Translations under genes and position numbers: made by a program
The notes under the pieces: generated by a model
Told to the model about the DNA's origin: nothing
The model's input: the letters and a program-made list of their open reading frames with translations, nothing else
Databases searched by the model: none
From: Entomoplasma ellychniae
GTDB taxonomy: Bacteria > Bacillota_I > Bacilli_A > Mycoplasmatales > Mycoplasmataceae
Assembly (NCBI RefSeq): GCF_002930155.1
Contig: NZ_PHND01000001.1
Span: 806,001-870,000 of the forward strand
DNA length: 64,000 nucleotides
Direction of reading: 5' to 3'
In this document: positions 1-64,000 of the stretch, one piece after another
Position numbering within the stretch: the first letter of the stretch is position 1
How the letters are laid out: the number at the start of each line of letters is the position of its first letter

Positions 1-856
1 TTATTTCCGCTACATTGTCAATGTATTCAACTTTGAAAGAGGGAGATTGTTCGCTAGTTGAAGATTTAATAGCATTTTTCCCACCAATAGAGTTAACTAA
101 ATTAATAATACTTAACTGTTGTGTTGAAGATAAGCCAGTTAAACTTAAATTTTCAAGTTCAGAAATTGTTTTGTCTGCAAATTGAGATTTAAAATCAAGT
201 AAAAGATTATTATGAATTGTTGAACTTGAAGTTAATAAATTTCTATTGACATTACCTTTAGATCATTTAGTTGAAGTATTCATTCCAGCAAAAGCTAATA
301 TTTTAGTCAAAGTTTTATAAGCGCTATAATCAGTGTTATTTAAAATGTCATTAGATATAAAAGCGTTTTCTAAAGCTGTTTGATTGTCATCAACTGTTGG
401 GAATTGATCTCTTAAATATTTTAATCAACCCTTAGTTTTTTCTTTTTTATTATCTAAATAAGTTTTTCTTTTAGCTTCCATAGCAGATTTAGCTTGATAT
501 TGAATTGAACCAACAGTTGAATCATTTCCTCAAGCTTTTTTAATTTCAGCTAAAGTATTTTTATCTAAGTTTTTTAAAACTCCACCTTTTTCATCACTTG
601 CAGCTTCCATAAATATGCTCACTGCAAAAAAGTTATAAAACTGTGTTATATATTTATTTGGATTTTTACCTAGTGGTCCATAAACTGAAATATACCATTC
701 ATTCAATTTTTCAGCATTAATTCTTAAACTACCATCGCCATTTATAAACACCTCGCCATATTTGGTGTCATCCTTGTCATTATCACATGCAATAACAACT
801 GTTGCTGTACTTGCTGAAATGGTTAAAGCTCCAACTAAAGCTAATAATTTTTTCAT
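1..856 (-). CDS. Lipoprotein, 3' end beyond window
   Basis: Predicted surface lipoprotein, reading leftward and still open at the window edge (at least 285 codons). The first residues form a lipoprotein signal: Met-Lys-Lys, a hydrophobic run, then a lipobox ending V-I-A-C with Cys at residue 24, followed by a charged D/N/K linker. The start is fixed by a GGAGG ribosome site just upstream (forward 866-871 region). Several codons are TGA (Trp), e.g. forward 530-532. The remainder is hydrophilic and helical-looking, rich in S/T/N/K, with no catalytic motif that I recognise. It is transcribed divergently from sufS, so the about 150-bp gap 857-1008 should hold both promoters. Function unknown; this type of protein is an abundant, fast-evolving surface family in these bacteria. 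Membrane anchoring through the Cys is known for the signal class; the role is not inferable. Confidence 0.85.
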
Positions 857-1008
857 TCTTATTCCTCCTGAATTTTAAAAAGTAAAATCTTTGTTTATGT
901 ATCAATTATATAACACAAGCAATTCACAATTTAAAATAATTATATATTAAAAGTGATAGAATATAAAATATATTTGACCTAAAAGTTAAAAAAATAAGAA
1001 AGAACATT

Positions 1009-2235
1009 ATGAATAAAAATATTAAAAATTTGTTTCCATTTTTTAAAAATAATCCAGAAAAAGTCTATTTTGACAGTGCAGCTTCATCTTTAAAATTATC
1101 AAAAGTCATTGAAGCAGAAAGGAATTTTTTAACAACAAATGGTGCTAATCCACACGTAACAGATTATGAGAAAGGTTTTGAAGCACTTGAAAAATTAAAT
1201 TATGTTAGAAGTTTAGTGAGAAATATGATCAATGCATGCAAGACAGAAGAAGTTATTTTTACTAGTGGCACCACTCAATCTATTAACACTTTGGCAAATG
1301 GTATTGCAGAATTTATTAAAAAAGATGATGAAATTTTATTAACAGAATTAGAACATTCATCTAACATGATGCCCTGAATTAATTTAGTTAAAAATACTGG
1401 TGCAAAAATTAAAAAAATAACTTTAGCTGATGATTTTACAATAGATATTAACGACTTAAAAAACCAAATAAACAAAAATACAAAAATTATTACAATATCA
1501 CATGTTACAAACACTTTAGGAACTAAAAATGATATTGCCGCGATAGTGAAGGTAGTTAAAAATATTAATTCTGGGATCATTATTCATGTTGATTGTGCTC
1601 AATCAATAGCTCATGAAGTAATTGACGTTCAAAATTTAGGTGTTGATTTTATTTCATTTTCTACACATAAAATTTATAGTTCATTTGGCCTTGGTGTTTT
1701 ATGGGGGAAATATGATTTATTAGATAAGTTAAAACCTTTTTTATTTGGTGGTGGAATGAATTTAAAAATCGATTCAGATTTTAATTATAAATTAAAATCT
1801 TTACCAGATAAGCTTGAGGGTGGAACACCAAATATTCAGGCAATTTACGGGTTTGAACAAGCAATAAACTTTATTAATAAAATAAAACTCAAAAACATCA
1901 TAAGTCATGAAACTAGTTTGAAAAAATATTTTGTTCAAAAAGTTAATGAAAAAAAATTAAATTGCAAAATTGATTTTTATAATTTAAACAATAATTCACC
2001 AATAATTTTATTTAATGTTAAAGGTGTAAATCCTCAAGATATAACAACTTTTTTAGATAAAAAATACAATATTTTAGCTCGTGGTGGTGCTAATTGTGCT
2101 AGAAGAATTAATGGTGTAATTGGAGTCGAAATAGCTGTAAGGATTAGCTTTGCAATTTATAATACTTTTGAAGAAGTTGACATACTAATTGAAGCATTAA
2201 GTAATTCTGAAGATTTTTTGTCAACAATTATATAA
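1009..2235 (+). CDS. sufS: Cysteine desulfurase (SufS/CsdA class)
   Basis: 408-aa class V aminotransferase-fold, PLP-dependent cysteine desulfurase that takes sulfur from cysteine for Fe-S cluster (and possibly tRNA thiolation) assembly. Visible motifs: N-terminal V-Y-F-D-S-A-A-S-S (residues about 22-30), the PLP lysine in S-T-H-K-I (Lys221), and the persulfide Cys363 in R-G-G-A-N-C-A-R. In canonical SufS the latter motif is R-x-G-x-H-C-A, so one active-site neighbour differs here. One TGA Trp codon lies at 1375-1377. It is followed after 11 bp by sufU, giving a minimal two-gene SUF system. Start at 1009 has a weak ribosome site (AAGAAAG) about 8 bp upstream and matches the family N-terminus. 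Family certain; the SufS rather than CsdA label rests on the sufU neighbour. Confidence 0.93.
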
Positions 2236-2246
2236 AAAGGAGAAAT

Positions 2247-2672
2247 ATGATTAATATAGATGATGACGCTTTATTGCGTCAAATAATAGTGAAACATTTT
2301 ACAAAACCACTTTATAAACCTTTAAAAAATAATCCCAATTCTATAATTATGGAAGCAAAATCAAATACTTGTGCAGATGAATTAGTTGTAGAAATTTTAT
2401 TAAAAAATCAATCAATAAAGCAGGTTTCATTTGATGGTACAGCGTGCGCTGTAGCAACAGCTTCGGCTGACATTTTTTTAAACTTAATCTTAAATAAAAC
2501 CTTAAAAGAAGTTAATGCTATTATTGAAGAATATCAACTTTTTTTAAATACTGGTGATTGTAATAGTATTGATTTAATAGGAGATTTAATTGTTTTTAAA
2601 AATATTCATAATCAAAAAAACCGTATTATTTGTGCTGAACTTGCTATAAAAGTTATCAAAAACCTTCAATAA
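2247..2672 (+). CDS. sufU: Fe-S cluster scaffold / sulfur acceptor (SufU)
   Basis: 141-aa IscU-fold protein of the SufU type that receives sulfur from the SufS persulfide. The three family cysteines are visible: N-T-C-A-D (about residue 45), G-T-A-C-A-V-A-T-A-S (about 68) and I-I-C-A-E-L-A (about 129). These match the Zn/Fe ligand positions of SufU. The start has a good AAAGGAG ribosome site and lies 11 bp after the sufS stop, so the pair is co-transcribed. The second motif is usually G-x-G-C-x-I-S-x-A-S; here it reads G-T-A-C-A-V-A-T-A-S, a mild divergence common in Mollicutes. Zn-dependent transfer from SufS is the known role in Firmicutes; a true scaffold role is inference. Confidence 0.92.
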   Translation: MINIDDDALLRQIIVKHFTKPLYKPLKNNPNSIIMEAKSNTCADELVVEILLKNQSIKQVSFDGTACAVATASADIFLNLILNKTLKEVNAIIEEYQLFLNTGDCNSIDLIGDLIVFKNIHNQKNRIICAELAIKVIKNLQ

Positions 2673-2714
2673 TAATATATCATTTATTTATAAAATACAA
2701 TGGTGAGGTTAATA

Positions 2715-3362
2715 ATGAATAACAAAGCTAAAATCAGAGAATCATTTCTAAAAACTAGATTTTTTTTGTCAAAAGATTATCAAACAAATTCTTCAAAAAT
2801 TATTGAAAGAAAAATCAATCATTATATTCAAAGATATAATTTAAAAGCTTTTGCTATATTTATAAGTAAAATTGATGAACCGTTTACACATCATATAATT
2901 GTTGATGCTCTTAAAAAAGGTATAGAAGTTTATTTACCAAGGGTTAATGGAGAAAAAATCGAGTTTAGAAAAATTAAAAACATTGAATCAGATATTGTTA
3001 AAAACGAATTATTCAATATCTTTGAACCTAAAATTGAATGTGAATTATTAGAAAACATTAAAGAAATATCAACCATTTTTGCTCCATTAGTAGCTTTTGA
3101 TAAGCACTTAAACAGAGTTGGTTCTGGAAAAGGTTATTATGATCGTTGATTCAACGAAAATCAATATAAAGGTTTTAAGGTTGGAATATGCCAATCATCG
3201 CAACTTTCTAATCAAATTATTGATGTTGAGCCACATGATGTTGCATTAAATTCAATAATTACTGAAAAACAAATTTATGTCCCATTAGAATCAAACGATG
3301 ATGAAGACTCAAATTTTGATATAACTTATGCTGTTTTTAATGACGAAACTATAATAAATTAA
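2715..3362 (+). CDS. 5-formyltetrahydrofolate cyclo-ligase
   Basis: 215-aa MTHFS-family enzyme, ATP-dependent conversion of 5-formyl-THF to 5,10-methenyl-THF in the cytosol, feeding the one-carbon pool. The diagnostic C-terminal motif G-S-G-K-G-Y-Y-D-R-W is at about residues 136-145; its Trp is a TGA codon (3147-3149) and reading continues to TAA at 3360. I chose ATG 2715 over the in-frame ATG at 2700, because a GGTGAGG ribosome site lies at 2702-2708 at correct spacing for 2715 and would sit inside the gene if 2700 were used. The last about 25 residues form an acidic tail. The gene follows sufU by about 40 bp and may share its transcript. Confidence 0.92.
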
Positions 3363-3562
3363 TCATTTAATATATCATTTAACTATAAGTTACTAAAGGT
3401 TTTAAAACCCAAATATGATTCAATAATAAAATATGAAAAACTGTTGATAGTCAAAATTTATTAACTTTTAAGTTAATTTTAAAATCCAAAAGTTATTGAC
3501 CATTTACAAGCATTATAATCACTGCCAAACATTAAAAATTTGAAGATTAAAAACTTGTAAAT

Positions 3563-3586
3563 AAACATTAAAAGTGTTTCTTTTTT
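3563..3586 (+). terminator. Weak terminator before pgi
   Basis: Stem AAACA (3563-3567) pairs with TGTTT (3575-3579) around a 7-nt loop, followed by C and six T. It probably ends transcription of the folate gene. The stem is only five base pairs. Confidence 0.4.
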
Positions 3587-3619
3587 ATGTAATTTAAATT
3601 ATTAATTTACTACAAAGAG

Positions 3620-3625
3620 TATAAT
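3620..3625 (+). promoter_or_regulatory. -10 box of pgi promoter
   Basis: Perfect TATAAT, 37 bp before the pgi start codon. No convincing -35 is present, as is common in AT-rich Mollicutes promoters. Confidence 0.55.
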
Positions 3626-3661
3626 AATATTGGAATCTTAATAATTAATAAAAGGAGATAT

Positions 3662-4942
3662 ATGATTAAAGTCAATTTAGATCATTCAAGTTTAAAAACA
3701 GTTGAATTAGATAATAATAAGGTTAAGCAAATACATGAAATAATCAAGACTAAAAGTGGAGCGGGTAATGATTTTTTAGGTTGAATAGAATGACCAGAAG
3801 CATTTAATAAAAATGAATATGATGAAATGAAAAAAGTGGCCAATTCATTAAGAAGTAAAATAGATATTTTAGTAACTATTGGTATTGGTGGTTCTTATTT
3901 AGGGATTAGAGCAGCTGATGAAATGATTAGAGGGCTTAATCATTCAGATAAAATTAAAATAATTTATTCTGGGCACACAATGAGTTCAACTTATATTGCT
4001 CAATTAAGTGAATATCTAAAAAATAAAAAATTTGGAATTTGTGTTATTTCAAAATCAGGTACAACAACAGAACCAGGCATTGCTTTTAGAACTTTAGAAA
4101 AACAATTGATCGAACAATCGGGTATTGAAAAAGCAAAAGAACTGATTGTGGCAGTAACTGATGGATCAAGAGGTGCTTTAAAAACACTTGCTAATAAAAA
4201 AGGATATTTAACATTTACTATTCCAGATGATATTGGGGGTCGTTTTTCAGTTCTTACACCAGTTGGGATTTTTCCTTTATTAGTTGCTGGCATTAATACT
4301 GATAATATTTTTAAAGGTGCTATTAAAGCTAAAAACAATTTAGTTCAAAATGATTTAACTAATCAAGCTTATAAATACGCAGCAGCGCGTAACGCACTAT
4401 ACAAACAGGGTTATAAAGCAGAAGCTTTAGTAACCTATGAATTACAAATGCAATATATTAATGAATGATGAAAACAATTATTTGGGGAATCTGAAGGAAA
4501 AGAGGGTAAAGGTCTATTTCCGACTTCCATGGTTTTTTCAACTGATTTACATTCAATGGGACAATGAGTACAAGAAGGACCTAGAAAAGTTATTTTCGAA
4601 ACAATTATTAAAATTCAAAATCCTGTTGGTAATTTAAGTGTTGAGTTAGATCAAGATAATTATGATGGTTTAAACTTTTTAGCTGGCAAATCATTTCATG
4701 AAATAAATTCAGTTGCTATTGAAGGTGTTATTGATGCACACGTTAATGCAGGTAAAATGCCAAATATCATATTAGAATTTGAAAAAATGGATGATGAACA
4801 ATTTGGTTACTTGGTTTACTTCTTTGAATTAGCAGTAGCAATGAGCGGATACATGATGGGAATTAATCCTTTTGATCAACCAGGTGTTGAAGTTTATAAA
4901 CACAATATGTTTAAATTGCTTGGTAAACCAGGAATTAAATAA
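3662..4942 (+). CDS. pgi: Glucose-6-phosphate isomerase
   Basis: 426-aa cytosolic glycolytic enzyme interconverting glucose-6-P and fructose-6-P. Length is that of short bacterial (Bacillus-type) PGIs. Seen in order: I-G-I-G-G-S-Y-L-G at about residue 78, S-K-S-G-T-T-T-E at about 131 (sugar-phosphate isomerase domain), G-G-R-F-S-V-L-T (signature 1, about 192), the [12 protein letters not shown] catalytic Glu region (about 270), and [11 protein letters not shown] (about 295). Several Trp are TGA. The ribosome site AAAGGAG sits 8 bp before ATG 3662. The gene is monocistronic by layout: own -10 box and a strong hairpin after it. Confidence 0.96.
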
Positions 4943-5079
4943 TTAGTTATAAAGAATTCATGTGAAAAAATTCATACAATTAAATTATCTTATAATGAAG
5001 TTATTAAAGTCCTTTTTTAGATTCTAGTAACTTGGTAATTGTATTGTTGATTTATAAAAATAAAATATTATTGACAACA

Positions 5080-5107
5080 AAAATCAGTTAATCTGATTTT
5101 TTATTTT
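5080..5107 (+). terminator. Rho-independent terminator
   Basis: Eight-bp perfect stem AAAATCAG (5080-5087) / CTGATTTT (5093-5100) with a 5-nt loop and a T-rich tail. It ends pgi or the possible short transcript from 4991. Confidence 0.8.
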
Positions 5108-5111
5108 TAAA

Positions 5112-5148
5112 TTGACTATTTACTTAGTAAGTAAGGTTGTGATAAAAT
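5112..5148 (+). promoter_or_regulatory. dUTPase promoter with perfect inverted repeat
   Basis: A perfect 7-1-7 inverted repeat (TTACTTA G TAAGTAA, 5120-5134) overlaps a possible -35 (TTACTT, 5120-5125). This is spaced 17 bp from TAAAAT (5143-5148), which has an upstream TGTG. A second candidate -35, TTGACT, is at 5112-5117. The repeat is placed like a repressor operator. No known regulator site is recognised. Confidence 0.4.
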
Positions 5149-5183
5149 TACTTATATAGCAAAATAAATTAAGGAAAACATTT

Positions 5184-5687
5184 ATGATTAAACAAGAAAC
5201 TCTTAAGTGATTAAGCGAACAACAAGAATACTTAGATAGCAAAATAATTGAGAAACACAGTTTAAGTATAGATAACGATATGTTCAAAAAGAAAATTATT
5301 GCTTTTTGAGTTGAACTAGGTGAATATGCTAACGAAGAAAAGAGTTTTAAATATTGAAAACAAGGAGCTGCTGCACCAAGAGAAGTTCAATTAGAAGAAT
5401 ACATAGATGGACTTCATTTTATTGTTAGTTTAGGAAATCAAATTAAATATGATTTTACTACTTTTGAGTTCAAGGATCTTGGTTATAAAAATAATATTGA
5501 TTGTTATTTTGATTTAATTCAAAACTTAACACTGTTAGTTAATGAGCAAAGCATAAAAACTTTTTCGTTAATATTTAATTCTTTTTTACAAATAGCACAT
5601 GTACAAAAGTATTCTGAAAATGATTTAATTAACACTTATAAAAAGAAACATGCAAAAAACCAACAAAGACAGGTTGAAAATTATTAA
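5184..5687 (+). CDS. Dimeric dUTP diphosphatase
   Basis: 167-aa all-alpha dUTPase of the dimeric (dUTPase_2 / MazG-like) family, which hydrolyses dUTP to dUMP and pyrophosphate and keeps uracil out of DNA. The metal-binding helices are visible: E-L-G-E-Y-A-N-E (about residues 49-56) with F-K-Y-W-K shortly after, and E-E-Y-I-D-G-L-H-F (about 76-84). These are the E-x2-E and E-x2-D pairs of the family. Three TGA Trp codons are present. The stop codon overlaps the next gene's ATG (TAATG at 5685-5689), so translation of the RNA methylase is probably coupled. A palindrome in the promoter suggests regulation. Confidence 0.9.
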
Positions 5688-6445
5688 TGAATATCATTCA
5701 ATCATTAACTAATCCTAAAATAAAAAAGCTAATTAAATTAAGAGATGATAAAAAATTAATTGAAACAGAAAACATGTTTTTTATTGAAGGAATAAATTTA
5801 GTTAATGAAGCTTTAAAAAATAATTTAGTTTCTGAAATATTTACTTTAATTGAAAATTTGCATCACATCAATCATATTGATGAAAAAGTTTTTGTTATAA
5901 ATGAACAAATCGCTAATAAGTTGTCACTTACAAAAAATAATCAAGGTATTTTTGCAACTTGTAAAATTGAAACAAAACCCTTTAATCCCAATAAAAACGT
6001 TTTGTTACTAGACAATATTCAAGACCCAGGTAATATGGGAACTATGCTGAGAAGTGCCATCAGTTTTGATTTTACTAATGTAATAGCATCAAAAAATTCT
6101 GTTAGTTTTTTTAATGAAAAAGTCATAAGATCAACACAAGGCACAATTTTTAAATCGCATATTAAAAATGTTGATTTAAAATATAAAATTTTTGAATTAA
6201 AAAAAGAAAATTATATAATAATAGGTACTGTTTTAAATGAAAAATCACTAGCAATTAAAGAATTAAAAATTTTACCAGAAAGTAAAATAGCACTACTTGT
6301 TGGTAATGAAGGTCAAGGTATTAGCGAAGTACTAAAACCACTAGTTGATATTAATGTTGTAATAACTATGTCTAATGAAGTTGAATCACTAAATGTCGCA
6401 ATTGCAGCTTCTATTTTAATGCATAAAATTAAAGATAGTAAGTAA
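5687..6445 (+). CDS. TrmH/SpoU-family RNA 2'-O-methyltransferase
   Basis: 252-aa SPOUT methyltransferase that uses S-adenosylmethionine to 2'-O-methylate rRNA or tRNA. Three SpoU motifs are clear: motif 1 D-N-I-Q-D-P-G-N-M-G-T-M-L-R-S-A (about residues 108-123), motif 2 L-L-V-G-N-E-G-Q-G-I-S (about 205-215), and motif 3 E-S-L-N-V-A-I-A-A-S-I-L-M (about 232-244). The N-terminal substrate-binding domain (about 1-95) is short. The 1-nt overlap with the dUTPase stop indicates coupling. The target nucleotide cannot be assigned from sequence. Confidence 0.92.
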   Translation: MNIIQSLTNPKIKKLIKLRDDKKLIETENMFFIEGINLVNEALKNNLVSEIFTLIENLHHINHIDEKVFVINEQIANKLSLTKNNQGIFATCKIETKPFNPNKNVLLLDNIQDPGNMGTMLRSAISFDFTNVIASKNSVSFFNEKVIRSTQGTIFKSHIKNVDLKYKIFELKKENYIIIGTVLNEKSLAIKELKILPESKIALLVGNEGQGISEVLKPLVDINVVITMSNEVESLNVAIAASILMHKIKDSK

Positions 6446-6563
6446 AAATGTTAAAAAATTTGGCGCAAAGAGTATAAAAACACCATTTAAGATATTATTT
6501 TTTTCACCTTTAATAAAATTAAATAAATAATTGTTTTATTAATTATTAAAACTCTATTTTTCA

Positions 6564-6590
6564 ACTTTTGTAAAAGTGTTTATTTTTTAA
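6564..6590 (+). terminator. Probable terminator after RNA methylase
   Basis: Stem ACTTT/AAAGT (6564-6577, loop about 4 nt) followed by GTTTATTTTTT. It lies in the about 195-bp gap before the 881-aa protein, which otherwise shows only a TAAAAT box near 6609. Confidence 0.45.
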
Positions 6591-6640
6591 AATCAAACTT
6601 AAAATATGGTAAAATAATATTAGTTTATAAAAGGTGCTTT

Positions 6641-9286
6641 ATGAAAAAATTACTAATAAGTTTATCGATATTTGGTTTATCTTCAGCTTCTGTTTCTATA
6701 ACTGCTTTCACATTTACTTCAAAATATAGAAGCGAATTTCAAGCAAGTATTCAAAAGTTGATTACTACAACAAATATTTCAGCAGAAGCTCAAATTCTAT
6801 CAAACCCCACGACTATTGAAAACAATACCATTAAATCAGTTGAAGTTAAAGGTATTGAAAAATCTTCAACAAATGCGAATATTAATTACGAATACACAAT
6901 CAACAAAATGTCTTCCCAAAAAATGGTTGATTTTTTACCATCATCAGATTGAGTTAAAAAGCTAAATTCTGATAAATCATGAGATCAAACCATAACAATG
7001 GAACAACAACTAAATAAAAATTATAATGTTGCTTGAAAAAAAGAAGCTAAAGTTTTAAACTTAACAGGTATTAAACTGACTGATGGTGAAAAAAAAGGTA
7101 ATAGTTCAACTGCGAGTACTTTATCTTTAATATCTTCATTACTTGGTATTTTGTTTGGTTCAGACTTTAATGTTGGACAAGCTCAACTTTTGTATCAAAA
7201 CTCGAATCTAATTTTTGATTTATTAGGAAATTATTCATTAACACCAGATGTTTTAACAGTTATATGATCTTTATTTAAAGACCAGCTTCCAACAATAGAA
7301 ACTTTAAAAAAATACCTAAATAATCCATTTGAAAGCGAAGAGTGAAATTCAGAGACAACAGTTAATGATGTTATGATGCATGTGGGTCAAAATTTTTGAT
7401 CAACATTGATTCCTAAAAAAGCGTCAAGTGATGATAAAAGTAGTGAAAATAAAAGCCCAGGTAAAATTATTGAAATTATTGAAAAATTTGGTCCTTTGTT
7501 AAATTATTTTTTAAGTATAGTTTGATATTTGCAACAATTCGACACTGATAATGTAACTTCTGATGATTTAGCTAAAGTGTTAAATAAAAAAATTGACCAA
7601 GATGTTATCAAATCTTTTGATGAAATCAATATTTCAAAGATTTTAACTTTAGTTAGAAAATTTTTAAAACCAAGTTATGGATTTAAAGGTGCTAGAGGTT
7701 TGGTTAATATTTTATTTGGTATTCCAAAAAGTGCAGAAACAAATAATTTGGGTTCAAACATTATAATGAATTCAAACATTATAATGAGTCCTTTATTCAA
7801 AATGTTGAAAGAAAGAAATGCTAAATCAGAAGATACAAAAGATGACTTGAATGAAAATACACAAGCAATTGAAAATGAAGATACAGATTCATCAAAAAAA
7901 TCATTTGATTGAAAAAAATTAATTCAAGATATTTTTAAATTGGTTACAAACCTTGATTCATCAGATTCATCAACTTCAAACATTGATTGAACAAAATTAA
8001 TCAAAGATGTTTTAGAAACAGTTAAAACAACCATTAGTTCATTACCTAAAAACGTGGACTGAGCAAAATTAATTCTAGATGTTTTAGAATGAGTTAAAAC
8101 ACCTAATTCATTACCCGCAAACATTTTTAATTCACTTAAACAATCTATAACTATGATAATCCAATTAATAAAAAAGAAAAAGTATAATAACATTTATGAC
8201 TTAATTGAATTTATATTAAATGAAACATTGTTTAAATCTTTGACAGAAGAAGGCAAAAAACCGATTATAATTGGTGATATTTTATATTTATTAGCTATGT
8301 TTAAAAACTCCAAATTGCCAAATGATAATAAAATTAATTTAGATGGATTATCTTCTATTTCTTCAATTAGTGGAGTTCCTAATGATTTATTTGTAGCGAT
8401 TTACAATGGGGAATTGTTTAAAAGTTTATTCCAGTTAATTAATGTTTTTAAACCAAACACTATTTCCAATTTAATTATTGAAATAGCACCAGACTTAAAA
8501 ACTTTATTAAGCTTAAAAATGAATGAAGTTTTTGAATTATTGGGATTAGATTTCAACAAGAATTTCCAATTTTTATATGGATTAAGAAATATGAGTTTAT
8601 TGAATATAGTAGAACAACTGGATAAATATTTTAAACCAAATGATGGCAGCTCACTAGAATCATATTATTTTGATTATGGTTCATTTAGACATATTTTATT
8701 ATCATTATTTGAAAACCAAGAAGTTGAATACAAAGGAACAAAAGAAACTGTTTCAAACATCGAAGTGATGATCAAATCTTTGATTGCTGCACTTGAAAAT
8801 AATGAAATCACGATTGGGAATATAGTTGTCAAAGAACCTAAAAAAGCACTACTTGTTGCTTTAGGTTTAACACTTGATGGGAATCAATTTATAAAAAACA
8901 GTATTTTTGAAACAATAAGTAAAGCATATGGTCATAATTTGGAAGGAAACCAATCAGAAGATCCTTCAAAAGCTGAAAATACTGTTAAATTAATCACTGG
9001 ATTAGTTGATCTTTCTTCGTGATTTATAAATGTTTCAGAAGCAGAATATACTAATGATAATTTTGGTGACTTTTTTAACCAAAAAAATTGATATACAAAA
9101 TTTATTAATCAAACAAACTATGAAAACATTTACAGTGATTCTTATATTAATTATCAGTTAGATTACAAGATAAGTAAATATAAAATAAATGAATCTTATA
9201 CAGTAACTTTATTTAGAGAAAAATCTAAAAGCAATGCTTTATATGGTGATAAGAATTATAAGGTTTTCAATATAACAAGAAATTAA
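6641..9286 (+). CDS. Large secreted/anchored surface protein, 881 aa
   Basis: Single 882-codon frame with many TGA Trp codons. Residues 1-25 form an N-terminal signal or anchor helix (M-K-K then a hydrophobic stretch), but there is no Cys, so it is not a standard lipoprotein. The rest is hydrophilic, predicted mostly helical, rich in L/I/K/N/S. A central part (about residues 423-495) carries three imperfect copies of a D-W-x-K-L-I-x-D-V-L-E-x-V-K unit. The gene lies 20 bp upstream of the giant permease with a GAAAGGG ribosome site between, so they form an operon and may work in the same envelope complex. Large lipoproteins beside FtsX-type permeases are a known layout in related genomes. I recognise no domain; function unknown. 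Confidence 0.85.
7907..8128 (+). repeat. Three tandem degenerate 24-26-residue repeats
   Basis: Coding repeats in the 881-aa protein, starting at codons 7907, 7985 and 8057 (spacing 78 and 72 nt). Each begins D-W (Trp as TGA), then K-L-I-x-D-V/I-L/F-E/K-x-V-K/T, and ends in a Ser/Pro/Asn linker. They have diverged, so recent slippage is unlikely. Confidence 0.75.
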
Positions 9287-9306
9287 ATAATTAGAAAGGG
9301 TGTAAT

Positions 9307-12300
9307 ATGAAAAAGTCAAAAAATTATCTGCTTTTAAAACAAGGTAAAAAAGGTATATTCAGATTTAAAATTCAATTTTTAATTATTATAATTTTGGCTT
9401 TTTTATCAGTATTTATTTTGACATCTTCTATCAACCTTAGGGATAGATTAAACAAAACATATAATGATGTTGTTAGATCTGTAGATAAATTTGATTATTA
9501 TCAAGAAGATTTTACATATGGAAGCGGATTTACATCTAATCAAAGAATTTCTCAAAAACCAGTTTTTACTTCGATTGATATTAATAAAAATAAAAGCATT
9601 ATTGATCATGAAAAGTTTGAAATTAATATAGCGTTTAATGAAGCTTATTATGGCTCAAATTTTATTACTAATTCTTTCAAAGCTGATGAAATGAAGAGTT
9701 TATTTACTAAATTAGATGCAAATAACTCAAAACTTATAAATGATGTATCTTTTAGAATAAATAGTAGAAACATTTTAGTAAATAATCTTTATAATGAAGT
9801 TATAAATCAAAAAATAAATTCTCCAGTTGCAAAATTTTTAAAAAATGATGTTGAAAATTTAAAAAAAGATCAAAAATTAATAATAGAATGAAAAAGCCAA
9901 AATAAAATAAATTTTGACCAATTACAAAATATTAATTTTTATGTTTATGCTACAACAGTTTCAGAAAGCATAATGGCTTATTTTGCATATTTTGATGAAT
10001 GATTAATTAAAGATAATCCATCATTAACTAATTCAGATTTATATACCTTTGTAACAGGTAACCAAATATCAGACTCTAATCAAACTGATAGAGCAAAGAA
10101 TTGAATAGTAAATGACACAAACCAGTATTCAACTGACATATATACAGAAAAACCAAACTTAATTATAATTGATGACGTTTCTGAACAAAAAATTAAAGAT
10201 AAATTACTAGAACAAGGATTAAGAGGTATAAGTAACCCAATATTTAAATTTACTGAAAATGGTGCAATTAAATATTCTAACACACTGGTAGAAGATTCCG
10301 CTTTTAGATTAGAACCCAGTGGTTCAAAAGAAGATTGGTCAGCTAAAATATCAGGATTTGAAACATGAGATTTAAAACAAGAAACATTTAAAAGAATTTT
10401 CTTCAACCCTTATGATTCTTCTTCTGCAAATTCTCAATATTCATGAATTTTAAATAATAGGTCTTTTTCTTCAGATGATGACCAACCAATTGCTCAAGTG
10501 CTTGCAAGTGCTTATAATTATAATTTGAAAATTGCTTCTTTTTTTGCAAATCTTGAAGTTGAAGTTAGAAGAGAGTTTAACTTTTTTGACAACATTTCTC
10601 AAATTCAATATAGAGGAATAATTTTAGATGAGCAAACTAAAACTAAAACAAAAATTTTAAATAGTTATGATGGTGGTAGAGTGCCGGTTATAATGGGTGA
10701 AGTTTTAGTATCAGAACAATTCGCTAGAGCCCACAAGTTGAAGTTAAATGATAATATTAATATCGGTACTGGGGTATTTAATATTTCTGGCTTTGCTACA
10801 GATACTCTATCTTATTATCCAATTGCTGATGAAGACTTGCCTGTTCCTCAATATAAAAAATCAGCATTAATTTATGCCACTGCTTCCACATTTGAAACTA
10901 TGAGAAGAACTAATGATTCAAATAAAGCTGTGAATTTAGAAAAAGTTAATATTAGAAATTTAATTTGATCAAACAATAAATCAGATGTTGCGACTTTTAA
11001 TAAGTTATATACCTCATCCCCTAACACTACTTCATTTGATGAATCTGGTTATGCTATGTCTTGAACTTTGCAACCTTTGGTTGTTTTAACTTATACTGTT
11101 TCTACCATGTTTTTATCGCTTGTGCTTATGTTGGTTGCCATTATTGGTTTAGTTATATCAACAAAAAAAACAATTAAAGAGAATTCTAAACAAATTGGTA
11201 TTTTAAAAGCTTTAGGTTTTAATTCTTATTCAATTGCTTCTTCATACATTGCTCAAGCATTGTTTGTTACTATATTTATCATCCCTATAAGTTGGGTTGT
11301 GGGTTTAGTGACACAGTCAATTTACATTCGATTGTTTATTCCATACTTTAGTATTGAGTTGCATCAAATCCAATTTTCAATTACCCCATTAATAATAGCT
11401 TATATATTTTTAGGTTTATTAAGTATTTTAGTTTCTTTTTATACTGCTTATAAATTAACAAACAAACCAATACAAGAAATAATAAAACACGTTGAAGAAA
11501 AAAGAAATAGGTCTTGAACTCTAGATAAAATCAATAATACAATGTTAAAAAAATCTAAATTTTCAATTAGATTTAGTGTTAACTTAGCTTCAACAAATAA
11601 AAGAAATATTGTGCTTATGACTGTAATAGTACTGTTATCTTCATTTATGGTATCTATTGGTTTATCTATTCCAGCTACAATTCAAACAGTGAAAGATGGA
11701 TATTATAAAAATGTTAATTACGCTAACAGTTATGATTATGTTAAACCAGTGTCTAATGCCCCATTATCAAAAGGCAGTGTAGTTTATGTTACAGCACCAG
11801 AGGTTTTAGATAAAGATTATAAAAAAGTTGGAGGCAATTACATTTATAGTGATCCAAAATTTTATTTTGATTCAACTTATGATTCATCACCAATAGCCAA
11901 ATATATGTATTTAGGTTCAGGTGAAAATAGCGTAAAAATTCAAAATACATTTAAATATTTATCATCTGATTCTGCAAATGAATCTAATATAAACGACACT
12001 ACAAACTTAGAAAACAAATCACCAGTTCCAACTAGTTTAATTGGTGTGGTGATGGAACAATTTGGAAATAATTTTGCTCAATCTGTAGGTCAGCAGTTTT
12101 CAGTTGGTACTATTGAACAAATTATGGCTTCAATAATTCATTCTGTGGATGGGTCTAATGGGGATGATAAATTAAAAACAGATGATGAACTTTTAATTAA
12201 ATACAAAAAAATAGCTGATAATTTAACTAAAGCAATACCACTTATTTTATCTGCAATATTAGGTGTTTCACAAGGAAATTCTAGCGATTGAAAAGAAAGT

Positions 12301-14373
12301 ATAGTACAAACAATTACTAAAGCGGCACCTCCGTTTATTCAAGCTTATATTCAAGATCCTTCAAGAATTGAACAATATGCTTTTGGATATAATGCTAAAA
12401 GGATAGTAAAAGACAAAGAAACTTTTGCAACAAAAATAAATGTTACAAGCAATAAATATAATTTTGAATTAACAGGTTTAAACAAACACCAACAAGCTTT
12501 TAATATTGATTCAACTATTGAAGATAAAGTATTTTTAGATGATGCAACAAAAGAAAAAATAGTCAATGTATTTGATCAAAAATCACAAGATGATATTTAT
12601 TATCAAGGTTTAAAAATATATGATGCCAATTCAAATGAATTGTTTATACCAACAATGACAAATCACCAGTCATCTGCTATGTTTAAAAAGAATAAAAGTG
12701 ACACTTTATCAAATATTAAAAGTTCAGATAGACAACTTTCTTTTGAAACAAGTGATGGAAGTTTTAAAGTGTTACCAAAAGATGCATGAGTATATGATGA
12801 TAATGATTTTTTAAGTTCTGATTATTTTAATAAAGCTTATGGAACTAATAGCAATCGAGATGTTATAAAAAGTTCAAGAATTGGTACTTATAAAAATTAT
12901 GAAAATAAATCTAGATATTTAAATTTGCAAGATTTAGACAATAATAAATTTACATTTAGAAACTTTTTTGACCAAGATGGTTCAAATTATAAACTAACTG
13001 ATAGCTCATACTTATTTAATGATTTTGCAAAAGGTAGTCAAAACATCATTTCATACATAAGACCATATTATGAATATAAAAATGTCAACTTATTTATCCC
13101 TAAATCAATGATCAAAAATGATATTGGTATTAATGGTGAAAATAAGTGAGCTAATTATATAAATAAAGGAAATGGAGAATTAAAAGAATATTTTAAAGAC
13201 ACTATTAAGTCTAGCGAAGTTCCTGATTCAGTTAAAAATGCATGAAAACAAATTTATGGTGTAAATGATAATGATGATTATGTTTTAATCAATCCATATG
13301 CTTTAGAATTTAGCATGCAAGAAACAGCTGCAAAAAATAGAGGACTTATAAATCTTACTGATACAAACAAGGATTATGTTTGATATTCTAAAGCAATCAA
13401 TGCTGGATTATTAAAAGAAGACACATACGATTTAGAATATACAAATAATAATTTAAAAATTAATTTACTACAAGTTGGTAAATTAGATTCTTATAATGGT
13501 AATTTTACAGTTGTTGATCAAACATTTGCAAACTTAATCAACAATTACTCAACCATTGAAAAGTATGCTATGAAAAATGATACATTAGGTGATGAAATAG
13601 TTCATAAAGCTGGGGAAGAACTTGTTTCAGATTCTGGGAAAAGTTTTATTAACCAATATGATAGATATTCAACACATGATGAAACTAAAGACATTTATGT
13701 TCAAGATGCTTCCAAAATGTGAGCAGATGGTAAAGAAACATTGAAATATACACAAATGATGTGAAATAACTCTAAGTTTTCTAACATTGCAGAACCAACA
13801 GAGTTAACAACAGGATTTGTTACAACTAATACTGAAAATAATGGGATATTACTTTTATCTCAAGATGAGACAGGTAATATTAGTTCTGGTAATTTAAAAA
13901 TGATGCCAGAAAAACAAAAGCTTTTAACTACTGAAAAACAATTAATAGCACAAGTTACACAATTAGCTGTTTCGATTGCAATGTTAATTATTGTAAGTGT
14001 TATTATTATGTCTGCATTATTAATTATTTTAATTGCAGACATTTATATCACTAAATATAGAATGTTTATGATATTAATGAAATCATTTGGGTATTCAAAT
14101 TGAAAAGTTATGAATTACTCATTTGGCCCAGCTACTATATTATCATTATTATCATGAATTGGTGGGACTGCTGGGGCTTGAGGAATGATTTCTTTTGTAA
14201 TATTTGTCATGAGAAATCTTATAGGAATTCAATTACCGTTTGTTTTAACTGCATGACCAATTTATACAAGTTTTATTGTTATTGTAGCAACATATCTTAT
14301 TAGTGTTTGATTTACTTCATTGAAAGTAAGAACACACGAACCTGCAGAAATTTTGAAAGAGGCTAATGAATAA
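9307..14373 (+). CDS. Giant duplicated FtsX/MacB-type ABC permease, 1688 aa
   Basis: One uninterrupted frame of 1689 codons. Layout: cytosolic start, TM at about 22-42, a large extracellular domain, then an FtsX core with three TMs at about 588-730. That core includes the S-K-Q-I-G-I-L-K-A-L-G-F motif typical of MacB/FtsX coupling loops. A second cycle follows: TM at about 765-790, a very large ectodomain (about 790-1535), and a second FtsX core at about 1540-1680 containing F-M-I-L-M-K-S-F-G-Y. Two fused half-permeases are therefore on one chain. No ATP-binding subunit is adjacent; it must come from elsewhere. Likely roles (family knowledge): lipoprotein or peptide handling at the membrane; substrate unknown. 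The stop overlaps the DJ-1 start by 8 nt. Confidence 0.88.
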
Positions 14374-14923
14374 TATGAATAAAAAAGTTGCATTGATATT
14401 GCATTCTAATTTTGAAGAAGGTGAAGCAGTTATAACAATTGATGTTTTAAGAAGAGCAAACATTCGAGTTGATATATTTACTTTAAATGATAAATTATTA
14501 ACTACTGGATCTCACAATATTGAAATTAATGCGAATTTCTTATTTAAAGACTTAAAAATTGCTAATTATGATGGTGTAGTTTTGCCTGGGGGACCTGGTT
14601 GTGATGATTTATTAGACCACAATGATTTGCATGAAGTAATAATAGCATTTAATAATCAAAATAAACTAGTAGCAGCTGTTTGTGGTGCACCACAGATATT
14701 AGGTGCAGCTGGTGTGTTAGAAAAAGTTAAATTAGTTAAGCACCCTTTATCTAATAAATTCATTGATTTAAAAAATGTTCAACCAAATAATGTATATGTT
14801 GATAATAATATACTTACTGGTGTTAGTATCGGAACTAGTGTAGTTTTTGCTTTAAAAATTGTTGAGTATTTACTTGGTAAAGATGAAAGTGAAAAAATTA
14901 AACAACAATTAGTTATTTTTTAA
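14366..14923 (+). CDS. DJ-1/PfpI family protein (YajL/DJ-1 type)
   Basis: 185-aa class I glutamine-amidotransferase-like fold. Conserved acid in F-E-E-G-E-A-V (Glu18), G-G-P-G near 73, and the nucleophile-elbow Cys106 in A-A-V-C-G-A-P, with K-H-P at about 126. These correspond position for position with DJ-1 (Glu18, Cys106, His126), so a DJ-1/YajL-type stress, deglycase or chaperone-like role is the family expectation. The biochemical activity of the family is disputed. The ATG at 14366 overlaps the permease stop. An alternative ATG at 14375 is in frame. The AAAGAGG site (14356-14362) is only 3 nt from the first and 12 nt from the second, so the start is uncertain by three residues. Confidence 0.9.
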   Translation: MNNMNKKVALILHSNFEEGEAVITIDVLRRANIRVDIFTLNDKLLTTGSHNIEINANFLFKDLKIANYDGVVLPGGPGCDDLLDHNDLHEVIIAFNNQNKLVAAVCGAPQILGAAGVLEKVKLVKHPLSNKFIDLKNVQPNNVYVDNNILTGVSIGTSVVFALKIVEYLLGKDESEKIKQQLVIF

Positions 14924-14978
14924 TAATATTAATTTTAAAAATTGTATAATCTATTTATTTTTTTCACCATTATTTAAT

Positions 14979-15012
14979 AAAATCACCTTAATAATAATTG
15001 AGGTGATTTTTT
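14979..15012 (+). promoter_or_regulatory. Terminator-like hairpin containing the next gene's SD and start
   Basis: AAAATCACCT (14979-14988) pairs perfectly with AGGTGATTTT (15001-15010), with extra pairs possible inward and a loop around 14991-14998. It is followed by an unbroken T6 run (15007-15012). The 3' arm is the Shine-Dalgarno sequence (GAGGTGAT, 15000-15007) of the C39 gene, and the last two T plus G form its TTG start. One element can thus terminate transcription from the permease/DJ-1 operon or hide the ribosome site. Confidence 0.75.
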
Positions 15013-16828
15013 GAAATTAATTAGGCAAAAGACTTATAAAGATTGTGGAGTTGCTTGTGTTGCTATGCTTGTTAATTATTATTACAAAACAGAATTAGAT
15101 TTAGATTTTATTAAACAACAATCGAATTTAAAAGACGAGCAATTAAGTTTTTATAACATTATAGATATTGCTAATGAATTTAAAATAAAAGGTGAAGCTT
15201 TTGAAGTTGATATGGATTTTGAAGAGTTGAAAAACAAAACCCCTTTCATTGCACAAGTAATTAATGAAGAAAATATTTCACACTTTGTTGTTGTTGAAAA
15301 CTTAACAGAATTAAGAGTTGTAATTTTAGATCCAAGCTGCAACAATAAGAAAAGATATACTTTTGAAGAATTTATCAGTATATTTCAAAATAATGTTTTA
15401 TTATTCAAACCAAACAAAAAAGCATTTAATAAAGAATATAAACTACACTGATTTACATTTAAAAATTTATTAAGTTTAGAAACTACACTTTATATATTTA
15501 TAAGTTTAATATTAAGCATTCTTATAATTTTTGAAACTAGAATAATAAAACTTTATAGTTCTACTTTTACTAATGAAAACCAAAATTTAATTTTTTATTC
15601 ATTTTTTATTATGGTATTTATCTTAAATTTAATTTTTAAAAACATGTCTGAGTATTTTATTTTTAAATTTTATGAAAAAAATAATCAAGTATATATTAAG
15701 AAATTGACTTATTACATCGCAAATAATAATGAAAGAGAATTTTATATAATATATAACCAAATTAGTTGAATGAGTAAGTTTGAAAGTTTACAAATAACTT
15801 CATTAATTTCATCTTTATTTACAAATGTTTTTACTTTAATTTATATAGGATTTATTTTAAAAGAAGCCCTTATTATATTACTTATTATAAATATTATAAT
15901 TGTTATTATAATTTTGAATAAAAACAAGGTGCATATTTTTAAAAAAGAGCAATCTATGGATTGGCTTTTGATATTAAATAATCCTTCCCTGTTAAAAAAT
16001 TTAGGGAAAGAAAATGAATTTTATGAAAAGATGAACAATTACAAACCAATGAACAAAAGTCAACTATTTTCTACTTCAATAAATTTTTTAGAGAAATGCA
16101 GTTTTTTAATAATTTATTTTATATGCTGAAGTTTGATAAAAGATCAGACACTAGATTTTAATTCTTTTTTTATAATTCTTTTACTTAAATCGTTTAATAA
16201 AAGCTTTTTAATTACTTTTTATCATTTTAATGAACATTGGCAAACGTACAAAACCTACAAAATAAAGTATCTTAAGTTATTTACTAATCAAAAACAAGGA
16301 TTAATTATAGATAAAATTCAAAAAGTAATGATTTATGAAAAAAAGAAAAATACTCAAATTATGTTGATAACAAATCAAACAAATCAAATTCAAAATATTA
16401 ATTTAAAATTATTGAACAAAACTTTTGAACAACCATCAGTTGATATTTTTATCAATAATGTAAATATTAAAAAGATTGATTCTTCAAGTCTTAGAAGTAA
16501 AATAATTTACATCAAAGAATTATGTTTGACTTATAGCACTATCTTTCAAAATATTACTAATAAAAATAAAACTAGCATAGATATATTTACTAATCTAGAA
16601 ATAAAATCTTTACTACAAAAGTATAATATCAAACTTGAAAAAATTGTTGAACCTAATTGCTATACAAACATTGAAGCAGAGTTTATACAGTTAATGTCAA
16701 TATTTTTTAATAAAGCTGATATGATAATTTTAGATACAAACTTCAAAATTATTACAAAAGAAGAAATAAAAAGTGTAATAAAATTATTCCATGAGTTATT
16801 TAGTGATAAATTTTTGATTTTACCTTAA
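15011..16828 (+). CDS. C39-peptidase ABC exporter with degenerate ATPase
   Basis: 605 aa, TTG start, Trp TGA codons. Residues 1-145 are a C39 peptidase domain of the kind that cuts double-glycine leaders. Catalytic Cys12 lies in Y-K-D-C-G-V-A-C, with His91 (I-S-H-F-V-V-V) and Asp107 (I-L-D-P-S). Six TM segments follow (about 155-210, 265-300, 365-395). The C-terminal part aligns with an ABC nucleotide-binding domain only by remnants such as I-D-S-S-S-L-R-S-K-I-I-Y-I and T-I-F-Q-N-I-T. The Walker A position reads I-T-N-Q-T-N-Q-I-Q-N, there is no LSGGQ, and Walker B (A-D-M-I-I-L-D-T) lacks the catalytic Glu. Intact protease plus dead ATPase: either a decaying exporter or a membrane peptidase. 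No leader peptide gene is seen nearby. The reading frame is open, which argues for retained function. Confidence 0.82.
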
Positions 16829-16849
16829 AATATATTAAAGGTATAAAAC

Positions 16850-17350
16850 ATGATAGATATTTATTTTTCAAATAGCACAAATAAGAAAACAAAAGATTGA
16901 GAAAAGTTGGCAATTGAGCTTTTAAGTACAGCTTATACAGTTTTGAAGCTAAAAAACGAAGTTAATTTATCAATTAATTTTGTGGATTCAAAAGAAGCTC
17001 TTGAAATTAATAAAAAGTTTAGAAACAAAACATATATACCTGATGTTCTTTCGTTTCCGATTCAAATGTCAAAACAAGAAATCGAAATAGTGGGAATTCA
17101 AGAAATTGGAGATATTTTTATTTGTCCTGAAGAAGCGCATAAAAAAAGTTTAAAATATAACCATACTGATAAAGAAGAAATGGCTTTTTTAATAGTTCAT
17201 GGCTTTTTGCATTTAATGGGTTATGATCATGAAGTAAATCAAGAACAAGAAGAAATAATGTTTAAGCTTCAAGACCAAATATTAAATTTAAATAATGTTG
17301 AATATAAAATAACTTTTATTGAAAAAGATTACTTAAGAGAGGAGAATTAA
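16850..17350 (+). CDS. ybeY: rRNA maturation endoribonuclease YbeY
   Basis: 166-aa zinc-dependent RNase acting in 16S 3'-end maturation and ribosome quality control. The UPF0054 zinc motif H-G-F-L-H-L-M-G-Y-D-H-E (H-x3-H-x5-H) is at about residues 121-132. Start at ATG 16850 adds 19 residues (with one TGA Trp) before the strongly conserved part and fits the family N-terminus. A short AAAGG precedes it. The gene abuts era (stop at 17350, era ATG at 17351), the usual ybeY-era pairing. Confidence 0.93.
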
Positions 17351-18253
17351 ATGGGTAATATTAAGTCAGGATTTATTGCAATTGTTGGAAGACCTAATGT
17401 TGGTAAATCAACTTTACTAAATGAAATTATTGGGCAAAAAATATCGATTGTAACTTCAAAAGCTCAAACAACAAGAAATAATATTAGAGGAATTAAAACT
17501 GATGAAAGTTCGCAATTAATTTTTGTTGATACTCCAGGAATTCACACTTCTAAAAACCAAATTGATAAGTTTATGAATTCCTCAGCTTTAAGAAGCATGA
17601 AGGATGTTGATATTATTATCTTTATGGCTCCAGCTGATGAAACCATTGGAAAAAATGATTTATTTATATTAAAAGAATTAGAGAAAAAAGAAGTGCCTAA
17701 AATATTAGTTATTTCAAAATCAGATGCAGTTACTAAAGAGAAATTGTTTTTGAAAGCTAACGAATGGGCGGAATTTGGAAAAATATTTGATGAAGTTTTA
17801 ATTACTTCGTCTATAAAAAACATTAATATAGATCTTTTGATTGAAATGATCAAAAAGTATTTGCCAGAAAATGGATTTTTATTTTATGATGCAGAAACCA
17901 TTACTGATCAGCCAACTAGATTTTCAATAAGAGAAATAATTAGAGAAAATATTTTGTTTAAAACTGGGCAAGAAGTTCCTCATTCAGTTGCTATTTTAGT
18001 TGATGAAATTGAAGAAGACGAAGAGCATGTAAACATTGTTGCTTCAATCATTGTTGAACGCAAGTCTCAAAAAGGTATTATTATTGGCCATCAAGGTAAA
18101 AAAATATCTGATATTCGTTATAAGTCAAAAAAACAAATTCAAGAACTATATGACAAAGAAATCACACTTGAACTTTTTGTGAAAGTCAAAGAAAATTGAA
18201 GAAGTTCAGCATCATTAATTAAAAGATTGGGTTATGATAAGGATAAATATTAA
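17351..18253 (+). CDS. era: GTPase Era
   Basis: 300-aa essential GTPase in 30S assembly that binds the 16S 3' end. G1 G-R-P-N-V-G-K-S-T (about residues 13-21), switch T-T-R-N, G3 D-T-P-G (about 60), G4 S-K-S-D (about 122), then a C-terminal KH domain with I-I-I-G-H-Q-G-K-K-I (about 237-246). A TGA Trp at 18197-18199 lies inside the KH domain, so the protein runs to TAA at 18251. AGAGGAG ribosome site lies inside the ybeY end; recO follows after 2 bp, giving the operon ybeY-era-recO. Confidence 0.96.
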
Positions 18254-18255
18254 TA

Positions 18256-19053
18256 ATGAGTGAAAGAGTTATTAAAGGCATTGTACTAAAAAGTTTTGAT
18301 TTTCAAGATTTCGACAAAATTGTCACTATTTACTCTGATAAGTTTGGGAAAATGTCTTTTATAGCTTTAGGTGTTAATAAACCAACTTCTAAAAATATGT
18401 ATTCATTAAATTCTTTTTCCTTTTCAGAATTTGAAATATTTAAATCAAGAAGTGTTTATTCATTGTCAAAGTTGAAAACAGGAAGATTGCTTGAATCCAA
18501 TTTAGGTTTAACTAAAATATATAATAATTACTTGTTTGCAAGCATTATAAGCACCATTATGTTGCAAGAACAGCATTTTATAGGTAAGAACTATACAATT
18601 TATAAAATGCTTGAAAAAAGCATAAATAACATAGCTAATAATAAAAATCCTTTTTCAAATCTTGTTTGGTTTATTTTTTATATATTAAAATTTCTTGGTG
18701 GAGAATGAGATTTAAGTAAGTGTTATGTATGTAACCAAAAGAACCGTATATATAGAAGATTTGATTTCAGTAATTATGGTTTAGTTTGCGCTAATTGTTT
18801 TGACCCGTCAAAAGAAGAAAAACAATCAGTTGAGTTTATTGATTATTTAATGAATTTACAAAAAAATACTTTTAATTCAATTTTTCATGAAAAAATGAAT
18901 GTAGCTTATGAAATCATCTTATTAAGAGTTTTGTTAACATATTTGAAAGATGAAATTGGAATTTTTTCAAAATCAATAGATGAATTACTAGCCAAAGAAA
19001 TATACAGGGAAAAAGAGTTTGTTGAGTACACTTATAATGTGTTGACAAATTAG
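18256..19053 (+). CDS. recO: DNA repair protein RecO
   Basis: 265-aa recombination mediator that loads RecA with RecR. The N-terminal OB fold starts G-I-V-L-K-S-F-D-F-x-D-x-D-K-I-V-T-I-Y. The C-terminal zinc module C-Y-V-C ... C-A-N-C is at about residues 156-180 and is intact; many RecO proteins have lost it. Reads through TGA at 18706 and ends with TAG at 19051. Third gene of the ybeY-era-recO operon; a short hairpin follows. Confidence 0.92.
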
Positions 19054-19096
19054 TGTTTTAGTTTATTATTTAAATGAATATCAATAAATATGAAAT

Positions 19097-19125
19097 GTCA
19101 GCTTTGCCTGACTTTTGTATTTTTA
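19097..19125 (+). terminator. Short terminator-like hairpin after recO
   Basis: GTCAG (19097-19101) / CTGAC (19108-19112) with a 6-nt loop, followed by TTTTGTATTTTT. The stem is five bp, so it is likely weak and may allow read-through into glyS. Confidence 0.5.
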
Positions 19126-19147
19126 TATAAATAGAAATTAGGTTAAA

Positions 19148-20506
19148 ATGGACGAATTAATTAATCATCTTAAAAGTCAAGGCTTTATTTTTCAAGGATC
19201 TGAAATATACGGAGGGCTTGCTAATTCATGAGATTATGGTCCGTTGGGTGTTGAATTAAAAAATAAGTTAAAAAAAGCTTGATGAGATCATTTTGTAAGA
19301 AATAATCCTTTAAATGTTGGTTTAGATAGTTCTATTATATTGAATCCAAAAGTTTGGCAAGCCAGTGGTCATATTGATGGGTTTAATGATCCATTAATTG
19401 ACTGCAAAAACTGTCACAGTAGATGAAGAGCGGATAAATTAATTGAAGAGTTTGATTCAAGTATTAATTCAGGTATCATGAATGAAAAAGATATTAAAGA
19501 TTTTATTTATAAAAATCAAATAAAATGCCCTAAGTGTGGTTCATGTGATTATACTGAAATTAGAAAATTTGCTTTGATGTTCAAAACAAATCAAGGCGTG
19601 CTAGAAGATTCTGCATCATCTGTTTATTTAAGACCAGAAACTGCTCAAGGTATTTTTATAAACTTTAAAAATATTCAAAGATCTTTAAGAAAAAAATTAC
19701 CTTTTGGAGTTGGACAAATTGGTAAATCTTTTAGAAATGAAATTACACCGGGAAACTTTATATTTAGAACCAGAGAGTTTGAACAAATGGAGTTAGAATT
19801 CTTTTTTAATGAAAATGATGAAAATGATTGATATAAGTATTGAGTTAATGAAGTGGATTGATTTTTGCAAAATGTTATTAAAATTAAAAAAGAAAATTAT
19901 AGAATTAGAGAACACGAACAAGATGAGTTAGCACATTATTCAAAAGCGACAAGCGACATTGAATTTAAATTTCCGTTTGGTTGAGGTGAACTTTGGGGTA
20001 TTGCTCATAGAGGAAATTTTGATTTGACAGTTCACAAAGAATTGTCAAAAGAAGATTTGACTTATTTAAATCCTATAGATAATACAAAAATTATACCAAG
20101 TGTTATTGAGCCTTCAGTTGGAGTTGAAAGATTAATACTGGCTTTATTATGTCAAGCATATGAAGAAGAAAAAATCGATGAAAGTAATTCTAGAATAGTG
20201 ATGAAATTACCTAATAATATTGTTCCTTATCAAATTGCTATCATGCCATTACAAAAACAACAATCAGAAGAAGCAAATAAATTATTTAAAGATCTAATTG
20301 TTGATTTTGATGCTACTTATGATGAAACTGGAAATATTGGTAAAAGGTATAGAAGACAAGATGCTATAGGAACTCCTTTGGTTATTACTTGTGATTTCGA
20401 CTCACAAGAAGATAACAGTGTAACTGTAAGATTTAGAGATTCTATGAAACAAGAAAGAGTCTCAAAAGATAAGTTAAAAGATTTTTTGAAATTTAATTTA
20501 GCTTAA
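19148..20506 (+). CDS. glyS: Glycyl-tRNA synthetase (single-chain, class IIa)
   Basis: 452-aa homodimeric GlyRS of the archaeal/eukaryal/Firmicute short type. Seen: N-terminal [17 protein letters not shown] (motif 1 region), zinc-like cysteines C-K-N-C and C-P-K-C, motif 2 [10 protein letters not shown] (about 196), S-V-G-V-E-R (motif 3, about 320) and a C-terminal anticodon-binding domain. Several TGA Trp codons. It opens the gene run glyS-dnaG-rpoD-trmK, a frequent arrangement in Firmicutes. I looked for a T-box in the 94-bp leader and saw none. The symbol glyS/glyQS varies between annotation systems. Confidence 0.95.
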
Positions 20507-20524
20507 AAGAGAGGCGGTGGTTTT

Positions 20525-22378
20525 ATGTTGCCAAAAGAAGTTATTGATGATATTGTTGCAAAAACAGAAATTGTAAGTGTTGTTGGAGAGAGAATAACAC
20601 TTGTGAAAAAAGGTCGAAACTTTTGAGCAGTATGCCCTTTTCACCAAGATACTAGTCCCTCAATGTCAGTTAGTAATGAAAAAAGGATTTACAAATGCTT
20701 TTCTTGCCAAGAAAGTGGTAACGTTATTGAGTTTGTTAAAAAATTTGATAATATTAGTTTTAACAAAGCAATTGAGAAAATTGCAAAATTCATAAATTTT
20801 GATATAAGTCAATATCAAAAAAAATTAAGCACCATTCAAAATAATCTTTTAAGCAAAATATATAAACTAAACTCTGAAGCTATGTCTTTTTTTAAATCAG
20901 GTTTAGCTACAAAAGATGGTAAATCAGCTATTGAATATCTAAAAAGCAGAAACATAAATCTTCAGCAAATAGACAAATTCAATATTGGATATATTTCAAA
21001 ACAATCAAACTTAGCCCAACACCTGATGGATAAGGGATTTGAATTAAAAGATATTATTGAGTCTGGTTTGGGTAATTATGATGAAAATAATAAAAAAATA
21101 AAAAATATTTTTTCAGATCGAATTATTTTCGCAATAACAGATGAACAAAATAATGTGATTGGCTTTAGTGGTAGAAAAATTGAAGATAAGTCAGAAAGAC
21201 CTAAATACTTAAACACTAAAGAAACTGAAGTTTTTCAAAAAAGAAAAATTGCTTATAACTTTTTATCCGCTAGCAAAAATGCCAGAATTAAAAAAGAAAT
21301 AATAATTTTAGAAGGATATATGGATGTTATAAGTATGTGTGGTGCTGGTATTGATAATGTTATTGCATTAATGGGAACATCACTTTCAAGTTTTCACATT
21401 AAGTTATTCAAAACAATTAAAGATTGTGAAGTTAAAATATTTTTGGATGGTGATAAACCAGGTGTTGAAGCAAGTATAAAAGCTGCTAGTTTATTAATTG
21501 CAAATAAAATTAAAACATCAATAGTCTACAACATTACTACTAATGATCCTGATGAACTTATAAATCAAAATAAAAAAGATTTAGTTTTAAAAATGATAAG
21601 CGAATCAATTGAACCTTTAGAATTTGTAATTAAACAATTATGAAAATCAACTGATTCTAATAATTATGATTCTATTGCTAAATTTATTTCTTTGGTAGCT
21701 AATTTTGTTTTAAGTGCAAATAATCAAATACTTTATGATAAATCACTTGAGTTAATTCAAGATATATCTAAAGTTTCAAAGCCTGCTATAATTGAAATAT
21801 TTAAGTCTAAAAGAAATTTTACAACTCATTCTAATAAAAATGAAAGTTTGGATGAACCAAAAAATCCAATTGATAAATCATTTAATAAAAGTGTTGAAAA
21901 TAAGATAAGAGGATATCAAAATAGTGAAAATGCAATATTGCAAGAATTATTAAAAAGTAATCAGCATTTGAATTATATAAAGAAAAATATTTCAGATATT
22001 GAATTAAAAAATCAAGATAGTAGACATTTAATTCAAAAGGTTTTAAAAATATATGAAAACAATATAGGTATTTCTTCAAAAGAAATGTTGAATAAATTGC
22101 AAAGTGAAAATTCACCGCAGCTTAACGAAATAATTGAGTCAATAATTAATTCATTAGACTTTCAAATGCAATATTCAGATCCATTAAAAAGGTTAGATGA
22201 TGCTTTTATTAAGATTAAAGAAAGACATAATGAAGAAGATATTTTTGAAATAAAACAACAATTGAACAAAAAAGAAATAACCGTTCTTGAAAGAGAAAAA
22301 CTAACAAATACATTAAATGCAAGAATTGCAATGAGAAAAAAATTTAAATTAAATTTTTTAAAACAGGGAGAAAAATAA
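20525..22378 (+). CDS. dnaG: DNA primase
   Basis: 617-aa replication primase. The N-terminal CHC2 zinc ribbon is visible (C-P-F-H at about 37-40 and C-F-S-C at about 58-61), then the TOPRIM catalytic core with E-G-Y-M-D (Glu about 264) and F-L-D-G-D-K-P-G (DxD about 307), and a helical C-terminal helicase-binding domain. ATG 20525 is preceded by AGAGGCGG. The TAA stop shares an A with the rpoD ATG (TAATG at 22376-22380), so the two are translationally coupled. Confidence 0.96.
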
Positions 22379-23805
22379 TGAAAAAATATAATGACAAAGC
22401 TAAACTATCTTCAATAAAAACTATAGATGAGTTTTTAAAATATACAATTCAATGAGCCAAAGCAAATAATAATGAAATAACATCTGAAGAAGTTCAAAAA
22501 GAATTTAGTAAAATTTTTGTAAATGCTAGTGACAATGAGTATGAAAAAATATTAGAAGAAGTTCAAAAAAATGGAATTTCATTTATTGACCTTGAAGAAG
22601 ATGATATTGATTTGGATGAAGATTTAGAAAAAATTGCTTTAATTGAAGATATCGAAGATAAAACAATAGAAGATGATTCTGATTCTGTAGATGATTTAAT
22701 TGGTGAAAGAAGAGGTCCTGGAAGAAGACCTAAAGATTCAGGTAACACTAAGTATAGAGTCGGAAGTATTTCAAATGAAACTAAAATTCAAGATATTATT
22801 AAAACATACTTTTCAGCTATTGGACAGACAAAAATTTTAAGCAAAGATCAAGAGACTGTTTATGCTAAACTTGCAAAATCTAATATTCCTGAAGAAATTA
22901 AAGAAGGAAGAGAAATGTTGATTACTTCTAACTTGAAGTTGGTTATATCAGTTGCTAGAAAACATTTAAATAGAGGATTAGATTTTGCTGATTTAATAGA
23001 AGAAGGAAATATTGGTTTAATTAAGGCTGTTGATAAATTTGATTATTTAAAGGGTTTTAAATTTTCAACATATGCAACCTGATGAATTCGCCAAGCAATA
23101 ACAAGAGCTATTGCGGATCAAGCAAGAACTATTAGAATACCAGTTCATATGGTTGAAACAATTAATAAACTTGCAAGAATTGAAAGACAACTAACTCAAG
23201 AATTAGGTAGAGAACCAACATTTTTAGAAATTGCTGAAAGAATGGGTGGAGATATTACTCCTGAAAAAGTTGTTGAAATTAAAAAAATAGCAGTAGAACC
23301 TGTAAGTTTAGAAAAACCATTTGGCGATGAAGACGATACTCATTTTGGTGATTTTGTTGAAGATAAAGACATGGTTTCACCTTCTGACTTTACTGAAAAG
23401 GAGGTATTAAGAAATATTTTTGACAAAATATTTGAAGAAATGCCAGCAAGAGAAGAAAAAGTTATAAGAATGAGATATGGGATTGTACCAACAAAAGTTA
23501 GAACTTTGATAAGACTTGCTGAAGAAAGTGGCGATACAACTTCTGAAGAATTAAAAAAAGATATTGCAAAATTTGATATTCATTTAGAAACCCCTGTAGA
23601 AAAAATCAGAACAATTCAATCTAAAATCATTCAAGAGCATTTATTAAAATACGAAGCTTCAAAAACATTACAAGAAGTTGGTATTGAATTAAATGTTACA
23701 AGAGAAAGAATTAGACAAATAGAAAATAAAACAATTAGAAAATTAAAACAACCAACATCAAATAATAAGACTGGAAAAGTTTTAAAAGAATTTTATAAAG
23801 GATAA
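22378..23805 (+). CDS. rpoD: Primary sigma factor (RpoD/SigA)
   Basis: 475-aa housekeeping sigma factor. A region-1.1-like helical segment (about 1-80) is followed by an acidic stretch (about 75-105) and a basic R-R-G-P-G-R-R-P patch. Region 2 includes [11 protein letters not shown] and T-Y-A-T-W-W-I-R-Q-A-I-T-R, whose adjacent Trp pair is TGATGA. Region 3 follows, and region 4.2 is [12 protein letters not shown] (about 438-449). The basic patch between 1.1 and 1.2 is not part of the usual consensus. Coupled to dnaG by a stop/start overlap. Confidence 0.96.
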
Positions 23806-23807
23806 GT

Positions 23808-24494
23808 ATGTTAAGTAAAAGATTGAGTAAGGTGGCAGATTTAATTAATGACTGTAATAATGTTGCAGATATTGGAACTGATCATGCTTATTTACCCATT
23901 TTTTTAGTGCAAAACAGTAAAGCTAAGTGTGCATTTGCAATTGATGTAAATAGCGAACCATTAGCAGAAGCTTTAAAAAACATTCAATTAGCAAACTTAA
24001 CAAATAAAATAACAACAATCAAAAGTAACGGATTTGATTTTATAAATAATAAAGATATTAGTTTAGATGTAGTTACAATTTGTGGATTAGGCTCTCCTAC
24101 CATAGTTAATATTTTGTCATCTTGAAAAAAACCACAAGGTCAAATTATAGTTTGTTCTAACACAGAAGTTTCTCCTATAAGACAATGAGCTTTTAAAAAT
24201 AATTTTGAAATATTATTTGAAGACTTTTTTGTTGATCAAAAAAAACATTATTGATTGCTGCAAATAAGTACAGAGTTCAAAAGTTCAATTTTAAAAAAAG
24301 ATTTACTGCTTGGAAATAAAAATTATTTTATAAATAATCAAAATTATTTATTTTACTTAAATAATGAAATTAATAAATATAAAAGTATACTTTTAAAATT
24401 GAATAAAAAAAATCATAGCGAACAATATAAAAAGACTGTTAAAAAAATAAAATTAATAGAAGGTTATGTAAATGCAATTAATAAAATTAGCTAA
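23808..24494 (+). CDS. trmK: tRNA (adenine22-N1)-methyltransferase TrmK
   Basis: 228-aa Rossmann methyltransferase that methylates A22 N1 in tRNA. N-terminal S-K-R-L-S-K-V-A-D-L-I and SAM motif I V-A-D-I-G-T-D-H-A-Y-L-P (about residues 20-31) are family hallmarks, with motif IV-like T-I-C-G-L-G-S. The C-terminal half is a helical coiled-coil-like domain, also typical. It sits 2 bp after rpoD and overlaps the next gene by 23 bp, conserved synteny trmK-nif3 with Bacillus yqfN-yqfO. Confidence 0.92.
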
Positions 24495-25263
24495 ATATTT
24501 AGAAAAAAAGTTTCCTTCAAATAAAGCTGGAGAATGAGATAAAGTAGGGTTTCAGTTATTTGATAAAAAAATGATTAATTTTGAACAAGAAATTTCCAAT
24601 ATTTTTATTACCTTGGACTTAACATCAGGTTCTTTTGAAGAAATTAAAAAAACTAAACCTAATTTTATAATCACAAGACATCCATTTATATTTAAAGAAT
24701 TAGATAAAGAAAAAAAGAACCCTTTTAAAAAAGAGGTTATTAAATATTTAAAAAATAATAATGTATTGGTTTTTTCTATTCACACAAATTATGATTATTG
24801 TGCCTATCAAACTTTTATAGAAATTGCATGTAGTGATTTTGAAGTTAAAAAAATAGAAAAACCTAATTCACAAAAAGATTTTTTAGAAATTAAATTTAAA
24901 AAAAGTATCAACCAAAATGAGTTAATAAAAAAACTTAAAAAAACTTTTGAAACTGATGATATTCAAATAAGCAAAAATATTGTTATGCAAGAACTCATTG
25001 ATAATATATATATTAATCAAGGAAGCGGTGCATCATCTATATCAAATAATAGTTTATCTGACTGCACATTTGTAACTGGAGAAGCCAAATGAAGTGATTG
25101 AATTTATGCTAATGACAATAATGTTAAGTTAATAACTGTGGGTCATTATATGGAAAATTACTTTATTCAAGATTTAAATAAAAAACTATCAGATAATTTT
25201 AAAGATTTAAAAATAAAAAGTTATGATATAACTAATCAATATAAAAAGTACAAGGAGAATTAA
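24472..25263 (+). CDS. NIF3-like dinuclear metal centre protein
   Basis: 263-aa NIF3/YqfO/YbgI family member; the fold binds two metal ions, but its physiological substrate is unresolved (GTP cyclohydrolase I type 2 annotations are weak). Metal ligands visible: R-H-P-F-I-F at about 64, H-T-N-Y-D at about 104, and V-G-H-Y-M-E-N at about 226. ATG 24472 lies inside the trmK end with an AGAAGG site 8 nt upstream, and restores the G-E-W-D-K-V-G-F motif at the N-terminus. Shorter than Bacillus YqfO because the inserted PII-like domain is absent. Confidence 0.88.
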
Positions 25264-25264
25264 A

Positions 25265-26626
25265 ATGTCATTTTCAAATTTTGGTTTTAAAAAATTTATT
25301 AACGACACTTTAGTTGAAATAGATTTTTTTAACCCAACAAAAATTCAAGAAAAGATTATTCCATTAATCAAAAAACATCAAAATGTTGTTGCCTTATCAC
25401 ACACAGGAACTGGAAAAACTCATGCTTTTTTATTGCCTATTTTAAATAATTTAAAAGATAAAGAAAAACAACAAACTCAAGCCTTAATCTTAGCTCCAAC
25501 AAGAGAGTTAGCAAAACAAATTTTTGACAATATAAAACCATTTATAAAAAATAAGCCAGAAATAAAAGCATCATTGTTTATTGGTGGAGAAGATATAAAT
25601 AAACAAATTGCTCACTTAGAAAAAACACAGCCAACAATAGCAGTAGGAACACCAACTAGAATTAAAGAACTTTATGAAGCAAATAGTTTAAAAGTAACAA
25701 CATCTGATTTTATTGTAATTGATGAATGTGATATGATTTTTGAACTTGGTTTTTTTGAAGAAGTAGATTTTATAATTTCAAAAGCTAAAAAGGATATAAA
25801 AATATCTCTATTTAGCGCAACTATTTCTGAACAATTTCAAATATTTGTTAAAAAATATTTGAAAAATTCTCATTTTGTAGATGTAACAAATAATGATAAA
25901 ACAACTAAAAATATCAAGCATATTTTGATTGATACTAAAAATAAAGAAATAGAATTATTTTTATCAAGTGTTGTAAAATCAATTAACCCATTTTTATGCT
26001 TAGTTTTTATTAATCAAAAAGATGAAGTTGAAAAGTATGTTAAATTAATTCGCCTAATAACAAATGAGCATGTAGGTGAATTGCATGGAGATTTACAACC
26101 AAGAACAAGAATGAATATGCTTAAAAAAATTAAGAACAATGAATTCAAGTATGTTGTGGCAACTGATGTTGCTGCTAGAGGTGTTGATATTGACGGTGTT
26201 AGTCATGTTATATCGATTGATTTACCAATTGATTTATCATATTATGTACATAGAAGTGGTAGAACAGGCAGGGGCAAAATGACTGGTGAAAGCTATGTGT
26301 TATATAATGTCCAAAATCAATCTAAAATAGAGAGTTTACAAAAAAGTGGAATAACTTTTATGATGACAAAAATCGCTAATGATGCTTTAATTGAAGTTAA
26401 ACAAAAAAAATCTAAAAAAATTAATAATTATGAAAATTTAGATGATGATTCTAAAAAAGTAATTGCTAAATATTCTAATCAAAAAGTTAAACCAGGGTAT
26501 AAAAAGAAACGTAAAATTGAGTTAGAAGATATAAAAAAGAAAAAGCGTCGTGAACATATTAAAAAAAGTATTGATAAAATTAAAAAAGAAAAATACAGAA
26601 AACGTCGTGAAGAAATTTTTGATTAA
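25265..26626 (+). CDS. DEAD-box RNA helicase
   Basis: 453-aa ATP-dependent RNA helicase, probably CshA/CshB-like in RNA decay or ribosome assembly. Motifs in order: Q motif P-T-K-I-Q, I A-H-T-G-T-G-K-T (about 45-52), Ia P-T-R-E-L-A, II D-E-C-D (about 155; Cys replaces the usual Ala of DEAD), III S-A-T, then domain 2 with V-A-A-R-G-V-D and H-R-S-G-R-T-G-R-G (about 330). The tail (about 380-453) is a highly basic Lys/Arg region, likely RNA binding. Follows the NIF3 gene by 1 bp. Confidence 0.93.
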   Translation: MSFSNFGFKKFINDTLVEIDFFNPTKIQEKIIPLIKKHQNVVALSHTGTGKTHAFLLPILNNLKDKEKQQTQALILAPTRELAKQIFDNIKPFIKNKPEIKASLFIGGEDINKQIAHLEKTQPTIAVGTPTRIKELYEANSLKVTTSDFIVIDECDMIFELGFFEEVDFIISKAKKDIKISLFSATISEQFQIFVKKYLKNSHFVDVTNNDKTTKNIKHILIDTKNKEIELFLSSVVKSINPFLCLVFINQKDEVEKYVKLIRLITNEHVGELHGDLQPRTRMNMLKKIKNNEFKYVVATDVAARGVDIDGVSHVISIDLPIDLSYYVHRSGRTGRGKMTGESYVLYNVQNQSKIESLQKSGITFMMTKIANDALIEVKQKKSKKINNYENLDDDSKKVIAKYSNQKVKPGYKKKRKIELEDIKKKKRREHIKKSIDKIKKEKYRKRREEIFD

Positions 26627-26636
26627 GGGTTAAAAA

Positions 26637-28163
26637 ATGACAAAAAAAAGAAGGGTCAAGATTTATTCTTATAATGGCAAAAAACTTTTATCATTAACTG
26701 AACAAGAAATTCATGAAATAAAAACTGATGAACGTTTTGATAAAATTCATGAGAATGAATTTTTTAAAGCAAAACATCGCTATGAAGTAAAACATTACTA
26801 TTCATCATTATTTTGAAGAGATTTATTATGAATTGTTTTAGCTGCTATGTTAACAACTATTGCTGTAGATTTTTTTATATCAGTTAGTGGTGGTGCTGGG
26901 TTGTTTCCTGGAGGTTTTGGAGCTATTGCAAGATTTTTTTCGATTTTAATAAATAACACTTTAAAAATACCATCATCCACTACTTATTTTTTGATTTACT
27001 TCATGATAAATGTCCCTTTAGCAATATTTGGATATTTTAAAATCGGTGGTAGATTTGCAATTTCAACTATAATATATTTAGTTCTAACAATTATATTTGA
27101 CTTAATTATTCAAAATACACCATATATAAACCCAAATGACTTACCTTTATTAATACCAATTGGAACTCTTTTTAAAACATCTACAATGGGATCAATGGTT
27201 TTATGATTATTTGTTTTTGCAGTTTTTGCAGGAATCATTAATGGAATTGCATACTCAATGACTTACAGAGCTGGAGCATCAACTGGTGGATCAGATTGAG
27301 TTAGTTATTATTATTCAGTTAAAAAAGACAAAAGCATAGGCATGATTAATGTTCGAATTAACATTTGTACTTTAATTACAATTATTATTTTAAATACTTT
27401 AATTATGCAAACAAAAGATATTGAAGCTTCATTTAAAATGAATCAAATATATTATCAGTTTAAAGATTTTGAAAGTTTAAAAAACACTAATTTTTGAAAT
27501 GAAGTTTCAACCATAGCACAAAACAATAAAGAAAAGTACAAAGACATTGTATTTATTAAACCAGAAAATTTTAAAGATCAATGACTAAAAGCTACAGAAA
27601 TTATTGCAAGAAATCATGATTTTGATGATGCTTATTCAAAGTCAATGATAAATTGACTCAAATTTAAATTTATTTTTGGGCCATCTTTATTTTCATCATT
27701 AATATTAATTATTGTTCAAGGTATAACTGTAGATAAAAGTTATCCCAAAAATAAAGTCATGAACGTTATGATATCAACTTCAAAAAATCAAGAAGTACAA
27801 CAGTATTTATATAATATAGGATATAACAATAATGTTTTTGTATGACAAACTAAAACTTCTAAAAAAAATGCATTCTCAGATCAAGAACAAGATTTACTTA
27901 TGATTAGTCTACCATTATTGTATTGAAGAAGAATAGAACAACATTTACTGAATATTGATGAAGATATGATTCTTAACATTACAGGAACTCAGTCAGTCAA
28001 AGGTAAACATTTTAGTTATAAGTTAGATAATGAAACAAGAGATAGAGCGCTTAGTGAGGAAATGGTTGCTAATTTAAAAATAATGAAAAAGATTGAAAAT
28101 GAGTCAATTATTAAGACTTATAATAAAATCCAAAAAGCAAATAAATATAAAAATAATGTATAA
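26637..28163 (+). CDS. YitT-family membrane protein
   Basis: 508-aa multi-pass membrane protein. After a 65-residue cytosolic start come TMs with the family pattern (G-L-F-P-G-G-F-G-A-I-A near 88-98; A-S-T-G-G-S-D-W near 214-221) and a C-terminal soluble DUF2179-like domain (about 365-455) containing V-M-I-S-T-S. It is longer than Bacillus YitT (about 280 aa) owing to N-terminal, loop (about 255-340) and C-terminal extensions. Transport substrate unknown for the family. Starts 10 bp after the helicase; a clean terminator follows. Confidence 0.85.
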
Positions 28164-28185
28164 TCTAAATAGATTATATTTTTTT
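28159..28185 (+). terminator. Rho-independent terminator after YitT gene
   Basis: TATAATCT/AGATTATA stem of eight bp (28159-28166 / 28171-28178) with an AAAT loop, then a T7 run. The TAA stop of the gene is inside the stem. Confidence 0.8.
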
Positions 28186-28228
28186 ATTTTTTTTAATCTA
28201 AATAAACCTTTAAAGGAGAATAGTTTGA

Positions 28229-31200
28229 ATGAAGTCTAATAACAAAGGCAAAAGAAAAATTCTAAATATTTTATGTATTTTTATTATTGTTATTGGATTA
28301 GCAATATCTATAGTTTTTTCATCAATGAGTGTTTCTGCTAACACGTTATTTAACTCAAGATATTCTGGTGGGTATCAATCTTTGGTAGAAGTTTATGATT
28401 TAAATAAAGACCAAGAAACTGGAAGCTCTCAAATTGCTAATGGTGATGCAAGAGTTGCAGCTAAATCTTTAGAAACAAAATTATCACCTTTTTCAGATAA
28501 TACAGTTGATATTAAAGTTGTTGGAAAAAACCGTTTGATGGTAACTTCAATAAAAGAACAATATGGTTCAAACCAAACTAATTTTGAACATGCAATTGAG
28601 CAAGATGGTGGTTTGCTTGCTTTAAATAGTGATTACAAAGATATTTTATTTGATGATTCAACAATGACAAAAGTTAAAACAACTGGTGTTTTTGATGATA
28701 ATAAGCAAATAAAGGAAAAAATTGCTATTTCAGACATTTTTGGGGATGTAAATTATTCTCCAGAACCTGATCCTTCAGGAGCACAAAAAAATACACCTTT
28801 TTTAAATTTTTCAGAAGGTAAAAAAAGTGGGTATTTAGATAAACTAGCTTCTTCAACAACAGCTGAAGGTGAAAACGCTCCAACTAATTCTCAAAAGTTA
28901 ACTTTAATATCTTCAATGCAAACCATTATTAATAATTTGAGAGAGTATTACACTCTTGCACCAAAATCAATTAATCAAGATGATTATTTGTTGTCTTTTT
29001 ATAAAGGAGTTATTATTCCTGCTCAAACCGTATACAAATCAGGTGATGATAATGTTAAAGCTATTCTTGATGATTTCTTTGCAATAAATTATAAAGTGAA
29101 ACATGATGACGGTGAAACAATTAAAAGCGGTTCATTAATCGGTGATAAATTAGACTTTTGATGAGAAAATAACTCAAATAATCATACAATTCAAGGTAGT
29201 GATGTTGAAGTTGTGAGACAATTGAAAGGTATAATTTACGGAACTTATGATGCTATTAATACAATATCTAATCATGAGTTTTCATATATAAATAGTGCAA
29301 GTAAATATGTTGTAGATTCAAACTCAGTAACTAAAGATTTTAATGATGCAACAGGTAAATATCACGAGGATTTTAAATTTTCACTAAATCAGTCAGCTCC
29401 ACAAATGAAAATATACACAGTTGCTGATACAATAAATGCTTTAATTGTAAAAGATATTTTATTAGCTAATATCGATCCAAATAAAACTGAACCATTCAAT
29501 CAAAATTTAGATAGTGATATTTTTTCCAAAAACTTTATTATGGCAAATGATGAAATTAACTATCTGTCTATAAAATCTAATGATTCTAGTTCAAATACAT
29601 ATTCAAAAAAAGTGTCGTTCATTAGTAATCAATTAAAGGTTGCAGCTAAATCCGCAACTATTGCAAAAACCATTGAAGCTTCTATAAAACAAACAACTTC
29701 AGGGTTTAGTTTTAAAGTTATCAGAACTGTTGCATTTAATGCTGATGTAACTTTGTTGATGTTGATAGCATCATTGGTCTGTTTATTAATTCTTTCAATA
29801 ATAACAATAACTTATTTATTATTTTTTTATAGATTACTTGGTATATACACACTAATTATAGCTGTAACTTCAATAGTTCTAACAATTTGAACCCCAACAT
29901 TTTTTGGGGTTGCTATTGGTATAGAAACAATAACTTTAATGTTTGTAGCATTAGCTATCATCATTGATTCTTGTGTTATTTTTATTGAAGCATTTAAAAA
30001 ACATTTAAATGTAAATAAAAGATCACAAATAGAATCTTTTAAATTGGCAAATAAAGATACAACATCTTCAATTTTTGACTTAACTTTATTAGTTATTGTA
30101 TTTAATATAGTTTTATTTTGAATAAGCAGTGGTTCGCTTAAAAATTTGGCTACCATTGCTGTTGCGTCAAGTGCAATTACGTTTATTTTAGTAATAATAA
30201 TATTTAGACTTCTTATTTGATTAACAATTAAAGGCGATGTAATGAAAAAAAACCCATTATTATTGCCATTAGATACTTCATTTTTAAAAAATAATTATGC
30301 TATCAAACAAAAAATCCAGTTATCAAAAGTAGAGTTTAAAATAAACATGTTAACAAATAAAGAAAAACTAAGCTCAAAACAATTGTTAAAAATTAAAAAA
30401 ATGGACGATCAAAAAACTTTATTGAACAAATTAATTCTTGAAAAAGAAGAGTTGTTTAAAACTAAGAATATTGCAAAACATAAAGCAAGAATTTTAAAAC
30501 TTGAATCAAAAGTTTTAAAAGAAAACTTACAAGAAACAAAAACTAAAAACCCTTTTATAAAATTTAAGCATTGAATTATGAAGTCTGTGATTGTTTCAAG
30601 ACAGATTAGCAAAAGCTATTCAGAAGCTATTATTCAACAAGAACCAAATGAAGTTATCCAAAAAATATATGAATCAAAACAAATTAATAATAGTTTAAAT
30701 GTATCAAAAATATTAATTCTTATTACTTTGGTATTATCAATAATAGGTTCAATATTATCTATGACAATCGGTCCAGCTTATTCAAATGATTTTGGTAAAG
30801 ATAAAACATTTATCATTTATAGTGAAAATCTTAAGTCTTTTTCTAATGGTCAATATTCTATAGTACATGACAAAATCGATGAGCAAAATAAAACAAAAGC
30901 CGCTGAGTTAGAAGAGCTTAAAAATCAAATCATGAATGAATCAAGTTCTAATTCTGATGCTAAAAAATCTATTGAACTGTCAGCTAAAACATTAGAATTT
31001 GTTTATAACAATGATTTAACAAAAATATTTGTTAATAAATCTGTTGCAAAAACATCTAATCCAGTAATTATTTATGGTGATGATTATGTTATTTCAAACA
31101 ATTCAAATGTTGGCTGAATACAAGTTAGATTTTCAAATAGAACTTCTTTAGCAAAAAACCGACTATTAATGAAAAAGGTTTTATTTGACGTTAATGCAAT

Positions 31201-32206
31201 TTGACAAGGTGGTGAAATTGAAAATACGATTGATAAAGGTATATTAGGGATGGATCAATCACCTTATACTGCTATTGGTCAAATAACACAAATTTTAATT
31301 GCGATGGCTATATTGTTATTGGGGTTGTTAGTTTATATCATAATAAGATTCAAATGAACCTACTATGTTGCTCTAGCTTTAGGGGTAATTATTATTGCAG
31401 CAATAACAGCATCATTAATAATTGTATTTAGAGTTCCTATCAGTTATGAATTATTATCAACTTTTATTGGTGTTATATCTTTTGCATTGCTATCAATAAT
31501 ATTGATGCTTGGTAAAATTAGAAGTTCAATTAGTTCTAAAACTAAAGACCAATTAGCATCTTCTTTTGCTTCAGAAATTGATTTGAAAACTAAGTTTAAT
31601 AAGTCAAATGCTGAACTTAAAAACAAAATCTTAAATATAAAAAAAACTTATCAATTAAGTAAAAATGATTTAACAAAAGAAATGATTAATGCTAAATTAA
31701 ATAAAGTAAGTAAATTTAAGTTCATTAATAAATTTAAGTCTTTATTTATTATTCAATCTAAAAATCCTGAAGTTAAAATTTTAAAAGCTAAAATTAAAAT
31801 GTTGAAAAAACAACTAAAATTAGATATAAAACCAATTTCTAAAGAAATTGAACTTTCAAAACAAGAAAATAATATTGAATTTAATAAGCTTATTAAAGAA
31901 AACAAATATATGTTAGAAGTTTTAAATGAAACAATGAAGTATGCAATTAAAAAAGTACTAATAATAGGAATAATTTATATACTATTTGCGTTAATATTAG
32001 CAATCACAGTTCCAAGCATTGTGGGGGTTGGACTAACACTTTTAATTGGTATATTTACAACTTATATATTTATTATTTCAACTGCTGTGCCTTTGACTAT
32101 TAGTTTAGAAAAAAGAAGAATTGCTAAGAAATTTGCTTATCACGATTTTATTAAAACTATTAACACGTCTCATGAAGAACAAATCGTAAAAGACATTAAC
32201 GATTAG
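28229..32206 (+). CDS. secDF: SecDF fusion with large coiled-coil insertions, 1325 aa
   Basis: One continuous frame with TGA Trp codons. The SecD half: TM1 (about 12-34), a large extracellular P1-like domain, then TMs about 505-670. These contain I-I-I-D-S-C-V-I-F-I-E-A-F-K-K-H-L, matching the conserved SecD TM4 motif (D-A-N-V-L-I-F-E-R). The SecF half: TM about 822-845, small ectodomain, TMs about 1015-1095 and 1240-1300. SecDF uses the proton gradient to assist late steps of Sec export. Unusual features are two long Lys/Glu-rich, coiled-coil-like cytosolic segments: the D-F linker (about 672-815) and an insert between SecF TM4 and TM5 (about 1100-1235). Normal fused SecDF is about 740 aa. 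AAAGGAG lies 10 bp before ATG 28229. Confidence 0.88.
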
Positions 32207-32217
32207 AAAGAAATTAA

Positions 32218-32730
32218 ATGAACTTAAAAGATTATATTTTAAATGTTGAAAATTTTCCAATTGATGGTGTTGGTTTTAAAGATGTTACGCCTTTATTAAA
32301 TGATGCTAAAGCCTTTGAATTTGCTATTAACCAAATGGCTGAGTTTGTAATTAAAACTAAAGCTGATGTGATAGTAGCACCAGAAGCTAGAGGTTTTTTG
32401 TTTGCAAGTGCTGTTGCTTATGCTACTAAAAAAAGATTTGTACTAATAAGAAAACCAGGTAAATTACCAAGACAAGTTATTAGTGTTAAATATGATTTAG
32501 AGTATGGGACAAATATTTTAGAACTGCATAAAAATGATATCAAGCCAAGTGATAAAGTTGTTATTGTAGATGATGTATTAGCTACTGGGGGAACCACTGA
32601 AGCTATTATTGAACTTGTTGAAAAAGAGCAAGGAATAATTGCTGGCATATCGTTTTTGATAGATTTAGAATCATTACATCAAAAGGAGTTATTCAAACAA
32701 TACCCTTTACAAAAAATATTAAAATACTAA
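32218..32730 (+). CDS. apt: Adenine phosphoribosyltransferase
   Basis: 170-aa purine salvage enzyme making AMP from adenine and PRPP. N-terminal F-P-I-D-G-V-G-F-K-D-V-T-P-L and the PRPP loop V-I-V-D-D-V-L-A-T-G-G-T-T (about residues 117-129) are diagnostic. Length is standard. It follows secDF by 11 bp and precedes rel, as in Bacillus (secDF-recJ-apt-relA, here without recJ). Its stop lies inside a strong terminator. Confidence 0.96.
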   Translation: MNLKDYILNVENFPIDGVGFKDVTPLLNDAKAFEFAINQMAEFVIKTKADVIVAPEARGFLFASAVAYATKKRFVLIRKPGKLPRQVISVKYDLEYGTNILELHKNDIKPSDKVVIVDDVLATGGTTEAIIELVEKEQGIIAGISFLIDLESLHQKELFKQYPLQKILKY

Positions 32731-32752
32731 GAAATCACTTAGTATTTTTTTA
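32721..32752 (+). terminator. Strong terminator after apt
   Basis: Perfect 11-bp stem AAAATACTAAG (32721-32731) / CTTAGTATTTT (32738-32748) with a 6-nt loop, running into a T-tract. It includes the apt stop codon. Confidence 0.9.
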
Positions 32753-32773
32753 TCCAAATAGATAAAAATATTA

Positions 32774-32779
32774 TATAAT
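32774..32779 (+). promoter_or_regulatory. -10 box of rel promoter
   Basis: TATAAT 28 bp before the rel ATG, directly after the apt terminator, so rel has its own transcript. No clear -35. Confidence 0.6.
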
Positions 32780-32806
32780 GTAATACATATAGAACCAGGT
32801 AAATTC

Positions 32807-35095
32807 ATGAGCGCTTCAAAAATTAAAAATACGAATAGAGCTTCAACTAATCTTAATATTATTGAAATTAAAGAATTTGATGTTTTAAAACAAGAAGTTT
32901 CAAAATATATTAAGGATGAAAACATTATTAATGACATTCATAAAGCATATATTTTTGCTGAAAAAATGCATGCAACTCAAAAAAGAAAAAATGGTGATCC
33001 TTATATTTACCACCCTTTATCAACATCTTATTATTTAGCTCAACTGGAAATGGGACCAAAAACTATAATTGCTGGATTGTTGCATGATGTAATAGAAGAT
33101 ACCCCAATTACTAAAAAAGAGATCTCTGATATGTTTGGAGAAGAAGTTGCTGAATTAGTTGATTCTGTAACAAAAGTAAGTTTTTTTGAAGAAGATAACA
33201 GAGAAAAAATTAAGTCGGAGTATTTAAGAAAGCTTTATATATCTATGGCAAAAGATATCAGAGTTATTATTATTAAAATTGCTGATAGATTACACAATAT
33301 GTTAACTATATCTAATATGTCTTTAGAAAAACAAAAGTTAGTAGCTCAAGAAACTTTAAATATTTATTCTGCAATTGCGCACAGAATTGGAATGAAAAAT
33401 GCTAAATCTAAATTAGAGGATATGTCTTTTGCTGTTTTACAGCCAAAAGATTTTCAATACATTGTTAAGTTGCTTGATGAAAATAAACAAACAAGAGAAA
33501 AAGATGTTGAAAAAACAATTAATAATATCTATGAATTTTTAACAAAAGAAAAAAATGTAAAAATATTAGCTATTTTTGGAAGAGAAAAAACTCATTATTC
33601 TATTTATAGAAAAATGTCAGTTAATGGTAAAGAATTCGAACAAATTCACGATTTAACTGCTATTAGAATAATTACAAAGTCAATTGATGATTGTTATAAA
33701 GTTTTAGGTTTTATTCATCAAAAATATATTCCTTTATCTGGAAGGTTTAAAGATTATATAGCAACACCTAAAAATGGGGTTTATCAATCATTGCATACCA
33801 CAGTAGCTGATAACAATAATATGATTTTTGAAGTTCAAATTAGAACTAATAAAATGGATGATGTTGCTGAGTCAGGAGCTGCAGCTCATTGAAGATATAA
33901 AGATAACGAAATTGTTGATGTTGCTAAAAGGCAAAAAGAAATTGACGAGCAAATTGATGTTTTTACTAGAATTTTAGACATAACAGATCAAGCTGATGAA
34001 AATGAAAATAATAAAGATTTAGAAAAACAATTACAACAAGATATTTTTGCTTCAACCATTTATGTGCTAACTCCTAATCAACAAGTTATTACTTTGCCTT
34101 ATGGTGCAACTGTTTTAGACTTTGCTTATAGAATTCATACTGAAATTGGTGAAAAAACAACTGGTGCTAAAATTGATGGTTCATTTTCACCAATTAATAC
34201 AGTTCTAAAATCTGGTCAAGTTATTGAAGTTAAAACTTCAAGCAAACAACAACCAACTCATGAATGACTAAAAATCGTGATCACTACGAATGCTAGAAAT
34301 AGAATTAGAAAATATCTTAATAATAAGTTTAATGAAGATAAAGGTTTTGAAAACGAAAGAAAAGAAGCTGCGATTAAAGCACAGCACATTATTAATTCAT
34401 TTATAAATCAAAAAGATTGAAAATGAAAGAAAATAAGTATAGATCAAACAACTGAATTAGTTAAAAAAGACGGATATGCAAGTTTAGAAGAATTCTTAAT
34501 TTCAATTGCTCGTGGAGAATTTCCAATAGCTGAAGCTGTAGATAAGTATTATGTTAATCAATCTTATTCTAAAGATGATGAAACACTTAGAACAATTGCA
34601 TCAAGAACAATAAATGATAAAACACTAAAAAATGATATTGTTATTGAGGGAATAACAAATATTAAAACATCAATTGCAATATGTTGTTTGCCAATTCCCT
34701 ATGAAGATGTTGTGGGTTATGTTACAAAATCTGGAAACGGAATTAAAGTTCACATGCGCAAATGCTTTTCATTAAATTCATTAGTAGAACAAAATAAAAG
34801 ACTTGTTGAAGTTAAATGAAATGAAGCTGTTACAATTAATAATACCTATAGAACTAAAATCCGCTATTTTGCTACAGATAGACCTAATCTTCTTTATGAC
34901 ATATCAAGAGTGCTAACTAATTCTAAAGCAACAACTATTAATATTAAAATGGGAGTTGATCCTAAAACACTTATTGCTTCTGGGGTTTTAACTGTGCAAG
35001 TTAAATCAGTTGAGCAATTAAATCAAATCATCGCATCAATTAAATCATTAGCCAACTTAATAGATTGTGAAAGAGATGTTAAAGTGATAGACTAA
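32807..35095 (+). CDS. rel: (p)ppGpp synthetase/hydrolase (Rel)
   Basis: 762-aa long RSH protein. HD hydrolase domain: H-A-T-Q-K-R-K-N-G-D-P (about 54) and L-L-H-D-V-I-E-D-T (about 91-99), catalytic residues intact. Synthetase domain: G-R-E-K-T-H-Y-S-I-Y-R-K (about 258) and R-F-K-D-Y-I (about 312), the RxKD form found in bifunctional enzymes. It continues Y-Q-S-L-H-T-T-V. TGS domain about 418-485, zinc-finger region with paired Cys (about 625-650), ACT domain about 683-762. Both activities therefore look present. Several TGA Trp codons. Confidence 0.95.
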
Positions 35096-35157
35096 AACAT
35101 CTTTTTTGTTTTTTTGTTTTAATTATTAAATAAGGACAAAAATGTCCGGAGGTAATT

Positions 35158-35748
35158 ATGAATAAAGATATGTATAATATTGAAAAGTTTAGTGATGATG
35201 AAAAATATAAATTTTTTAAGGAACTAAAACCAGTAGTATTGTTTGCTATAAAAAGAGCATATAATAAATTTGATTCTATTCCACTGGAAATCGAAGATAT
35301 GGAATATTATGCTTGAGAAGCTTATAATGACTTAATAAAAATTTATTATAAAAGAAAAATGCGTAAAAGTTTTACTAGTTGTTTGGTTGATGCTGTTTAT
35401 TGAAAAACATTAAATATATGTTCAAAATATGTAAATAATAAATTTAAAATAGTTAATAATTGCATGAGGAATGCTAGTTTATTAAATGATGATTATCATT
35501 TAAATATAAATTATCATGATGAAAACCAAACAGAATTGATAGATAATGTTGGTTGAAATGATTTGTTAGATAAGTATTTTTCTAAATTCAAAACCGATTT
35601 AGAAAGGCGTATTTTTAATGAGCATGTTAATGGAACGCACTTAACAAAAATAGCAAAACAAGAGGACATCTCTATTTCTAAAACAAAATCTACATTGCAA
35701 AAAATAATAATTGATTTAAAAGAGGTTATAAATAGTAAAGTTTTTTAA
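35158..35748 (+). CDS. Divergent sigma-70-like protein
   Basis: 196 aa. The N-terminal half (about 15-105) resembles sigma region 2: a Leu/Glu-rich helix followed by D-M-E-Y-Y-A-W-E-A-Y-N-D-L-I and a basic C-L-V-D-A-V-Y-W-K stretch. The C-terminal half (about 140-190) reads like a sigma region 4 helix-turn-helix: L-E-R-R-I-F-N-E-H, L-T-K-I-A-K-Q-E-D-I-S-I-S-K-T-K-S-T-L-Q-K. The two-domain size fits an alternative or ECF-like sigma. Mollicutes such as M. genitalium have one divergent alternative sigma (MG428) that controls recombination genes; orthology is only a suggestion. GGAGGT ribosome site at 35148-35153, directly after a small GGACA/TGTCC hairpin (35134-35147). Confidence 0.6.
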
Positions 35749-35789
35749 GTAAAAAACATATAAAATATTTGTTATAAAGGTGGTGTGAG

Positions 35790-36065
35790 ATGAGTTATTA
35801 TTATAAACCTATTATCAACTATACGTCTCATGCACTACAAAGAGCAAAAGAAAGATTAAATTTAAAAGATAAACCAGATTGAGAAGTGAAAGCAGCAATT
35901 AAAAAACATATGCAAGCTTCTACAAAATCTTTTGATCAAAAAAACACAGTTTATGTATCAGCTTCTAATAGTGATATATATTTTGTTATTGATATGAACA
36001 CAAATACTTTAATAACAGTTACTAAAGTTTCACCTGAAAAAATGTTAAGTTTGTATGGAGGTTAG
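35790..36065 (+). CDS. Small hypothetical protein (91 aa)
   Basis: 91-aa protein: an N-terminal S-H-A-L-Q-R-A-K-E-R-L helix, then an alternating beta-rich half (V-Y-V-S-A-S, Y-F-V-I-D, T-L-I-T-V-T-K). The arrangement H-A-x2-R-x3-R followed by strands recalls DUF4258-like or toxin-like small proteins, but I cannot assign it. AAAGGTGG ribosome site precedes ATG 35790 by 7-8 bp. One TGA Trp (35879-35881 area). It sits between the sigma-like gene (41-bp gap) and coaE (5-bp gap), so it is likely co-transcribed with both. Confidence 0.65.
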
Positions 36066-36070
36066 TAAAA

Positions 36071-36637
36071 GTGATTATTGGTATTTATGGAACAATAGGT
36101 AGTGGTAAATCTACATTTTCAAAAAGATTTGAAAAGTTTGGTTTCACTTTATTGGAATGTGATAAAATTTCATCTGAAATAGTTAATAATAAAAATATTC
36201 AAAAGGCCTTACAAAAAGTTTTTCCTCAATGCTTTGAAGATAATAAACTTCAACGACATGAATTAAGAAAACTGATTTTTAATGATGAAAATGAAAGAGT
36301 TAAATTAAATGCTATTGTATGACCTGAGTTAAAAAATTATCTTATAAAAACTGTTGGAGATAAAAATAAAAACTTTATTATTGATGCAGCTTTATTACCA
36401 GAGTTAGAATTAGATATAGATTTGTACATAGAGATCAAAACTTGTTTTTGAACTGCTACTTATAGAATTTTTAAAAGAGATAAAAGGCCCAAAAAAGAAA
36501 CACTAGGTATTTATTTAAAGCAGGTTAAAGCATTATCAAAATTTAAAAGTATTGAAAAAATAAAAATAAAAAATAATTTTTGAAATAAAAAATATAAAGA
36601 CAAACAAATAACAAAATTACTTTTACCATTGACTTAA
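36071..36637 (+). CDS. coaE: Dephospho-CoA kinase
   Basis: 188-aa P-loop kinase for the last step of coenzyme A synthesis. Walker A G-T-I-G-S-G-K-S-T (about residues 7-15), then E-C-D-K-I (Asp33 region, the catalytic acid of CoaE), and an R-D-K-R-P-K lid region (about 136). GTG start, 5 bp after the upstream stop, with GGAGG inside that gene's end. Two or three TGA Trp codons. Sequence is divergent and short relative to about 200 aa, but motifs are all present. Confidence 0.86.
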
Positions 36638-36675
36638 TTAAGTTTAATTATTTTTTTTAATAGTAAAATATAAAT

Positions 36676-37551
36676 ATGAATAAATCAGGAATTATAATTG
36701 TAGACAAACCAAAAGGAATGTCTACAAATAAACTAATACAATTGCTTAAAAGAAAAATGAATATCAAAAAAATTGGCCATGCAGGAACCTTAGATCCTTT
36801 AGCTACTGGTTTAGTTATTTGTTTATTAAATAATGCAACTAAATTAAGTGATTATTTTTTAAATGAAAACAAGAATTATGAATTTGAAATAACTCTTTTT
36901 AAGTCAACTTCAACTTATGATGCTGAGGGAGAAATCATTAATCAAGAAGAAACTCGAGAAATAGAGTTACAAACCCTGAATGAAGTAATTTTAAAATTTG
37001 ATGGTTTAACTTATGACCAAGAACCCCCAATTTTTTCTGCTATAAAAATTAATGGAAAAAAACTTTATGAATATGCTAGAGAAGGCAAAGAAGTTGAAAT
37101 TAAAAAAAGAAGAATAACAATCAATCAATTAAAACTATTATCTTATGACAAAAAAAATAACTCAATTAAATTACAAGCTAATTGTTCAAAAGGCACTTAT
37201 ATAAGATCTTTAGCTTGTGATATAGCAAACTCATTGAAAACAATAGGTTATGTAAGTGAACTTAGAAGAATGCAGTCTGGTCAGTTTTTAATTGAAGATT
37301 CAAAAGAACTAGATAAAATTGATGAAAAAGATATTATAAATATATATGACTCATTAAAATTAGCAAAATTATCAATTGTTCACTTAAACGAATTAGTTGA
37401 TGTAAATAATGGTAAAAAAATAAAGTTAGATTCAGAAGATAAAATAGTTTTTATAAGCGATAGTCATCAAAATGTTTATGCTTGTTATGAAAAAATAGAA
37501 AACGATATTTATAAATGTAGACGTGGTGGGTTAAACGATGCAAGTAATTAA
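36676..37551 (+). CDS. truB: tRNA pseudouridine-55 synthase TruB
   Basis: 291-aa enzyme forming pseudouridine at tRNA position 55. Catalytic Asp in G-H-A-G-T-L-D-P-L-A-T-G (about residues 35-46), with G-I-I-I-V-D-K-P-K-G-M-S-T at the N-terminus and G-T-Y-I-R-S-L-A-C-D (about 173). Overlaps the FAD synthetase gene by 14 bp, the usual truB-ribF pairing. In many Firmicutes truB follows infB-rbfA; here infB is elsewhere (54694), so that operon is split. Confidence 0.95.
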   Translation: MNKSGIIIVDKPKGMSTNKLIQLLKRKMNIKKIGHAGTLDPLATGLVICLLNNATKLSDYFLNENKNYEFEITLFKSTSTYDAEGEIINQEETREIELQTLNEVILKFDGLTYDQEPPIFSAIKINGKKLYEYAREGKEVEIKKRRITINQLKLLSYDKKNNSIKLQANCSKGTYIRSLACDIANSLKTIGYVSELRRMQSGQFLIEDSKELDKIDEKDIINIYDSLKLAKLSIVHLNELVDVNNGKKIKLDSEDKIVFISDSHQNVYACYEKIENDIYKCRRGGLNDASN

Positions 37552-38086
37552 AACAAAAATAAAAAATTTAGAAAAAATAGCAAGTAATTCAATTATTACA
37601 GTTGGCATGTTTGATAGCTTACATATTTATCATCAAATGATTATCAATAAAGTAGTTGAAATAGGAACAAAAGAAAATTTGTTTAGAATCATATTTACTT
37701 TTAATAAAAAGCCAGGAAAAAAAGATTATGATTTTTTTCTAAACGAGAAAGATAAAATAAAATATATTCAAAATAAATTTGAAATCGACTTTTTATATAT
37801 TATCGAAGTTGATGAACAGTTAGCTAATAGTTCAAAAGAAGAATTTGTAAATATTCTAAAAAATAAGTTAGGTGTTATCAAAATAGTTGAGGGCAGTGAT
37901 TTTAAGTTTGCTTACAATCAAACTGGTGATGTTAATTATTTAATAAAAGAGTTTGGAATTGACAATGTAATTATTTTTCAAAGAAATAATTCAGTCTCAA
38001 CCAGTGAAGTTAAAAAGAAAATTAAACAAAATAATTCACAAGATATAATTGATATAATTGACATTAACTTAATAAAAAAAGGATAA
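37538..38086 (+). CDS. FMN adenylyltransferase, RibF N-terminal domain only
   Basis: 182 aa. The nucleotidyltransferase motif G-M-F-D-S-L-H-I-Y-H-Q (about 22-32) and S-T-S-E-V-K-K-K-I (about 162-170) match the adenylyltransferase half of bifunctional RibF (FAD synthetase). The roughly 120-aa riboflavin kinase domain is missing, and the frame closes at a normal TAA. The G-x-x-H position is I-Y-H rather than G-H, a small deviation. It would make FAD from FMN, so riboflavin phosphorylation must come from another gene or FMN be imported; that is inference. Overlap with truB indicates coupled translation. Confidence 0.82.
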   Translation: MQVIKTKIKNLEKIASNSIITVGMFDSLHIYHQMIINKVVEIGTKENLFRIIFTFNKKPGKKDYDFFLNEKDKIKYIQNKFEIDFLYIIEVDEQLANSSKEEFVNILKNKLGVIKIVEGSDFKFAYNQTGDVNYLIKEFGIDNVIIFQRNNSVSTSEVKKKIKQNNSQDIIDIIDINLIKKG

Positions 38087-38092
38087 ATGATA

Positions 38093-38121
38093 TTGTTTTA
38101 TTTTTAAAAATGTTTTATAAT
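38093..38121 (+). promoter_or_regulatory. rpsO promoter
   Basis: TTGTTT (38093-38098), 17 bp, TATAAT (38116-38121). Expected start near 38128, leaving an about 78-nt leader before rpsO. Confidence 0.75.
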
Positions 38122-38127
38122 CTTTAA

Positions 38128-38205
38128 AGTGACAGTTCACCAGAGGTAAGATTTTTTCCCAAATCTATCTATGATGCAACAAAAAAATCACAACAAAGGG
38201 GAAAC
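38128..38205 (+). promoter_or_regulatory. rpsO 5' leader, possible S15 autoregulatory site
   Basis: Leader with an AGATTT (38149-38154) / AAATCT (38161-38166) hairpin after AGAGGTA, then an A-rich unpaired stretch and AAAGGGG ribosome site. S15 is known to bind and repress its own leader in several phyla through unrelated structures. Assignment here is inference. Confidence 0.35.
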
Positions 38206-38472
38206 ATGATTTCAAAACAAAGAAAAGCTGAAATTATTAGTGAATTTGGAGGTAATGCAAATAACACAGGTTTAGCTGAAGTTCAAATTGCATTATTGAC
38301 TGAAGATATTAAAAATATGACAGTGCACTTACAAGATCATAAAAAAGATGTTCCAACAAGAAGAACACTTTTAAAGAAAGTTGCTCAAAGAAGACACTTA
38401 TTAGATTTTTTAATTAAAAACGATGTACAAAGATATAAAGATATTATTGCTAAGCTTGGTTTAAGAAAATAA
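38206..38472 (+). CDS. rpsO: 30S ribosomal protein S15
   Basis: 88 aa, exact family length. Binds the 16S central domain early in 30S assembly. Conserved T-G-L-A-E-V-Q-I-A-L-L-T (about 24-35), H-K-K-D and R-R-L-L-x-F-L-like C-terminus (R-R-H-L-L-D-F-L) are present. Own promoter and leader, AAAGGGG ribosome site. No TGA codons. No strong terminator follows before the tRNA promoter. Confidence 0.97.
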   Translation: MISKQRKAEIISEFGGNANNTGLAEVQIALLTEDIKNMTVHLQDHKKDVPTRRTLLKKVAQRRHLLDFLIKNDVQRYKDIIAKLGLRK

Positions 38473-38497
38473 TAATAATTTTTAATCAAGCATTTAA

Positions 38498-38526
38498 TTG
38501 ACACATATAGTAAAATGTAATATTAT
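38498..38526 (+). promoter_or_regulatory. tRNA-Gly promoter
   Basis: Consensus TTGACA (38498-38503), 17 bp, TATTAT (38521-38526). The strongest-looking promoter in the window; transcription should start near 38533, 13 nt before the tRNA. Confidence 0.8.
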
Positions 38527-38545
38527 ATTTATGTGTTTATTTATT

Positions 38546-38619
38546 GCAGGTGTAGTTTAATGGTAGAACTTCAGCCTTCCAAGCTGACTGTGAGGGTTCG
38601 ATTCCCTTCACCTGCTCCA
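38546..38619 (+). tRNA. tRNA-Gly (anticodon TCC)
   Basis: 74-nt cloverleaf with encoded CCA. Acceptor GCAGGTG/CACCTGC with T discriminator, D-arm GTTTAATGGTAGAAC, anticodon stem TCAGC/GCTGA with loop CTTCCAA, T-arm AGGGTTCGATTCCCT. A single tRNA-Gly(UCC) reading all four glycine codons is usual in small Mollicutes genomes. Confidence 0.97.
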
Positions 38620-38633
38620 TTTATTAAAAATCC

Positions 38634-38657
38634 AAACAACCTTAGGGTTGTTTTTTT
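38634..38657 (+). terminator. tRNA-Gly terminator
   Basis: AAACAACC (38634-38641) / GGTTGTTT (38646-38653) with a TTAG loop, ending in a T7 run. Confidence 0.9.
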
Positions 38658-38666
38658 ATTTAATAG

Positions 38667-38672
38667 TATAAT
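38667..38672 (+). promoter_or_regulatory. -10 box directly abutting a start codon
   Basis: TATAAT only 9 bp before ATG 38682. A transcript starting 6-8 bp after the box would begin at or within a few bases of the start codon. Confidence 0.55.
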
Positions 38673-38681
38673 TATATGTAT

Positions 38682-39413
38682 ATGAAAATAGATAGTGATA
38701 AAAGAATAGATTTTGAAAAGTTAAGAAAGTTTGATCATGAAAGAACAAATATATTTATAAGTATTTTGTTTGAAACTTTTTTTGTGATTATTCCTTTTTT
38801 AGTTATATGAATTTGCATAGGCCCTTTTTGAAACTTGTCAGTTAATGAAGCATCAAGGTTTAAAAATTATTATGATAATTTACCAGCTAGAGAAGTTATA
38901 CTGATATTCATAACTTTTTTAACAATTTTGTTTGTAGTTTTACTTAATTTCATTTCATACTATTTAAAACTTCAAAAAGAAGATAGTTTTACATTTACAC
39001 TAGCAATTTCTTTAATGTTTTTTAGTTTTATTGTAAATGATATTTGAATATTCAAAGTTTCAATGTCATTTATTTGACCAGTTAGGTTAGCTTTAATGTT
39101 TATATTTGCTTTTTTTGGAATATTAATTGGTGTTTTCATAACTACATTTCTAAGAAATAGAAGATTTTTAATTGAAGAAGAAGATGAGAAATTTTTCATA
39201 GAAAATTATAATAAAAAAAATTTAACTCAACAAGAGCTAAAAAGATTAGAAAAAGCTAATAAGTTTCATAACGATATAATTGAAAAAAACAATCGTTATG
39301 AGTTAATGATTATGCAATTTGATAATAAGTATGAAACTTTTGTTTCTAATAAAAAACTTAAAAAAATGAATGAAAAAGAAAAGAAGTTAAGAAATAAAAA
39401 AAATAAAAAATAG
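38682..39413 (+). CDS. Hypothetical membrane protein with charged coiled-coil tail
   Basis: 243 aa (ATG 38682; ATG 38676 in frame adds two residues). N-terminal charged 25 residues, then about five TMs between residues 30 and 165, followed by an 80-residue Lys/Glu-rich cytosolic tail (about 165-243) with coiled-coil character. TGA Trp codons in the TMs. No ribosome site can be seen, and a TATAAT lies only 9 bp upstream, so the mRNA may be leaderless. I recognise no family. It lies between tRNA-Gly and cdsA. Confidence 0.75.
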
Positions 39414-39473
39414 ATTAAAACTATTGATAGTTTATTTTGTTAAAATATAAATAATATAAGATAAGAGGTAACA

Positions 39474-40514
39474 ATGCATTCTATTAAAGACTTTAAAATT
39501 AAAAATAATAATTTGTTTTTAAGAGTTATTTCCGGTGCTGCTTTATTTTGAATATTTGGTCTTTATGTAGCTTTTGCAGTTTTAAATAATGAATTGTGGG
39601 TTCAACAAGGCTCAAAAAATTTAAGTTATGTTTTTGGTTGGTTATTTATAATTGCATCAATTGCAATATTAGCTGCTACTTTTGTTGAATTATTCAATAC
39701 ATTTAAATTAAAAAAAGTATGAGCTAAATTTTTTTTAATAATTTTTGGTACATTATTATATTTAATGCCATTAGGCGATGCAGCATTTTTAGCAGACGGT
39801 ATATTTATCTACAATTTTCATAAAGCAGCTATTATCTTTTTTGGTAATCCATTTTTTCAATTTGCAGTTTTTTTCACTTTAATAGGTGCAATGTTTTTTG
39901 TTCTGAAAATAATAAATTATAAAACACTTGATGCTTTGTGAATTGTATTTATAGGTTTAGTAATTGTATTTGGATTAAAAGGTTTTACAACAATTTGTTT
40001 ATCAGTTGATTATACTGATAAAAATGGATACTCTGCCATTAATATGGGATATATAACTGGGGTTTGAATATGAATAGGCATTATATTAACTGACACTTTT
40101 GCATATTTTTTTGGTGGTAAATTTGGTAAGCATAAAATGGCACCAAAAATAAGTCCAAAAAAAAGTTGGGAAGGAGCCATTGGTGGATTTTTATCATCAA
40201 CTATTATTTTAATTTCACTATCTGTAATGCTACTGCTTATAAAAAGTGATTATAATGTATTTAACGTTTTTGTTTTTGCTGAAATTTTATCACAAAGTCA
40301 AATAATAACGCTTTATGTCTTATTTGCTGTTCTAATTTCTATTACTTGTCAATTTGGGGATCTTTTCTTTTCTTTTATTAAAAGAAAAATGGGTATAAAA
40401 GATTTTTCCAATATAATTCCTGGGCATGGTGGTATTTTGGATAGATTAGATTCTTTCATGGTGGTGTTTTCTTTAATGTTTTTTATAATATTAATTGATT
40501 CATTTATAGGGTAA
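39474..40514 (+). CDS. cdsA: Phosphatidate cytidylyltransferase
   Basis: 346-aa polytopic membrane enzyme making CDP-diacylglycerol from phosphatidic acid and CTP. The C-terminal signature is clear: S-P-K-K-S-W-E-G-A-I-G-G (about 224-235), F-G-D-L-F-F-S-F-I-K-R (about 294-304) and P-G-H-G-G-I-L-D-R-L-D-S (about 315-326). About eight TMs. AAGAGG ribosome site. cdsA-rseP-polC is conserved Firmicute synteny (with proS often between). Confidence 0.95.
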
Positions 40515-40518
40515 TTTT

Positions 40519-41721
40519 ATGAGTGTGTTATTTTCTTTATTAATGATTGTTGTGGGCGTTGTAATAGTTTTAGTTCTTATCACGTTACATGAATTAGGCC
40601 ACTTTTTATTTGCTAAATGATCTAAAGCTTACGTTTTTGAATTTTCTATTGGCTTTGGACCAAGACTTTTTACTATTAAAACCAAAGAAACATGATATTC
40701 AGTAAGAATATTACCTCTTGGAGGTTTTGTTTCTATTGCTAGTGATTTTTCCCCACCACCCAATGGTAGGGAAGAAGAATTTGCAACCATTCCTGATGAA
40801 CGCAAAATTGATTATGCTGTTAAATGAAAAAAGGCATTATTTATTTTAGCTGGACCAATAGTCAATTTATTTATTGCTTTTATTTTGATAATGTCAGTAT
40901 TTTTATCAAATGGATATAAACCAAATGATATGAATTCAAATGGGCAAATATTTGCAAAAGATTCTGTAGCATTAAAAATTATTCAAGAATTAGAACCAAA
41001 TCTTGAAAGTGATGCTCAAAATATAGTTTTAACAGGAATACAAATTAAGTGAAATGAAGATTTAAAAAAAGAAAAAGATTTTACTTCAACTAAATATTCT
41101 ATAATGGTACAAGAGGTATCTGATTATTTAAGCGAAACAAATAAATTAATCAAAACTGAACCTGATTTTTTTTCAAGTATTAGCTTAGCTTTTAGTTATC
41201 AACAGATAGATAAATATACACAAAAAGTTAATGGAGAAATTAAAGACACTGGTTTAAAAGAAGTTGATCAAGATATTCTTGAAAATTGAAAAAACCAGAA
41301 AGTTATGAGAATTGGGATTCAACCACCTCACAAGTATTTTAAAAACAATTGGTCTGCTTTTGGATACAGTTTTGTTGAAACATGAAATCAAGCAATATCT
41401 TTAATAAAAGGGTTAGGATCATTTTTTACTGGTCATTTTAACGCGATTAGTGGGCCGTTGGGGATGTTTAATACTTCTGGGGCAACTACATCTGTTAAAA
41501 CTAATTATGCTTTGTATATTGCAGGTATTTCAGCTAATTTATTTATGTTGAATATGCTGCCATTTCCACCACTTGATGGTTTTAAGTTTTGAGAAGCATT
41601 AATTGAATGAATTACCAAAAAAGAGATGAATACTAAACTTAAAACTATTGTTTATATAGTTGGGGCTATATTCTTATTGGGACTAATGATAATTGTTACA
41701 ATAAAAGATATTATAATTTAA
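40519..41721 (+). CDS. rseP: Site-2 (RIP) zinc metalloprotease
   Basis: 400-aa intramembrane protease. Zinc motif H-E-L-G-H (about residues 24-28) in the first TM, and the third ligand region N-M-L-P-F-P-P-L-D-G (about 345-354) in the third. The intervening domain (about 90-280) is where the PDZ should lie, but no clear PDZ signature is visible to me. Known roles of the family include remnant signal-peptide clearance and regulated proteolysis. 4 bp after cdsA; polC follows 17 bp later. Confidence 0.93.
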
Positions 41722-41738
41722 AAAGAAAGAAGGATAAG

Positions 41739-44700
41739 ATGGACTCAAAACTAATAGATTTATTTACAAAATGTAATATTAATCTTGAAGATACTGAAAT
41801 GGCATACTTTGATAAAGCTACCCTACAAAAACCAGTTTTAAAAACGCAGAAAAATAAAATTCATTGTAAAATATCAGTTAAAAACTTTTTACCTGTAAGA
41901 ATTTTAAATAAAGTACATCATAATTTTGTAAACAACCCAAGTATTCCACTTAAGTTAATTTTAGAAGTTAAAAATCAAAGATTAGATAAAGAACTTATTT
42001 TAGAATATATTAATTTTATTAAAGAAAATAAGGCTCAAAATAAGACTGTTGTGTGAGAATTTGTTTGTGATAGAGATGTTAAATATAATAAAGAGGAAAA
42101 ATGTCTATATTTTGTTGTAGACTCTAATTCATTGAAAGATCAACTTGAAGATGAATTAAAATATTGTTTTGCAAAACTAATACAATTCGGATTTGAAGAT
42201 CTTAAATACTATATTGAAATAGAAGATAATAGTGCTCAATATACTCAAAGCATTTTAGAATTTGAGCAAAAATCAAAAGAACAATATCGTCAAATATCTC
42301 AAAACAAATATTCTACAAATCATTCTATTACTAAACAAGAATATAAAGCTTATGCAGTTAGTTTAGAAAAACCAACATATGATTCATTAGCTGATATTGA
42401 AGATGATGCTCAAAATATTGTTATTCACGCAAAAGTAAACAAATATGAAATAAGAGATTCAAAGGCACCAGGTAGAAAAATCTATAAAATAGCGGTTAGT
42501 GATGAGCATTCTTCAATTAATGCTATTTATTTTAGCAATGGTAATAATCTAGAATTTTTTGAACCTTTGACTGAAGAAGAATTAAACTCACCAAAAATTG
42601 AAGACATTAAAGCTAAAAAAATTAAAGTTGGTGATTGGGTGGCACTTAAAGGAAAAACTTCTTATTCACAATGAGATAAAGAGCAGAACTTTATTATTGA
42701 AAAAATAGGAAAAATTGAAAAAATAGATCACAAGATTGTTGATGATTATGAAACCAAAAGAGTTGAACTACACACTCACACTAAAATGAGTGCAATGGAT
42801 GGTGTTTCATCAATTCATGATTATTTACAATTAGTTGATAATTATGGGTGAAAATCTTTAGCCATCACTGATCATGTTAATGTACAAGTTTTTCCTGATG
42901 CGTATAATGCATTAAAAAAAATAAATAAAACAAAATCTGAGGATCAAAAAATTAAATTGATATATGGTCTTGAAATGAATATGATTGATAAAAACAATTT
43001 ATGATTAGTTAAAAATCCTAAAGGCGTAAAACTAAATGAAACAAAAATTGTGTTTTTTGATTTAGAAACAACAGGTTTATCACCAGAAATGGATGAAATT
43101 ATTGAATTTGGAGCTATTGTTTATGATCCAGTTAATCGTACTGAAAAAAAACATAGTATATTTTTTAAACCCAAACAGCCTTTAAAAAATTTTATTAAAG
43201 ATTTGACAAAAATCACTGATGAAATGTTAGAAAAAGAAGGAAAAGATATAATTGAAGATTATGGTCAAATTCATGAAATAATTAAAGACTCTATATTAGT
43301 AGCGCATAATGCTAATTTTGACTTAGGATTTTTAAATAATGCATCAATAAAAGCGGGATTTGGTCCTATACAAAATACTATTTTTGACACCTTAGCTATT
43401 GTACGTTTAGCAAGAACAGATTTTAAATATTTTAGATTAGGGTTTATTTGTAAAAAATTTGGAATAATGTATGATGACACTATTGCTCATAGAGCAGATT
43501 ATGATGCTGAAGTATTATTTAATTTGTATCAAAAAATTGTTTTTTACTTAAAACCAAGTTTAAATATAATATATGATCATGACTGAAATAATTTAATACC
43601 AGTTAATGATAAAGAAAATAATAACTTAAAAAAATCTAGAGGTATGCATATAAACATACTTGTAAAAAACCAAGTTGGTTTAAAAGAATTATTTAAATTA
43701 GTTTCTATATCTCATACTGAAAACTTTTTTAGTGAACCAAAAATATTAAGAGAAAAAATTTTAGAAATTAGAAAGAATAATAATATTTTAATTGGAGCTG
43801 GATGTGTTAATTCAGAGATTTTTGATTTAGCTAAAACAGGAACATATCAACAACTTGAAGAAAAAATTAAATTTTATGATTATGTAGAAATTCAACCATT
43901 GTCTGTTTATAAGCATTTAATAGTTAATGAAACACTTGATATTGAACAACTTAAAACTTGCATTTTAAAAATAATAGAATTAGCTAAAAAACACAATATT
44001 ACAGTGGTTGCTACAAGTGATGCTCATTATACAAGACCTGAAATGAAAAAAATTAGAGATGTTTACATCAATGCTAAAGGATTAGGAGGAATCAGACACC
44101 CACTATTTTCTTTTAAAAATAAATCTAACAATATTGATCATCCTGATCAGTTTGTAAGAACAACCAAAGAAATGCTACAAGAGTTTTCATGATTAAATGA
44201 TGAAAAGTTAATAAATGAAATTGTTATTAAAAATACTAATGCAATATCTGATCAAATAGAACCAAACATTGATATTATTAGACAAGGTTTGTTTACACCA
44301 AATATTGAAGATGCTAATCAAAAACTAAAAGATTTATGTTATCAAACTGCTCATGATCTTTATGGTGAAAATTTACCAAAAATTGTAAGTGAACGTTTAG
44401 AAAAAGAATTAAATGCAATTATTAAGCACGGATTTGCAGTTGTTTATTGAATATCACACTTATTAGTTAAAAAATCTAATGAAGATGGATATTTAGTTGG
44501 TTCAAGAGGTAGTGTTGGTTCTTCTTTTGTCGCTACAACAAGTAAAATAACTGAGGTTAATCCATTAAAAGCTCATTATCGTTGTTTACAATGTAAGTAT
44601 TCAAACTTTGATACACCAAAAGAAATTGTTTGTGGATATGATTTACCAGTTGCCAATTGTCCGAATTGCAATATTGAATTAGTTGGTGATGGACATGATA

Positions 44701-46211
44701 TTCCTTTTGAAACATTTTTAGGATTTGACGGAGATAAAGTTCCTGATATTGATTTAAACTTTTCTGGTGAATATCAACCAATTGCGCATAACTTTACTAA
44801 ACAAATGTTTGGTGATTATAATGTTTTTAGAGCTGGAACAATTTCAACTGTGGCTGAAAAAACAGCTTTTGGATATGTTAAGGCCTTTTATGAAGAAAAT
44901 GATTATGATGAATCAAACATGCCAAGAAAAGTTGAAATTGAAAGACAAGCTAGTCAAGTTGAAGGTGTTAAAAGAACAACTGGACAACATCCTGGGGGAA
45001 TCATTATTCTACCAAAAGAATATGAAATAGAAGATTTTACTCCAGTTAACTATCCAGCTGATGATACGACTAGTTCATGATTAACCACACACTTTGATTT
45101 TCATTCAATTCATGATAACTTATTAAAAATGGATATTTTAGGTCATGTTGATCCAACGGCTTTAAAAATGTTGTATGATTTGACTGGAGTTGATCCAATT
45201 AAAATCCCAACAAATGATAAGAAAGTTTATTCGTTATTTAGAGATTTGTCAGCATTAGGTATTAATTCAAATGAAATTAATGGTGAAACAACAGGAGCTT
45301 TTGGGCTTCCAGAGTTTGGTACAACATTTGTAAGAACAATGTTAAGTGAAACTAAACCTTCATCATTTGCAGATTTAGTGCAAATATCAGGTCTATCGCA
45401 TGGAACTGATGTATGAATTGGAAATGCTAGAGAACTAATTAAAAATGAAATTGCAGATATTTCTACAGTTATTGGTTGTCGTGATGATATTATGGTTTAT
45501 TTAATGCGCCAAGGAATTGATGCAACTTCTGCTTTTAAAGTTATGGAATCTGTTCGTAAAGGGAATGGAGTTCCTAGTAAATTTAAACAAATGTTAAAAG
45601 ATTATAATATCCCACAATGATATATTGAATCATGTGAAAAAATAAAATATATGTTTCCTAAAGCACATGCAACTGCTTATGTTTTAATGGCTTATAGAAT
45701 AGCTTGATATAAAGTTTATTATCCTGCTGAATATTATGCAACATTTTTATCAACAAGAGCTGAAGCTTTTGATTTAAAAGTCTTTTTAGGTGGTTTAGAA
45801 TCAATTAAAGAAAAATTAAATGAACTAACATCTATGAAAAAGAGAAATATGCCAATAAGTGCTAAAGAACAAAATTTAATTCCTATTTTAGAAATAGGAT
45901 TAGAAATGTATAGTAGAAATATTAAAATTAAAAATATTCATTTTGAAAAATCTGAGGCTTTTAAATTTAGAATTGATATAGATGAAAAAACAAATGATAA
46001 ATACTTAGTTCCTCCTTTTAATATTATTGATTCATTAGGAGAAGCAGTGGCCATGTCTATTGTTAATGCTAGAAAAGAAAAACCAATTGTTTCAGTGCAA
46101 GACTTAGAATCAAGAACAATTGTTACTAAAACACAATTAAAAATATTTGGTGATTTAAAAATTTTAGATTCACTAGCAGAAGATAATCAATTATCATTTG
46201 AATTATTTTAA
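41739..46211 (+). CDS. polC: DNA polymerase III alpha subunit, PolC type
   Basis: 1490-aa replicative polymerase with built-in proofreading. Order: N-terminal helical domain, OB domain (about 225-330), PHP domain beginning [10 protein letters not shown] (about 344), an inserted DEDD exonuclease F-F-D-L-E-T-T-G-L (about 438-600) with H-N-A-N-F-D and H-R-A-D-Y-D, then the rest of PHP. The polymerase core has S-R-G-S-V-G-S-S-F, a zinc module (C-x2-C at about 949 and 968-981) and the catalytic acids in P-D-I-D-L-N-F-S-G (about 1001-1009). TGA Trp codons break it into many apparent fragments but no true stop occurs. GAAGGA ribosome site before ATG 41739. Confidence 0.97.
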
Positions 46212-46223
46212 AAAGGAGAAAAA

Positions 46224-46859
46224 ATGACAAGAGTTAATGAATTAATGCTTCAAAGAAGAAGCGCAAGAGAATTTGATACAAATTATAAAATACCAGAGCA
46301 AGATTTAAAAGATCTAGTTACTTCGATTAGAATGTCTCCAAGTGCTTTTGGATTATTAACCCAAAGATTAGTAGTTATTCAAGATAAAAACATTCAAAAA
46401 GAACTTGCGCCTTTATTTTGAAATCAAGTAAATTTTGTAACTGCTAGTGCAATATTATTATTTATAGGAACAACACCAAATGGTTTAGCCCAACAAGTAC
46501 AAATTACTTTAGATAAAAAGTTTGGTGTTGGTATTGAAAGTGAAATGAGAGAAAAGTTTACTATCAATGTTACTAAAAACTTAGTTGATAATGATGTTAG
46601 TGATCAAATTAAAAATGAGTATAGTATAAAACAATCTTTTATTAGTTCTGGGGTCGCAACAGTGGCTGCTGCTAATCTTGGTATTGACACATGTATCATT
46701 GAAGGATATGATACTAAAAAATTACAATCATATTTAGTTGAGAGAAAAATGATTAATGAAAATGAATCACCATACATATCAATGGTATGTGGAAAATCAA
46801 TTAGATTTACTGGTGAAAAATTAAGATTAGAAGAAGATGAATTTGTAATTTGAAAATAA
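46224..46859 (+). CDS. Nitroreductase-family oxidoreductase
   Basis: 211-aa FMN-dependent NAD(P)H oxidoreductase. N-terminal R-R-S-A-R-E-F-D (about 11-18; FMN phosphate binding), S-P-S-A-F-G-L-L-T-Q (about 36-45), and A-A-A-N-L-G-I-D-T-C-I-I-E-G (about 151-164) are family marks. AAAAGGAG ribosome site, 12 bp after polC. The last residues are W-K (TGA AAA TAA). It is followed by remains of another flavin reductase gene, so this may be a small redox pair of which one partner has been lost. Confidence 0.9.
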
Positions 46860-46882
46860 TTCATTATCTATATTAAAAGAAA

Positions 46883-47377
46883 ATGAGTAAAATTTTGGTT
46901 ATAAATTCCAGTACATAAAAACTGGATCATTATGACTCAAAAGTAATTTCAATTTTCTTAAAAGAATATAAAAAACTTATTTAAATGATGAATTCGTTCT
47001 TTTAGATTTAACACAAATCTGAATGTATCAAAAGTTACTATCAAGAAATAACATTGCAAGTTATTTTTATTAAAAAGATTATTTAGTTTTCTTGATCAAT
47101 TACACCAATTCAAAAAATTTATAAATTTTTTGAATGGTAAATTTAGGTATTCCTTAAATATAAAAAACTATTTTGCTCATGTAACAATTGATAACATGAA
47201 TTTTACTTATAAAGGATTAATTGATGATAGAGTTATTTAAAAGATACTAATATTAAAAACGTTCAAATACTTGCAATTAAAGTTTATATGAGAAAATTAA
47301 ATGAACCGTTTAATGATTATGTAAAAAATATGTTTAAATTTCTTGGTACTAAAGTTACAAATCGAATTATTAATTAA
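46883..47377 (+). pseudogene. Decayed FMN-dependent NADH-azoreductase (acpD-like)
   Basis: Recognisable only by piecing frames. It starts M-S-K-I-L-V-I-N-S-S (46883 on), then a fragment K-E-Y-K-K-L with L-N-D-E-F-V-L-L-D-L-T-Q. Next comes V-N-L-G-I-P followed by K-N-Y-F-A-H-V-T-I-D-N-M-N-F-T-Y-K-G (about 47135-47215), then N-V-Q-I-L-A-I-K and V-K-N-M-F-K-F-L-G-T-K-V-T. This is the order and spacing of AcpD-type azoreductases. At least five indels and stops (TAA/TAG, not TGA) break it, so it cannot be translated. The C-terminal stop is at 47375-47377. Explains an otherwise empty 650-bp stretch. Confidence 0.72.
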
Positions 47378-47506
47378 ATGATATGATATTCTACCATACA
47401 ATTATCAATAACCAATTGATATGCTAAAAAAGTTGACAAGAAATTTTGAGTAATGAAAATATTTTATAAGAAGAAAATAGTTAATATTTAAAATTCAGGA
47501 GACTAT

Positions 47507-48592
47507 ATGAAAATTTCTACACCACAAGCTAATTTAATTTCTGAACTTATACAAGAAATACTTATATTAGATGATTCAAAGAAAATAGATTTTCTTTTAA
47601 TTTTGGAACAAAAAGAAAATTACACAATTGATTTTGCCTCACAAATAATTGAAAAACTTTTTGATGAAAAAAGAGAGCTTTTAAAAAAGCATGTATCTAT
47701 AGAAGCTGATCCATTTTTGAAAACATCTATTGAAAAGATGAGGCAATCAATCGTAAGTTATAATAATATATTAGATGTTAATCGATATGAAAATTTTGTT
47801 ATTTTTTCACATATAGCTCTAAATAGATTGATAGTTTTTTTTATGAAAATATACAACAAAGTATATATAAATTCAAAAAATGGAAATATTTTAGATTTTT
47901 CAATATTATTAAATGAGTTACACTCTATACAAGTGATAAATAACAATCAACGAGATAAGTTAATTGAATTAAATCATCAAAGAAACAATATAGCACACAA
48001 ACTCCCAAAATACAGTGAAAGTGATTTACAAGATAATTATATATTTTCGTGTTGTATAGTGGAAATTTTTAATGATATAATCCGATCATACAGTACTTCA
48101 CTTGTAATAAATGAGAAAATAATTAATTTCCAAAATATGTACATCACTTCAAATGATTTTATTAATGTAGAATACAATAAAAAAGGTAATTCTATTTCAA
48201 AACAAATCATTGGTATTATAAGCGACAAAAACACTAATAGAGTAAGTGAAGAACAAACTAAATTTTATAAAAAAGCTACTGAAATTTGTCAAATGTTTAA
48301 TCAAAAATTTTCCACTGAATTAGATGGATTTAAAATGAGTGCATCTTTCAGTTTTCCTATTGTTCGAAAATCTCTTAAATTAATAACAACTAAAGAAGGT
48401 ACAAATCCCAAAAATTTAGAAAAAGAGAAAAAAAATTTAATTTATAACCAAAAATTTTGTCATTTATTCTATGATGTTATTCTCTACCATGTAGACTTAA
48501 TTGATGAAATGTGAAATTTTTTTGAAACTTACAAAAAGCAAAATATAAGTTTTGATGAAATGATAAAAATTTTAAGAAGTGAACAATTATAA
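47507..48592 (+). CDS. HEPN-like protein of unknown function
   Basis: 361 aa, predicted all-helical, with one TGA Trp near the end. The segment E-L-N-H-Q-R-N-N-I-A-H-K (about 154-165) contains an R-x4-H motif (Arg159, His164) in a helical setting, the signature of HEPN domains found in toxins, abortive-infection RNases and nucleotide-binding partners. The N-terminal 90 residues and the C-terminal about 150 match nothing I know. AGGAG ribosome site 8 bp before ATG 47507. It has its own region upstream (TTGACA at 47433-47438). Located between a dead gene and a P-type ATPase in a variable patch. A HEPN RNase or phage-defence role is inference from one motif. Confidence 0.6.
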
Positions 48593-48603
48593 TTTTTGAT
48601 TTT

Positions 48604-51261
48604 TTATATTCATTTATTATTGATTCTAATATAACTATACTTAAATAATTCAGCTAATCCAAAAGATAAGGTTATTAAACCTAGCAATGTTAAATATCAA
48701 AAAACATTTTTTATAAATTCTAACTCCATTTTGTGTATTGGTAGATCTATTAAAATGATTAAAAAAGGTATAAAAGCAAACATTAACATTAATCCATTAA
48801 ATAAACTATTGCTTTTTGGCCCTGTGAGACTAAACTTGCTTGTTCTATAAACCATTATCAATATAATATGAGTGATTACCACTTCAATAAAGAATGCAGT
48901 CTGAAATTGATGTAAAGTTTCAACATTACCATTTGTAATTTGTTGAAACATTTTAAACCCATAACCTATAATTAAAAAGTTAATACAACTAACAATAACA
49001 TGTACTGTTCCATTTCATAAAGCAAAAGGAATAATACTTTTAGTTGATCACCTTGATGGTGATTTAATACTATTATCATCAACACTATCTAATACAAATA
49101 CTAAATTTGCAAAATCAAAGATTAAGTTTTGTAATAACAATTGTATTGGAGACATTGGTAAAAATATAAAATCATTTGCTTTATAAGTTAATGAAAATCA
49201 AATACTTGAAATTAATAAAGTAATTAATAATCCTAAATTAGAAGCGATTGTTATATTCACAAACTTAACAGCATTAGCAAATGTTTTACGACCTTGAATG
49301 AATGCTTGCTCTAATACATCTAAATCTTTTTCTAACATAATAATATCAGCTGATTGTTTTGCTAAAGCTGAACCATCATTAACTGAAATCCCAACATCTG
49401 CTTTTTTAAGTCCAATAGCATCATTAACCCCATCACCCAAAAATGCCACAACATTATCTTTTTGTAAGATAGAAATAATTTGTGCTTTATCTAAGGGAGA
49501 AAGTTCATAAAATAAATTAAAGCTCTTAATAAGTTCTTCACTGACTGAAACAATTTGTTCACCACTTATTTTTTTAACGTCTAATCCAATTTTTTTAACT
49601 AAATTTTCACTAACTTTTTCATTATCACCAGTTAAAACCTTAATATCAATTCCATAATTTTGAAATATTTTGATTATTCTAATAACATCTTGTTTTAGTT
49701 TTTCTTCTAATCCAACAAAACCTTCAAATACTAATTCACTAACAGAATTATCTTTGGAATCAACAACTTTAGAAGCGACAATAAGAATCTTATTATTTAA
49801 ATTAGCTTGTTGGTTATTAAACTCATTTAGTTTTTCTACAAAACCAGGTTTTACATCCTCAACTTTATTATTATTTCTAACTTTAGAAATAAGTTTAATA
49901 ACTTCTTCAAAACTTCCTTTTATAATTAATAGTTTTTGCTTGTTAACTTTAGCAATAACCCCAGATAATTTATTTTCATGACTAAAGTCAATTGTAGAAA
50001 TAAGTTCATACTTAATCTTTAAATCTTTGAAGTGATTATTTATGGCCGAATCAATTTTATTATTTAACATATTAGAAGCATGTGCGTTAATTGAAGTTAT
50101 AGTGTTTAATCAATCTGATTGGTTAAAACTATAATCAACTATGTTATTAACTTCAAATTCATTTAAAGTTAATGTTCCAGTTTTATCAGTTGTTAAAACA
50201 TTAACACTTCCCATATTTTGAATACATGCTAAGTTTTTAATAATAACTTTATTTTTAGATATAACTTTACTTCCAAGTTTTAAGTTAGCTGAAATAATAG
50301 CTGGTAGTGCTTCTGGAACTAATGCTACTGCAATTGAAAGAGCAAAGACTAATGGATCTACAAAATCATTTTTAGCAAAACCACTTGTTGATCAAGAAAT
50401 AACAAAAATTATTGGAGTAATTATTAAAATAAAACCTATTAAAATTTGTGATATCTTTTTAAGTGATCTTTCATAATCACTTTCATCATCCATATCTTCT
50501 ATAGTGTTTCCAATTGAATCACTATAGTTATTAACACTAATATTAATAACAACTGCATAACAATTACCTTGCTTAACCATTGTGTGAGCAAATAAGATAT
50601 TTTCTAAATCTAATAAACGTTCTTTAGTGTTATTAATACTTTTTAAAATATATTCAGTTTCACCATTAAGTGTTGACTGATCCATATATAGATCATTACT
50701 TTTAATAATTCTACAATCAGTTGGAACTATATCTCCTGGTGAAAGATAAATAACATCCCCAATTGTTAATTCAGATTGTTTAATTTTAACTAAATTTTGT
50801 TTTTGATTATCTAATGTATTTATATCAACTATTCTATTTGTCAATATATATATTTCATTTTCAATTTCATGATGTAATTGAATTGATTCTTTATATGCTT
50901 TATACTCTTGTTGAAAATCAACACATGCTGCTAATATAACCATAAAGTAAATAATTAAAGCAGAAACTAAAGTGATAAACCCAGTTTCTAAAGTTAAAAA
51001 AATAATTAACTCTAATGTACCAATAGCTAATAAAAGTAAATTAAATAATTCAGTTAAAGAACCAATAAATTCTTTTAATCAATTAAACTTTTTAACAACT
51101 ACTGTATTAGTTCCAAATTTATTTACATTATCTATTCTATTATCTAAACCAATAGGAGAAGAAATAACTTCTTCTAAATTGTTAAATTCAGTATTAGCAA
51201 TACGATTTACATAATCTGTTTTATCATAAATAAAATCTATATCTTTTTTCTTTTTAAACAT
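48604..51261 (-). CDS. Magnesium-type cation-transporting P-type ATPase
   Basis: 885 aa, minus strand, many TGA Trp. P-type ATPase hallmarks: T-L-N-G-E-T actuator-loop motif (about residue 204), phosphorylation site D-K-T-G-T (Asp359), T-G-D-N hinge, and G-D-G-V-N-D-A in the P domain. The last six TMs read like MgtA/MgtB: P-M-S-P-I-Q-L-L-L-Q-N-L-I-F-D, then D-x-V-D-D-x-S-I-K-S-P-S-R-W and F-Q-T-A-F-F-I-E-V. This is the P3B/MgtA layout, so Mg2+ (or Ni2+) import is likely. Start at forward 51261 is chosen because AAAAGGGG lies just upstream; an in-frame ATG 25 codons earlier lacks a ribosome site. No M-box or other Mg sensor is recognisable in the short leader. Convergent with the HEPN-like gene, 11 bp apart. 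Confidence 0.9.
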
Positions 51262-51326
51262 ATTACCCCTTTTATTTAAATTATATTTTATTATAATATT
51301 TTTCATAAATTTTATAAACAAAATAA

Positions 51327-51503
51327 ATGAGAACACATGAACATACTACCACTTTTGTTTCAACAATTGGTACTGAAATAAAGCCAACTAAAATTATATT
51401 AAATGAAATACTTTATTATGAACAACAATTTGGTGTTAATGATATATTAAAAAATTTGAAAACTAAAACAAAAAATTTCACTAGACACCAATCAAAAACA
51501 TAA
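51327..51503 (+). CDS. Possible 58-aa ORF or gene remnant
   Basis: ATG to TAA, 58 residues, beginning M-R-T-H-E-H and basic at its end (K-N-L-K-T-K-T-K-N-F). No ribosome site is visible (AAATAA before ATG), so it may be a fragment of a lost gene rather than expressed. It resembles no antitoxin I know, but it is the only ORF upstream of the toxin-like gene. Confidence 0.25.
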   Translation: MRTHEHTTTFVSTIGTEIKPTKIILNEILYYEQQFGVNDILKNLKTKTKNFTRHQSKT

Positions 51504-51532
51504 TTTTTTATATTTTTTATGTAATAATATAT

Positions 51533-51647
51533 GTGAGGGTTCAATTATAATAATTGGATATTACAATATAGTGTTATCGCTGTATTTCCTCCTTTCTATG
51601 CCCTAGAGGCACGTCCCTCCCAATTTTAAAATTGGGAGACTTTTTTT
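51533..51647 (+). ncRNA. Structured leader or small RNA with terminator
   Basis: TAATAAT-type -10 sequences (51522-51530) would start RNA near 51533. Local hairpins: CAATTA/TAATTG (about 51542-51556), AGTG/CGCT (about 51570-51581), TGCC/GGCA (about 51599-51611). The segment CCTCCTTTCTA (51588-51598) equals the 3' tail of bacterial 16S rRNA. GAGGG (51535-51539) can pair with CCCTC (51615-51619), which competes with the perfect terminator stem CTCCCAATTTT/AAAATTGGGAG (51617-51638) followed by T7 (51641-51647). It lies 11 bp before the toxin-like gene. No Rfam family is recognised by eye. It could be an independent RNA, an attenuator, or an RNA antitoxin. Confidence 0.5.
51617..51647 (+). terminator. 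Strong terminator before the toxin-like gene
   Basis: Perfect 22-nt palindrome (11-bp arms, 51617-51638) followed by AC and seven T. Its GC-rich base (CTCCC/GGGAG) stands out in this AT-rich DNA. The AAGGA ribosome site of the next gene begins right after the T-run. Confidence 0.85.
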
Positions 51648-51658
51648 AAGGAATAAAA

Positions 51659-52082
51659 ATGGAAAACAAAATTGTTTATAGAAAATTTGATATAGTAAAA
51701 ATAAGTAAAATACATGCTAATGAAATTTTTAGAAGTATTTCTCAGGATAAAAAGATTTTAGATTTTAGTAAAAAAAAAGTTTATTAAGAAAAGGCCTGCA
51801 ATAATTTTAAAATCATTTCAAAATGGTGAATATTTAGTTATACCACTCACTACGAAAAAAATAAGAAATAGTAAAGTACATAAAATAATAAGAGAAAAAA
51901 TAATAATTTCTGATTTGGAAATTTCTTACTTAATGTTTGATTCGATTTTAAGAATTAATCATTCTCAAATAATTTCGGTATATTCAAAGGGTAAAAATAA
52001 AAGTTTCATAAAAATTCCTAATTCAACAAAAAAATGAATATTAAAAATAGCTACTGAAAAAATAACTAAAATCTTTAACTAA
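51659..52082 (+). pseudogene. MazF/PemK-like toxin gene, frameshifted at A9
   Basis: AAGGA site (51648-51652) and ATG 51659 open a frame that stops at 51785 after 42 codons. Moving one base at the A9 run (51770-51778; eight A would restore frame) gives a 140-aa protein. It reads F-D-I-V-K-I at the start, then K-K-R-P-A-I-I-L-K-S and E-Y-L-V-I-P-L-T-T-K. That order, a basic R-P-x-I-I-L followed by an I-P-L-T-T strand, is the core of the MazF/PemK/Kid endoribonuclease fold, also shared by Type III toxins (ToxN/CptN). A TGA Trp lies in the tail. No antitoxin protein gene adjoins. Either a dead toxin or one made by slippage on the A tract. Confidence 0.62.
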
Positions 52083-52124
52083 TGTATTTTTATGTGATAT
52101 CATTTAAATATCAATAAGTAATTG

Positions 52125-52160
52125 AGCAAGGCTTAACCGTCTTGCTTTATTTATTGCGAA
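52125..52160 (+). promoter_or_regulatory. Leader hairpin of the rimP-nusA-infB operon
   Basis: AGCAAG (52125-52130) / CTTGCT (52141-52146) with a 10-nt loop and a moderately T-rich tail, just before the AAAGGAG site of rimP. A terminator-like hairpin in front of nusA operons is common; NusA autoregulation by it is inference. It may also end the toxin transcript. Confidence 0.55.
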
Positions 52161-52169
52161 AGGAGATAA

Positions 52170-52664
52170 ATGAGAAATTTCACAACTGTAAAAGATCAAA
52201 TAATTAAAATTGTAGAACCAATTCTAAAAGAATCTGGATTAAAAATTTATGAGATAAATAATTATTTTGATTTTGATAGTGACATCTTACAAATATTAGT
52301 AGAAGATTTAGCAAAACCTAATAAACCATTAGATTTTGATGATATTACTAAAAGCAATGAGTTAATTTCACAAGCATTAGATCAATTAGAAGAACTAAGT
52401 GATGCATATATGTTAGAAATAGCTAGTGCTGGGGCTGAAAAGCCCATTAAAGATAAAGACCAACTTATTAAAGCAATTGGTGATTACATACATTTAGAAT
52501 TAAATAAAAGTGTAAATAATCAAAATGCAATTGAAGGCACATTGCTAAGTTATGATGAAGTTAATGACTCATTTATACTGGGATACTTTTTAAAAGGTCA
52601 AAAGAAAAAACACAACTTCACATTTAATGAAGTTAAGACTATTAGATACGCAGTAAAGTTTTAA
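52170..52664 (+). CDS. rimP: Ribosome maturation factor RimP
   Basis: 164-aa 30S maturation factor. Conserved I-V-E-P-I-L, D-F-D-D-I-T-K-S-N-E-L-I (the D-D-C-x-x-v-S region) and Y-M-L-E-I-A-S-A-G-A-E-K-P (S-P-G-x-x-R-P in others; here diverged). AAAGGAG site 5-6 bp before ATG 52170. First gene of rimP-nusA-ylxR-ylxQ-infB. Confidence 0.93.
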   Translation: MRNFTTVKDQIIKIVEPILKESGLKIYEINNYFDFDSDILQILVEDLAKPNKPLDFDDITKSNELISQALDQLEELSDAYMLEIASAGAEKPIKDKDQLIKAIGDYIHLELNKSVNNQNAIEGTLLSYDEVNDSFILGYFLKGQKKKHNFTFNEVKTIRYAVKF

Positions 52665-52673
52665 GGAGATATA

Positions 52674-54122
52674 ATGGTAAACGGAGCGCAATTATTAGAA
52701 GCATTAGCTTCAATTGAAAATGAAAAAGGAATTGATAGAGAAATTGCTTTAGAAGGAATCAAAGAAGGATTTCAAAAAGCATTTGAAAGATTTTATGATA
52801 CAGATGCTATTATTAGAGTTGAAATTGATGACAACTCAGGTGATATTAAATTATTACAACAATTAAAAGTTGTTAAAACAATTAATGATATTGAAGATGA
52901 TTGATTAGAAATTGAATTAGAAGCAGCATTACAAATTAACAAGACAGCTATTGTTGGAGAAAATGTTTACAAAGAAATTAAATTTGGTGATGAATTCTCA
53001 AGAATGGCTGTTGGACAAGTACGTCAAATATTTCAACAAAAATTAAAAGCGACTGAAAGAGAAAGCATTTATAGAAGATTTGCTGGATTAGAAAATGAAA
53101 TTGTAACTGGTAAGATTGTTGGGACTAATGATAATCAAACTTCTTACCTATTAGACATTGAAGGTGTGCAAACATCACTATGAAACAAAAAATGTATTAA
53201 TGGGGAAACATTTAAAATTGATCAATTTGTTGATGTTTTAATTGAAGAAGTTTCAAGAGAAAATAAATATTCACAATTATCAGTATCAAGAATTGCTCCA
53301 AATTTTTTAATTAAATTATTAGAAAGAGAAATTAGTGAAGTACATGATGGAGTTGTTGAAATTGTTTCAGCATCAAGAGAAGCTGGTAAAAGAGCTAAAA
53401 TCTCAGTATTATCACACGACATGAATGTAGAACCAATTGGAGCTATTGTTGGAGTTAAAGGTGCTAGAATTAATCAAATATCTGCACAATTAAATGGTGA
53501 AAAAATTGATGTTATTAGATATAGTGAAGACTTCACTGAATATTTAATCAACGCAATGGCACCAGTTAAGGTTATTTCAGTTAATGAAGTATTTGGTGAA
53601 TATGATATTGTTGTTCCAAATGAGCAATTGTCATTAGCTATTGGTAAATTTGGAATGGCTGCTAAATTAGTTGCTAACTTATTAAAAAGAAGAATTAATA
53701 TTTATAGTTTAGAAAGTGCTAAAGAAGCAAATGTTTCTGTTTTATGAAATGGAAACATTACAGAAGAACAAGTAAATGATCCAGCATTCTTAAGTGAAGT
53801 TAACAAGAGAAAAACTAGAACTGATGCTACTTCAAGAGAAAATTTTTCCCCAAGAGATAACTATGTTGCTAAAAAACCTCAATACAACATTGATAGAGAA
53901 GCTTTATCAGCATTTCAAGACGAAATTGGTGAAGAATACAATTCAGGAGTAGAAGAAATTGATGAAGAATTATTAGCAGCAATCAATGCAGTTGATTCGC
54001 CAGCTATTGATTTAAAAGAAATTCAAGCTGAATTAGAATCATTTAATAATGTTATTGAAGAAAAAGTTGTTGAAGAAATTGATGAAGATGAAGAAGATCT
54101 TTATGAAGAATACTACGATTAA
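52674..54122 (+). CDS. nusA: Transcription factor NusA
   Basis: 482 aa. N-terminal RNA polymerase-binding domain (1-125), S1 domain (about 135-200), KH1/KH2 (about 200-345) with P-I-G-A-I-V-G-V-K-G-A-R-I (about 252-264) and L-A-I-G-K-F-G-M-A-A-K-L-V. It controls pausing, termination and antitermination. A C-terminal extension of about 120 residues is acidic (runs of D/E in the last 40) and unlike the Gram-negative AR repeats. The TAA stop lies inside the ylxR gene. Confidence 0.95.
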
Positions 54123-54369
54123 TAATTTAAGAAAAGAAATAGTTAGTAAAAAAATGATCAATAAATTTGAATTATTTAGAGTTGTATTGACTAAAGATAA
54201 TAAAGTATTTGTTGATCATACTTATCAAGCAAATGGTCGAGGATCTTATATTTTAAAAGATTTAGATTCTATTGAACAAGCTAGAAAAAAACATTTGCTA
54301 GCAAAAAGTTTTAAAACTAAAATAGATATGTCTATTTATGATGAACTAGAAAAGATAATTAATGAATAA
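54103..54369 (+). CDS. ylxR: YlxR/RnpM-family RNA-binding protein
   Basis: 88 aa in a second frame overlapping the nusA end by 20 bp. Start at ATG 54103 gives L-R-K-E-I-V-S-K-K at the N-terminus and then E-L-F-R-V-V and G-R-G-S-Y-I (about residues 46-51), the YlxR core G-R-G-A-Y. A longer frame from 54049 is unlikely, since it would read the acidic nusA tail in another frame as a poly-Lys stretch. In Firmicutes the protein (RnpM) binds RNase P RNA. The usual R-x-C-x-x-C start is not kept. Confidence 0.85.
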   Translation: MKNTTINNLRKEIVSKKMINKFELFRVVLTKDNKVFVDHTYQANGRGSYILKDLDSIEQARKKHLLAKSFKTKIDMSIYDELEKIINE

Positions 54370-54661
54370 AAGCAAATTATTAAATGCTATTGGCATGTGT
54401 TATGCTGCTAATAAAATTATTAAAGGTGAACAACTTTTGGACGCAATTAAAAAAAATAAAGTAAAACTAGTTATTTTATCAAGTAATATGGGAAGTAGTC
54501 AAAAAAAGAAATTTATTGATAAGTGTACTTTTTATAATATTGAATATTATACAAATTTAATTACAGTTGAAGAGATGATAACATCTTTTGCAAATAAAAA
54601 TGTAGTTGCATTAGGAGTTAATGATCCTAACTTTATTAAATTAATTAAATCAAATATATAA
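54362..54661 (+). CDS. ylxQ: L7Ae-family RNA-binding protein YlxQ
   Basis: 99-aa L7Ae/L30e/Gadd45-fold protein expected to bind kink-turn RNA. Seen: G-M-C-Y-A-A-N-K-I-I-K-G-E-Q-L-L-D-A-I-K, V-K-L-V-I-L-S-S-N-M-G and a C-terminal V-V-A-L-G-V-N-D-P-N. Overlaps ylxR by 8 bp. Fixed position between ylxR and infB in Firmicutes. Confidence 0.88.
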   Translation: MNKSKLLNAIGMCYAANKIIKGEQLLDAIKKNKVKLVILSSNMGSSQKKKFIDKCTFYNIEYYTNLITVEEMITSFANKNVVALGVNDPNFIKLIKSNI

Positions 54662-54693
54662 GAATATAATTTAAATAAAAGAAGGAGGTTTTT

Positions 54694-56577
54694 ATGGCTA
54701 AAAAAACAAATAATAGACCAGCACATGCAAACAAAAAACAAATGTCTAAAGATCATACAAAACAAATTAAACAACAATTAAATGAAACAGTAGCAACTGG
54801 ATTAATTGATGGAGTATTTGTATATACTCAAACATTATCAGTTTTAGAATTTGCCACTCAAATTGGGCAAAGTGTTGCTGTGATTTTAAAACATTTCTTC
54901 GCACAAGGACTAATGCTAAATCAAAATGCAATTTTATCAGAAGAACAAATGGCAGAACTTGCTTTAGAATTAGGATTTGACTTTAGAAAAGAAGAATCTT
55001 TATCAAAAGAAAACTTTTTTGATGCTCTAGACTTAACTGTTGAAGATAAACCAGAAGATTTAGTTATGCGTAACCCAATAGTAACAATTATGGGTCATGT
55101 TGATCATGGTAAAACAACTTTATTAGATTCAATTAAAAATACTAATGTTGTTGCTGGTGAAGCTGGGGGTATTACTCAAGCAATTGGTGCTTATCGTATT
55201 AAAACTGAAGATGGTCGAAGAATAACTTTTATTGATACACCAGGTCATGAGGCTTTTTCTGAAATGAGAGCACGTGGAGCTAATGTAACTGATATAGTTA
55301 TTTTAATAGTAGCAGCTGATGATGGTGTTATGCCTCAAACAGAAGAAGCTATTGATCATGCTAAATTAGCAAATGTTCCAATTGTTGTATTTGTTAATAA
55401 ATGTGATAAACCAGGAGCAGATCCTGAAAGAGTTAAATCTGAATTAATGAAATATGGTTTATTAGCTGAAGAGTATGGTGGGGATATTCCATTTGTACTA
55501 GGATCAGCTAAAGCCAAAACTGGATTAAAAGAATTACAAGATACACTTTTATTTATTGCAGAAATGCAAGATTATAAAGCTAATCCAAATAAATTAGCAT
55601 CTGGTGTTGTTTTAGAAGCACACTTAGATAAAGCAAAAGGACCAGTTGCTTCAATTTTAGTTAAAGATGGAACTTTAGAAATTAAAGATATGATAGTTGC
55701 TGGTACTACTTATGGAAATATTAAACTAATTGAAAATGAACATGCTAAAAAAGTATTAAAAGCAGGTCCGAGTAAACCAGTTGTTATATATGGTTTAAAC
55801 GAAGTACCTTCAGCTGGTGATAAATTCATTGTTATTAATGATGAAAAAACTGCTAGAAGTATTGCTGAAGCTCAAGCTGAAAAGAAATTAAATGCAGAAC
55901 GTCAAAAAAATAATTCATTTAGTTTAGCTTCAATTAAAAAGCATATTGATGATGGTGAATTAAAAGCTATTAACTTAATTATTAAAGCTGACACACAAGG
56001 TAGTGTTGAAGCTATTAAAGGTAGTTTAGCTAAAATTGAAATTAATGGAGTTAAAATTAATATTATTAGAGCAAGTGTTGGAGGAATTACATTAAGTGAT
56101 GTTACTTTAGCATCAACTGTCACTGAAGGGATTGTATTAATCTATGGATTTAATGTAAGACCAGATGCTATTGTTAGAAAAAAAGCTGAAGAGGAAAAAA
56201 TTGAAATAAGATTTTATAATATTATTTATAAACTAATTGAAGAACTTGAAGCATCAGCACAAGGTATGCTAGATCCTGAATTTGAAGAAAAAATTACAGG
56301 ACAAGCAGAAATTAGAGCACTATTCAGACATACTGATGTTGGTGTTATTGGTGGATTTCATATAACTGATGGATATTTAACTAGAAAATCAAAAGTTAGA
56401 CTAATAAGAGATTCGATTGTTGTTTATACTGGAGAGTTATCAAGTTTAAAACATTTAAAAGATGATATTAAAGAAGCCAAAATTAATTCAGAAGGTGGAT
56501 TAACTATTAAAAACTTCAACGACCTTAAAGAAGGCGATATTGTTGAAGGATATATTGAATCAGAAATTAAGAAATAA
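54694..56577 (+). CDS. infB: Translation initiation factor IF-2
   Basis: 627-aa GTPase that brings fMet-tRNA to the 30S. Short basic N-terminus (no long N-domain, usual for Mollicutes), G1 G-H-V-D-H-G-K-T-T (about 134-142), G3 D-T-P-G-H-E, G4 N-K-C-D, then domain II, III and C-terminal fMet-tRNA-binding domain with R-V/S-K-V-R-L-I-R. Very strong AGAAGGAGG site. Normally followed by rbfA and truB; here a restriction-modification gene begins after only 5 bp. Confidence 0.97.
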   Translation: MAKKTNNRPAHANKKQMSKDHTKQIKQQLNETVATGLIDGVFVYTQTLSVLEFATQIGQSVAVILKHFFAQGLMLNQNAILSEEQMAELALELGFDFRKEESLSKENFFDALDLTVEDKPEDLVMRNPIVTIMGHVDHGKTTLLDSIKNTNVVAGEAGGITQAIGAYRIKTEDGRRITFIDTPGHEAFSEMRARGANVTDIVILIVAADDGVMPQTEEAIDHAKLANVPIVVFVNKCDKPGADPERVKSELMKYGLLAEEYGGDIPFVLGSAKAKTGLKELQDTLLFIAEMQDYKANPNKLASGVVLEAHLDKAKGPVASILVKDGTLEIKDMIVAGTTYGNIKLIENEHAKKVLKAGPSKPVVIYGLNEVPSAGDKFIVINDEKTARSIAEAQAEKKLNAERQKNNSFSLASIKKHIDDGELKAINLIIKADTQGSVEAIKGSLAKIEINGVKINIIRASVGGITLSDVTLASTVTEGIVLIYGFNVRPDAIVRKKAEEEKIEIRFYNIIYKLIEELEASAQGMLDPEFEEKITGQAEIRALFRHTDVGVIGGFHITDGYLTRKSKVRLIRDSIVVYTGELSSLKHLKDDIKEAKINSEGGLTIKNFNDLKEGDIVEGYIESEIKK

Positions 56578-56582
56578 GGTGT

Positions 56583-58157
56583 ATGAAAATGGAAAAATTA
56601 AATAAAGTTAAACTAGAACAAATATCATTACTACAAGAAAGAGTTTCTGAAGGTTCTTTAGAGGAAAGTAATTTTAGAATATTAAAGAAAATAATTTTAA
56701 AAGCAGATAATAGTCAAGAAGTTTTTGCTTTAGCTTCTATGGGTATGATATTTAAAAATACAGGATTAGTTTATGATCAAAAAACAGAAAAAATAGAGAA
56801 TAATATAAAATACTTAAGCAAAAATAATATTCTTTCATTTGTTGAATCTGGAGAAATTCAGCATGAATTATTAATAGGAGATAATTACGATTCTTTATTG
56901 AATTTGCAAATTAAATATTTGTCAAAAATAAAAATAATATATATTGATCCACCATATGGTTCAAACGATTTAGGAGAGTTTGCTGATACTAATTATCAAA
57001 ATGCTATTTCTAGAGATAATTTATTGTCAATGTTACACCCAAGATTGATTTTAGCTAGGACTTTACTTTTAGATGATGGAGTAATATATTGTTCAATTGA
57101 TGATAAAAATTATGCATATATAAAATGTTTATTTGATGAGGTTTTTGGTGAAGAAAACTACATTTCAACTTTCATTTGAAATAATACAACTGGTGGGGGA
57201 ATAAGATCTAAACACGTTAATAAAACACACGAGTATATTTTATTTTATAGTAAAAATAAAAAAAATATTGAGGAATTATGAGCGCCTTTATCGCCTTCTG
57301 CGATATCAAGCTATAAACTTAAAGATGATAGAGGCAAACTTTATAGATTACAACAATTTGCTTGACAAAATGAATCTGAAGGACTAAATCAAAAATACCC
57401 AATCACTACGCCAGATGGAACAGAAATAATACCACAAGAAGGATATATTTACAGAACAACAAAAGAAACATTTAATAAGTGAAATGATAATGGAATTATA
57501 GTTTTTAAAAAAACTAAAGAATCAGTTTTTTCTAATTTAGATGGTTCTAATACAGAATGAACAATATCTGTTAAAGATTATTTGGGTGATGGAATGGGTG
57601 CGCCAACCTCTTCCCTTCCTAAAGAATATGTTAAAACAAATCAGAAATCTTCTTCAGAAATAAAAGATATTTTTGGGAAAAAAGTATTTAAATTTACAAA
57701 ACCTGTTGATTTAATTAAATATTTAATAAAGATAATACCAGAAGAAGAAAATACAATTGTTTTAGATTTTTTTGCAGGTTCAGGAACAACGGGGCAAGCG
57801 GTTTGTGAAATAAATAAAGAATTGGGGAAAAAGTACAAATTCATATTGTGTACAAATAATGAAAAGGACGTTAAATTGCATCCAAGAGGAATTGCTTACG
57901 ATGTGACTGTTGAAAGATTGAGGAGAGTGATGACAGGAATAGCAACATCTGGTAATTCCAATTTTAAATGAATAAAAAACAATGAAAAATTAGGGGGTAA
58001 TTTGGAAGTTTTTGAAATATTTTTTGCTGATAATAAAGATATTGATATTTTTAATAAAATAGATGAAACAAATTACGGTTATAAAAAAATGTCTTTAGAA
58101 GAAAAAATAAAATGAGTATGTGAAAATTTTGAGAAAACTGCAAAGGTGCTAAAATAA
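56583..58157 (+). CDS. Type III restriction-modification methyltransferase (Mod)
   Basis: 524-aa N6-adenine DNA methyltransferase, beta class. Catalytic I-D-P-P-Y-G-S (about residues 122-128) precedes the SAM motif L-D-F-F-A-G-S-G-T-T-G (about 396-406), the order expected for beta-class Mod proteins. Between them is the variable target-recognition region (about 195-370). N-terminal about 90 residues are helical. Several TGA Trp codons and no true stop. It is 5 bp downstream of infB with an AAGG site in the infB end, so it can be transcribed with the nusA-infB operon. Two bp separate it from res. No repeat tract for phase variation is visible. Confidence 0.9.
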
Positions 58158-58158
58158 A

Positions 58159-60126
58159 ATGAATCCAGAAATAGAAAAATTACAATTATTTGCTATAAAT
58201 AAGATTGAACAAACACTTGATGTAAAAAATATTGTGACATTTAAATCTCCAACAGGTTCTGGTAAAACTATAATGCTATGTAAATTAATTAATTCGATGA
58301 TAAGCAAAAATTCAGAATTAATTTTTTTAGTTTCTTCTTTATCAAAAAGTGAATTAGCACTTCAAAATCATGAAACTTTTTTTAATTTCTCAGTGGATAA
58401 CCCGCTTATTAAACCATTTTATATAAATTCTGAGACTTCAGAGGAAGCATCTTTGCAAATTCCTTGTGAATATAACGTTTATTCGTTGCCTACAAATTTG
58501 TATAATAAACACGGTAAATTATTCAAAGGAATTTTGGAATCATTTTTAAATAATATAAAACTAAAGGGAAAAAAAATAATTTTGATTAGAGATGAATGTC
58601 ATATTGAAACAACTAATTTGTCAAAACTAAATCATTTTTTTGATAAAATTCTTAATATTTCTGCTACACCTCAAACTACAAAATTTTTGATTGATGTTGA
58701 AATATCTGAATATGATGCTGAAAGATTTGGATTAATTAAACAAGTTAAAGAAATGGGAAATGGAGGTATTGAAGAATTTGAACTAGCTATAAAACACTTT
58801 ATAAGTGTGAAAGAAAAATACATAAAAACCTTCAATATTAACCCATGTATGATAGTTCAAATTTCAAATGAAGATAAAGGTTCATATGAATGAAAAACTA
58901 TAAAAAAAATATTAAATAATCCTCAATTTAATTTACATTGAATGTATTTAGCCACAAATATTAAAGACTATGATACTAATGATAAAATAAAAAACATTTC
59001 TAATTCAAATAAAAAAATAAAATGAAAAAAATATGCTAGAAATAATAACTCTCAAATAGATGTTATTATCTCTAAAATGGTTATTACTGAGGGTTGAGAC
59101 ATACCTCGAGCTTGTATGTTATTTCAATTAAGAGACACAAAATCAAAATCACTAACAGAACAAATTGTGGGTAGAGTTAGAAGAAATCCCATTTTAAAAA
59201 ATTGAAATGATTATGTTGATAATAAAAATGATTACTTTTTTGCTCTTCAATCTTGAGTTTGAGGTGATTTATCTAAGGTTAATAGAAATTTTAAAAGAGT
59301 GTATTTAAAAAAAGATCTTATAAAAGTTCAAACTACTTCTCTCCAAAAAATTATTCAAGTTCATTCAGATCATCAATTTGATATAAGAAATTTTGCTATC
59401 CAAAACCAACCTTTAATTTTGGAACAAAATATTTTTAAATTATATAAATTATGACAAAAAATGGATTATGACTTAAACAAACAAGCTTGAAATGTGATTA
59501 AAAATTTTAATGATTGAAAACTATTGTCTAACTCAACTGATAGAATCATCCAAGAAAACAGAAGAATATTAAAGGACTATGAAAAAACTATGTTTGTCAA
59601 TAAAATATCGGGTCTTCAACAAGAAAGTTATTTTGAAATAACAAAACAAAAATTAACTATAAAAGACAGCTTATGAAGAGTAATCGATAATTATTTTGAT
59701 GATAATGATGATTCTGAAATTTGCTTTGATTCTGAAGCTGAAAAAAAATTCGCTATTATACTATCATTGACTAAAAACACAGTTTGAGCAAGAAATTTTT
59801 ACCCAAATTCAACTATAAATTTTGAATACATTAATATTACAAAAACAAAATCTTATCCTGATTTTATTTTAAAAGATAAAAATAATTTAAATCACATTTT
59901 TGAGGTTAAAAGCTTCAATTTGAGCAATGAACAAAAAATTGATATTTTAGCTTATAAAGAAAAAATATCAGATCTTGCAGAATGTTACTTATTTGCTTCC
60001 AAAAAAACTAATCAAACTTTCTACATTCCTATTTTAATTGGAAATTTATGAGAAATAAGAAAATTTTCTAAAGGTGTAGAGCATATTATTGATGATAAAA
60101 AATTAATAGAGGAACTATCAGTTTAA
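58159..60126 (+). CDS. Type III restriction endonuclease subunit (Res)
   Basis: 655 aa. SF2 helicase core: Walker A S-P-T-G-S-G-K-T (about 33-40), motif II D-E-C-H (about 149-152), motif III S-A-T-P, motif V E-G-W-D-I-P-R-A and VI Q-I-V-G-R-V-R-R-N-P (about 337-346). The C-terminal PD-(D/E)xK nuclease shows Y-P-D-F-I-L and F-E-V-K-S (about 572-596). It cuts DNA in complex with Mod after translocation. All motifs are intact and no stop interrupts, although it is shorter than the about 900-aa Res of enterobacteria. Uses TGA Trp freely, so it is adapted to this genetic code and not a recent arrival from a standard-code host. Confidence 0.9.
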
Positions 60127-60364
60127 AATATTTAAATAAATTAAGCATTCGAAATTGATATTAAAAACTCTTTTATTTTTAGTAGATAATTAATTCTATG
60201 GAAATTTTTCAATCAAATCATAAAAAAATCAAAAAAACATTAATTTTATTTTTGATGATTATTTTAAAATAACATTTTAGCTATAATAAATTCATTTTAA
60301 ACGTGGGTATACAAATTAAAAACGACCTCCAATATAGACCATCGTTAATTTTACTAAGTTAAGT
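60127..60364. other. Non-coding gap between two restriction systems
   Basis: About 240 bp, no frame. A TATAAT at 60282-60287 may be the promoter of the next gene. The stretch about 60300-60360 is less AT-rich than its surroundings and might be an insertion-sequence scar; I could not prove it. Confidence 0.4.
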
Positions 60365-62493
60365 ATGCATAACTTTTTTGTTATTGATCTTTCTCAAGCT
60401 ATATGATATGAAAAAAATAATATTTTAAAAATTGGAAATAAAAATATTCAAAATTTATCAAATAAAGAAAATTATTCAGTACTTATTTTTATTTTAAAAA
60501 TTTTAAAATCTGGATATTCAATTTCTAAAATAGAATTGGAAAAAAATGGCAATTAGGAAGAGAAGCCTCAGGGAGATTGGATATAATTATATATGATTTA
60601 AGCAATAAACCGTTTTGAATGATAGAAGATAAAGATGAAAGCGAGATTTCAAAATATGCTTCTTCATCAGCAAATATTAATAAAATAAAGCAATTAATTT
60701 CTTATTACAATCAAGAGAGAGAAACGAAATTTTTATCTTATTTTTCTTTTAATTTTTCTAGTAATAAACCTTTATTTGCAACGATAAAAGTAACAGATAG
60801 AATGAAAAATTGTCCTAATTTAGAAGATATTTATGATATTTGAGATAAAAATTTTGACAGCACTGATTTGTTTAAAATTAATCCTTATAATTTATCAAAA
60901 AAATGTTTAAAAAATAATGATTTAATATTAATAGATAATGATGACATAGTTCATAATATATTTAATCAATTTTTAACTATCCTTAGAATAAATACTGTTT
61001 CAGATAAACCTAATTCTTTTGATAAATTAATAAATCTTTTTATTGCAAAAATTTATGATGAATTACAAGATGATATTAATTTTGAAGTAAATTCTAATAA
61101 TGTATCTTATAATGTTGAAGGAAAAAGGTTTCAGTATTTGTCAAAAATTGATACCCCTGAATCATTTTTAATTAGATTGTATGATTTATATAAAAACGGA
61201 ATGAAATATTGTTTAAATAAAGAAATAATAGATTATACAGATGATGATTTTTGAGAATTAGCCAATAAAAATAATAATCAAAAATTATTAAAAATGTTTC
61301 AAAATTTAAGATTAAAAAAAGATAATACTTTTGCATTTATAGAGGTATTTGATGATTATACTTTTAAAAATAACTTTGAAATAGTTAAAGAATTAGTGGA
61401 ATTATTACAAAAATATAAATTTAAATATAATAATAAAAAACAATTTTTAGGTGATTTTTTTGAAGAATTATTAAATGAATCGTGAAAGCAAGAAGCGGGA
61501 CAATTTTTTACTCCATTACCTATAGTGGAAATGATGACAAACGCATTACCAATCAAAGAAAATATACAAAATAAATTATTGTCAACAAAAATACAAAATG
61601 AGCTTTTACCTAAAACTTTGGATTATGCTTACGGATCGGGACATTTTTTAATTTCCTCAATGGACATAATTCAAAAATATATTGACAATATTGATTTAAA
61701 TAGTATAAAAATAGATAATTATAAAAATAAAATCCAAAGCTATAAAAAGGATAAATATTCTTGAGCGAAGGAATACGTTTACGGTATTGAAAAAGATTAT
61801 AGATTAAGTAAAACTACAAAAATAGCATCTTTCCTAAATGGAGATGGAGAGGCAAACGTTTTAAACGCTGATGCTCTACTTAAATTTGATTCTGAAATAT
61901 TTAACGGAACTATTTTTTATGGTAAAAAACCTAATAATGAAATATTTGATTATATTATTTCAAATCCTCCATATTCAGTAAAAGGATTTATGAAAAATTT
62001 TATTATATCTGGAATAAAACCAGGAGATGGAACTTTTGAATTTTTAAATGAAATAAACTACAAAAATACAAATATTGAATCTTTCTTTTTGGAGAGAACA
62101 TATCAATTATTAAAAAATAATGGTTTTGCGTCAATTGTGTTACCCCAATCATTTTTAACAAATGATAAATATTCAGAAATTAGATCATGAATGTTAGAAA
62201 AATTTTATATTAAATCTATTTTTTTATCTGGTCCAAATACTTTTTCGGGAACTACAACTTCTCCTGTAATTTTATTTTTACAAAAAAGTGCTAAAAACAT
62301 CATAGATTTAAATTATCATGTTTTTGTAATACATTCACCAATTATGATTGACCATAATTCATTAAAATTAGAAAAAGATTTTTTAGGATTTTACTTCTCT
62401 TCAAATAAAAATAAAAAAGGTATAACAATAACTAATTTTGATAATTTAAAAAATAAGTTATTCAGAAAATATAAAAAATATGTTTTTGGGTAA
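60365..62493 (+). pseudogene. Type I/IIG-like nuclease-methyltransferase, frameshifted at A7
   Basis: ATG 60365 reads 63 codons, then hits TAG at 60554. The next frame (60547-62493, no true stop) continues exactly where it should if the A7 run at 60540-60546 had eight A: K-K-W-Q-L-G-R-E-A-S-G-R-L-D-I-I-I-Y-D then M-I-E-D-K, an HsdR-N-like PD-ExK nuclease site. Downstream is a gamma-class N6-adenine methylase: E-A-G-Q-F-F-T-P-L-P, motif I D-Y-A-Y-G-S-G-H-F-L (the usual C is Y) and motif IV N-P-P-Y-S (about 61966-61980). It ends at 62491, overlapping the specificity ORF by 14 bp in another frame. If only the second part is translated (ATG 60619), the nuclease motif's Asp is lost and a methylase-only product results. 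Confidence 0.78.
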
Positions 62494-63040
62494 AAAAGTA
62501 AAAATTGATGAATATTCTAAGGTTTCTTTATTGAATCATTTAATAATTGAAGACCATAAAAATAAAAAAGCAATTTTTACAAGAAGAATCTTACCAGATA
62601 ATTTAAATGATTATTTTACTTTATCGGATGTATGTGAGGAACGTAAAATTATTGAAAATAATGAAATTATTGATACTAATCAATTAAATTACATAGAAAT
62701 AAGTAATATAGATAATAATAAATTGGTCGGTAATTTTAAAAAAAATATGAAGTCAAGCAACTTTTGCAAGAAAGGCGATTTACTAATTAGTTCTGTAACA
62801 CCAAAATCTAAAAAGGTTTGAATTTCAGATGGAAATTATAAAGTTTCATCAGCAATTATTGTTTTAAAATTTAATGATGAAAGTGTAAGAGATTATATTT
62901 TTGACTATTTAAAAAACAATGTTAATAATATTTTTACAAATATAAATTCTTTATCTGAAGGATTTAAAGTTACATATAGCAAAATTTCTTCATGAAATTT
63001 ATTAAATAATATATATTTTAAAAAAGTAAAATCAAATTAA
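62480..63040 (+). CDS. Single-TRD specificity (HsdS-like) domain ORF
   Basis: 186 aa. Looks like one half of a Type I specificity subunit: a target-recognition-type N-terminal part, then S-D-V-C-E-E-R-K (S-N-I-x-E-x-R-x in many S domains), N-Y-I-E-I-S-N-I-D, K-G-D-L-L-I-S-S-V-T-P and I-I-V-L-K. These are the core of HsdS repeat units. A full HsdS has two; single units are found fused to Type IIG enzymes. Its first codons overlap the methylase end out of frame. Deleting one T at 62483-62487 would fuse Y-V-L-G-K-K-V-K, so it may really be the C-terminal domain of the upstream enzyme. No ribosome site before ATG 62480. Confidence 0.65.
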
Positions 63041-63100
63041 CTCTTCTAAAAAACCAAACCTCTTTAAAAATAAACACGGAAAAATAAATTCTACATTTTA

Positions 63101-63660
63101 TTAATTAATAGCGCTAGCAAAAGCTGGCTCTTTTCAATTCAATACTTTTTGTTTTTTCTTTTAAAATTATATCACTCTATATATTCTAATATATACTTAT
63201 AAATTTCATGAAATTTCATTTTTGCAGTAGCTAGATGATTTAAATATTCTCCTTTTAAACAACCAAAGAAATATTCAGCTTCTCGGTTATCTAATGAATT
63301 TCCAACCCTTCCCATTGAAGTTTTGGCATTAATAGCTTTTAATCTATCAAGAACTTTATAACTAGAATATTGGAACCATGATCAGAATGAAAGATAAAGT
63401 TTTTTGTTTTTAAACCATTAATTGTATCTAAAACGAGTTGGGTGTTATTTGATTGAGACAATTTTCATGATTCAATCATTTTAGTTTTATGACTAATAGC
63501 AAACGATAAATAAACAAAATTTTCAGGTGCATCAGCAGGGATATAACTAACATCAGTTGCTATTATGTTGTCTTCTTTGGGATTAAAGTTTCTTCTTACA
63601 AGTTCCTCAAATTTAACATTAGTATTTTTATTTTCAATTTTTTTCCTTTTACCTTTTTTT
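63101..63660 (-). pseudogene. IS3-family transposase remnant (OrfB catalytic part)
   Basis: Minus-strand remains of a DDE transposase of the IS3 (IS150-like) group. Visible: A-T-D-V-S-Y-I (first Asp, forward 63552-63554), H-S-D-H-G-S (second Asp, 63381-63383), D-N-R-E-A-E-Y-F-F-G-C-L-K (Glu, about 63284-63286), and a C-terminal V-L-N-W-K-E-P-A-F-A-S-A-I-N ending at 63101. Two single-base deletions or insertions (near 63370 and near 63150) and a missing N-terminal half with no OrfA show it is dead. Terminal inverted repeats were not found. It abuts a truncated plus-strand gene at about 63660. Confidence 0.85.
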
Positions 63661-64000
63661 AATGATTTTTTTATTAATGATTCTTTTTACTTTGGTGAAT
63701 CTAGTAAATTAAAAAATTTAAGGAAATTATTTCAGTTGAAAAAAATCCTTTTATTTCTGTTAAAAATGGTGTATCAAATAATTTGGATTCTATTTTTATA
63801 ATGATAATTACAAAGGAAATATTTATAAATAAAGCATTAAAGATTTCAAAACTTCAAGAAACTAATGTATTTTTTCCGTATGATAAAAATGGTAAATTAA
63901 TAAAATTAGAATATATTAGAATTAATAATCCTATGATATATAAAGTTTTAATACATAATATGAAGGATTTAAAATCTAAGAAGTTTACAAAAACAACAAT
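63661..64000 (+). pseudogene. Truncated, frameshifted gene beside the IS remnant
   Basis: Two pieces on the plus strand: F-Y-F-G-E-S-S-K-L-K-N-L (about 63687-63725), then, one frame over, K-E-I-I-S-V-E-K-N-P-F-I-S-V-K-N-G (from about 63720), which stays open to the window end. The join at 63715-63730 needs a one-base shift. The 5' end is missing where the IS remnant begins. I do not recognise the family; context suggests a broken neighbour in the defence island. Confidence 0.4.

Follow-up and report, generated by a model that had tools for sequence, protein, structure and literature searches.

Among described systems, the single-chain Type IIB restriction-modification (RM) enzymes AloI and TstI, together with RM.BsaXI, come closest to the gene analysed here, sharing with it the order of nuclease, N6-adenine methylase and target-recognition domain (TRD), a likeness drawn for AloI and TstI from their descriptions. 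TstI is given as 1,251 amino acids long (PMC4027205), and RM.BsaXI is described as the RM part of a Type IIB enzyme whose S subunit is separate (PMC9159934). In contrast to these three, the type found here encodes a single TRD (its intact relatives are about 900 amino acids long), and two frame shifts interrupt it. Cj0031 of Campylobacter jejuni, a Type IIG enzyme, is a single-chain RM protein like those of the present family, and a G9 at base 2573 of 3732 splits its gene into two frames and is reported as a proven switch, many homologues being without the G tract (PMC4889913). That tract lies about two thirds of the way along, resembling the position of an A9 joint described below; it is poly-G, whereas the A9 in longer relatives is kept across phyla and the A7 break considered here falls within the nuclease. 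Mollicute RM genes switched by a change of repeat length are known from Mycoplasma agalactiae, with phase-variable Type II and Type III enzymes, and the descriptions there concern GA repeats or poly(G), whereas we deal with an A7, a single-chain enzyme and a second lesion (PMC9465063). In dnaX of Thermus thermophilus, an A9 with a close stop in the slipped frames gives a long and a short product by transcriptional slippage (PMC1088944); truncating slippage sites are described in the same paper as hard to spot by comparison, its search having retained only the lengthening ones.

The gene lies in a window of 64 kb, by which we mean the whole stretch of DNA that was analysed, in a genome that uses genetic code 4, where TGA encodes tryptophan (six such codons fall in the methylase ORF). 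Its features and those of its immediate neighbours are as follows.

56583-58157, + strand: Type III-like mod ORF (Pfam N6_N4_Mtase, 3e-35), upstream of the broken gene
58159-60126, + strand: Type III-like res ORF (Pfam ResIII, 6.9e-12), upstream of the broken gene
60365-60556, + strand: ORF of 63 amino acids (code 4), the N-terminal, HsdR_N-like part of the nuclease, from ATG 60365 to a stop just past the A7 run
60540-60546, + strand: A7 run and first frame break, the downstream frame being -1 relative to the upstream frame
60541-62493, + strand: second frame, with the remaining nuclease domain and the N6-adenine methylase, open from the A7 to the stop at 62493
60577-60579, + strand: in-frame TTG, a candidate start that would retain the nuclease Asp, with AGGGAG one base upstream
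60580-60582 and 60625-60633, + strand, second frame: nuclease Asp codon and E-x-K, assigned by eye
60619-60621, + strand: ATG put forward by the initial annotation as the methylase start, a candidate start
61963-61974, + strand: NPPY methylase motif, read in translation
62448-62459, + strand: second frame-break zone in the linker between methylase and TRD, of sign +1 and thus opposite to the first, drawn by eye; it contains an A6 run at 62448-62453
62480-63040, + strand: ORF with a single TRD, ending where homologues end
63091-63315, - strand: transposase remnant of 74 amino acids with an rve_2 integrase core, just downstream of the broken gene

A family profile of 901 positions, built from four relatives (L034, L005, L038 and L039), matches the window three times in co-linear order: positions 35-90 at 60377-60550 in frame 2 (E 7e-10), positions 86-711 at 60535-62454 in frame 1 (E 1e-231), and positions 711-900 at 62456-63025 in frame 2 (E 3e-34). 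The succession of frames, 2/1/2, amounts to two frame breaks of opposite sign. Because the match leaves one frame and resumes in the other, the first break lies at the A7 or a few bases away; the second falls at model position 711, where the match switches frame in passing from 62454 to 62456. The initial annotation, which had the gene going out of frame at the run, holds for the first break, the only one of the two that it recorded. Apart from the two breaks the gene reads cleanly over 2.6 kb, and the stretch 60402-60488 has two short DNA similarities elsewhere in the same genome (85% over 51 bases and 74% over 65 bases).

Judged by these matches, the pieces are one protein consisting of an HsdR_N-type nuclease, an N6-adenine methylase and a TRD, and the family is, by its domains, a single-chain RM enzyme of the Type IIB/IIG kind, with a gamma-type methylase, one TRD and about 900 amino acids in the relatives. 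The methylase domain is identified by the matches of the middle ORF to Pfam N6_Mtase (2e-21) and Eco57I (7.6e-12) together with NPPY. The nuclease domain is spanned by the family profile in two frames, with D and E-x-K present by eye; the 63-residue N-terminal piece has no Pfam match, and HSDR_N_2/HSDR_N is detected in relatives and falls below the cut-off in the two mollicute copies scanned. Nuclease and methylase share a single frame in 85 of 86 related loci, so the architecture proposed at the outset, with both domains joined in one chain, is right, and homologues that begin without a nuclease at the equivalent of 60619, which had been named as evidence against the toggle, were not the pattern encountered; the one exception is a Lactobacillus gasseri copy, split elsewhere than at the equivalent of the A7. 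These 86 loci are the best 80 of 251 relatives from an alignment scan together with six earlier loci. In uninterrupted relatives the TRD stands on the same chain, whereas in the window its homology sits in the other frame from the methylase, which makes this a broken copy of a single-chain family and not a working member.

Matches at E 0.001 or better were found in 39 of 198 related genomes (the window's own included), L005 alone being close, and the L005 protein matched 5 of 392 genomes across the phylum at 1e-20, again counting the window's own. The window gene is the sole match in its own genome at E 0.001 or better, leaving no second copy there at that threshold for recombination; no relative was retrieved by a contig search with the window protein alone, none matched among phage sequences, and none among E. 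coli genomes with one query. Among the closest are L005, a mollicute copy with 49% identity to the window gene, and the Mycoplasmopsis cynos copy, a single ORF of 908 amino acids with 49.8% identity, whose best match among solved structures is RM.BsaXI (3e-35). Eight other single-TRD loci (L038, L039, L043-L046, L048 and L049) are likewise uninterrupted, with 906-947 amino acids from stop to stop, the ORF of L049 extending to the edge of its locus. Behind the methylase, relatives carry one or two TRDs: two Methylase_S stretches are found in L035 and L070, the only long relatives scanned in full, the others being termed long by their ORF length, mostly 1,209-1,371 codons from stop to stop, a size comparable to that of TstI. 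In L005 (3636-4813) the end of the TRD is missing and a transposase-like ORF, recognised by eye, follows directly.

What, then, became of the window gene? We think it probable that it is a mollicute single-chain RM gene cut into three ORFs by two opposite frame breaks, that its restriction function was lost recently, and that its A7 is no dedicated switch. Both breaks, the co-linearity of the pieces with uninterrupted relatives, and the failure of any A7-only change to restore the full chain are plain from the frames: with the second break lying between methylase and TRD, the enzyme is left incomplete by seven A and by eight alike. The steps would have been one break at the A7, within the nuclease, and another in the linker that leads from methylase to TRD, the run being simply where one of the breaks occurred and not a site built for switching. 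Restriction would have been lost with them, and the loss would be recent, as no further stops have gathered and the catalytic motifs, NPPY and the D/E-x-K residues, are retained. The transposase remnant beside the gene and the transposase-like ORF behind the truncated L005 copy fit this reading. Of 222 columns that nine single-TRD relatives keep invariant, the window gene differs at 34; L005 and L042, the two other mollicute copies outside the nine, differ at 10 of 205 and 16 of 197. With identity to L005 at just 49%, these departures may reflect branch length instead of decay. Among 133 columns that 95% of the 86 loci conserve, its departures number 9, as many as the usual range of 0-9 allows; L035 has 19. 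Further points against a broken gene are that a long-dead gene would not stay clean over 2.6 kb, and that the vaa gene of Mycoplasma hominis switches between A7 and A8.

The length of the run can be set against the rest of the window, whose + strand holds 83 A7, 24 A8 and one A9 over 64 kb, with 124 A/T runs of at least 7 inside the 42 other ORFs; at least seven consecutive A occur in 2.4% of 20-base stretches. The A7 at 60540-60546 is thus no more than chance would provide, and its length is ordinary for the window. Over the roughly 20 bases examined around the equivalent codons, A/T runs reach 6 bases at most in 48 of the 86 loci and 7 bases in three, with none above 7, and no run from the list of A8-or-longer runs in the 86 loci falls at that place. 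The run lies inside the nuclease domain, not at a domain joint. As a dedicated on/off switch the A7 is not supported, and the toggle between restriction and methylation-only states that the initial annotation had read into it finds no support in these comparisons or in the second break. Its companion claim, that only a methylase starting at ATG 60619 and lacking the nuclease Asp could be made from seven A, is weakened by the TTG at 60577. An invariant tract together with decay of the 3' part had been named as speaking against a switch; the second frame break bears on the decay. The case stands as a caution, as a single short homopolymer, here one of two lesions, is easily misread as a switch.

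The main rival to a broken gene, which we hold to be unlikely, is a split but working methylase, the nuclease having been lost at the A7 and methylase and TRD being made as two chains that assemble in the manner of HsdM/HsdS or the BcgI A and B subunits. The methylase would run from 60577 or 60619 to 62493 and the TRD from ATG 62480; both frames are clean, NPPY is retained, and the 14-base overlap of the ATG 62480 ORF with the methylase end would suit translational coupling. Two-chain relatives are known, RM.BsaXI with its separate S being one (PMC9159934) and BcgI, described as two chains (PMC4027205), another. However, the homology in the TRD frame begins at 62456, upstream of ATG 62480, and this places the lesion in a one-chain ancestor and not at an original gene border; a ribosome-binding site before ATG 62480 is, by eye, not clear either. 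True A7/A8 phase variation, perhaps with the second site varying too, is more doubtful still. The break does sit exactly at the A7, two L. gasseri copies of a relative differ by G8 and G9 at a tract of their own, and M. agalactiae Type II/III enzymes vary via poly(G) and GA repeats, the authors suspecting poly(A) or poly(GA) for hsdR (PMC9465063). But the second break persists whatever the A7 does, so that no one tract change gives a complete product, and the ordinary length of the run, its place within the nuclease domain and the homologues without a run above 7 all speak against it.

Both breaks lie at or beside A runs, the A7 and the A6, which is what errors of assembly at short A runs would produce, an explanation we rate lower again. 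As all 42 other ORFs of the window are open by construction, the only real test of noise is how fully they span known families, and 30 of them were scanned against curated families with a match threshold of 1e-10. Matches were obtained for 25, and 22 of these span the model nearly end to end; the remaining three are a RibF-like ORF (37538-38086) covering the first half of its model, and CdsA-like and RseP-like ORFs with partial matches. The frame behind the RibF-like ORF resembles, by eye, ribosomal protein S15 and not a RibF remnant. With 22 of 25 near-complete, it is unlikely that random errors account for both breaks; two in a single gene with none seen in the rest would be odd, and the genome is listed as 99.75% complete and 0.06% contaminated. 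Slippage on the A7 allele, by RNA polymerase or as a -1 ribosomal shift at the in-phase A-AAA-AAT heptamer, so that some nuclease-methylase chain is still made, is very improbable, as the TRD would still be removed by the second break, the run falls short of the nine bases at which many genomes are described as showing selection against slippage (PMC1088944), and a stimulatory RNA structure is absent from the 100 bases behind it (z 0.78), on which ground a programmed -1 shift was dropped.

If the A7 of the window gene is best taken as the scar of a broken gene, the idea of a switch does fit the family at other joints, namely a poly-G where nuclease meets methylase in L. gasseri and a conserved A9 between methylase and TRD in the longer relatives, the latter being what most merits further study. 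In L. gasseri, the two plasmid copies of the gene, from strains VSI26 and HL20, share 99.2% identity along its length, and the tract between nuclease and methylase is G8 in VSI26 and G9 in HL20 (L035 4040 and L036 3295; a 171-base stretch was compared). The difference decides between one ORF of 1,248 amino acids and a 292-residue nuclease followed by a 973-residue methylase-TRD protein, so that the poly-G shows, in a relative, the very logic that the initial annotation had proposed for the A7. Poly-G runs also recur among relatives in the phylum of the Sulfurimonas locus (L149-L173, about 40% identity), where 17 of 25 have runs of G8-G15: 3 before the nuclease, 2 at the methylase/TRD joint and 12 further along.

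At the joint of methylase and TRD, the longer relatives share a linker motif, FEKNISLSxKKKVKIESKW, that is encoded with an A run (for example 6434-6442 in L070, of Flavobacterium frigidimaris). A run of A8-A10 is present there in 55 of 69 measurable loci, which fall within L051-L121 and belong to several phyla: 44 have A9, 8 have A10 and 3 have A8, with A3-A6 in 14 and A7 in none. The other loci of the 86 comprise 16 without a joint match at E below 1e-10 and one, of the remaining 70, that was not measurable. Those 16 consist of every one of the 12 loci in the single-TRD or mollicute branch, the L. gasseri pair and two loci of Brachyspira; Brachyspira L083, L111 (A10 near model position 742) and L138 do carry an A10 in a comparable position, their divergence having at first kept the joint profile from matching. 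No joint match was seen in the single-TRD branch, and the window gene is without the A9 joint.

Several comparisons suggest that the run is kept for its own sake. In 55 ORFs (189 kb), retrieved by a motif that demands Lys-Lys, 50 of the 52 A/T runs of at least 9 are located at the joint, and a run of at least 8 stands at the joint in 53 of 55 ORFs against 0 of 16 other Lys-Lys-Lys stretches (Fisher 4.8e-14, relatedness ignored). Elsewhere in these genes lysine is AAA in 80% of cases (5281/6595), and across 50 conserved Lys columns two of the joint lysines rank first and second in AAA use. The third ranks 13th because it is AAG in five in-frame loci (L051, L057, L058, L064 and L072), in which the run is shifted one base earlier and is still nine. 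The run itself, and not Lys-Lys-Lys alone, thus seems to be what is kept. Beyond it, a stop follows in the -1 frame within one codon in 38 of 49 in-frame loci, where a codon-shuffled null, which takes no account of relatedness, has a mean of 17.6 and a maximum of 28 in 1000 shuffles; the +1 frame has no excess of stops (42 of 49 within 4 codons; null mean 34.9, maximum 44). Thinning the loci to one per cluster leaves the run in 31 of 32 at 80% identity, with the near stop in 23 of 31 against 10.9 expected, and in 10 of 11 at 70%, where the near stop in the -1 frame is down to 6 of 10, with 3.3 expected; at 60% four loci are left, three of them with the run. Eight close loci retrieved separately, with at most 71% DNA identity to any of the first 80, have the run in six, L143 being without it and L144 having a joint that is not confidently located.

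Four alleles (L088, L098, L112 and L121) go out of frame exactly at the run, their TRD frame remaining open for 338-392 codons beyond it, and three more tract loci (L067, L096 and L116) are cut further on, for other reasons. Four of 55 is fewer than expected of a freely switching gene. Taken together, the recurrence of this run at one joint in different lineages, and the alleles that leave frame there yet keep the frame behind it intact, look like the mark of a genuine slip site built into these genes, although the shared joint DNA could also stem from exchange of TRDs by recombination. We therefore offer, tentatively and as something short of an even chance, the proposal that longer single-chain RM enzymes of Bacteroidota, Campylobacterota, Pseudomonadota, Bacillota and others have retained under selection an A9 slip site between RM and S, where RNA slippage or A8/A10 DNA alleles would yield both the full RM-S chain and a shorter RM chain lacking S. 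The layout, an A9 with a near stop, is that of dnaX. Slippage at the A9 might then switch the enzyme off, or perhaps supply BcgI-like complexes of two RM to one S in the Thermus dnaX manner. An A9 at one joint across phyla, near-absent elsewhere in the same genes, suggests selected frame slippage at a fixed domain border, and such slippage, if selected, would belong to the way in which single-chain restriction enzymes are produced or silenced. Among the best-ranked matches in open-licence papers, no report of an A9 site in this enzyme family was recognisable by title or abstract, and the terms frameshift, homopolymer and 'phase var' are all absent from the text of the TstI paper (PMC4027205). 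In another genome of the same order as the window's, a run of 47 A stands about 160 bases behind the uninterrupted copy L038 (4375).

The gene sits in a worn defence island. Immediately upstream of it are the Type III-like mod and res ORFs, and between the broken gene and hsdR lie transposase fragments (rve, HTH_38) at 63091-63315 and, beyond, at L122 1690-3284. Downstream of these remnants follow an hsdR ORF of 1,019 amino acids and an hsdM ORF of 505. Further on in the same genome, outside the window, two hsdS-like ORFs flank a recombinase-like ORF, by eye (L146 4446-7145); with inverted repeats of 87 bases (78%) and 42 bases (83%) in the locus, this is possibly an invertible Type I specificity locus.
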